A DNA stretch of 41,919 nt from Chloroflexota bacterium (GTDB lineage: Bacteria > Chloroflexota > Anaerolineae > Anaerolineales > UBA11858): NCBI GenBank assembly GCA_011039385.1, contig DRBO01000158.1, positions 1 through 41,919 on the forward strand. Direction: 5' to 3'. The notes under the pieces were generated by a model that was not told the DNA's origin, did not search any database, and saw only the letters and a program-made list of their open reading frames with translations. Every line of letters begins with the position of its first letter. Positions within the stretch are counted from its first letter, which is position 1. This document shows positions 1 to 41,919 of the stretch, one piece after another. The translations under genes and the position numbers were made by a program.

Positions 1-650
1 ACCGGTCTTTGGAGACGAATCTCCACACCCAGACCTTTCAAGATATCAACAAAATCATCTGTAAAAGCCTGGAAACCACCCACATAGGTGCCCAGCCGTG
101 ATGTCCGGGCATGCATTCTGGCCCACATCCAGGCCATATTCACATCCCGGTAGTGGGGACCGAACTTACCGATTAGCATTGGCTCCCACATGGTTTCGTA
201 GACTTTATTCCCGGCCCACTTGCGCATCCAGGCATCCACGGTGGTTTTCTCCATTGCCTGCCAGTTTTTGGTCAGCCGCAGGTAAAGCCCCACCAATCCG
301 AAGCGAACCTTGTTGATTCCCCAGCCCAGGCCGGGGTAGAGCAGTGCCTGGAGTATGGAATCGAAGGGATACCACTTTCCCTTGTGGAGCATGACCGTGT
401 AGGGCCGCGGGAAGCGGACCTTCTCAGATAAGCCCAGCTCTTCGATCAGCCCCAGCATATGTTCATCAGAAGCGAACCAGTGATGGTAATAGGCTTCCAC
501 TGACCAGTCCCAATGAGGTTCTTTAAAACCGGCAGCCAGCCCGCCAGCCCGGTCCGCGGCTTCATAGACAACAACGCCATGTCCGGCACGCGTCAAATCA
601 TAGGCTGCTGATAACCCTCCATAACCAGCGCCAATAACGGCAATGTTCAT
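1..650 (-). CDS. NAD(P)/FAD-dependent oxidoreductase (amine oxidase/protoporphyrinogen oxidase-like), 3' end outside the window
   Basis: Manual reverse translation from the ATG at 650 gives MNIAVIGAGYGGLSAAYDLTRAGHGVVVYEAADRAGGLAAGFKEPHWDW..., a classic GxGxxG FAD-binding N-terminus. The frame stays open to the window edge; not in the supplied ORF track. Confidence 0.88.
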   Translation of the reverse strand, partial: MNIAVIGAGYGGLSAAYDLTRAGHGVVVYEAADRAGGLAAGFKEPHWDWSVEAYYHHWFASDEHMLGLIEELGLSEKVRFPRPYTVMLHKGKWYPFDSILQALLYPGLGWGINKVRFGLVGLYLRLTKNWQAMEKTTVDAWMRKWAGNKVYETMWEPMLIGKFGPHYRDVNMAWMWARMHARTSRLGTYVGGFQAFTDDFVDILKGLGVEIRLQRP

Positions 651-674
651 GTTGTTATCCTTTTTATGGGGTTC

Positions 675-1322
675 CTATCCAAATTGGCGGGCCAGTCGGC
701 CGGACAGCACTTGGAGTTTTTTCCATTCCTGGCGGATGATATATAACATAGCCAGGGTGCGCAGCCAGCGCAGCTCACACCTGGGATTGGCTGCCAGCTG
801 CTCGAAGACATCCACCGCTTCATCATCCGTCCGCCGGGATTTGGAATACTCGTGAGCCAGCTGCATTAAATAGGATGCCCGCTGCGCCCGCAGGCGTTCG
901 GCAACTTCTGCTTTTTCCCGTTCAGCTTTGACAATATCACCCACTCGCTTCACCGCGTTGTTGAGCTGATACACCGTAAAAGGCTTGACCAGGTATTCCC
1001 TGGCGCCAACATTCATGGCTGACCGGAAAGACTGGTTATCATCCTCGGCGGAAATGATCACGCAGGCCATGGAGGGAAAGATCTCGTACATTGCCTGGAA
1101 AGCTTCAAATCCATTCATTTCCGGCATATTGATATCCATCAGTGCAATATCCGGCTGGTGTTTTTTCGCCAGCTCCACTGCCTCCCTGCCGTTATGGGCG
1201 ATGGCCACAATATCCACCATGGGATTGTCCGCCAGCATCAAGCGCGTGTTGCGGCGCGTTTCCAGAACATCATCTGCTATTAATACCCGGTAGGGAGTTC
1301 TTTTTTGGGCCTGGTCCATCAT
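675..1322 (-). CDS. Response regulator: REC domain plus C-terminal helical (TPR-like) region, no DNA-binding domain recognised
   Basis: RVLIADDVLETRRNTRLML...DIALMDINMPEMNGFEAF...VIISAEDD...EYLVKPF is a CheY-like receiver. The C-terminus ...EYSKSRRTDDEAVDVFEQLAANPRCELRWLRTLAMLYI looks helical-repeat-like. Confidence 0.88.
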   Translation of the reverse strand: MMDQAQKRTPYRVLIADDVLETRRNTRLMLADNPMVDIVAIAHNGREAVELAKKHQPDIALMDINMPEMNGFEAFQAMYEIFPSMACVIISAEDDNQSFRSAMNVGAREYLVKPFTVYQLNNAVKRVGDIVKAEREKAEVAERLRAQRASYLMQLAHEYSKSRRTDDEAVDVFEQLAANPRCELRWLRTLAMLYIIRQEWKKLQVLSGRLARQFG

Positions 1323-1387
1323 CTATACTCCTTGAACAAGAAACCAAATTCCATATTACTGGATTGAACTTAATTATAATGCTAAAA

Positions 1388-2419
1388 TCACTCCGTCTCC
1401 ACAGCTGCGGAACCTTGTTCAATTATGGCACCTGATTGCCAGCGGATACCTTCCCGGAGCATATAATATCCTCCCAACAGGGTGATCGGGAACCACAGCG
1501 CGGCATGTAAGACCAGCGTGTAGCCGGCAGCAACGCCCTGGTCCACACCAAATGCAGATAAGACCGCGATACCCGGGGCGTCAAAGGTGCCGACATATCC
1601 CGGCGCAGAAGGAATGGTAGTCGCCAGATTAACAATACCATTCATCAGCATCAATGCAAAGAAGCTGACCTGAAAATCAAAAGCCTGCATAACGAACCAG
1701 TATTTTCCTGTTTCCAGCAGCCAGATCACAACCGAAGTCAGCAACACCATCACTGCCTCGTATGGAGAACGCAGGGATTCCAGTCCGGCCATGAATTTAC
1801 AGATCACTTCCTGCACCTTTTCCCGGAAGCGTTCAGGCAGGAATATCTGGATCAACTTAGTGCTCATTTTTTCCGCCCGGGTCGGGAACATAGCCGCCAG
1901 CATGAATGCCGCCAGGGCCCCCAGGAAAGCAACCGAACCCCAGATTGCCAGGGTCTGGATATTGCCAATAAACCCGGAGGTCCCGGTCAAGGTAGCCAGT
2001 CTTGGCAGATTCAGGAACACAAATCCCAGCATGACCACCCCGTCAAAAATACGCTCGACAATAATCGTCGCCAAGGAGGCAGAAATCGGGACCTCCTGCT
2101 TGCGTTTCAACACCACCGCCCGGAGAACCTCGCCAGCCCGGGCCGGGTAGATGTTATTCCCCATATAGCCGATGGCCACGATGGGAAACATCTTCCGCGT
2201 GGAAACTGCCTTAACAGGCCGGAGCAGGTAATGCCAGCGCCAGGCTCTGGCCCAGACAGCGATAAAATACACAGCCACGCCTGGCAATAGCCACCAGTAG
2301 TGGGCTGTTTTTAAGGGTTCCCAGATCTCATTGATTCCCAAACCGCGCAGGGCAAGGTAAAGGAAACCCGCACTTAAAACCAAACCCACCCAAAACTGCC
2401 AGCGTTTCATAGATATCAT
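1388..2419 (-). CDS. Lysylphosphatidylglycerol synthase TM-region/UPF0104-like flippase family membrane protein
   Basis: Polytopic protein with ARAWRWHYLLRP, IGYMGNNIYPARAGEVLRA and ERIFDGVVML motifs typical of the family. Confidence 0.85.
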   Translation of the reverse strand: MISMKRWQFWVGLVLSAGFLYLALRGLGINEIWEPLKTAHYWWLLPGVAVYFIAVWARAWRWHYLLRPVKAVSTRKMFPIVAIGYMGNNIYPARAGEVLRAVVLKRKQEVPISASLATIIVERIFDGVVMLGFVFLNLPRLATLTGTSGFIGNIQTLAIWGSVAFLGALAAFMLAAMFPTRAEKMSTKLIQIFLPERFREKVQEVICKFMAGLESLRSPYEAVMVLLTSVVIWLLETGKYWFVMQAFDFQVSFFALMLMNGIVNLATTIPSAPGYVGTFDAPGIAVLSAFGVDQGVAAGYTLVLHAALWFPITLLGGYYMLREGIRWQSGAIIEQGSAAVETE

Positions 2420-2508
2420 TCTAACACGAGAAAGGATGCGGAAATCCAGCCTGTCAAAGCTGTAAAATCCGGCCGGGAGGGGAAAACTATCCCGTCCGGG
2501 AACTCGAT

Positions 2509-2514
2509 TATAAT
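2509..2514 (+). promoter_or_regulatory. Candidate -10 box (TATAAT) of a possibly leaderless transcript
   Basis: Exact TATAAT with 7 nt between it and the ATG at 2522; no Shine-Dalgarno and no clear -35. Confidence 0.4.
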
Positions 2515-2521
2515 GGTGTCT

Positions 2522-3850
2522 ATGAATTGGAAGACCGGGGTTTTAATCGCCATCGCTCTCCTGGTTGCAGGCCTGCTGACAGGCTGGCAGCTTTCTCCCC
2601 ATATTGCAGAGGTTCTGCCCACGAGCAGTGAGATCCAGGGCCGGCAGCCCTTAGCGATCAAATTCAATCGGGCCATGGATCCTCAAAGCGTTGAAGAATA
2701 TGTGGATATTTCGCCGCCAGATGATGGAGAGATCAGCTGGGATGCAGATTATAAATTGATGACTTTCACGCCCGGGAGTATCTGGCCTCCCGGAGAGATG
2801 GTCTCCATCCGCCTGAGCAGAGGGGCGCGGTCGAAACTCGGATTCCCATTCTGGCGGGAGTTCAACTACCAGTGGCCTGTCAGCCCCACCTCCCTGGTCT
2901 ATTTATGGCCGGCGGACGGGAAAAGCAATCTCTATAAAATCAACCCGAAAAGCGGTGAAAGTCAAGCCCTGACCAATCACCCTGGCGGGGTACTGGACTA
3001 TTCCATCACTCCGGACAACGAGCAGATCTACTACAGCGTCGCCGTTAAAAATGGCACCAGCAGGATTATGGTCCTCGATCTGCGATCGGGAGAAACCTCG
3101 CTGTTCATGGACTGCAGCGAAGCCCTCTGCACCAGGCCCCAGTTGTCCGCCGATGGGAATAAATTGGCCTATGAAGTGCTTTCCCGGGAAGCCGGCTCCC
3201 TGCCAGACATCCGGGTATTCAATCTCAAAGATCGATCACAGGTTGCCCTGGCCGAACCGGACCAGTGCCTGGAAAGCCCACTCTGGTCCCTGTCCGGCTG
3301 GCTGGCCTATTACAATCAAACAGCCAAAGGCTACCAATTCTGGGATCCCGCAACCGACATCACGCGCTTCCTGCCCAATGAGACCAGCGGGGACGGTAGC
3401 TGGTCAGCTGACGGGCGTTACTTTCTGACCTCGGAGATCCTTTTCGCAGGGGATACCCTGGCACCCCGCCACCTTCAGCTCTATGACCTGGTGGAGGAGA
3501 CCACTCAGGACCTGTCAAAAGGCAGCTTCCTGGAAGATCTCAATCCCAGCTTCTCTACCCGTGGATTGGCATTCGCTTTCAGCCGCAAATCCCTCAGCCC
3601 CCAGGACTGGACTCTCGGGCGCCAACTCTGGGTGATGGACCTGGAAAGCGGCGAGTCCGCCCCGCTCACAGATGAGATCGATTACCAGCACACTTCATTT
3701 GCCTGGCATCCTGACGGGCAGAAGCTGGCCTATGTGCGCTACAACCAGGCCGCTCTTTCTGAAGCACCAGAGATCTGGGTGATCGATACGGACAGCAAAG
3801 AAGCCCTGCGCATGATCATCAATGGATTTGCCCCGGGATGGATTCCCTGA
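2522..3850 (+). CDS. Membrane-anchored TolB/PD40 beta-propeller-like protein with N-terminal Ig-like domain
   Basis: N-terminal TM helix, bacterial Ig-like stretch (IQGRQPLAIKFNRAMDPQSVEEYVDISPP) and repeated propeller-type blades (SADGNKLAYEV, WSADGRYFLTSE, WHPDGQKLAYVR). Start taken at the second ATG. Confidence 0.75.
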   Translation: MNWKTGVLIAIALLVAGLLTGWQLSPHIAEVLPTSSEIQGRQPLAIKFNRAMDPQSVEEYVDISPPDDGEISWDADYKLMTFTPGSIWPPGEMVSIRLSRGARSKLGFPFWREFNYQWPVSPTSLVYLWPADGKSNLYKINPKSGESQALTNHPGGVLDYSITPDNEQIYYSVAVKNGTSRIMVLDLRSGETSLFMDCSEALCTRPQLSADGNKLAYEVLSREAGSLPDIRVFNLKDRSQVALAEPDQCLESPLWSLSGWLAYYNQTAKGYQFWDPATDITRFLPNETSGDGSWSADGRYFLTSEILFAGDTLAPRHLQLYDLVEETTQDLSKGSFLEDLNPSFSTRGLAFAFSRKSLSPQDWTLGRQLWVMDLESGESAPLTDEIDYQHTSFAWHPDGQKLAYVRYNQAALSEAPEIWVIDTDSKEALRMIINGFAPGWIP

Positions 3851-3853
3851 CCC

Positions 3854-4981
3854 ATGGATACAACTACCCTGACCCAGAAGATCAAAGAACGCGCCCATGA
3901 GCTGGGATTCCCTCTGGCAGGCGTGACCACCCCCGATCCCCCGCTTCAGAGGGGATTTTTGCAGAATTGGCTGCAGGCAGGATATCAGGCTTCCATGGAC
4001 TGGATCGGGACTGATTACTCCCTGGAAAGGCGGGCTGATCCCCGGGTCATTCTGCCCGAATGCCGTTCCATCCTGGTACTGGGATCCCCGTACTCAGCCC
4101 CCAGGGGGAACGTGGGGGGCGGCAACATCGCTGCTTATGCTCTCAATCAGGATTACCATGATGTCCTCGGAAAACGCCTTCAGGCGCTAGTGGAAGCTAT
4201 TGAGGATTGGGTAGGCGAACCGGTTCCCAACCGCTGGTATACTGATACAGGCCCAGTACTGGAAAAGGAACTGGCCATGCGAGCCGGCCTGGGCTGGATC
4301 GGGAAAAACACCATCTTGATCAATAAGGAATACGGCTCCTACTTTTTCCTGGCCGAGATCCTGCTGGGGATAGAACTGATCATTGATCCACCAATCACTG
4401 AAAACTACTGCGGCGACTGCACGCGCTGCCTGGTCACCTGTCCCACAGGAGCGCTGCGCGAGCCTTACACCCTGGACGCCAACCGTTGCATCTCCTACCT
4501 GACCATCGAGCATCGGGGAGAAATTCCCGAAGGCTTGCGCTCCCGGATAGGGGACTGGATTTTTGGCTGCGACATTTGTCAGCTCATCTGCCCCTGGAAC
4601 AAACCCGGGCAGGAAGCTTCCAACATCCTGGAAGAATTTCGGCCACGGGAAGAGATACTGGAAGTGGATCTGATCGAGGAGCTGGGATTATGCCAGGAGG
4701 AATTCAGCGCTCGATTCAAAGGCAGCCCGGTCAAGCGTGCCAAACGGCGGGGCTATCTACGAAATGTAGCGATCGCTCTGGGAAATCGCGGTGAAGAGGA
4801 TGCCCTGCCAGCCCTGGAAAAAGCCCTGGAAGCTCCCGAACCTCTGATCCGAAAATCCTCTGCCTGGGCGCTGGGGAAGATCGGGGGAGAAAGAACAAGT
4901 CGGATTTTACAAAAGCGGCTCAAGGATGAAACCGATCCCGGGGTCATCCGGGCCATCCAAGACGCACTTGGGGAACAGTAA
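3854..4981 (+). CDS. queG: Epoxyqueuosine reductase with C-terminal HEAT-like repeats
   Basis: CGDCTRCLVTCPTGAL and GCDICQLICPWNK (two 4Fe-4S motifs), RWYTDTGPVLEKELAMRAGLGWIGKN; C-terminal ALEAPEPLIRKSSAWALGKIG HEAT-type repeats. Confidence 0.95.
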   Translation: MDTTTLTQKIKERAHELGFPLAGVTTPDPPLQRGFLQNWLQAGYQASMDWIGTDYSLERRADPRVILPECRSILVLGSPYSAPRGNVGGGNIAAYALNQDYHDVLGKRLQALVEAIEDWVGEPVPNRWYTDTGPVLEKELAMRAGLGWIGKNTILINKEYGSYFFLAEILLGIELIIDPPITENYCGDCTRCLVTCPTGALREPYTLDANRCISYLTIEHRGEIPEGLRSRIGDWIFGCDICQLICPWNKPGQEASNILEEFRPREEILEVDLIEELGLCQEEFSARFKGSPVKRAKRRGYLRNVAIALGNRGEEDALPALEKALEAPEPLIRKSSAWALGKIGGERTSRILQKRLKDETDPGVIRAIQDALGEQ

Positions 4982-5044
4982 TGCGATCGAATTGATTTTA
5001 GATAGACAACAATAGAAGGAAGCACAAAAAGGAGCCATAGTAGA

Positions 5045-6316
5045 ATGACCAGCTTATTTGCAAACTATCTTGAAGAATATGCCAGTCTGATCTTAAAGTC
5101 CGGGTTGGGCTATCAAGCTGGCCGGCGGATCCGCATCGGGGCCCTGCCTGGAAGGTCTGCCAGGTTCTTCACCCCGCTGGAAGCAGCCCCGCTGGTTCGA
5201 GAACTGGTCAAACAAGCTTATCAGATGGGCGCTCCCCTGGTGGAGGTCTATTGGGGAGACCCTGAGCTGGACCTGATCCGCTACCAGTATGCCCCCCGGG
5301 ATTCCTTCGGAGAAGTCCCAACCTGGTCGGTTGAGGAACTTACCAGAGCCACGGACAGGAAAGATGCCCGGATCTATATCGGGGGATCGGATCCCTATCA
5401 GTTCCAGGAAATTGACAGCTCCCTGCTTTCCGAGATGCAGAAGACCCGCTCAGTAACCTTCCGGGAAGCCAATGAATACCTGGTGCGCAATCCCACACCC
5501 TGGATCATCGTCCTCTACCCCACGGCAGCCTGGTCCCAGGCCGTCTTCCCGGACCTGTCCCCGGAAGACGCCGTTGAAAAGATGTCAGAGTATTTGATCC
5601 AATTCTACCGGCTGAACAAAGGAAACCCCACTGCCTATTGGAAAGAGCACTTCATTGCGCTGGAGAAACGGGCAAAGGGGCTTTCGGACTTTGCCTTTAA
5701 AACCATCCACCTGAAAGGACCGGGAACCGACCTGAAAGTTGGCCTCGCCCAGGACCACCTCTGGAAAACCGCTGTCTTAAAGGATAGAGAGGGTCACGAG
5801 AACGCCGTTAACATGCCCTCGGAAGAGGTTTTTACCCTACCGGACCGCATGAGAGTAGATGGAATTGTCTCTTCCACCAAACCCTTCACCATGGGGGATG
5901 GATTTGTGGACGGCCTCACCCTGGAACTCGAGGACGGGAAAGTCACCAACGTCAAAGCTGATACCGGGGAGGAGTTTGTGAAAAAGACCCTGGAGATCGA
6001 TGAAAACTCCTGCCGGTTGGGAGAACTTGCCCTGGTGCCCCACAGCTCGCCCATCTCTCAAGCTGGAGAGATCTTCCACAACACCCTGCTGGACGAGAAC
6101 GCTTCCTGCCACATCGCCCTGGGCCGGGGGATCCGCGACTGCCTGCGCGGCGGGGGGGATATGACCACGGAGGAATTCCTCGCGGCAGGCGGCAATCACA
6201 GCTCGGTGCACTATGACTTCATGATCGGTTCGGCCGAGATGGATGTGGATGGGATCGACCAGGATGGGAATACCCACCCCTTGATGAGAAAAGGGGAATG
6301 GGCTTTTGAACTTTAG
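5045..6316 (+). CDS. M29-family (thermophilic) aminopeptidase
   Basis: MGAPLVEVYWGDPELDLIRY, NMPSEEVFTLPDRMRVDGIVSSTKP, ELALVPHSSPIS, NTLLDENASCHIALG and HYDFMIGSAEMDVDGI are characteristic of M29. Confidence 0.95.
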   Translation: MTSLFANYLEEYASLILKSGLGYQAGRRIRIGALPGRSARFFTPLEAAPLVRELVKQAYQMGAPLVEVYWGDPELDLIRYQYAPRDSFGEVPTWSVEELTRATDRKDARIYIGGSDPYQFQEIDSSLLSEMQKTRSVTFREANEYLVRNPTPWIIVLYPTAAWSQAVFPDLSPEDAVEKMSEYLIQFYRLNKGNPTAYWKEHFIALEKRAKGLSDFAFKTIHLKGPGTDLKVGLAQDHLWKTAVLKDREGHENAVNMPSEEVFTLPDRMRVDGIVSSTKPFTMGDGFVDGLTLELEDGKVTNVKADTGEEFVKKTLEIDENSCRLGELALVPHSSPISQAGEIFHNTLLDENASCHIALGRGIRDCLRGGGDMTTEEFLAAGGNHSSVHYDFMIGSAEMDVDGIDQDGNTHPLMRKGEWAFEL

Positions 6317-6371
6317 TCTGCAGTGAAGCAAACTAATTCTAACCGAAGCCTGCGGATAGAAAGCGGAATGA

Positions 6372-7223
6372 TTACGCCTGCAGAATCATGCGCTTTTTGA
6401 TCACAGCATAGCTCCAAGCGAGCAGGAAAAACAGCGTTGCCACCAGCACAATGGCCGGGCCGGATGCCACGTTGACGTAATAAGAGAGATAGAGCCCGAT
6501 CACCCCGGAGGCCGAAGCGATCACAGCAGCCAGGATCATCATCACCGGCAGGCGTTTGGTGAGCAGGTAAGCAGCCGCGGCCGGGGTCACCAACATGGCA
6601 ACCATCAAGGCTACGCCAACCGCCTGGAAAGAGACCGCGATAGTCAGAGCGATCAGCACCAGCTGCAAGTATTCAAACATCCTCACAGGGATACGCAAGG
6701 TAGCCGCCAGGGTGGGATCAAAGGTCAACACCAGAAATTCCTTGTAAAAGGCTATTACCAAGAGCAGGATCAGGGCGCTGAAAACACCGATGAGGAGCAG
6801 CTGATTCCCTGAAACCCCCAGCACATCCCCGAACAGGAAATGGGTCAGATCCACTGTGTAGCTTTTTACGGTGGAAATGATGGCAATCCCCAAAGCAAAC
6901 ATGCCCGCAAAGATGATCCCGATTGCGGTGTCCTGCTTGATACGAGCGCCTTTGCTGACCGCCCCGATTGCCAGTGAGACCAGCACCGCGGTCCCTGTCC
7001 CCCACCAGAACATCGGCTCCCGGGAGCCTCCCGTTATCAAGTAGCCAACAGCCACGCCGGGCAGGATCGAGTGCGCCAGGGCATCACCAAAAAAAGCCAT
7101 GCCGCGGACAACCACATAAACGCCGACCACAGCGCAGACAATCCCGGTCAATATCGCGGCAGATAAGCCCCGGACCATAAAGGAATAATTCAAGGGAGTG
7201 ATAAGCAGATCAATAATAGTCAT
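6372..7223 (-). CDS. Metal (Zn/Mn/Fe) ABC transporter permease, ABC-3 family
   Basis: FMVRGLSAAILTGIVCAVVGVYVVVRGMAFFGDALAHSILPGVAVGYL; multi-TM. Start chosen at MTIIDLL, overlapping the ATPase gene. Confidence 0.93.
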   Translation of the reverse strand: MTIIDLLITPLNYSFMVRGLSAAILTGIVCAVVGVYVVVRGMAFFGDALAHSILPGVAVGYLITGGSREPMFWWGTGTAVLVSLAIGAVSKGARIKQDTAIGIIFAGMFALGIAIISTVKSYTVDLTHFLFGDVLGVSGNQLLLIGVFSALILLLVIAFYKEFLVLTFDPTLAATLRIPVRMFEYLQLVLIALTIAVSFQAVGVALMVAMLVTPAAAAYLLTKRLPVMMILAAVIASASGVIGLYLSYYVNVASGPAIVLVATLFFLLAWSYAVIKKRMILQA

Positions 7224-8061
7224 GGTGGTCTCCATCACAGCATTCATCGCCAACAGCCAGAGTGTCATAATTTCCCTCAATAAAATGCAGGTGTCCGTGA
7301 TAAGCCTGTTTCAGCAGATCCGGGGTGAAGACCTCTGCCGGAGGACCATAGCCCAGCAGCACTTTATTGAGCAGCATGACCCGTTCAAACTTCTCTGCCG
7401 CCAACCGGAGGTCGTGCATGGAGATCATCACTGCCACTTTCCTCCCCTTGAGGGTATCAAGGATCTCAAGGATCTTCTCCTGGGCTGGCACATCAAGACC
7501 GTTGAGAGGTTCATCCAGCAGCATCAACTCCGCTTCTTGAGCCAGGGCGCGGGCGATGAACATGCGCTGCTGCTGCCCGCCAGAGAGTTCGTTAATCTGG
7601 CGCTGTGCATAAGCCCCCAGATTCACGAAATCAAGCGAGCGGCGGACGACTTCCCAATCATCTTTCTGGGGCCACAGGAATGGGCCCATTTTATTGATGC
7701 GGCCCATCATGACCACATCAGCTACCGTGGCCGGGAAAGACCAATCCACCTGGCTGCGCTGGGGCACATAGGCAATACAGGTGTGCCCGCCGGGCTCATG
7801 CCCGAAAACCCGGACCAATCCCTGATCGGGATCCCGGATGCCAGCAAGGACCTTGAAGAGGGTGGTCTTTCCCGCTCCATTGGGCCCCACCACGGCCACT
7901 GCCATGCCATGGGACAATTCAAAACTGATCTGATCTAGGACTGTCCCGGTCTCGTAGCGAACGGAAATGCCTTCCAGTTCCAGCAGCGGGGCATCTGGAT
8001 GGTGGGGAGCATAACGCCGCGAGAAGGATTGTTTGCGGAAAGTGGTGATGAGGTTTTTCAT
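7210..8061 (-). CDS. Metal ABC transporter ATP-binding protein
   Basis: Walker A GPNGAGKTTL, signature LSGGQQQR, Walker B LMLLDEP. Confidence 0.95.
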   Translation of the reverse strand: MKNLITTFRKQSFSRRYAPHHPDAPLLELEGISVRYETGTVLDQISFELSHGMAVAVVGPNGAGKTTLFKVLAGIRDPDQGLVRVFGHEPGGHTCIAYVPQRSQVDWSFPATVADVVMMGRINKMGPFLWPQKDDWEVVRRSLDFVNLGAYAQRQINELSGGQQQRMFIARALAQEAELMLLDEPLNGLDVPAQEKILEILDTLKGRKVAVMISMHDLRLAAEKFERVMLLNKVLLGYGPPAEVFTPDLLKQAYHGHLHFIEGNYDTLAVGDECCDGDHHDYY

Positions 8062-8070
8062 TAGATTACC

Positions 8071-9039
8071 TCACTGTAAGGCTTCAACGATGGCACTCAC
8101 GTCGAAGCGCATAAAATCCAGATAGGTTCCGGCAGGTTCACCGGCGGTCAATGATCCAAAATATAAGGGGATCAGATCCACCCCGGTTTCCTCGGCTACT
8201 CGTTGGGCCAAGGTAGGGTCAAAATCGATTCCAACGAAAATCGCTCTCACCTGATTTTCCCGAATGGTGTCAATCAGACCGGCCAATTCCTGTCCAGAGG
8301 TTTCCGCCTCAGTGGTCAGGGCAGGGATGACAGCGCCGATCTGTCTGAATCCGTATTGCTGCGCAAAATAGCTCAGGGAGGTGTGGTCGGTAACCAATTC
8401 CCTGTTCCCCTCTGGGATCCGGTTGACCTCCGCCCGGATCCAGCTATCCAGGGCCAGCAAATCCTCCTGGAAGGCCTGGCCGTTGGCCTGGTAGTCCGCC
8501 GCATGGGCAGGGTCCAGGCGAGCGAGGGCATTGACTATGTTTTCGGTCCAGATAAAGGTGTTATTGGGATCGAACCAGACGTGGGGATCGTAGCCGATCT
8601 CCTGGCCATGATCCTCCTCGAGTTCATCGTCATCCCCCTCTCCGCCAGTTTGATCAGGCAAACCAAGCGGCTGAATGCCTTCGGAAACCACGACCACCTT
8701 GGCCTCCGTGCCTGAGCCATCCAGTAAATCGTCCAGGAATTCTTCCAGGTTGAGCCCATTGACAAAGATGGCATCCGCCCGGGAGATATTCACCAGATCC
8801 TGGGGTGTGGGTTGATAGGAATGGGGGTTCTGCCCAGGCTCCAGCAGCACGGTGATCTCCGGGATTCCCCCCGCTACTTGCCCGACAACGTCTCCAATAA
8901 AAGTGGTTGTGGCCACGATTTCCAAACGTTCACGATCTTCCGTCCCGGGCCTATTTTCAATCGGACTGCAAGCCGCGAGCGCGATGCCCATCGCCAATAT
9001 AATCCCTGCCAGTAAGAAGTACTTGTTTATTCTTAACAT
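8071..9039 (-). CDS. Metal ABC transporter substrate-binding lipoprotein, ZnuA-like
   Basis: Lipobox ALAAC; ligand regions NPHSYQPTPQD, YDPHVWFDP, TDHTSLSYFAQQYGF; acidic loop GGEGDDDELEEDHGQ. Confidence 0.93.
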   Translation of the reverse strand: MLRINKYFLLAGIILAMGIALAACSPIENRPGTEDRERLEIVATTTFIGDVVGQVAGGIPEITVLLEPGQNPHSYQPTPQDLVNISRADAIFVNGLNLEEFLDDLLDGSGTEAKVVVVSEGIQPLGLPDQTGGEGDDDELEEDHGQEIGYDPHVWFDPNNTFIWTENIVNALARLDPAHAADYQANGQAFQEDLLALDSWIRAEVNRIPEGNRELVTDHTSLSYFAQQYGFRQIGAVIPALTTEAETSGQELAGLIDTIRENQVRAIFVGIDFDPTLAQRVAEETGVDLIPLYFGSLTAGEPAGTYLDFMRFDVSAIVEALQ

Positions 9040-9066
9040 AGACTAATTCCCCGGTTCAATGCTGGA

Positions 9067-9507
9067 TCAGGAGCAATTCTGGCAAATGCCAAAAAGCTGC
9101 AGCAAGTGTTCTTCCACCTGATATCCGGTTTGCTCCTCGATCATCCTGATGTATTCTGAGACCGCTTCATTACCTTCAACCACTCGCATCTGTCCACAGC
9201 TGGTGCAGATCAGCAGATGTTTATGGCCCTCTACAGCCGGACAGATGGCATGGCATCCGCTGGGCTGGTGGATCTGCTGGATCAATCCCAGGTCATCCAG
9301 CATCTCAAGTGTTCGGTAAACGCTGGCGATACCGGGGGGAGAATCCAGTCCCAATGAGAGTTGGTAAATTTCCTGGGGGGTGAGGGGGATTTCGCTCTCA
9401 GCGAGGATCCTTATTACTTGCAGGCGCGGCTGAGTGACGCGATACCCATTTTGATGGAGGGCTGTTTTCCAATGCTCAATCCGCTGGTCATAGTCAGGAG
9501 CGGTCAT
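9067..9507 (-). CDS. Fur-family transcriptional regulator (Fur/Zur)
   Basis: NGYRVTQPRLQVIRIL, GIASVYRTLEMLDDLGLI, HKHLLICTSCGQ and a C-terminal CxxC (ICQNCS). Confidence 0.94.
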   Translation of the reverse strand: MTAPDYDQRIEHWKTALHQNGYRVTQPRLQVIRILAESEIPLTPQEIYQLSLGLDSPPGIASVYRTLEMLDDLGLIQQIHQPSGCHAICPAVEGHKHLLICTSCGQMRVVEGNEAVSEYIRMIEEQTGYQVEEHLLQLFGICQNCS

Positions 9508-9521
9508 AGTTCAAACCTTAC

Positions 9522-9536
9522 TGATAATAATTATCA
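9522..9536. promoter_or_regulatory. Fur-family operator (7-1-7 inverted repeat)
   Basis: TGATAAT-A-ATTATCA, a perfect 7-1-7 palindrome, immediately upstream of the fur gene and its ABC operon; followed by an extra TTATCATTATA half-site-like stretch. Confidence 0.85.
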
Positions 9537-9600
9537 TTATCATTATACCGCAGGAAAACCGGGCGTCAATCCCTAAGGGGCGAAATCCCGATTAACAAAA

Positions 9601-9633
9601 AAAACCGGGCTTGCTGGCAGCAAGCCCGGTTTT
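9601..9633 (-). terminator. Rho-independent terminator downstream of the LysM gene
   Basis: AAAACCGGGCTTGCT-GGC-AGCAAGCCCGGTTTT, a perfect 15-bp stem with 3-nt loop; the A-run at 9597-9600 gives a U-tract on the minus strand. Confidence 0.9.
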
Positions 9634-9645
9634 GGGTCAATTTAT

Positions 9646-10410
9646 TCATTCAGGTGTGGGGGTCAGGGTGGATATTGTTCCCGGGGTGTTAGCGGGGGTG
9701 GCTTCCGACTCGTCTGTCGGAACCGGGGTGACCAGATTGACGCGCACCAATAAAGTCTGTCCGGGATAAATGGCGTCGGGATCTTCTATGTCGTTATATT
9801 CCAGGATATCATCCACCGTGCTGCGCAGCGCCAGGGCAATCGAGCCCACTGAGTCGCCCGGCCGGACGATATATTCCACCCGGAACCCGGGAGTGAGATC
9901 AAAGGGGATCGGGGTGGGCGTAGGCACGGTAGCGTCGGGAGCGGGGATGTACACATCGTCACCCGGGAACAAGATCGGGTTGGCCATATCCAGGCCCAGC
10001 CGGTCTTCATCCTTGTTGTACCAGAGCAGGGTAAAAATATTCACATCAAACATCTCGGCAATGGCTGCGAAGGTGTCGGCTTCCTCAGCGGTATAAATCA
10101 CCGCACCTGAACGGGTAGCTGTCGGGCTGGGTTCGGGTGTGTCCGTAGGTGGTGATTCTGTGGGAGTCAGTGTGATGGTTGCGGTTGGTGGTTCCGGGCT
10201 GGGAGTAAAAGTGGCCGTGGGTATTGGCGTTTTGGATGCAAAGATCATTCCAATATCCAGTGTAGTCCCGGTTAACCAGGTAACCACAAATGCCGCACCG
10301 ACGATAATCAGCAATGCGGCACCGACAAACATGGCAATCGTCTGCCAGGATTGATTTTGGCGCTTACGGTAAGAGTTTATGATCTCCTTGGTTGATTCTT
10401 GTTTGCTCAT
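9646..10410 (-). CDS. Membrane-anchored protein with Pro/Thr-rich linker and two LysM-like domains
   Basis: Single TM, linker PTATFTPSPEPPTATITLTPTESPPTDTPEPSPT, LysM-like VEYIVRPGDSVGSIALALRSTVDDILEYNDIEDPDAIYPGQTLLV. Confidence 0.88.
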   Translation of the reverse strand: MSKQESTKEIINSYRKRQNQSWQTIAMFVGAALLIIVGAAFVVTWLTGTTLDIGMIFASKTPIPTATFTPSPEPPTATITLTPTESPPTDTPEPSPTATRSGAVIYTAEEADTFAAIAEMFDVNIFTLLWYNKDEDRLGLDMANPILFPGDDVYIPAPDATVPTPTPIPFDLTPGFRVEYIVRPGDSVGSIALALRSTVDDILEYNDIEDPDAIYPGQTLLVRVNLVTPVPTDESEATPANTPGTISTLTPTPE

Positions 10411-10544
10411 AAGATCTTTTCCTTCTTACAATTGTCACACATTGTACCACTTCCCTGAGAGGAGAAGCCAGTGCTCGATAGAGGTCCTTGGATTTAATTC
10501 TACCTTAATTTTGGGCCAGAGTACCTGCCCGGGGTTCCCTTTTC

Positions 10545-11726
10545 TCAGCGGTGGATAGAAAGCGCTTCCCAAACAGCCCGGTTATCAGCTGAATCCGTAT
10601 TAGCAATCACAACCAGGAAGATCTGTACTGTCTCCCCCTGATAGCTGTCCAGATCGATTTCAAAGGATTTCATCCTCGAATCACAAACTTCATTCCACTC
10701 CCAGAGCGTAGTCCGGCTGGTAGGATCCCCAGCCACCATGATATTGATCCTGTAGGTCACATCCCCATTTCCACAAGATCCGTTGAAATTTGTGGTCAGC
10801 CCTACCCGGCCGAACAGCAGATCACCGCTATTAACCTTATAGTTCGGGAAACGCCCGATGATATAGTTGCCCGCCCCCCGGGGAGGATAGGAAGCCAGCA
10901 GTACGCCAGAAAGACTGCCTCCCTCGAGAAACTGCTGATCCAGCAGGGCTACATAGGGATCACCCGGATCGCCTGGCTGGTCAAAATTGAGGATCTCCCC
11001 GCCCAGATCGATATAATCCACCGGAGTGGAACCACTGCCCCAGGCTGCTTCCTCCGCCCGGGCGCTAAAATCGAACATCATCCCCGCTCCCTCTACAACA
11101 TTGATTTTGACCCAGAAAGCTTTGGAAAATTCCCCAATGCCAAATCCTTCTCCTTTGACATTGCGCAGCATCCAATTCCCCAGGTATGTGCCGGTTTCCT
11201 CAGGAGCGACCAGATCAATGGACACATCTATAGTCTCGCCGGGAAAAACGGGCTGGGAAGTCAGGTACTGAGAGGTGGGGCCACCCATGATATTCCCACT
11301 TTCGAAATAAAGCAGATATCCAATCGTCCATGTGCAGGATCCCGCGTTTTGCAACCGCCAGGTTTTGGTGAAAGCCTCTCCCGGGTCCAGGTCTGTCTCA
11401 TCCGGGATGGTGACATCCTTGACGAACCTGGCCTGGTCGCAAGGCAAGGGGGTCCCGTTCACAGGACCTGGAGGAGTGTAAGTGGGAATGGCAATAGTCT
11501 CGCCTGGTTGGCGTGGGGAATCACTCTCCGGTTGGGCGGTTCCAGAAATCCCGCCAGCAGATACGTTTTTACCCCCCCCCACAGTCATCTGAACGGATAC
11601 TGTCTGGGCCGCAGCGGTATAGAGAGCCCCGGGTTCTCCTTCGGGAAGAACGTTTTCCTGCGGCAGGTTGCAGGCGCTGAGGGCTGAAGACCATAACATC
11701 AAGATAATCATCCAGCGCTTGACCAT
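10545..11726 (-). CDS. Lipoprotein with NBR1-type Ig-like domain
   Basis: Lipobox ALSAC; ARFVKDVTIPDETDLDPGEAFTKTWRLQNAGSCTWTIGYLLYFESGNIMG...FPGETIDVSIDLVAPEETGTYLGNWMLRN matches the W..N.G.C.W Ig-like domain pattern. Confidence 0.85.
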   Translation of the reverse strand: MVKRWMIILMLWSSALSACNLPQENVLPEGEPGALYTAAAQTVSVQMTVGGGKNVSAGGISGTAQPESDSPRQPGETIAIPTYTPPGPVNGTPLPCDQARFVKDVTIPDETDLDPGEAFTKTWRLQNAGSCTWTIGYLLYFESGNIMGGPTSQYLTSQPVFPGETIDVSIDLVAPEETGTYLGNWMLRNVKGEGFGIGEFSKAFWVKINVVEGAGMMFDFSARAEEAAWGSGSTPVDYIDLGGEILNFDQPGDPGDPYVALLDQQFLEGGSLSGVLLASYPPRGAGNYIIGRFPNYKVNSGDLLFGRVGLTTNFNGSCGNGDVTYRINIMVAGDPTSRTTLWEWNEVCDSRMKSFEIDLDSYQGETVQIFLVVIANTDSADNRAVWEALSIHR

Positions 11727-11813
11727 ATACCCCGCCTTGACCAGATTTTCCGCATATATATTTTAACTAACTCCTTCCGCCCAGGTAAGACATCTGAAGC
11801 CAGATGTTATAGA

Positions 11814-12251
11814 TTAAATCCCGTTCAGGTGCTCAGGGTTTTTCCGGATAATATCCAGGGAATGCCGCAGATACTCATCGATCGGATAATCCCCCACTTT
11901 GTTCAAGTCCACCCAGACATAGCCCTCGGCTTCATCATTCAAGGACACTTCACCGGGTTTAACCCGGCACACAAAATCAAAAAAGATGAAATGCCGCTGC
12001 TCCCAAAAGCAATCATCGTAAACAAATTCCTGGAAACACAAGAAATCTGCTCTGGATAATACTAATCCGGTTTCTTCCCTGATTTCCCGCTCGAGGGCTT
12101 CCACCAGATGCTCCCCCAGCTCAACATGACCTCCGGGGATGGTGTAATTACCATGCCATTTGTGGGTCTTGACAATCAGGAGCTGGTCATTCTCATTAAA
12201 GATCAGTGCTCCGACGGTTGGCTCTGGAAAAAGCTGTTCTCCTTTCATCAT
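11814..12251 (-). CDS. NUDIX hydrolase
   Basis: Nudix box GGHVELGEHLVEALEREIREETGL. Confidence 0.95.
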   Translation of the reverse strand: MMKGEQLFPEPTVGALIFNENDQLLIVKTHKWHGNYTIPGGHVELGEHLVEALEREIREETGLVLSRADFLCFQEFVYDDCFWEQRHFIFFDFVCRVKPGEVSLNDEAEGYVWVDLNKVGDYPIDEYLRHSLDIIRKNPEHLNGI

Positions 12252-12305
12252 TTACCCCTATCGTCTTCACGCTAACAGCCCTGGATTTCATTGGCGGCAT
12301 CTATT

Positions 12306-13634
12306 TTAACGTTCCTGAAGCTGGCCCTGCATCGACCAGGGTCCTGTCCAGGTAATGGTAACCTCTTTGATCATCCCCCGCAGGTTGCTCTCATTTTCCA
12401 CAAAAACAAGTTTGTTGGTTGCTGTGCGCCCCCGCCAGCGGCCTTTGTGCCGCCCCTCAAACAACACCTCGACTTCCTGGTCTTGATACCGGCGGTTGAT
12501 CTCAGCGGCAATGCCTTCCTGAAGCTCCTCGATCAGACGGAAGCGGCGCCATTTTTCTTCATCAGGCACATCATCTCCCATTCTTCTGGCTGCCACTGTG
12601 CCAGGCCGGACTGAATAGCGCGCCAGATGGACTACGTCCAGCTTCAGCTCCTCCAGCAGGTCATAAGAGCTCTGGAAATAGGCCTTTGTCTCTCCGGGAA
12701 AACCCACAATCACATCCGTGGCGATGCTCACACCAGGTATCCGTTCCCGAATCTGACCGACCAGCTCGCGGTAGCGCTGAACACTGTACTCTCTTTTCAT
12801 GTCCTTCAAAACCCGGTCATGCCCGGCTTGATGAGGCACCTCGATATGAGGCATCAGTTTTGGCAGCTCTGCCACCACGTCCATTAAATCCGGGCTGAAC
12901 CAGTTCGGGTGGGAGGTCAGGAAGCGGATCCGCTCCAATCCGTTGACGTCATGGATCAATCTCAACAACGCTGACAAGGTAGTGGGTTCATCCAGATCCT
13001 GCCCGTAGCGATCTACGATCTGGCCCAGCAGGGTAATCTCTTTCACCCCCTGTGATGCCAGGGACCGGACCTCGTTGAGCACATCCTCCACGGGCCGACT
13101 GCGCTCCACGCCCCGGCGGTAGGGAATGATGCAGTAGGTGCAGGCCTGAGAACAACCCAGCACCACGGGCACATAGGCTGAGACCAGGTTGGCCTGGTCC
13201 TCTTTCGGCAGAGGAAGCTCCCCATCCATGAAAGCAAAGCGGCGTGAGGTAGCATCGTGCTCCCAGGCCTTGGTCTCATCCTGGGTCAAGAAAGCCATCA
13301 GCGGGCCGGGGTCAGAAGGAGGAGAGAACACATCTACATGGGGAAACTGTTCTTCTAGGTCTGCGGTTCCTTTGATACCCACCAGACAGCCCATGACATT
13401 AATAATCACCTCTGGATGGTGCTTTTTGAGGTTTTTCAAAGAGCCAATTCTGCCAACAGCGCTGTCTTCTGCGCTCTGACGGACAACGCAAGTATTCAAG
13501 ACCACCACATCCGCTTCTTCAGGATGGGAAGTGGGTTGATAATCCAATCCCTCCAGGGCTGACGCAACCCGGCGGGAATCCGCCACGTTCATCTGGCAAC
13601 CAGAGGTCCAAATGTGATATTTCATGGGGGCCAT
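12306..13634 (-). CDS. miaB: tRNA-2-methylthio-N6-dimethylallyladenosine synthase (MiaB family)
   Basis: TSGCQMNVADSRRVASAL, NTCVVRQSAEDS, radical-SAM CTYCIIPYRRGVERSRP, C-terminal TRAM-like region. Confidence 0.93.
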   Translation of the reverse strand: MAPMKYHIWTSGCQMNVADSRRVASALEGLDYQPTSHPEEADVVVLNTCVVRQSAEDSAVGRIGSLKNLKKHHPEVIINVMGCLVGIKGTADLEEQFPHVDVFSPPSDPGPLMAFLTQDETKAWEHDATSRRFAFMDGELPLPKEDQANLVSAYVPVVLGCSQACTYCIIPYRRGVERSRPVEDVLNEVRSLASQGVKEITLLGQIVDRYGQDLDEPTTLSALLRLIHDVNGLERIRFLTSHPNWFSPDLMDVVAELPKLMPHIEVPHQAGHDRVLKDMKREYSVQRYRELVGQIRERIPGVSIATDVIVGFPGETKAYFQSSYDLLEELKLDVVHLARYSVRPGTVAARRMGDDVPDEEKWRRFRLIEELQEGIAAEINRRYQDQEVEVLFEGRHKGRWRGRTATNKLVFVENESNLRGMIKEVTITWTGPWSMQGQLQER

Positions 13635-13681
13635 TATATCGCATCGCGGGAAGAGAGAGACAAAGTCTCTTAAAACGCCAA

Positions 13682-13705
13682 GCGGCCGGGGTAGTTTTCG
13701 GCCGC
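13682..13705 (-). terminator. Candidate hairpin/terminator between the SWIM gene and miaB
   Basis: GCGGCCG...CGGCCGC 7-bp stem downstream of the SWIM ORF; only a weak U-tract (TTGGCGTTTT on the minus strand). Confidence 0.4.
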
Positions 13706-13742
13706 CTGGAAAGGACGTGGTTCTATAACTATTGTTGAATCC

Positions 13743-13988
13743 CTATCCCTCATCCAGGGAAAGGTTCGCCTCCTGAATGAGAATCCGTTCCAATGCCATG
13801 GTATGGCTGCAACGTTCTCTGGTCTGGAAGAAATCACAATCGCAGCGCCACTGGCCATCCTTAAAAGAGACCTGATGGGCGTTGTTCTGACCGCGAAAGG
13901 TCACAGAAAGGGCATTGATCTTGATCCGTTCTCGTTCAGTGGCATATTGTTTCGATTTTTGGATTTTTCCAATCATTCCAGAATCCAT
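13743..13988 (-). CDS. Small SWIM-type zinc finger protein
   Basis: MDSGMIGKIQKSKQYATERERIKINALSVTFRGQNNAHQVSFKDGQWRCDCDFFQTRERCSHTMALERILI carries the CxC...CxH SWIM signature. Start at 13988 is preceded by GGAGGTG. Confidence 0.8.
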   Translation of the reverse strand: MDSGMIGKIQKSKQYATERERIKINALSVTFRGQNNAHQVSFKDGQWRCDCDFFQTRERCSHTMALERILIQEANLSLDEG

Positions 13989-14017
13989 CGCTTTCACCTC
14001 CACATGCCTATAAATAA

Positions 14018-14046
14018 AATGCACGCAGCCGGAGCATGCGTGCATT
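14018..14046 (-). promoter_or_regulatory. Leader hairpin upstream of the SWIM gene (possible attenuator)
   Basis: AATGCACGCA-TGCTCCGGC-TGCGTGCATT on the minus strand, a perfect 10-bp stem followed by TTATTTATAGG and then the SD. Confidence 0.5.
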
Positions 14047-14163
14047 GGGTCCTATTGGTCAGCTATTCTTTTTGAGTCAACTTTTCCCATAATTGACCAC
14101 CTTTAATTCCTCCCCAGTATACGCCGTTTCCAGAAGAAAGTCAACAAGATACAGCCAGTGCAT

Positions 14164-15021
14164 CTAAACAGGAACCTGGCGCCAGGCCTGAAAGAGCACA
14201 TTCTTGAATTTATCCAGGTCCCGGATTAACACGGGCATGTTTACCCCGGATACGCCAGCCCCTTCCCGCAGGCGCAGCGTACCACTTTCTAAATCTTCCA
14301 GGGAGGACTCCAAGGAGACGGGGTTGTTGAAAAACAGATCCGGGCAGGAAATACAAACAGCCGGAAGCAGATCCCAGAGGTAAAAATTACCGATCCCGCA
14401 GAAAATCATGTGCAGGATCAACCACTCACGGATGGGGCGTCTGGTTTTCCGGCTCCAAAAAGTTAGCTTACGGAAGTCACGCCAGGTAAAAGGCGCCTGC
14501 AGACAGATCTGAGCGTTCATCAAGGTCACCTGGCAGGGCGCATTGAGCACTTCAAGGGATGCCTCTGGATCAGCCGACAGATTGAGTTCCTTGACATCCC
14601 TTCTTCCCAAGCGGACTGGCCTCAGGTATCCGCCCATACAGTAAATACCCTTAAGATTGTTGTAAAAGTTCGGGTCCAGCGCATGAGCCCCGCGCAGGTT
14701 CCCTAACGGTCCGGTGGCCAGCACAATCAGCTCTCCAGGACAGGTTGCCGCGGTTTCAGCCAGGAAACGAGCGGCAGGGGTCACCCCTTGATGCCGGTGA
14801 GCCGCCCCCAGTTTGACCGGGAGATCTTCCCTGCCCAGGTCAGCCACCATCTTCACAGTCCGGGGATGCACTTTATCCAGAGGGCCGTTTCCAAAAGTGG
14901 TTGTGATCCCCAATAAATCCACGTCTGGCCGGCCTAATAAATAGTACAAGGTCAGACCGTCATCCACTTCCTTGGTAAACAATCCCATGGTATTGTCACA
15001 ATCGAAAACGACTTTGTTCAT
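14164..15021 (-). CDS. Nucleoside hydrolase family (IunH-like) protein
   Basis: VVFDCDNTMGLFTKEVDDGLTLYYLLGRPDVDLLGITTTFGN, ELIVLATGPLGNL, MGGYLRP...ELNLSADPEASLEVLNAP. Confidence 0.85.
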   Translation of the reverse strand: MNKVVFDCDNTMGLFTKEVDDGLTLYYLLGRPDVDLLGITTTFGNGPLDKVHPRTVKMVADLGREDLPVKLGAAHRHQGVTPAARFLAETAATCPGELIVLATGPLGNLRGAHALDPNFYNNLKGIYCMGGYLRPVRLGRRDVKELNLSADPEASLEVLNAPCQVTLMNAQICLQAPFTWRDFRKLTFWSRKTRRPIREWLILHMIFCGIGNFYLWDLLPAVCISCPDLFFNNPVSLESSLEDLESGTLRLREGAGVSGVNMPVLIRDLDKFKNVLFQAWRQVPV

Positions 15022-15042
15022 GCCGATTCCCTTCTGCGCCCA

Positions 15043-16374
15043 TCATATAGCTGCGTCAGCAACGCCGTGAGCCTCACCCCGTGAGACCAGGGTCATTGCG
15101 AGCAAGCCCAGCACAAAAAACGCTGGCCCAGACAAAAATATGGTCCGGAAGTTGCTTCCAAAAAGGTCGATCACCGCTCCCATCATCAGGGGCGCCAGGG
15201 CAGCACCGATCTGGGATGCCAGATAATACAGCCCGGTGTAAGTGCCCAGAAGCCTTTCATCCTCAGAGGTATCGATCACCATCGGCAGGGTGTTGACATT
15301 GATCAGCGCCCAGCCAATACCACTGGTAGCCAGGATGATCCCCATCTGGGTGGAGTCTTTCACAAAATAACCCAGAGCCATATCAATGCCAAACAAGATG
15401 ATCCCAGCAATGATCGTCCGCTTGCGGCCAAACTTCTCGCCAATGAATCCGGCTGGTACGCTGAAAAGAATAAAGGTCACCCCTGCCAATCCGAACAGCG
15501 TGGGCGCAAAGCCCTCACTGATGCCCAGCTCATTTACCGCATAGGAGGTGAAAAACGTACCAATCCCCTCGTAGGCAATAAATAGTAAAAAGATGGCCCC
15601 TAACAGCGCGATCAAACTGCGCCGGTATTCCTTGGGAACAACCGAGACCCCCTTCAGGGCACCGACAGCCTGTTCTTCGTCGCTGTGCTGATGTTCCTCC
15701 GGATGGGGCAGGCTGTCCACGTCTGGCTCCTTGGTAGTCAGGAAAAGCACCAATAGAGCTACGATAAGAATGACAGCCGCTCCCAGGAAAGGATAGAGGG
15801 GTTTGATGTCAAACAGCAGGGCCAACCCAAACGAGCCGATAATAAATCCAACCCCGCCCATAAAATTGATCACCCCGTTCGCTTTGCTGCGCAGCGGGGA
15901 AGGGATCAGATCGGGCATAAGCGAGATGACCGGTGTGCGCAGAACAGCCATCGCCAGCAGCACCAGGGCAGTGGCAATCATGAACAGGGAAAAGGCAGCC
16001 GTATTTCCGGCAATCCTGCCATTGAGTTCGGGTTTGACCATGCCCGCGGCCAAGGGCATAGCGATAAAAGCCAGGGCAGCCAGCGGCGCGGCTGTGAGAA
16101 TGAAAGGATAACGCCGGCCAATAGGCGTTCTGATCCTGTCACTCCAGACCCCTATCAAGGGGAGGATAAAAATCGCGGCCAGATTATCTATGCCCATAAT
16201 CGCCCCAGTCGTCGTGGCATTCAACCCAAAACCCAGCATATCCCGCGAACTTTCAAAACCAGGATGACCGGTTTGCAGAAAGATAGGCACAAAAGCGTTA
16301 TATATCTGCCAGACCACCATGGTACCCAGAAAACCAAAGCCGATCAGAAAAGTCTTCTTCCAATCCAGTTTCAT
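15043..16374 (-). CDS. MFS transporter (GPH/SLC45-like)
   Basis: 12-TM-like protein with MGIDNLAAIFILPLIGVWSDRIRTPIGRRYPFI and FGRKRTIIAG motifs. Confidence 0.9.
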   Translation of the reverse strand: MKLDWKKTFLIGFGFLGTMVVWQIYNAFVPIFLQTGHPGFESSRDMLGFGLNATTTGAIMGIDNLAAIFILPLIGVWSDRIRTPIGRRYPFILTAAPLAALAFIAMPLAAGMVKPELNGRIAGNTAAFSLFMIATALVLLAMAVLRTPVISLMPDLIPSPLRSKANGVINFMGGVGFIIGSFGLALLFDIKPLYPFLGAAVILIVALLVLFLTTKEPDVDSLPHPEEHQHSDEEQAVGALKGVSVVPKEYRRSLIALLGAIFLLFIAYEGIGTFFTSYAVNELGISEGFAPTLFGLAGVTFILFSVPAGFIGEKFGRKRTIIAGIILFGIDMALGYFVKDSTQMGIILATSGIGWALINVNTLPMVIDTSEDERLLGTYTGLYYLASQIGAALAPLMMGAVIDLFGSNFRTIFLSGPAFFVLGLLAMTLVSRGEAHGVADAAI

Positions 16375-16514
16375 CTCGCCTCCATTTTAATGCAGTAGGT
16401 GTATCGTGATTAGTTAGTTGGATACAGGCATCAGTGATATTAGATTAGTTGAGTGAGGAAACGGGTGATACAGTGCAGCAAGTTCAAATGGCAATTTTGA
16501 TAATCTTCTGGATA

Positions 16515-17486
16515 TTATCCCTGGTATTTCATCCAGATCAGGGTCCGGCTGGGTTTAAACCAGTGAGCTTCGAGAGCGAGATTGGTCTTACGGGCTGGGA
16601 AGTTCAATCGCAGCGAGCGCTTAACGCCCGGCTCAGCCAGCCAGACCGGCAGAAAAGCATCCAGCAGCACACCTTCGGTTTCCGGGGTGGAAGCCAGCCA
16701 GATCCAATCCGCATGGGTCCTGGAGGACTGCCAGGAAACGACACCGATCAGCTCCTTGCCCGCCATCACAGACCATTGGCAGATCTTAGGGTCGATCAGG
16801 GTCAACCGCGCCAACCTTCCTGCCAGGCCGCCGCGTAAATACTGGGGCCGAAGTGGAAGATGCCAGCGCACCTCAGGCGGATAGTTCCTTTCAAGCCAAA
16901 CCCGCTGCTGTTTCCAGTGCCCCTGGCGCTGGGGGGTAACCCGAAATCCGGGTACCTGCCAGTCCATGAATTCAGCCGGCACATCCCCAGGTTGCAGCAT
17001 CCAGGTGGTGCGGCGGGAAACTTCCCGAAAACCCTGGCGCTGGTAGAGATCAATTGCGCCTTGATTGCCCTCATCTACCTGGAGCCAGATGCCGTCCAGC
17101 TTCCGGGGAAGTAGAAAGTCAAGCGCCTGGTGGACCAGAGAGCGGGCGATGCCCTTGCGCTGATAGTCAGGATGGACTGCCACATTGGCTATCATGTAAT
17201 ATTGTTTGCCGGCCACATGGTAGGGGACCAGGCTTAAATTGCCAATAATCTCTCCGCCTTCTTCCCAGACATAGCCAGTGAACGGCATGGAAATCCGTCC
17301 AGCCATGTGGTAAGCCCATTCCTGAAAGCGCTTGTTATGGGCCGAGGAACGCATCTTGCGCAGCAGGGCCTCCCCATCGGGGGAGAGGCGGTCAGCGAAG
17401 CACAGCTCTACCAGATCGGACACGGATAGCAGGTCCGTGCGCACGTCAAAATCCCTGATTGGAAGGGGGGTCGTTTTTGCCACCAT
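16515..17486 (-). CDS. GNAT-family N-acetyltransferase
   Basis: MIANVAVHPDYQRKGIARSLVHQALDFL...VDEGNQGAIDLYQRQGFREVSRRT. Confidence 0.92.
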   Translation of the reverse strand: MVAKTTPLPIRDFDVRTDLLSVSDLVELCFADRLSPDGEALLRKMRSSAHNKRFQEWAYHMAGRISMPFTGYVWEEGGEIIGNLSLVPYHVAGKQYYMIANVAVHPDYQRKGIARSLVHQALDFLLPRKLDGIWLQVDEGNQGAIDLYQRQGFREVSRRTTWMLQPGDVPAEFMDWQVPGFRVTPQRQGHWKQQRVWLERNYPPEVRWHLPLRPQYLRGGLAGRLARLTLIDPKICQWSVMAGKELIGVVSWQSSRTHADWIWLASTPETEGVLLDAFLPVWLAEPGVKRSLRLNFPARKTNLALEAHWFKPSRTLIWMKYQG

Positions 17487-17954
17487 GGATTAGATTTTAC
17501 CACCGGGATATATGTTGATAACTCCGGATTGGGGGGAGGGATAAAACGACAGAAAGACTCCGAGATCAGGGAGCTGGGGTACTTGGAGGAGGGGTGACTG
17601 AGTGAGTCGCAAGTTGGAAATCGTGAGTCGTTCTGGAGTTATCAGAATATCCAAATAATCAGTAAATAATGCTGGGGTTGTAGTGGCAGGCGGGCTGAAG
17701 AGTGGTTGATCACCTCATCATCCTGTCACCCCTGATGTCATTGCAAAGAGCCGGCCGATGGGAGGAAGAGTTCGTCCTGATGGGATTGCCGCGCTTCCCT
17801 CGATTTCTCTCGGGACAGGCGCATTGATGGACTGCTTGTCCCGATCGCGATCCCTCATCTCACTCGGGATAAACTCCAGCCCGCATCCGGCCCTCGGTCT
17901 TCGGTCGTGCCCGCAAGGCACCTTCCCCCCGGTCCTCGGTCGAGCCTGAAAAAC

Positions 17955-18392
17955 TCACATCTCCAGCGAGATGGTCACCGGTCCGTCATTAATGATTTCC
18001 ACTACCATGTGGGCGCCGAATTTCCCCTCGCCGGTAGGAATTCCCAGGGCACGCAGGCATTCAGCAAAATAGGTTGAAAGCGGCTCCGCGATTTCAGGGG
18101 GTCCTGCGTCCGTGAAACTCGGCCGGTGGCCGCGGCGGGTGTCCGCGAACAGGGTAAACTGGGGGATCACCAGGGCTTCCCCGCTGATGTCCAGCAGGGA
18201 GATGTTCATCTTGCGGTTCTCATCCGGGAAGATGCGCATTCGGGCGATTTTTTCTGCTAATTTACGAGCGACAGCTTCATCATCCTGCGGGCTAACGCCA
18301 AGCAGGATCACTACCCCCTCCTGGATCTCGGCCAGGGTTTCCTCCCCCACAGAAACACCCCCCCGCTGCACGCGCTGGACCACAGCTTTCAC
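17955..18392 (-). CDS. dtd: D-aminoacyl-tRNA deacylase
   Basis: MKAVVQRVQRGGVSVGEE, GVSPQDDEAVARKLAEKIARMRIF, LVIPQFTLFADTRRGHRPSF, GKFGAHMVVEIINDGPVTI. Confidence 0.97.
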   Translation of the reverse strand: MKAVVQRVQRGGVSVGEETLAEIQEGVVILLGVSPQDDEAVARKLAEKIARMRIFPDENRKMNISLLDISGEALVIPQFTLFADTRRGHRPSFTDAGPPEIAEPLSTYFAECLRALGIPTGEGKFGAHMVVEIINDGPVTISLEM

Positions 18393-18395
18393 ACC

Positions 18396-19397
18396 TTACT
18401 CCCTTGCCCCATAAAAGCCGATCGCTTCCCGGACTTCAGACATGGTTTCACTGGCGATCACCTTGGCCCGTTTGGCGCCATCTTCCAGGACATCACGTAC
18501 AATATTGGGATCCCGGGATAGTTCCTCCCGTTTGGCCCGGAAAGGCACCAGGTGCTGGTTGAGATTGGCAGCCAGTTTCCGTTTACAATCCACGCAGCCG
18601 ATGCCCGCTTTACGGCACTCCCGGTTGATTTCCTCGACTTCCTCCTCTGAGGAAAATATCTTGTGCAGGGAGAAAACATTGCAGACATCAGGGTTGCCCG
18701 GATCGTCGCGCCGCATCCGCTGGGGGTCGGTAACCATGCTCATGATCCGCTTTTCGGTTTCTTCCGGCGTGGCTGCCAGCTCGATGTGATTGTCCAGGCT
18801 TTTGCTCATTTTGCGTTCCCCATCAATCCCCACGACCTTAGGGATCTGGGTAACCTTGGCCTGCGGCTCAACCAGGATGTTGGTCTCATAGCGGTGGTTA
18901 AAGGAGCGAACTACCTCGCGGGCGAATTCCAGATGGGGAATCTGGTCGGTGCCAACAGGGACCAGATCAGCTTTGTAAAGCAAGATGTCGGCTGACATCA
19001 AAACCGGATACCCTACCAGGCCATAGTTGACGTTGTCCGGGTTATCACGCACCTTCTCCTTGAAGGTGGGCAGCGCCGTCAGTTTACCCAACGGGGTCAC
19101 CATGGAGAGGATGGTATGCAGCTCCATCACCTCGGGAACATGGGACTGGACAAAAATGATGCTCTTTTCAGGGTCGATTCCGGCGGCCAGCCAATCCAGT
19201 GTCATCTCCTGGGTGTTCAGCGCCAATTCTCGGGTGGTTTCCACTGTGGTCAGGGCGTGAATATCCACCACGCAGTAGACGGTTCGGTAATCACCTTGCA
19301 GGGCCACATAGTTCTTGATGGCCCCCAGATAGTTACCCAGATGCTGACGTCCTGTAGGCCTGGCGCCTGAAAAGACTCTGCCTTTTTTCTCGGTCAT
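18396..19397 (-). CDS. trpS: Tryptophan--tRNA ligase
   Basis: GARPTGRQHLGNYLGAIKN, VDIHALTT, GTDQIPHLEFAREV, KMSKSLDN. Confidence 0.97.
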   Translation of the reverse strand: MTEKKGRVFSGARPTGRQHLGNYLGAIKNYVALQGDYRTVYCVVDIHALTTVETTRELALNTQEMTLDWLAAGIDPEKSIIFVQSHVPEVMELHTILSMVTPLGKLTALPTFKEKVRDNPDNVNYGLVGYPVLMSADILLYKADLVPVGTDQIPHLEFAREVVRSFNHRYETNILVEPQAKVTQIPKVVGIDGERKMSKSLDNHIELAATPEETEKRIMSMVTDPQRMRRDDPGNPDVCNVFSLHKIFSSEEEVEEINRECRKAGIGCVDCKRKLAANLNQHLVPFRAKREELSRDPNIVRDVLEDGAKRAKVIASETMSEVREAIGFYGARE

Positions 19398-19403
19398 GCT
19401 CTT

Positions 19404-19646
19404 TTACTCCTTAATAGTGTCCTTGAAAAGACCCAAGATTTCCGGTGGATCCGCATGCCGGCCAGTTTCCAGCTTCGAGTAGATCAATTTTCCATCCACC
19501 CGGATCTCAAAGGCCCCACCATCTGACGGGACAAGCTTAATCTCGGAAATGATATCCGCAAATTCCTTCTTTAAAGCACCCTCTAAACTGAGGGCTCTGG
19601 GTGTATAGTTTCAAGGAACACAGTATTCTATTGACACTTTTTTCAT
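19404..19646 (-). CDS. SelW/SelT/SelH-type (Rdx family) selenoprotein with in-frame UGA as selenocysteine (CxxU)
   Basis: Reverse translation gives MKKVSIEYCVP[UGA]NYTPRALSLEGALKKEFADIISEIKLVPSDGGAFEIRVDGKLIYSKLETGRHADPPEILGLFKDTIKE*. The TGA is complement(19611..19613). Family pattern is [E/T]YCxP[C/U]NYxPRA...GGxFEVxVDGxLxxSKxETGR; SD GAGGAG upstream. Absent from the ORF track because of the TGA. Confidence 0.88.
19575..19597 (-). promoter_or_regulatory. Bacterial SECIS-like stem-loop
   Basis: 21 nt after the UGA: GCCCTC-AGUUUA-GAGGGU (6-bp stem including one terminal G-U, 6-nt loop with G at position 2), extended by a G-C pair beyond a 1x1 A/G mismatch. Confidence 0.7.
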
Positions 19647-19675
19647 CTTCGAATACTCCTCATTAATTGAAAAAT

Positions 19676-19684
19676 AGTATATCA
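19676..19684 (-). promoter_or_regulatory. Candidate extended -10 promoter for the selenoprotein-trpS-dtd operon
   Basis: TGATATACT (TGnTATACT) on the minus strand, about 30 nt upstream of the ATG at 19646; no clear -35. Confidence 0.4.
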
Positions 19685-19732
19685 CAAGGGCTTTACGAGC
19701 TCTGGTTGACAAAGGCTCAGGAAACATACCTG

Positions 19733-19741
19733 TGCTACAAT
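19733..19741 (+). promoter_or_regulatory. Candidate extended -10 promoter for the Memo-like gene
   Basis: TGCTACAAT. An upstream TTGACA at 19706 is 24 nt away, too far to be its -35. Confidence 0.4.
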
Positions 19742-19753
19742 CGAAATGAAACC

Positions 19754-20599
19754 ATGAAGCAATTTAGCGATATCAGACCCTCACCACTGGCCGGACGCTG
19801 GTATCCCGCTAACCCCAAACGATTGGCGGAATCCGTGGATGGCTATATATCCCAAGCGCAGGTTCCAGAACTCTCCGGCAAAGTCGCTGCCTTGATCTCC
19901 CCCCACGCCGGTCATCTCTATTCCGGACCGGTAGCAGGCTATGCCTTTAAAACCCTGCAGGGCAGACAAGCTGACCTGGTGGTCATCCTCTCACCCTTCC
20001 ACCAGCTCCATCCCGGCGAAATTCTCACCACCGGGCACGACGCCTATCAAACCCCGCTAGGGGATGTTCCTGTCGATCGCGACAGCCTGGAATGGGTAGA
20101 TAGTGCTCTCCGGGATCGGATTGGCACAGGCTTAACGCAAATCCGAAATGACCCTGAACACGCCGTGGAAATCCTGCTGCCTTTTTTCCAGCGCACATTT
20201 CCGGACGGGTTTCAACTCCTGCCGCTGATGATCCGAGACCAGGCTCCCTCCTTAATGCGGGCTCTGGGATCGATCCTTGCAGCGTTAATGAGCTCCCGGG
20301 GTGCCCTTCTGGCTGCCAGCACTGATCTGTCACACTTCCACCCTGCCGCAGAAGCCAGGATGATGGATCAGACCATCATCGACCGCATCCAAGCCCTGGA
20401 CCCGGAGGGACTCTATCAAGTTCAGCAGAGTGGGACCGGCTCCGCCTGCGGACTCGGTCCCCTGGCCGCAGTCCTTTGGGCGACCAGCGAGATTGGCCCC
20501 GTGACCTCCAAAATATTGAATTATGCCCATTCCGGCGACATCACAGGCGACAATGCCAGCGTAGTGGGATATACCTCCGGAGTCCTGATCCGGGATTGA
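19754..20599 (+). CDS. AmmeMemoRadiSam system protein B (Memo-like)
   Basis: RPSPLAGRWYPANPKRLAESVDGYI, ALISPHAGHLYSGPVAGYAF, TDLSHFHPAAEARMMDQ, GLGPLAAVLWA, YAHSGDITGD. Start at MKQFSDI preferred over the track start. Confidence 0.92.
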   Translation: MKQFSDIRPSPLAGRWYPANPKRLAESVDGYISQAQVPELSGKVAALISPHAGHLYSGPVAGYAFKTLQGRQADLVVILSPFHQLHPGEILTTGHDAYQTPLGDVPVDRDSLEWVDSALRDRIGTGLTQIRNDPEHAVEILLPFFQRTFPDGFQLLPLMIRDQAPSLMRALGSILAALMSSRGALLAASTDLSHFHPAAEARMMDQTIIDRIQALDPEGLYQVQQSGTGSACGLGPLAAVLWATSEIGPVTSKILNYAHSGDITGDNASVVGYTSGVLIRD

Positions 20600-20618
20600 T
20601 CCCAAAAGAGACCCTACC

Positions 20619-23186
20619 ATGCCCGCTGCCGATGATAAATCCCCCTCTTACGCCCGCATCGCCGTCAATGTTCCCCATGTTGAGGGGGTCTTTGACTATC
20701 ACCTCCCTCCTGAACTGGAAGAGAACTTCCTTCTAGGCCAGCTGGTAGAAGTACCTTTTGGCCGTCAGTATGTCCAGGGAGTGATAATTGAATTTCCTGA
20801 GCGCCCTGCCGTGCTGGAAACCAAAGCCGTTCATAAGTTACTCGATCCCGATCCCGTCCTCACCGCAAACCAGATCCGACTGGGACAGCAGTTGGCGGCG
20901 GATTCCCTGTCCCCTTTAGGCATCACCTTGCTGGCGATGGTGCCGGCCGGATTGAGCGTGCAGGCCGATCTCGAGTACCGCCTTTCTGATCAAAGCCTCT
21001 CAGCCCTGGAGACGGGTGAGCCCTTGCTGCCCGAACCATCCCCTACCCAGGTGCGCCTGGTAGATCTCCTGCTGGAGCGCGGCCCCCTGCGCGGACGGCA
21101 GCTGGATCGGGCCTTCCCCCATCAGAACTGGCGCAAATCCGCCGGGGCACTGGTTAGACGGGGTTTGCTCGAGAGCCAATCCACCCTTGAAGACCCATCA
21201 GTTAAACCGAAAATCGAACGCCAGTTGAAATTCCTGGGAGATCGCCAAAGTGCCCAAGAACAAATGGGAAGCCTGGCGAAAAAGGGCTACCCAGACGCAT
21301 TAGCCCGCCGGCAGGCAGTCTTGAGGTTGATCATAGAGACCAGTGATCCAGTACCGTTGAGCGAGATCTACGCTCAGACAGGTGCGAACCTGAACGATCT
21401 CAAACAACTGGTCAGCCGGGAGCTGGCGGAGATCATCGAAGTAACCGTGCTTCGCGACCCGCTGGAAGATCTGGATATTGAGCCCAGTTTCCCGCCGCGG
21501 CTCACCCCCGACCAGGAAAATGTTTGGGCAGCGATCCACAAATCCTTTGACCAGGAGAATCCCTCCCCTTTCCTGCTGCAGGGTGTGACAGGATCTGGAA
21601 AAACGGAGATCTACCTGCGGGCGGTGGAAGAAACCCTCCAACGCGGGAAGCAGGCGGTCATCCTGGTACCTGAGATCGCTCTGACCCCTCAGACAGTAAG
21701 TCGTTTTTTAGGGCGTTTCCCCGGACGGGTAGGCATACTGCACTCGGAGCTCTCTCCCGGTGAGCGCTATGACACCTGGCGGCTGGCCAGGGCTGGCGCG
21801 CTGGATATCATGATCGGTCCCCGCAGTGCGCTATTCACGCCATTTCCAAACCCGGGTTTGATCGTGGTGGATGAATGCCATGATGGTTCCTACTACCAGG
21901 GTGACCTGTCACCGCGCTACCATGCCCTGCGCGGGGCTGTAATATATGCCGCAATCTGCGGGGCAGTCTGCATCCTGGGATCAGCCACGCCGGATGTGAG
22001 CACACTTTATCACAGCGAAAAAGGGAAATGGACCTATCTCAGCCTACCGGAGCGTATCCTGGCCCATCGGAGTTCTATCCAGGTGCAGCTTAATCAAGCC
22101 CAGCAATCTCCGGAAACGCCACGCTATCAAGATTTGGATGAAAACCTGCAAATGGCTTCTCTCCCGGCTGTGCAGGTGGTAGATATGCGCTCAGAATTAA
22201 AGGCCGGCAACCGGTCCATATTCAGCCAGGCCTTGCGGAAAGCCCTGGCCGACACACTGGCGAAAAACCAGCAAGCGATTCTGTTCCTCAACCGGCGCGG
22301 CAGCGCCAGTTACGTGTTCTGCCGCGACTGCGGCTATGCCCTGCGCTGTCCCCGCTGCGAGACATCGCTCACCTCCCACCTGACTGATAACTCCCTGCGT
22401 TGTCACCATTGCGGTTATCAGCGGAAAATCCCCCGGACCTGTCCTGCCTGCGGTTCGGAGCGCATCCGACACCTGGGCACTGGCACAGAGCAGGTTGAAG
22501 CCGCTGTCCAAAAGCTGCTGCCCGAAGCTCGCACCATGCGCTGGGACCGGGACACCACCCGGACCAAAGGCGCCCACTGGGAGATCATGGAAAAATTCTC
22601 CTCCCATCAGGCCGATATCATCATTGGCACCCAGATGCTGGCAAAAGGCCTCGACCTGCCGCTGGTCACCCTGGTGGGAGTAGTGCTGGCCGAAAGCGGG
22701 CTGCACCTGCCGGACTACCGTGCCGCGGAGCGGACATTCCAGACCTTGACCCAGGTGGCAGGCCGGGCCGGTCGCAGCCCCCTGGGCGGGCAGGTAATCT
22801 TACAAACCTTTGAGCCCGATCATTATGTCATCCAGGCTGCCTCCGGTCATAACTACAGGGATTTTTACCAGCAGGAAATCAGCTACCGGCAGAAATTGGG
22901 ATATCCACCCTTTTTGAATCTGATCCGCCTTGAGGTTCGCGACCGGGATTACAAATCTGCCGAGAGCAAAGCCCGGGCTTACGCGGCAGTTCTAGAGGGT
23001 TGGATCAAGAATGAGGGTTACCGGTCCACCCGTCTGGTGGGTCCCACACCGCCTTATTTCGCCAAGATCCGGGGGGAATACCGCTGGCAGCTGCTGATCA
23101 AGGGCCCCAATCCCCTGCCCTTGATCAAGGATCACCGCCCGGGACCTGAGTGGATCATAGAAGTGGATCCGCCAACGATCCTGTAA
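20619..23186 (+). CDS. priA: Primosomal protein N' (PriA helicase)
   Basis: LLQGVTGSGKTEIYLRAVEE, VVDECHDGSYYQ, LNRRGSASYVFCRDCGYALRCPRCETSL..LRCHHCGYQRKIPRTCPACGSERI zinc-binding region, GTQMLAKGLDLPLVTLVGVV. Confidence 0.96.
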   Translation: MPAADDKSPSYARIAVNVPHVEGVFDYHLPPELEENFLLGQLVEVPFGRQYVQGVIIEFPERPAVLETKAVHKLLDPDPVLTANQIRLGQQLAADSLSPLGITLLAMVPAGLSVQADLEYRLSDQSLSALETGEPLLPEPSPTQVRLVDLLLERGPLRGRQLDRAFPHQNWRKSAGALVRRGLLESQSTLEDPSVKPKIERQLKFLGDRQSAQEQMGSLAKKGYPDALARRQAVLRLIIETSDPVPLSEIYAQTGANLNDLKQLVSRELAEIIEVTVLRDPLEDLDIEPSFPPRLTPDQENVWAAIHKSFDQENPSPFLLQGVTGSGKTEIYLRAVEETLQRGKQAVILVPEIALTPQTVSRFLGRFPGRVGILHSELSPGERYDTWRLARAGALDIMIGPRSALFTPFPNPGLIVVDECHDGSYYQGDLSPRYHALRGAVIYAAICGAVCILGSATPDVSTLYHSEKGKWTYLSLPERILAHRSSIQVQLNQAQQSPETPRYQDLDENLQMASLPAVQVVDMRSELKAGNRSIFSQALRKALADTLAKNQQAILFLNRRGSASYVFCRDCGYALRCPRCETSLTSHLTDNSLRCHHCGYQRKIPRTCPACGSERIRHLGTGTEQVEAAVQKLLPEARTMRWDRDTTRTKGAHWEIMEKFSSHQADIIIGTQMLAKGLDLPLVTLVGVVLAESGLHLPDYRAAERTFQTLTQVAGRAGRSPLGGQVILQTFEPDHYVIQAASGHNYRDFYQQEISYRQKLGYPPFLNLIRLEVRDRDYKSAESKARAYAAVLEGWIKNEGYRSTRLVGPTPPYFAKIRGEYRWQLLIKGPNPLPLIKDHRPGPEWIIEVDPPTIL

Positions 23187-23227
23187 TAAAGACCTCCGAG
23201 GTCTTGGGGACTTCGGGAGCAGAAAAA

Positions 23228-23252
23228 CCCCGCCAGCTCTTTCCAGGCGGGG
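23228..23252 (-). terminator. Rho-independent terminator for the aminotransferase gene
   Basis: CCCCGCC...GGCGGGG stem with AGAAAAA on the + strand giving TTTTTCT on the minus strand. Confidence 0.75.
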
Positions 23253-23278
23253 TCAAATTATAACAAGCCGGATCCCAA

Positions 23279-24442
23279 TCAGCCGCAGCGCTTAACAAAC
23301 TTCTCTATCCGCTCCAGGGCCTGTTCGATCAGTTCATATTTGGCAGCATAGGAGCAGCGCACAAAGCCTTCCCCGCCGGCACCAAAGGCGGATCCGGGCA
23401 CTACAGCGACCTTACTCTCTTCCAGCAGGCGCTGGGCGAAGACCCCGTCATCCAGCCCGGTGCTGGTGATCTTTGGAAAGGCATAAAAGGCGCCCTGGGG
23501 CAGGAAGGTTTCCAGGCCAATCTCATTCAGGCGGGAGACGATCAACTTCCGGCGCCGATCATATTTCCGGCACATTTCCTCAGCATGCTCCGCACCGATG
23601 TTAATAGCCGCCAGAGCCGCCAGTTGGGAAACCGCCGGGGCTGACATAACTGTGTACTGGTGGATGCGGATCAACCCTTTTAAGATCTCAGCCGGCGCGG
23701 CAGCGTAGCCCACGCGCCAGCCAGTCATAGCGTAAGTCTTGGAAAACCCGCCCAGTGTGATCGTGCGCTCTTTCATCCCTGGCAATGAAGCGAAGCAAAC
23801 ATGGTCCACGCCGTACACCAGGTTGTCATAGATCTCATCCGAGATCACCAGCAGGTCATATTCTTTGGCGATGCGGCTGATAGCCAGAAGGTTCTCGCGC
23901 GTAGCGACCGCGCCGGTAGGATTGTTGGGGAAGCCAATAAAGATCGCTTTGGTCTGGGGTGTGAGGGCAGCCTCGATCAACTCCGGTTCTGGCTGAAAGC
24001 CATTTTCCATCGTCCCCGGCACTTCAATCGGCACCCCGCCGGTCAGGAGCACCTCGGCCTGGTAGGACACAAAACAAGGCGTGGGGATGATGACCTCTTC
24101 CCCGGGATTGATCACCGCGGTCAGCGCCAGGTAGAGAGCCTCGGAGACGCCCACTGATACCAGCACCTCATCAACCGGGTTGTAGCGTACCTGGTATTTT
24201 TCTTCCAGCAGGTCCGTGATGGCTTCCCGGAGTTCAATAATGCCAGCGGGGGAAGTATAGTGAGTCTCTCCCTGGCGGAGTGCTTCAATGCCGGCCTCCA
24301 GAATGGGTTGAGGTGTTGTGAAGTCAGGTTCTCCGATCCCCAACGTGATGACATCGTCCATGGTAGCGACGATGTCAAAAAACTTGCGGATACCCGAGGG
24401 TCTAAGATCTACAACCCGTTTGGCTAAAAAATCTCTGGGCAT
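23279..24442 (-). CDS. Class I/II pyridoxal phosphate-dependent aminotransferase
   Basis: ITLGIGEPDFTTPQPI, FPNNPTGAVATRENL, VISDEIYDNLVY, TLGGFSKTYAMTGWRVGYAAAP. Confidence 0.95.
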   Translation of the reverse strand: MPRDFLAKRVVDLRPSGIRKFFDIVATMDDVITLGIGEPDFTTPQPILEAGIEALRQGETHYTSPAGIIELREAITDLLEEKYQVRYNPVDEVLVSVGVSEALYLALTAVINPGEEVIIPTPCFVSYQAEVLLTGGVPIEVPGTMENGFQPEPELIEAALTPQTKAIFIGFPNNPTGAVATRENLLAISRIAKEYDLLVISDEIYDNLVYGVDHVCFASLPGMKERTITLGGFSKTYAMTGWRVGYAAAPAEILKGLIRIHQYTVMSAPAVSQLAALAAINIGAEHAEEMCRKYDRRRKLIVSRLNEIGLETFLPQGAFYAFPKITSTGLDDGVFAQRLLEESKVAVVPGSAFGAGGEGFVRCSYAAKYELIEQALERIEKFVKRCG

Positions 24443-24473
24443 TGGGCTCCTTGATGGGCAATGAGCGTTCTAT

Positions 24474-25487
24474 TTAAAGCTCGATCTCTGTGTTATCCCC
24501 GATATTGATATTCTTGGGTTTGCCTTTGATGATGGTGTTCTGGCCGATCAACGAGCCATCCAGGACCATCCCTTCAATCGTGGATCCGTTTTCAATTATG
24601 GAATTTTTAATCCGGCATCCCACCACTCTGCAGCCGGCTTCCACGGTCGCATGAGGGCCGATCACGGAAGCTTCCACTTCAGACTCGGGGTGGATAAAGA
24701 CCGGTGGAATAACTGCCACTCCCATGCGCTGGGAGGCTTTCTCGGAATTATCATGCCCGTGATCCAGCAGATAGCGATTGGTGCTGAGCATGGCCTCAAA
24801 GGTGCCAGCATCCAGCCAGATATTGACCTTTTCGGTCCGCATGCAGCAAGTTTCGTCAGCCAGCATGATGTTAATGGCATCTGCCAGGAAATATTCCCCT
24901 TTTAACTGCACTTTCTGATCCATCTGTTTCTCGATCGCGCCGGTCAATTCACGGCCATCCTTGAAGAAATAAAAGCCTACCAGGGCGAGGTTATTATCCA
25001 TGGCCTTGGGCTTTTCAATCAGCCGGATTACGCGCTGGTCTTCTCCTAATTCCGCCACCCCGAACCTGCGGGGGTCGGGAACAGGCTTAACCCAGGCAAC
25101 CACATCTGATTTTTCCCCTGCGAGGAAAGCCAGGTCTGTTTTGATCAAAGTATCAGCAAAGACCATGATCATCGGGCCATCGATATACTCTTTAGCCAGA
25201 TAGATAGCATGGGATTGTCCCCGCATTTCCTTCTGATCTACAAAGTGCACGGTCAGATCCGGGTGCTCCTCTGCCATAAAAGCCTTAATCTTGTCACCCA
25301 GATATCCGACGATGAAGACATACTCCACCTGGAGGTCTCCGGGAAGGGTATTAAAAGTATCCAGCACATGTTCAATCACCCGCTTTCCCGCCAGGCTGAG
25401 CAGCTGTTTAGGTCTGCTCCAGGTGTGAGGCCGGAGGCGTTTTCCATACCCTGCCATGGGAATGACTATCTTCAGTTTCTTGGACAT
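24474..25487 (-). CDS. Sugar-1-phosphate nucleotidyltransferase
   Basis: IVIPMAGYGKRLRPHTWSRPKQLLSLAGKRVIEHVLD, VFADTLIKTDL; C-terminal left-handed beta-helix hexapeptides (VIGPHATVEAGCRVVGCRIKNSIIENGSTI). Confidence 0.92.
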   Translation of the reverse strand: MSKKLKIVIPMAGYGKRLRPHTWSRPKQLLSLAGKRVIEHVLDTFNTLPGDLQVEYVFIVGYLGDKIKAFMAEEHPDLTVHFVDQKEMRGQSHAIYLAKEYIDGPMIMVFADTLIKTDLAFLAGEKSDVVAWVKPVPDPRRFGVAELGEDQRVIRLIEKPKAMDNNLALVGFYFFKDGRELTGAIEKQMDQKVQLKGEYFLADAINIMLADETCCMRTEKVNIWLDAGTFEAMLSTNRYLLDHGHDNSEKASQRMGVAVIPPVFIHPESEVEASVIGPHATVEAGCRVVGCRIKNSIIENGSTIEGMVLDGSLIGQNTIIKGKPKNINIGDNTEIEL

Positions 25488-25610
25488 AAGATTCCCCTAT
25501 CTAATTCAGCTCTGAGATTTAATTATAACGGAGAGGGAGGCCAGCAGGCGCTGAAATTTATCTTCCTGACAGCATCTTCCCCGGCACATATATCGATTTT
25601 TTAGGGCGGA

Positions 25611-27317
25611 TCAGGAGATTTTCTTTTCCAGCTCGGCCAGATCCCTTTCGATCAACTCCACAACTTCACCGAGTGTGGCGGTATCAAAGGCCAGCTCAGC
25701 CCCGGCCGCCCGGTACAGCTCTGGCAGAGTAACAGTGCCACCCAGGGCCAGCGCCTTGAGGTAGTCCCGCAGTGCCCTGGCTTGATCCTTTTTTGCTTTG
25801 GCCATGATCTGAAAAGCGCCCAGGGACGCCAGGCCGTATTCAATATAGTAGAAGGGCGCCAGGTGGATGTGAAGCTTCCGGTGCCATCCGGTTTGCTTGA
25901 CCTCCTCATAGCCTTTCCAATTGATCGCCGGCATGTATTGATCGATCAATTCAGCCCACTTCTGGTCACAGGCAGCTGGGTCTGTCCCCAGTTGGTGGTT
26001 TTCATAGACCCAGTGCTGGAAGGCGACCACAACCGCCATGTAGGGCCAGAAGAGCAGTTTCTCCTCAAGATTCAACAGGCGGCTTATGGCCACGTCCTCA
26101 ACGGACATAAATCCGCCCCTGTCCTCAGCCAGATAGGGCTCTGCCAGCAGTTCCATGGTCGTGGATGCCACCTCGGCAAATTCCAATCCAGGCCGCCACT
26201 GATGGTGATAGGGCAGATTAATGCGCTCAAAGACATGGAAAGCATGTCCGCTCTCATGGAACAGAACCCGCAGGTCGGAACCCCGCCCAACAGAGTTCAT
26301 GAATATGAAGGGCAGCCCAACGGTCGCAAATGAGGTGCAGAATCCGCCCGGTCCCTTGCCCTTGCGGTTCATCAGGTCGAGTAGTTTACTCTCGCGCATG
26401 GTGTTGAAATAACCGCCCAGCACCGGATCCAATTTGTTGAAGATAGCCCCGACCCTGGCGATGAATTCCTCCTCGGTCTCAAAGGCCTGGATCGCGGGGA
26501 GGTTAAAAGTCGTCTGGTTGTTGAGCAAATCCCAGGGGCGAACGGATTCGATTCCCAGCCGCTTGGTATAGCGCTGGTAGACCCTGGTTGCGGCTGGCAC
26601 AGCAACTTGCTTGACCGCAGCCAGAAAACGTTTGCTGTCCTCGGGCGAATAATCCAACCTGAGCCTCTGCAGCCAGCGGAAGGAGCGGTAGTCCTTAAAA
26701 CCCGCATTGGCAGCCAGCTGGGCCCGGATCCCCATAAATTTAACCCAGAGGTCATTGATGGCGTCCCGGTCTGCCAGTTGTCGTTCAGAAGTCATCTCCC
26801 AGAGTTGTTTGCGTTCATTCCGGTCAGTAGTCAGCATGGCTGATTTCACCTGAGTCAGGGTAAGCTCTTCTCCGCCCCACTCGATCGTCTGGGCCCCGAA
26901 GATCTTGTTATACTGGGTGCCGAGCTTGCTTTCCTCGGTCATCAGGGGCAGATTTTCCTCCCGGAACAGGTCGGCTTCCGTTCGCATCTTCTTCAGGATG
27001 ATTTCCATGCCATCCGGCACCAACCCGCTGGCAAGCAGTTTCTCCTTTAATTTTTGATCAGCTGTTTGGGTCTTGGGATAAACCTCCTCCAGGAAGGCAT
27101 GATAGGCTTTCTCTGCTTCCTCATCAGTGGTGTCCAGTTCAGTCGCCAGCGAGAGCCGGGCGTAGCGTTCATCAACCAGCTTGCGCAGATCCGACCAGCC
27201 GGTCATCCAGGCTGTCAGTGTCTCTTCCTCCAGCTGCTCTTTTTCCAGGTCATCGTAAAGAGGTTGGATCTCTTCCCAGTCCATCTCTAAGAATTTTTCA
27301 AATGGGGGTGTTTTCAT
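25611..27317 (-). CDS. M3-family oligoendopeptidase
   Basis: Zinc motif HESGHAFHVFE; overall M3 length and order. Confidence 0.95.
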   Translation of the reverse strand: MKTPPFEKFLEMDWEEIQPLYDDLEKEQLEEETLTAWMTGWSDLRKLVDERYARLSLATELDTTDEEAEKAYHAFLEEVYPKTQTADQKLKEKLLASGLVPDGMEIILKKMRTEADLFREENLPLMTEESKLGTQYNKIFGAQTIEWGGEELTLTQVKSAMLTTDRNERKQLWEMTSERQLADRDAINDLWVKFMGIRAQLAANAGFKDYRSFRWLQRLRLDYSPEDSKRFLAAVKQVAVPAATRVYQRYTKRLGIESVRPWDLLNNQTTFNLPAIQAFETEEEFIARVGAIFNKLDPVLGGYFNTMRESKLLDLMNRKGKGPGGFCTSFATVGLPFIFMNSVGRGSDLRVLFHESGHAFHVFERINLPYHHQWRPGLEFAEVASTTMELLAEPYLAEDRGGFMSVEDVAISRLLNLEEKLLFWPYMAVVVAFQHWVYENHQLGTDPAACDQKWAELIDQYMPAINWKGYEEVKQTGWHRKLHIHLAPFYYIEYGLASLGAFQIMAKAKKDQARALRDYLKALALGGTVTLPELYRAAGAELAFDTATLGEVVELIERDLAELEKKIS

Positions 27318-27321
27318 GATC

Positions 27322-28266
27322 CTAGTCCTTGTTGTGAGAATTGTTTATCAGGTCGCTCCACCCTGCACTGTACCACAGCAGGTACTCTTCCAGGTGGGAG
27401 GTCCAATAGGCATCGTTATGTAAGCCTGGATAGAGGTGCCACTCCAGGGAGACCCCGGCCTCTTCCAGAATATCCCGCAGTGACTCCGCTTCAGCCAGAT
27501 TCGGATCCCCCTCACTGATATCCTGATAGATGCGGGGGGTGTTTCCGGGCGGAATCTCCTCCAGCCAGGCCGGTACGCGAAACAGATCCAAATAAAAGAG
27601 GGGGGAGCTGTGGGCTCCCAGGGACCGGAAGGTCATCCAGTGCAGCAAGCCCAGCCGGATCGCCCAGTTGCCCCCCCGTGACACTCCACCCAATGCCCGG
27701 TACTGCCTTTCCGCCAGGGTCCGATATTCAGTGTCAATCCAGGGGATCACAGCCTGGAGCAAGTGGTCCCCGAAATAATTTTCGGCTAAATTTACCCAGG
27801 TATCTTCCCGGGGCATAATTATGATCAGGGGAGGAATTTCCCCCCGGGTAATAAGATCATCCGCCACCTCAACCAGTCCCAGGTCCTCCCACTGCTGGTC
27901 GGATTTCGTAGCGCCATGCAGCAAATACAGGGTCGGATAGCGCAGGCCGGATTCCAGATAGCAAGGAGGTGTATACACCCTGCCGATAAGCGTCTCATCA
28001 TCCCAGGGGATCTCATAGGCCTGGACGGTCCCTGTGCTTTCCGGGCAGCTCCCTGCAACCCCTTCCGGGGCAGTCTCCTCGGGCGTTGGGTTTGACTGTT
28101 CTTGTGTCGGTTGTGGCGTTGGCGTGGGCGGTTCCTGGTATTCCGTCGGGGCAGGGGGCCCCGCCGTGCCTGGCTTGTAGATCGGGATGGCAGTGGGTGA
28201 ACTGCAGGAAGTTAGAACGGCCAGGAGAATTAAGGCTGACAGTCCTTTTTGAGGGAAACTGGCCAT
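27322..28266 (-). CDS. Esterase-family lipoprotein (alpha/beta hydrolase)
   Basis: Lipobox LTSC, LYLLHGATKSDQQWEDLG, nucleophile elbow GGVSRGGNWAIRLG, C-terminal YPGLHNDAYW His. Confidence 0.88.
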   Translation of the reverse strand: MASFPQKGLSALILLAVLTSCSSPTAIPIYKPGTAGPPAPTEYQEPPTPTPQPTQEQSNPTPEETAPEGVAGSCPESTGTVQAYEIPWDDETLIGRVYTPPCYLESGLRYPTLYLLHGATKSDQQWEDLGLVEVADDLITRGEIPPLIIIMPREDTWVNLAENYFGDHLLQAVIPWIDTEYRTLAERQYRALGGVSRGGNWAIRLGLLHWMTFRSLGAHSSPLFYLDLFRVPAWLEEIPPGNTPRIYQDISEGDPNLAEAESLRDILEEAGVSLEWHLYPGLHNDAYWTSHLEEYLLWYSAGWSDLINNSHNKD

Positions 28267-28267
28267 G

Positions 28268-28726
28268 CTAGTCCGTGGTTTTCTTTGGCTTTAATTCTGG
28301 CAGTGAAGCCCGTTCTTCGTCCGGGCTCTGTTCAGCGGATCCTTCCGGGATTTCTTCCTCTTCCATCTGGATCTTGCCGCGCAAATAGGCGCCCTCTTCA
28401 GTGGAGAACTTCACCGTAGTGACGTCTCCCCACACCCGTCCTGTGCTCCTGATCTCCACCTTTTTGGCCTGAATGTTGCTGCGTACAGCCCCGGCCACAA
28501 TGACTGTATCCGCCTTGATCAAATCGCTTTCCACCCGTCCCTTTTGATCGACAATGATCAAGCCGTCCAGATCGATCAATCCTTCACACAACCCTTCGAT
28601 GCGGATCCCGCCGGATCCGCTGATTTCCCCTTTCCAGCTTGACCCCTCGCCAAGGATGGAAGTTATCCGGGTTTTCAGGGGGATTGGTTCTAAGTTGGGG
28701 GAAGGTTCTTCTTTTTTTCTGAACAT
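28268..28726 (-). CDS. Bactofilin (polymer-forming cytoskeletal protein)
   Basis: SILGEGSSWKGEISGSGGIRIEGLCEGLIDLDGLIIVDQKGRVESDLIKADTVIVAGAVRSNIQAKKVEIRSTGRVWGDV. Confidence 0.93.
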   Translation of the reverse strand: MFRKKEEPSPNLEPIPLKTRITSILGEGSSWKGEISGSGGIRIEGLCEGLIDLDGLIIVDQKGRVESDLIKADTVIVAGAVRSNIQAKKVEIRSTGRVWGDVTTVKFSTEEGAYLRGKIQMEEEEIPEGSAEQSPDEERASLPELKPKKTTD

Positions 28727-28742
28727 AGATACTCCATAACCG

Positions 28743-29336
28743 CTACACACCTCTCAGGTGCTGATGATTTACCATGAACCGCCAGGCTTTGCTCTGCCAG
28801 GGCTCAGGGACGGATTCCAACCCTACCCGCGGTCCGGCTTGTATGGTCTCGGGCGAAATGACTTTCCCCTGGGTGATATAAAGGGGGCCAGCAGCCGAGC
28901 AGATATTCGAGCCGTTCAAATCCCCTTTAATATTTAACGCCCGGCAGAGCTTCCCCGGACCATCTGTCCAGGTCTTTCTGATCTGTCCTGTCCGGCGTTC
29001 AGCAATGATCTCAAGCCCTTCCAGGGGTTCTATGGCTCGAATTAACACCGCCCCCGGGTTCCCATCTCCTTCGGTCACAATATTCAACATCCAATACATC
29101 CCATAGATCAAATACACATAAGCTTTCCCGGCCGGTCCATACATGATCTCCGTGCGAGGAGTCCTTCCTGCCCGGCAATGGCAGGCCAGGTCCTCTTCTC
29201 CACGGTAAGCCTCGGTCTCAATGATCACTCCGGAGATCCGATTCTTCCCTTCCCTGCGGACCAGCTTTTTCCCGATCAAATCCCTGGCGACCTCAACTGT
29301 ATCCCGGGCGTAAAATGTTACTGGCAGTGGTTCCAT
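28743..29336 (-). CDS. DNA-3-methyladenine glycosylase (AAG/MPG family)
   Basis: ARDLIGKKLVRR, GVIIETEAYRGEEDLACHCRAGRTPRTEIMYGPAGKAYVYLIYGMYWMLNIV. Confidence 0.95.
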   Translation of the reverse strand: MEPLPVTFYARDTVEVARDLIGKKLVRREGKNRISGVIIETEAYRGEEDLACHCRAGRTPRTEIMYGPAGKAYVYLIYGMYWMLNIVTEGDGNPGAVLIRAIEPLEGLEIIAERRTGQIRKTWTDGPGKLCRALNIKGDLNGSNICSAAGPLYITQGKVISPETIQAGPRVGLESVPEPWQSKAWRFMVNHQHLRGV

Positions 29337-29409
29337 GGTAGAGATATTTTACAACACTGTCCGGGAATTGCAGCTCAGAAAAACGAAACCAGCCTGTCCA
29401 ACAAGGAAC

Positions 29410-30342
29410 CTATTTCTCGGTTTGAAATCGTTGATCCAATTCCAGGGTGCATGCCAATCCTTCGGCAAGTGAATAACGGGGCTGATAATCAAGCAAGGCT
29501 CCCGCCCGGGTGATATCCGCCCGCATCCTGTTTACGCCCCCGCTGGCTTTGTGGTTGTAAACGACCTCTGTTTTAGCTCCGGTGACCTCAATGACGCTGT
29601 TTGCCAGCTCAAGGACGCTATGCTCCCGGCCGCTGCCGATATTGATCGTTTTGCCATCCACGTCCGCGGCGCTGCCGGCTCTGGCCAGAGCTGAAATCAC
29701 ATCATCCAAATAGACAAAATCCCGGGTCTGGGTCCCGCTGTTGTGTATGACCAGGCTGCCACCTTTTACCGCCTGTCTCAGAAAATTGGGGATCACCGGG
29801 GGATGGTCAGCCGGTAGATGCTGTCCCGGGCCGTAGGCGTTAAAGATCCGCAGGGTCACCGTTTCAATGTCCCACAGGCTTCCGATGGTCTTGATATAAT
29901 ATTCCGCCGAGAGCTTGGAAACCGCATAAGGAGAATCAGGTGCGGGCACCATTTCCTCATGCAGGGGCTGGGCGACTTGCGCACCATACACCGCGCCCGA
30001 GGACGTGAAGACAACCCGCTTGACCCCCACATCGCGCATGGCTTCCATCACGCTCACCGTTCCACCCACATTGGTGCTGTTGTACTCCCGAGGATAAAGG
30101 ATAGACTCCTGGACCGCCACTCTAGCAGCCAGGTGATAGACGCATTCCACCCCCTGGAGCAGGGTCCAGAGTTTGGGACGGTCAAGCATATCACCCAGTT
30201 CAAATTGAACGCCTTCAGGAATGGCTTCTTCCAACCCGGTCGAGAGATCATCCAGCCCCAACACCTGGTGCCCATCCTGAAGTAACTTCGCTGCCAGGGC
30301 GGAGCCTAAAAAGCCAGCCACGCCAGTTATCAATGTTTTCAT
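29410..30342 (-). CDS. NAD-dependent epimerase/dehydratase (extended SDR)
   Basis: MKTLITGVAGFLGSALAAKLL, VYHLAARVAVQESI, SSGAVYG, YAVSKLSAEYY. Confidence 0.93.
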   Translation of the reverse strand: MKTLITGVAGFLGSALAAKLLQDGHQVLGLDDLSTGLEEAIPEGVQFELGDMLDRPKLWTLLQGVECVYHLAARVAVQESILYPREYNSTNVGGTVSVMEAMRDVGVKRVVFTSSGAVYGAQVAQPLHEEMVPAPDSPYAVSKLSAEYYIKTIGSLWDIETVTLRIFNAYGPGQHLPADHPPVIPNFLRQAVKGGSLVIHNSGTQTRDFVYLDDVISALARAGSAADVDGKTINIGSGREHSVLELANSVIEVTGAKTEVVYNHKASGGVNRMRADITRAGALLDYQPRYSLAEGLACTLELDQRFQTEK

Positions 30343-30518
30343 AGGGAAATTTCCAGTCAATACCACCCCAACAGGGAAGGAAATTATAGCACGAGAAGGG
30401 AGGTGTCTCAGAAGTTTATTATAACCAGGCCGCACCAATAATCTTCCGCAATCTTGTCAAGTAAAATAGATTTCCTGTCAGGCAGGGGTTGAATCCGTCT
30501 TCCCCGAACCATAAGTGT

Positions 30519-30527
30519 TGATACAAT
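30519..30527 (+). promoter_or_regulatory. Candidate extended -10 promoter
   Basis: TGATACAAT about 30 nt upstream of the ATG at 30556. Confidence 0.35.
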
Positions 30528-30555
30528 ACCAATAACTACAGAAGACCTTTAGACA

Positions 30556-31050
30556 ATGTCCTCATTTATTTCACGCACGCGCCGCAACCACGGCCTGGAG
30601 CACGCCACACTGAATTTACTAGCTCTGTCCCATCCCGGGAAGTCTTTTGCTGGGCATTCGGATGGAAGCGGTTTCTGGATCCTGGGCAAGATTTCCAGCC
30701 AGGAATTAACCCGGACAATCGAGGATGCCCTGGCAAGGCTGCGGGCAGGCCAGGCCAACCTGGCCATTCACAAGAACTGCGGCACCAATCTGCTGGTCTC
30801 GGGTTTTGCGGCCGGGGTGGCCGGCACGGCAGGTTTAATTGGCGTTGGCCATAAAACCCGCGACAAGATCGAGCGCATCCCTCTCATCACCCTTTTCAGC
30901 GTTGCTGCCCTGCTCCTTTCCCGACCGCTGGGCCCACTGCTGCAGCGTGAGGTCACGGTGAACGCTGATCCGGGAAATCTGCAAATAATCGGTATTACCC
31001 GGCATTCCCTGAATGGAACACCCGCCCACAGGATTCGGACCCAGGCTTGA
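30556..31050 (+). CDS. DUF6391-like membrane protein
   Basis: TRRNHGLEHATLNLLALSHPGKSFAGHSDGSGFWILGKIS...AIHKNCGTNLLVSG resembles the conserved pattern of this uncharacterised family; TM helices follow. Confidence 0.6.
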   Translation: MSSFISRTRRNHGLEHATLNLLALSHPGKSFAGHSDGSGFWILGKISSQELTRTIEDALARLRAGQANLAIHKNCGTNLLVSGFAAGVAGTAGLIGVGHKTRDKIERIPLITLFSVAALLLSRPLGPLLQREVTVNADPGNLQIIGITRHSLNGTPAHRIRTQA

Positions 31051-31051
31051 T

Positions 31052-32035
31052 ATGAGTAATTCCTCTCCTTCCGTTTATCTCTTGCACGGCAATGACGAGT
31101 TCGCTATTCGTAGTTTCCTGGATGAGCGGCTGAAAGCGAGGATGGGGGAATCCTCCGATACCACCATGGACATCACTACTCTGGACGGGCGGACGAAGTC
31201 CCTGGAATCCATCCAGGCAGAAACTCATACTGTGCCCTTCCTCACCAAGAGAAGGATGGTGGTTCTATACCACCCCCTCTCCCTCGCCAAAGGAAAAACC
31301 AAACAGGGGAAATTCCTGGAGCTCCTGGAATCAATCCCCCCTTCCACTGCCCTGGTGTTGATCGAGGACAAGGCCCTGGAAAGAAAGCACTGGCTGCTAA
31401 GCTGGGCCAGGGACCATCCTGACCAAGCCTGGTCCCAGCTGTTCACCCTGCCCAAAGGGGGAGCCATGACCCGCTGGATCCTGGACCAGGCCCACAACCT
31501 GGGTGGTGAGTTCAGCAACTCCGCTGCCCAGCTGTTGGCCAGTTATATCGATGAAGATCCCCGGCTGGCGAAATCCGAAATTACCAAACTGCTCACTTAT
31601 GTGGATTTTTCCAGGGCGGTCAACGAAGAAGATGTACACCTGTTGGTCGCTGACGTGCGCCAGGGAGATGTCTTCGAAATGGTAGATGCCATTGGCTACG
31701 GCGACGGTGAAAAAGCTCTGAACATGCTGCACAGGCTGCTGGAGGAGAGTGAAGCTCTGCCGCTTTTCGGGATGGTCGTGCGCCAATTCCGGCTGCTGAT
31801 CCAGGTCCGCGAACTCCTGGATGAAAATCCTGGCCTGAGTCCCGATGATATGGCCGGGGAGATTGGCGTGCATCCTTACCCGATCAAAAAGATCACCCCC
31901 CAGGCCAAACTTTTCACCCTCCCCCAGCTGAAAAGGATCTACCACCAGCTTTCGGACGTGGACCAGGCCATCAAAACAGGGCAGCTGGGAGATAAACTGG
32001 CCCTGGACTTATTAATCGCATCCCTCACACAATAA
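31052..32035 (+). CDS. holA: DNA polymerase III subunit delta
   Basis: VYLLHGNDEFAIRSFLDERLKARMG, VPFLTKRRMVVLYHPL, QVRELLDENPGLSPDDMAGEIGVHPYPIKKITPQAKLFTLPQLKRIYHQLSDVDQAIKTGQLGDKLALDLLIASL. Confidence 0.93.
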   Translation: MSNSSPSVYLLHGNDEFAIRSFLDERLKARMGESSDTTMDITTLDGRTKSLESIQAETHTVPFLTKRRMVVLYHPLSLAKGKTKQGKFLELLESIPPSTALVLIEDKALERKHWLLSWARDHPDQAWSQLFTLPKGGAMTRWILDQAHNLGGEFSNSAAQLLASYIDEDPRLAKSEITKLLTYVDFSRAVNEEDVHLLVADVRQGDVFEMVDAIGYGDGEKALNMLHRLLEESEALPLFGMVVRQFRLLIQVRELLDENPGLSPDDMAGEIGVHPYPIKKITPQAKLFTLPQLKRIYHQLSDVDQAIKTGQLGDKLALDLLIASLTQ

Positions 32036-32045
32036 AAACAAACCT

Positions 32046-33350
32046 ATGACCCTGTTAGAGCCCATCCCTTCCATCCGGTTAAAGAATGGCTTAGAAATCA
32101 AATTAAAAGAAATCCACACCGCGCCCCTGATCAGCTCCTGGGTATGGTACCGGGTAGGTTCCCGGGATGAGATCCCGGGCATCACGGGGATCTCCCACTG
32201 GGTGGAGCATATGCAGTTCAAGGGGACGGAGAAGTACCCCGCCGAAGTGCGGGAAAAAAACATCGCCCGGGCAGGAGGTACCTGGAACGCCTTCACCTAC
32301 CTGGACTGGACCACCTATTTTGAAACCATGCCGGCGGACAAAATCGACCAGGCCCTGGAAATCGAAGCCGACCGGATGGTGAACAGTATTTACGATCCGG
32401 AAGAAGTCGAATCCGAGCGCACAGTGATCATGTCAGAAAGGCAGGGACGGGAGAACAGTCCCAGCTTCTGGCTCAATGAGGCAATCCACAAGGCTGCCTT
32501 CCAGATCCACTCCTACAGCCATATGATATTGGGGGATATGGTGGATTTGGGAACTATTCAGAGAGAGGATCTCTATCAGCATTACAAAACCTATTACGCG
32601 CCCAGCAATGCGGTGATCTCTATCGCGGGCGATTTTGAGACAGAGAGCATGCTCAAGCGCTTAAAAACGCTTTACAAGGACCTGCCGGAAGGCGCTGATC
32701 CTCCCCGCGTGAACCGGCCGGAACCCACCCAGCGGGGTGAGCACCGGCTGACCGTAGAAGGTCCCGGCGACACCGTCATGGTGGATGTAGCCTACCATGC
32801 CCCGCCAGCCAGCCACGAGGATTTTTTCCCGCTCTTGATCCTGGACAGCATTCTCTCCGGGCCCCAGGGATTGAATATGTTCGGCGGGGGAGGGATTTCC
32901 AACAAGACCTCACGGCTCTATGCCAAACTGGTAGAAGAGGATGAGGTAGCTGTCAGCATCAGCGGTGGAATACCGGCCACGATCGATCCTTATCTGTACA
33001 GCATAAATATGATCGTCCACCCTGCCTCAACGCCAGAAGCCGCCCTGCAATCTCTGGATGGGGAAATCCAGCGGCTGCAGGATTCTCCGCCCAACAAGGA
33101 AGAGCTGGCGCGGGCGGTCAGGCAGAACCGGGCCCTGTTTGCCTACGGAGGAGAAAGCATCACCAACCAGGCCTTCTGGATGGGCTTTTCAGAAATGTTC
33201 GCCAGCTATGACTGGGTGACCGGGTATCTCGGCAACCTGAAAGCGGTGACACCCGGGGATGTCCAGCGTATCGCCCAGAAATATTTACTCCCCAAAAACA
33301 GAATAGTGGGGATCTATCTGCCCCATAACAAGGGAAATAATCACTCATGA
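32046..33350 (+). CDS. M16-family zinc peptidase (catalytic-type)
   Basis: HWVEHMQFKGT carries HxxEH, with downstream E in EVESERTVIMSE. Confidence 0.95.
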   Translation: MTLLEPIPSIRLKNGLEIKLKEIHTAPLISSWVWYRVGSRDEIPGITGISHWVEHMQFKGTEKYPAEVREKNIARAGGTWNAFTYLDWTTYFETMPADKIDQALEIEADRMVNSIYDPEEVESERTVIMSERQGRENSPSFWLNEAIHKAAFQIHSYSHMILGDMVDLGTIQREDLYQHYKTYYAPSNAVISIAGDFETESMLKRLKTLYKDLPEGADPPRVNRPEPTQRGEHRLTVEGPGDTVMVDVAYHAPPASHEDFFPLLILDSILSGPQGLNMFGGGGISNKTSRLYAKLVEEDEVAVSISGGIPATIDPYLYSINMIVHPASTPEAALQSLDGEIQRLQDSPPNKEELARAVRQNRALFAYGGESITNQAFWMGFSEMFASYDWVTGYLGNLKAVTPGDVQRIAQKYLLPKNRIVGIYLPHNKGNNHS

Positions 33351-34642
33351 GCAAGCAGGAATTCGCAGCCTTGAAAACAGAAAGTCTCCCCGGTCCCCAC
33401 GACATCACCCGGACTGAACTTGGGAACGGGATCGTATTATTGGTCCGGCCCAACCACAAATCCCTGTCGGTCGCCATTTCCGGTTTCCTGCAGGCTGGCA
33501 GTCTGTATGACCCTGAACCGAAATTGGGGCTGGCAGATTTCACGGCGACCACCCTGATGCGGGGCACCGCGAACCGGACCTTTGGCGAGATCTACAATGA
33601 ATTGGAATCCATGGGCGCCAGCCTGGGGGTCAGTCCGGGCGCCCACACAGCCGGGTTTGGCGGCAAGTCCCTGGCGGATGATCTGCCGCATCTGCTGGCG
33701 CTGCTGGCAGATGTGTTGATCCATCCGATCTTCCCTAAGAGCGATGTCGAAAAAGTGCGCTCACAGCTGCTGACAGGCCTGGAGTTGCGAGCCCAGGACA
33801 CCGGTGAAATGGCTTCCATGGGATTCGATCAAATCGCTTATGCAGGCCACCCTTATCGACATCCTTCCGATGGCTACCTGGAAACCATTCAGGCAATTAA
33901 ACAAAAGGACCTGGTGGATTTTCACGCCAGGCACTACGGACCCAGGGAGATGGTGATCGTCATCACCGGGGCGGTTAAACCTGAGACAGTCCTGACTTTG
34001 GTGGAAGAGAGCCTGGGTAATTGGTCTAACCCTGACCAGCCTGATGTCTTCCAGGTTCCGGAAGCTGCTCCCCTGGGTGAGACCACTCGGGCCCATCACC
34101 CGATCGAGGAAAAAAGCCAGGCGGATATCGTGCTGGGCGTGGTTGGGCCGCGCCGGAAGTGGGAGGGGTTTTACCCGGCCCTGCTGGGCAACAGCATCCT
34201 GGGCCAATTCGGGATGATGGGCCGGATCGGAGACTCGGTGCGTGTTCAAGCAGGACTGGCCTACTATGCCTACAGTTCCCTGAGCAGCAGCATCGGCCCG
34301 GGGCCGTGGACAATTGCCGCAGGTGTTGCTCCTGAAAACCTGGAAAAAGCCATTGATTTGATCAAAACCGAAATCAAAAAATTCATTGCTGAGCCCGTCA
34401 CTCCCCAGGAACTAGCTGATGTGCAGTCGAACTATATCGGCAGGCTGCCGCTTTCGCTGGAATCCAATAGCGGCGTGGCCTCCGCCCTGCTGACCATGGA
34501 GCGCCACCAGCTGGGATTGGACTACCTGCAGGGATACGAGAAGATGATCCGGGACGTCACCCCGGACTCGATCCTGGAGGCCTCACGAAAGTACCTGGAT
34601 CCTGATCGGCTGGCGATCTCCACCGCGGGGCCACCCTTATGA
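33347..34642 (+). CDS. M16-family peptidase-like partner lacking HxxEH
   Basis: M16 fold pattern (GLADFTATTLMRGTANRTFGEIYNELESMGASLGVSPGAHTAGF) without the zinc motif; ATGA overlap with the upstream gene. Confidence 0.93.
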   Translation: MSKQEFAALKTESLPGPHDITRTELGNGIVLLVRPNHKSLSVAISGFLQAGSLYDPEPKLGLADFTATTLMRGTANRTFGEIYNELESMGASLGVSPGAHTAGFGGKSLADDLPHLLALLADVLIHPIFPKSDVEKVRSQLLTGLELRAQDTGEMASMGFDQIAYAGHPYRHPSDGYLETIQAIKQKDLVDFHARHYGPREMVIVITGAVKPETVLTLVEESLGNWSNPDQPDVFQVPEAAPLGETTRAHHPIEEKSQADIVLGVVGPRRKWEGFYPALLGNSILGQFGMMGRIGDSVRVQAGLAYYAYSSLSSSIGPGPWTIAAGVAPENLEKAIDLIKTEIKKFIAEPVTPQELADVQSNYIGRLPLSLESNSGVASALLTMERHQLGLDYLQGYEKMIRDVTPDSILEASRKYLDPDRLAISTAGPPL

Positions 34643-35019
34643 ACCTGTCCTCCGGCATTGACCTGATTGAGATCGGGCGAATCCAGAAAGCCCTCGAGCG
34701 CCACGGTGAGCGCTTCCTGCAGCGGATCTACACACCGGCCGAAATCCGGGGTGCCCGCGGCAGCGCCCCTGAGCTGGCCGCCCGTTTCGCAGCCAAGGAA
34801 GCAGCCTCCAAAGCCCTGGGGACAGGGATCGGACCTGTGTCCTGGAAGGAAATCGAAACGGTCAATCAACCCTCCGGAAAACCCATCCTGCGCCTCTCCG
34901 GCCGGGCCAAGGCCATCGCTCAGGCGCAGGGTTTTGAGACCTGGTCTGTAAGCCTGACCCACTCCCGCGGCATGGCCGCGGCGGTAGTGATCTGTGTGGG
35001 GGATGCAGTCAACGCCTGA
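34639..35019 (+). CDS. acpS: Holo-[acyl-carrier-protein] synthase
   Basis: SGIDLIEIGRIQKALERHGERFLQRIYTPAEI, ELAARFAAKEAASKALGTGIGPVSWKEIE. Confidence 0.96.
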   Translation: MNLSSGIDLIEIGRIQKALERHGERFLQRIYTPAEIRGARGSAPELAARFAAKEAASKALGTGIGPVSWKEIETVNQPSGKPILRLSGRAKAIAQAQGFETWSVSLTHSRGMAAAVVICVGDAVNA

Positions 35020-35134
35020 CCGGGGACCGGGGGTCGCCGGAGTTTACCCCGAGAGCAGCGAGGGGCAGCCGACCGGGAAAATCGTCTGCCCTATGGATGA
35101 ATTCAACCAGGATGGCAATAATTGAATTAGGGGG

Positions 35135-35488
35135 GAATACAAATTTCAATCTCTATTCGTCTATCAACTCTCTTTGGACTATGTTGATCAAGCATACGAA
35201 CTGATAAAAACGATTCCTGGAAATGAAAGTTTCAATTTGAGTTCATAATTGGTTCGAGCCGCTACCTCTATCACACTCAATATCGAGGAAGGCTCAACAG
35301 GTCAATCTAACAAAGAACAGGCACACTTCTTAAGTTTGGCCATTCGCTCCTCTATAGAAACAGTCGCATGTCTGGATTTGATCCAAAGAAGGCAATCTAT
35401 ATCTTCCGATGACCTTAACACTGCCCGGAAGATCGGTAGAACCCTATTCTATAAACTCACAAGATCCCACAAATCTATAAGAAATTAA
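35135..35488 (+). pseudogene. Degenerate four-helix bundle protein (S23/IVP-like family)
   Basis: One frame reads YKFQSLFVYQLSLDYVDQAYELIKTIPGNESFNLSS*LVRAATSITLNIEEGSTGQSNKEQAHFLSLAIRSSIETVACLDLIQRR... The TAA (35246..35248) falls where family members have Q/R (LTSQLRRAA). No ATG start in frame. Confidence 0.75.
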
Positions 35489-35678
35489 CCGCCCACCTTC
35501 TATCTGCTTCTTACGGTCTCTTTACCCCCCGTCTCCTTACCCCCGTCCGGCTGCGAAGCAGCCGTTCCTGGCTTCGCGGGGAACCAAGTGTCAAGGCAAA
35601 GTTAAAATATCCTGCAGTTCGCGGGGAACCAGTTGCCTTCCCTGCCCTTTCAAGATAGACTAGGGGATAAGGTTTTCA

Positions 35679-36929
35679 ATGAAAAGAATTAACGAGCAAA
35701 TCACACCCCCAGACCTGAAGGAAATCAGTTTCTTGCGGGAGCTGCCGGAAAAACGGCGCCTGTTCCTGGCTTCCAGGCTGAAAACGCGCCGCTACTCAGC
35801 CGGCACCCGGATCCTAAAACAGGGAACTCGGGGCGGATTTTTGGGAATTTTAGAACGCGGGGAGATCCTGCTGGAGAATCCCGACAGTCAGCCCCGGTCT
35901 CTCCTGCCTGGCGACCATTTCGGGAGCGCCATGCTGCTGTATGATAAATCCAGCGGTTTCACAGTAACTGCCAAAGCCGATACCATCCTATGGGTACTGG
36001 ATAGAAAGGACTGGCTGTCCCCTACAGTCACCCCGCTACCACCCCGAAAACCCCTCCTCAAGCCCAGACAAATCCGGTCCCTGGTGGTGGGATCGATCCT
36101 GGTTGCGGCACTGTCGATGTCGATATTGATCCTCGGCCCCTCCCTGATCGACCGGGTCACAACCACCCTTCCCAAACAGTGGGCTGATTCCGGACGAGCT
36201 GCCTGGGCTGAAAAGTACCTCCAGGTCCTCACCCGCTGGCAGCCGGATTCGGCCTTGAATTTCGGCTACCTGGGAGACATCCTGGTTCTGGAAGGACAGG
36301 ACCAGGAAGCCATGCAGGCTTACCAACAGGCCCTTGAGCTGGACGAATACCTGCCCTGGATCCACAACAACCTGGGTGTTTTGCTCCTGAAGGGGGACCA
36401 GCCAGACCTGGCCGCAGAGCATTTTCAAACAGCCATTGAGCTCAGTCCCCAGAACGTCACTGCCTATGTCAATCTGGGCAGCGCCTACTACGCCCAGGAA
36501 GATTGGGAAGCAGCGGCGGCGGCTTATGGGAATGCCCTCGATCTGGACTTCAGCCTGCAGGATACCAAGGCAGCCTGGGCAGGATTGATCCTTTCTGAAA
36601 GCCGCCTGGTAGAGGCCCGCCTGGTCTGGGAATATGTGCTGCTGGAAAATCCCCGTCATCCCCTGGCACTGCAGGGATTAGGAGTTGTCTCCCTGCTGGA
36701 AGGGGATCCCACCCTGGCAATGATGTACCTGGATGCTGCCCGCTATCTCCAACCCGAGAATCCGGCTCTCTACCTGTACGCCGGTATGGCCCTGGAAGAG
36801 CTGGAAAAGACGGCTGAAGCGGCCGAAGCCTATCAGTATGCAGCCGAAAACGGCACCAATTCCGATCTGGTCAGCCTGGCTGAGGCCCTGCTGGAGGTGG
36901 TTTTAGACCTTCCTGGAGGGGCAAATTAG
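35679..36929 (+). CDS. Cyclic-nucleotide-binding-fold / TM / TPR protein
   Basis: N-terminal cNMP-like jelly roll (GGFLGILERGEILLENPDSQPRSLLPGDHFGSAMLLYDKSSGFTV), one TM (LVVGSILVAALSMSILILGPSLI), then TPRs (AMQAYQQALELDEYLPWIHNNLGVLLLKGDQPDLAAEHFQTAIELSPQNVTAYVNLGSAYY). Confidence 0.88.
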   Translation: MKRINEQITPPDLKEISFLRELPEKRRLFLASRLKTRRYSAGTRILKQGTRGGFLGILERGEILLENPDSQPRSLLPGDHFGSAMLLYDKSSGFTVTAKADTILWVLDRKDWLSPTVTPLPPRKPLLKPRQIRSLVVGSILVAALSMSILILGPSLIDRVTTTLPKQWADSGRAAWAEKYLQVLTRWQPDSALNFGYLGDILVLEGQDQEAMQAYQQALELDEYLPWIHNNLGVLLLKGDQPDLAAEHFQTAIELSPQNVTAYVNLGSAYYAQEDWEAAAAAYGNALDLDFSLQDTKAAWAGLILSESRLVEARLVWEYVLLENPRHPLALQGLGVVSLLEGDPTLAMMYLDAARYLQPENPALYLYAGMALEELEKTAEAAEAYQYAAENGTNSDLVSLAEALLEVVLDLPGGAN

Positions 36930-36983
36930 CCCTAAAAGCCCTACCTTTCAGGGATGTTGAGTGATTTTTTAAGAAAATCCAGC

Positions 36984-36989
36984 TATAAT
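36984..36989 (+). promoter_or_regulatory. Candidate -10 box for the sortase-substrate gene
   Basis: TATAAT with a weak -35 (GTGATT, 17-bp spacer) and AAAGGAGAG SD before the ATG at 37022. Confidence 0.4.
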
Positions 36990-37021
36990 CATAGCAATTG
37001 AAGTAAAAGGAGAGTGCAGGC

Positions 37022-37453
37022 ATGAAAAAATATCGCATTATCGCTGTTCTTGCCATCATGATCGCGTTATTGATTCCCGGCGCAGTAAACGCAGCTGGAA
37101 CCTTCTACTGCAGCACCAGCGTTGCCGTTGGCGGAACCGGCACCCTGACTGATCCCTGGGCCTGCAGCGATGCTGCCCAGCTGCAGAGTGTGGTCGATGA
37201 TCAAATCTGCGACGTTTACAGTGGGGGTGACCTGTACCAGATCTTCCCCGCTTCCTACCGCTATCACGTCATCACCTGGTACAGCGTGGATGACTGCCGG
37301 ATCACAGCGTCCTATGACTATGCCGGCTATCCTCCCTCCACGGGCGTAGAGATCGGCACGCCGTATATTGTGGGCGGTGTCGCCCTGCTCGGCGCGGGAT
37401 TGGTAGCCGCAGGATTGTTGATTCGCCGCAAGAGAGCGACTGCCGCAGTTTGA
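37022..37453 (+). CDS. Small secreted protein with candidate sortase sorting signal
   Basis: Signal peptide MKKYRIIAVLAIMIALLIPGAVNA; four cysteines after the signal peptide; C-terminal PPSTG-VEIGTPYIVGGVALLGAGLVAAGLLIRRKRATAAV (xPxTG + TM + basic tail). Confidence 0.75.
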   Translation: MKKYRIIAVLAIMIALLIPGAVNAAGTFYCSTSVAVGGTGTLTDPWACSDAAQLQSVVDDQICDVYSGGDLYQIFPASYRYHVITWYSVDDCRITASYDYAGYPPSTGVEIGTPYIVGGVALLGAGLVAAGLLIRRKRATAAV

Positions 37454-37461
37454 ACCTAATT

Positions 37462-37495
37462 CTGCCAGCGTCTGAAACTCAACCGGCGCTGGCAG
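37462..37495 (+). terminator. Candidate hairpin downstream of the secreted-protein gene
   Basis: CTGCCAGCG...CGCTGGCAG 9-bp stem just after the stop codon; no U-tract. Confidence 0.4.
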
Positions 37496-37513
37496 CCTAT
37501 ACTCTGAAATCAC

Positions 37514-37557
37514 CAGGCCCTTCGGGACAGCTCTGACTGTCCCGTAAGGGACTGCCT
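37514..37557. repeat. Long imperfect inverted repeat (hairpin) between the secreted-protein gene and sortase
   Basis: CCCTTCGGGACAG-CTCTGA-CTGTCCCG(T)AAGGG, flanked by CAGGC/GCCTG. Confidence 0.6.
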
Positions 37558-37610
37558 GTTAATGAGAACCCGATGGTCTGGTCCAGGCACTTTATTCCAT
37601 TCCAATTAGC

Positions 37611-38366
37611 ATGATTAAACCCCGCCGCTGGATACCAACGATCCTGCTGATAACCGGAGGCCTGCTGCTGTTCTGGGCAGCCCTGGTATCGGTTAATCCC
37701 CTCTTATCCAACTATCAAATTGTGGAAGGGGAGTACTTGCTTTTCCCGCAGCAGGTCAACCTGCCTCTGCCGAAAATCGCCTCCATCCGCAGCACGGAAG
37801 CCGCCCCGCAGGACGTCTTTTTTTCCTTGGTGTACAGCCCCTTCACTCCCACGCCGACCCCCACGCCCACACCCACCCCTGTGCCGGCCGGGCCGGTGAC
37901 CCGCCTGATCATCCCCAGCATCGGGGTCAACCGGGCAGTGGTGCCCCTGCGGCAGTACCGGGACGCTAACGGGGTCATTCAGTACGATACCAACTCGCTT
38001 TTCGCCACCAACAGCCGCCTGGACCTGGTCGGACAGACCCTGACCTCAGTAGACCCGGGCCAGGGCAGCAACATCGTGCTGGTGGGACACAACTACAATA
38101 TGGGCTGGTACGCCTGGGAAGGGGTATTCGTCAACCTTAAGAAGCTAAAGCCGGGAAACGACATCCTGCTCCACACCAAGAACGGGGGAGTGTATAAATA
38201 CAAAGTCAAGAAGGTCGTCCAGGTGCCCTACGTGGCCCGCACCGCAGCCGAGCTCAACCAGCACCTGCAGTACCTGGGGCCCACCAGTGATGAGCGGGTC
38301 ACCCTGGTGACCTGCGGGGGTGCCTTCGGCTCCTGGTCAGCCCGGATCTATGTGGTGGCGAAGTAA
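37611..38366 (+). CDS. Sortase
   Basis: N-terminal TM, PTPTPTPTPTPTP linker, GHNYN (catalytic His), VTLVTCGG (TLxTC) and C-terminal SARIYVVAK (catalytic Arg). Confidence 0.93.
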   Translation: MIKPRRWIPTILLITGGLLLFWAALVSVNPLLSNYQIVEGEYLLFPQQVNLPLPKIASIRSTEAAPQDVFFSLVYSPFTPTPTPTPTPTPVPAGPVTRLIIPSIGVNRAVVPLRQYRDANGVIQYDTNSLFATNSRLDLVGQTLTSVDPGQGSNIVLVGHNYNMGWYAWEGVFVNLKKLKPGNDILLHTKNGGVYKYKVKKVVQVPYVARTAAELNQHLQYLGPTSDERVTLVTCGGAFGSWSARIYVVAK

Positions 38367-38783
38367 GGGGGAGGGAGCTGCGCTCCCGACTGGAGACCGG
38401 GGTTGGTGGATTTTCTCCCGGGGCCATTTCCGATGGCACGCCTAGCTGGGATAGACTTGGACCGCTTGCGGTGATTCTTGAATACCAGCGAGAGGGGATC
38501 GACAAGGCTCCGATACAGGAAGGCCTGTCGCGGCTGAGAGAAATGAATGCGCAAGGATGTTGTCTCGTCGGACATCCGGAATACTGCTGACAATTCAGGT
38601 TCACTAACACCCTGGAGCTTGTGCTTGAGTTTGTTCCACCGGAGGTGTTTTTCGCTCTGTGTTTTGTATCTGGTCAGCATGCAGTCTATGCTGTTATATC
38701 AAAATCTCTGCAAATTTTTTGTTATTGGGTTATAGTAATAATCAGATTTGATTTCAGAGCAGCGCAATCGTCCGTGAGAGAAA

Positions 38784-39428
38784 ATGAACAGCACAGATTA
38801 TGACCGAATTATCGCCCAGGAACGAAAAGTCCTTGTTTCAATTAATGAACAGGGCGAAAAATTCATTCCTGAATTTAAAAGAATAACGACTTCTTACATC
38901 CGGGAATTGTCAATCAAACTCATAAAGGGTTATTATACACATAGACCAGAAGTAACCAGAAACCTTGGCGCCGAAAAGTTAGAAGAAATGAAACGGGAAT
39001 TAAAGGAAATTCTCGATACATTACCAGAACAAACCAGTAAGCGGCTTGATGACAGTCAGATCTGGCTTCACCGGGTTGGAATACCTGATCATGCGACATC
39101 AGATATGACGTATTCCTATCAATTTGAAAAGAGGTCAAACAGATCCATGGATCAAGCGATCAGAGATTTGATCGGTTTAGTTGGCTCAGTTTTAATCAAA
39201 TATGGATACATTGAGATTGGCAAAGACTTTGAATGGAAACTGACACCTGGTGGTATTCCTCAGTTTGCAGACGATCTCCCATCCAAAGGACTGGACCATT
39301 ATAAGGCATTAAGTAAACTCATTGAACAATACAAGAATATCCTGGTTGAATATGTTTATGCAATCCAGAATCTCAGGAAAGCAGAACAAGCCAAGAAATC
39401 AGCTCAAGCTGATGGACTTTGGGATTAA
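38784..39428 (+). CDS. Hypothetical helical protein in an AT-rich island
   Basis: 214-aa open frame starting MNSTDYDRIIAQERKVLVSINEQGEKFIPEF; no family recognised; base composition visibly lower in GC than neighbours. Confidence 0.65.
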   Translation: MNSTDYDRIIAQERKVLVSINEQGEKFIPEFKRITTSYIRELSIKLIKGYYTHRPEVTRNLGAEKLEEMKRELKEILDTLPEQTSKRLDDSQIWLHRVGIPDHATSDMTYSYQFEKRSNRSMDQAIRDLIGLVGSVLIKYGYIEIGKDFEWKLTPGGIPQFADDLPSKGLDHYKALSKLIEQYKNILVEYVYAIQNLRKAEQAKKSAQADGLWD

Positions 39429-39748
39429 ATTTAAAGAAATCTCCTAACAACCTGCCCCCTCCCCTTGCCCATTTGATACGCCATTATGTCTTTTGAAGAC
39501 TCTCCAGCACGGGTGAGGGCTACCTTTCATAAACTGCAAATTATCGTTTTCCTGCTGAATATTTGACTTTTACCACCTGTCCTGAGCGAAGTCGAAGGAC
39601 CAGGTCCCAGGTATGCCCCTCGGTCCTTAACCTCGGGATTGAGCGCTGGGTAACCGGAATTTACCCTCGCTCTTAAATCCTGCCGGGATATACAAAAAAA
39701 CCAATCAAGGCCCTTGATTATTTGAATTCAGACGCGGCTGCTCCCTGA

Positions 39749-41593
39749 TCAGGAACCCCAATCTGTCAGCAGGTAGCGGAAGTACCAGTCGGAAAAGATC
39801 TGGGGGTAGTCTTTCGACCGCAAGAGGTCAAACCCCTGCAGCCCGGTTGTAAAATACCCTTCCTGGTAATCCACATAGAATGCCCCGGTCCCGGGGTTGG
39901 AAAAATCATACAACATGATGCGCTGGATGGGGCAGTTATGCCTTTCCAGGCAGTTGTTGTTCACTGTATATGCCCTGCCACCCTGATCAACTTCCACGAC
40001 CAAAAACAAGTGTTCTCCTGTTCCCCCGTAGGTGTAGAGCACATCACCCGGCAGGAGAGGGAATCCTGTAAAGTTAAACCGGTCCAAGGCTTGTTCCCGG
40101 GATCGAAAAGCAAACAGGTAATAGTCTTCCTCACTAAAGAACACCCAGGGCCTTCCATCGACCACCGGGTCGCCCAGCCAGAACTGCTCCAGCGGGAACT
40201 CCTCGGGCAGGACCCCCGCGTCCTGGAGCATCGCCCCCGCCAGAGGACCGCACATCAGCGATGCATCCTCATAATCCATATCTTTGATATAGTCAATTTC
40301 CCTGGCGATGTTGCTGGCCTCAGCGTGGGTCTCAGTGACATAGTTTGAAGATATTTCCGCCAGGGCGGCGGCCCAATCTGGCACGGATATCCCGTTGACC
40401 AGCGAAACCGGATCGCGGCCTGTAGCTCGCTGGATCTCTTCCAGCAGCAGCCTGTAGATCTCCGGCAATCGATCCGCCGCATTCAGGGTAGAGGTAACCA
40501 CCAGGTAGACCTGGTCCTCGAGGACGATCAATCCCCCATCCACCCAAACGAAGCTCCTTCCGCCACCGCCAAAAATACCCCCTTTGCTGACCGATCTCCC
40601 CCGGGAGGAAATTGCCGCGTTTTCAATGTAATTAGGATCATCCTCCACGATCCCCAACACTTCATAGGCGGTTTCCTGCAGGCCGGCAGGCGCCTGATCA
40701 TACAACCAGGCATAATACAGCGCCAGGTCCCGGGCAGAATAGGTGTTGGCATAGGAATAGCGCCAATCGCACCAACCGGTCACGCTTCGGGAGACAAAGC
40801 TGGGATCGACCACACCGGCGGTCAGGCCTTCATCCCATTCGGCCAACCCTGAAGCCGGGCTGATCCCCACCACCTCCCGGGACCAGGCATTGAATTGTTC
40901 CAGGGGGTTTAGATCGGTATCGCTGTGGTAATTCACATAGCCCAGCACATCCCCTGCCGCTTTGTTGGAGCTGGTGACAATCATGTCGTACATGCGGGAC
41001 AGGATCCAATTTTCCCGCAAGAGGGGGAGGTATTCCTCCGGGATCTCTCCAGTCTGACTCCAGTATCTGACCGGGACCGAGGTCCAGATCTCAGGATCGA
41101 TCTGGGAGAGGGCGTAGAGCAGCAGCGGGCCTTTGAAGGCGGAGGCAACCGGCATCTGTTTCTCCGGCAGCACAGCGGCCAGCGGGCGCTGACCAGTGAC
41201 ATCATAGACCAGGAGCGTGACCTCCCCGCCAGGCACCCCCTCCTGACAGGTTTCCTCCGCTCGAATCACCTCCAGAAATTGCTCATTATACGGAAAATCC
41301 TCCCCCAGATCAGCAACAAGGCTGCCGTGCAGGGAGAAGGAAGGTTCCTCCGTCGCGGTAGGCAGCGCTGTGCTCGTAGGCGTACCGGGGATTTGGAGGG
41401 TGGCCGAGGGTTGGGGGCTGACCGTCGGGGAGGCAGGATCAGGAGTGCCCGTGGGAATGGTTGCCGGCTGAGGGGTAGCGCCATTCTGGGCACAGGCGGA
41501 CAAGAGGGTCAAACCAGCCACTAATAAGTAGTATCGGCCGCAAAGCCATAGGGTTCTTTGATTGCCAGCCAAAAAGGATCTAAGGGTAACCAT
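39749..41593 (-). CDS. Lipoprotein: class A beta-lactamase/PBP-like serine hydrolase fused to a Cys/His amidase (NlpC/P60- or CHAP-like) domain
   Basis: Lipobox LLSAC; SAFK (SxxK), TSSNKAAGD (SxN), SVSKGGIFG (K[T/G]G-like); C-terminal ASLMCGPLAGAML (Cys) and GTGEHLFLVVEVD (His). The C-terminal domain call is tentative. Confidence 0.72.
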   Translation of the reverse strand: MVTLRSFLAGNQRTLWLCGRYYLLVAGLTLLSACAQNGATPQPATIPTGTPDPASPTVSPQPSATLQIPGTPTSTALPTATEEPSFSLHGSLVADLGEDFPYNEQFLEVIRAEETCQEGVPGGEVTLLVYDVTGQRPLAAVLPEKQMPVASAFKGPLLLYALSQIDPEIWTSVPVRYWSQTGEIPEEYLPLLRENWILSRMYDMIVTSSNKAAGDVLGYVNYHSDTDLNPLEQFNAWSREVVGISPASGLAEWDEGLTAGVVDPSFVSRSVTGWCDWRYSYANTYSARDLALYYAWLYDQAPAGLQETAYEVLGIVEDDPNYIENAAISSRGRSVSKGGIFGGGGRSFVWVDGGLIVLEDQVYLVVTSTLNAADRLPEIYRLLLEEIQRATGRDPVSLVNGISVPDWAAALAEISSNYVTETHAEASNIAREIDYIKDMDYEDASLMCGPLAGAMLQDAGVLPEEFPLEQFWLGDPVVDGRPWVFFSEEDYYLFAFRSREQALDRFNFTGFPLLPGDVLYTYGGTGEHLFLVVEVDQGGRAYTVNNNCLERHNCPIQRIMLYDFSNPGTGAFYVDYQEGYFTTGLQGFDLLRSKDYPQIFSDWYFRYLLTDWGS

Positions 41594-41919
41594 TCATTTG
41601 CTCCCTTCTCGTGCTGATCAAGATCAGCGTGTCCATCTCTAAATTAATTTGAAATACTAAATGCGATTCTCCCAAGGGAATGGTTCTCCTGGACCCGGGC
41701 CCGCGCGCTCCTTCTTTGTGTCACACCATATGGTAGCCCAACTGCCAGAAATTGGGTAGTAAGAACCTTGAGCGCAGTGGGCCCGGGCCAGGCAGGGACA
41801 TCATGCTGGAGGGGGTGAAGGGGAGACATGGTGACTGGGAGAACTGGATCTGTTTTTACTTGGTATGATACAAACAGGGTAGGAACCTCATTTATAACGA
41901 TACCCACGGGAACAGCAAT

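Follow-up and report, generated by a model that had tools for sequence, protein, structure and literature searches.

On the minus strand of the 41,919-nt stretch of DNA analysed here (the window), the interval between trpS, which encodes tryptophan--tRNA ligase (18396-19397, minus strand), and a divergently oriented gene for Memo, or AmmeMemoRadiSam system protein B (AmmeMemoSam_B; 19667-20599, plus strand), holds a reading frame in which a single TGA stands at codon 12 (19611-19613). Is this frame a broken gene, or is it a gene in which UGA is read as selenocysteine (Sec)? We conclude, with a probability of roughly 95%, that it is a functional gene of an Anaerolineales bacterium, here called rdx, and that it encodes a small Rdx (SelW-like) selenoprotein with a thioredoxin fold. 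A preliminary description had placed a minus-strand protein between these two neighbours and had stated that ORF calling misses it. Both statements held: the translation of 19404-19646 with TGA read as U is identical to the one proposed, and the ORF listing of the window contains no standard ORF of at least 80 aa in this frame. The product has 80 aa (MKKVSIEYCVPUNYTPRALSLEGALKKEFADIISEIKLVPSDGGAFEIRVDGKLIYSKLETGRHADPPEILGLFKDTIKE), the frame carries one internal TGA and ends with TAA at 19406-19404, and GAGGAG just 5' of the ATG (19656-19661, minus strand) is the likely ribosome-binding site.

The assignment to the Rdx (SelW/SelT-like) family, also made in the preliminary description, is borne out by profile, sequence and fold comparisons. 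The protein scores 76.1 bits against Pfam PF10262 Rdx (E 2.5e-21, cut-off 22.6) and 68.1 bits against NCBIfam TIGR02174 CXXU_selWTH (cut-off 34.2), and its sequence matches in the PDB are SelW-related proteins, including 2fa8 (E 2.5e-15) and mouse SelW, 2npb (E 5.9e-06). An AlphaFold2 model built from an alignment of 20 sequences, with C in place of U, reached a pLDDT of 91.8 and places the motif C9-V-P-U12 at the end of the beta strand formed by residues 2-9; Y8, C9 and position 12 are invariant in alignment A1. The best structural matches of the model are 2fa8, 2obk and 3dex (TM 0.88-0.92), and the wider set of 2fa8, 3dex, 2obk and 2p0g has the same fold (TM about 0.9) at 27-36% identity. 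These four solved proteins are, we take it, Cys forms. Mouse selenoprotein W (2npb) shares with the rdx product a CxxU motif in a thioredoxin-like fold, with a TM of 0.75 and 29% identity over the fold match; eukaryotic SECIS elements lie in the 3' UTR and are of another type than the bacterial ones. Because of this family membership, the protein is most likely a thiol/selenol oxidoreductase that would work through a C9-U12 selenenyl-sulfide.

The UGA is kept among relatives. A protein search of 121 genomes (the window's own and relatives within the order) found rdx in 68, and all matches covering the motif carry a TGA in frame; three weak matches begin past the motif, and two matches have a second stop near the C-terminal end (TAG in G013, TAA in G017). 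TGA occupies the motif position in 70 of 70 fetched same-order loci, where CAVU accounts for 36 and CVPU for five, and in all 80 fetched loci of named public genomes, none of which has Cys. In these 150 loci, whose two sets partly overlap, no Cys-containing, frameshifted or truncated relative occurs at the rdx position. The phylum-wide Rdx search agrees, since every same-order match listed has the TGA; in other Chloroflexota classes, TGA-containing and TGA-free Rdx forms are both present. The codons past the UGA differ from those of four sister species mostly by synonymous changes (pS 0.64-0.92, pN 0.14-0.28), and the stretch beyond the UGA is therefore under selection as protein. Nearly all named relatives of the rdx protein belong to Chloroflexota, for the most part to Anaerolineales and Anaerolineae, and the same TGA-bearing gene is present in the isolates Bellilinea caldifistulae, Thermanaerothrix daxensis and Anaerolinea thermolimosa. 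The gene is absent from some same-genus genomes and is thus dispensable. Outside the phylum, the same rdx, UGA included, occurs in three Acidimicrobiia (Actinomycetota) metagenome assemblies (L162, L181, L195), where it has a similar hairpin but no adjacent trpS; a transfer from one phylum to the other or an error of binning might account for this.

Bacterial SelW-like selenoprotein genes have a SECIS hairpin right past the UGA. By folding and covariation, we located such a hairpin at 19578-19595 (minus strand), 16-33 nt past the rdx UGA, with a 5' arm at 19595-19590, the loop AGUUUA at 19589-19584 and a 3' arm at 19583-19578. The published model requires a loop of 3-9 nt, an upper stem of 4-16 bp, a spacing of 16-37 nt and an energy of at most -7.5 kcal/mol (PMC13188914 Fig. 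2A), with a G in loop position 1 or 2 that is usually followed by G or U (PMC13188914). The window's own hairpin lies within all of these constraints: it has an apical loop of 6 nt on a stem of five Watson-Crick pairs and one G-U pair (CCCUC-AGUUUA-GAGGG plus the G-U), a spacing of 21 nt between UGA and loop (the loop starts at +22), GU at loop positions 2-3, so that G falls within the first two, and an energy of -9.7 to -10.9 kcal/mol with closing pairs. In a 45-nt stretch folded from +13, pair probabilities are 0.82-0.99 and the minimum is -10.4 kcal/mol.

Comparison among relatives gives the hairpin further weight. In 70 sequences that are ungapped past the UGA, the comparative stem joins positions 16-21 with 27-32 around the loop AGUYU, and 84% of its cells are paired, against 36% when the register is slid by one either way. 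Changes on both sides of the stem occur in 63 cells, and 354 cells are paired, where shuffles gave 307 on average and 319 at most; the shuffles take no account of relatedness, whereas the slid registers do. By APC-corrected mutual information, the stem pair 19-29 ranks first among all column pairs, and 18-30 and 20-28 take fourth and fifth place. Loop positions 22 and 26 are able to pair in 66 of the 70, which fits the published pattern N1-G-[G/U]-N-N2. The hairpin of the window's species is shifted by one into a register with a 6-nt loop, whereas most relatives have 5 nt. Folding of the single 66-nt sequence from the UGA is no better than that of shuffles (z -0.44); a competing hairpin is the minimum-energy fold in that context, and the SECIS becomes the minimum only from +13 onward. 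Rfam RF00031 (SECIS_1) matched neither the window's genome nor the control genomes and is hence uninformative, and at gathering thresholds the window had no Rfam match, so that no library family marks the element.

The surroundings of rdx are conserved as well. Downstream of it, trpS starts 6 nt past the rdx stop and dtd (D-aminoacyl-tRNA deacylase, 17955-18392, minus strand) follows 3 nt past trpS; these and the Memo gene were identified by profile matches. Across the 80 public loci, trpS lies immediately downstream of rdx in 66 and dtd on the rdx strand in 63. The rdx-trpS distance, as estimated from matches prolonged to residue 1 of the query, is 16 nt or less in 45 of the 66, some of them overlapping. 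It is probable that rdx is the first gene of an rdx-trpS-dtd operon, and we infer that the three genes are co-transcribed. At one locus (L163), trpS is missing and dtd comes after rdx. In a same-genus genome (G006, contig C83, locus L201), trpS and the start of the upstream Memo gene are present with no rdx or remnant between them, which is a clean absence of rdx. Beyond the operon, two stretches of the window, 17487-17954 (468 nt) and 35020-35678 (659 nt), contain no listed gene and no Rfam match.

This arrangement raises the possibility that rdx does more than encode a selenoprotein. The UGA and SECIS might also act as a selenium-sensitive valve on trpS and dtd translation, by coupling or polarity, and across Anaerolineae the rdx cistron would then encode a selenoprotein and at the same time serve as a leader that senses selenium. 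With selenium in short supply, ribosomes would terminate at UGA codon 12, a trpS ribosome-binding site in the end of rdx would stay unopened for want of ribosomes passing through it, and less TrpRS and D-aminoacyl-tRNA deacylase would then be made. It is the spacing that suggests such a valve: besides the short or overlapping distances just given, the likely trpS ribosome-binding site of the window, AAGGAG (19407-19412, minus strand), consists of the final two sense codons of rdx. However, tight spacing is common in bacterial operons, trpS has a ribosome-binding site of its own, trpS is kept without rdx in the same-genus genome mentioned above, and 14 of the 80 loci have rdx without an adjoining trpS. 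We therefore consider a regulatory role of this kind improbable, and the broader proposal of a leader throughout Anaerolineae equally doubtful. Were it true, selenium or redox status would be linked with aminoacylation capacity throughout Anaerolineae.

The plain selenoprotein reading presupposes a genome able to decode Sec. The window corresponds to contig 4 of an 84.6% complete draft genome of 1.92 Mb in 181 contigs, and the search for sel genes that the preliminary description had called for succeeded in part: selA, selB and selD are in the assembly, but selC, the gene for tRNA-Sec, is not, and a gap is the likely cause. SelA (534.6 bits, G000:C146:2541-3866), SelB (326.8 bits, G000:C14:19000-20874) and SelD (353.7 bits, G000:C53:1596-2522, locus L113) all score above their curated cut-offs. 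SelD has an in-frame TGA of its own, in SSCYG-U-ASK, and is likely itself a selenoprotein. The best matches to tRNA-Sec in this 84.6% complete assembly are tandem tRNA-Ser genes, and it could be argued that the lineage has recently lost selC, and with it Sec decoding, so that rdx is dying in this one species. Against this, selA, selB and the UGA-containing selD are intact, and the genes around selC tell a different story. A tRNA-Sec with anticodon UCA is found in 8 of 9 same-genus genomes, and in six of them (G001, G002, G005, G006, G007 and G008; loci L104, L105 and L107-L110) it lies directly 5' of an M50-type metalloprotease gene, presumably site-2-protease-like as named from its sequence. 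This M50 gene is wholly absent from the window's assembly, and in G004, the other same-genus genome without a tRNA-Sec, it is cut by the contig start. Because the adjoining gene is also missing in the one and cut in the other, an assembly gap is the likely and simplest account of the missing tRNA-Sec, and we judge a true loss very unlikely. The linkage of tRNA-Sec with the M50 gene also provides a handle to locate selC in gapped assemblies.

Two further readings fare worse. A reassignment of UGA to tryptophan (like codes 4 or 25), or near-cognate suppression, would account for an in-frame UGA in a conserved gene that adjoins trpS. As the preliminary description had argued, UGA is a normal stop elsewhere in the window: of the 25 long genes examined, 14 have TGA as their stop, and every one of the 164 Trp residues in the 25 is encoded by TGG, which excludes a UGA=Trp code. 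Moreover, the UGA is confined to the redox position, which in this family is occupied by Sec or Cys, and the Sec machinery is present; we give this reading almost no credence. As to other read-through in the window, the TGA-ending genes at 2513-3850, 8071-9039 and 15043-16374 have long in-frame continuations, which lead into apparently separate downstream genes. The gene ending at 3850 stops at TGA and the next gene, presumably queG judging from its sequence, begins at 3854 and shares its frame (3848-3856), with no sign of read-through. A pseudogene, or a TGC or TGT turned into TGA by faulty sequencing or assembly, for which the draft state of the source might speak, is ruled out for practical purposes by the same TGA in 150 fetched loci (sets partly overlapping) from many independently sequenced genomes including three isolates, by purifying selection past the UGA and by the covarying hairpin.

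Returning to the selenoprotein reading, selenocysteine at the rdx UGA, which the preliminary description had suggested, is strongly supported by the conserved TGA, the covarying hairpin and the presence of selA, selB and selD. From the frame conserved through the UGA, the covarying SECIS and the Sec enzymes in the genome, we infer that Sec is inserted there by SelB, a conclusion that is nearly forced. By analogy with the mechanism of the family, a ribosome starting at 19646 would meet the UGA at codon 12, SelB carrying Sec-tRNA-Sec would bind the hairpin just 3' of it and insert selenocysteine, insertion would give the C9-x-x-U12 redox pair, and translation would continue to the TAA at 19406-19404.

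The SelW-like CxxU family of bacterial selenoproteins has long been known (PMC1088965, PMC1794560, PMC9312934, PMC13188914). No other selenoprotein family was as abundant in the 2005 Sargasso Sea survey, which noted the CXXU motif and called SelW-like function unclear (PMC1088965), and reviews include the family (PMC9312934, PMC13188914). That Anaerolineales use Sec is known from their formate dehydrogenases (PMC4959059). With the bacterial SelW-like (SELENOW-like; PF10262/TIGR02174) proteins, rdx has in common the place of the CxxU motif, the thioredoxin-like fold, the length of about 80 aa and a SECIS right past the UGA (PMC1088965, PMC1794560, PMC13188914). It differs in having CVPU, where CAVU is commoner in its order, in the 6-nt loop of the window's SECIS, and in preceding trpS-dtd; the open-access literature searched yielded no paper that reports an rdx-trpS-dtd order in Anaerolineae or links SelW-like proteins with trpS. 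Against the model of the Campylobacterota SelW, NF041051 (SelTWH_Campy), the protein scores 88.0 bits, exactly the model's cut-off, a borderline match to a protein of another phylum whose genes are often missed in annotation (PMC4607533). What is new here is thus modest: the family was already known, and our analysis adds that the sampled order has the Sec form throughout and that rdx, trpS and dtd follow one another in a conserved order.

These observations have several implications. Standard gene callers lose genes of this kind, and redox selenoproteins are consequently under-counted in Chloroflexota assemblies. Within the order, the Sec form of Rdx is the rule, as no Cys form occurs at the motif in the fetched loci. 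The conserved tRNA-aminoacylation neighbourhood offers a first concrete lead to the role of a bacterial SelW-like protein, and the cultured relatives that carry rdx, in Bellilinea, Thermanaerothrix and Anaerolinea, make the system testable.
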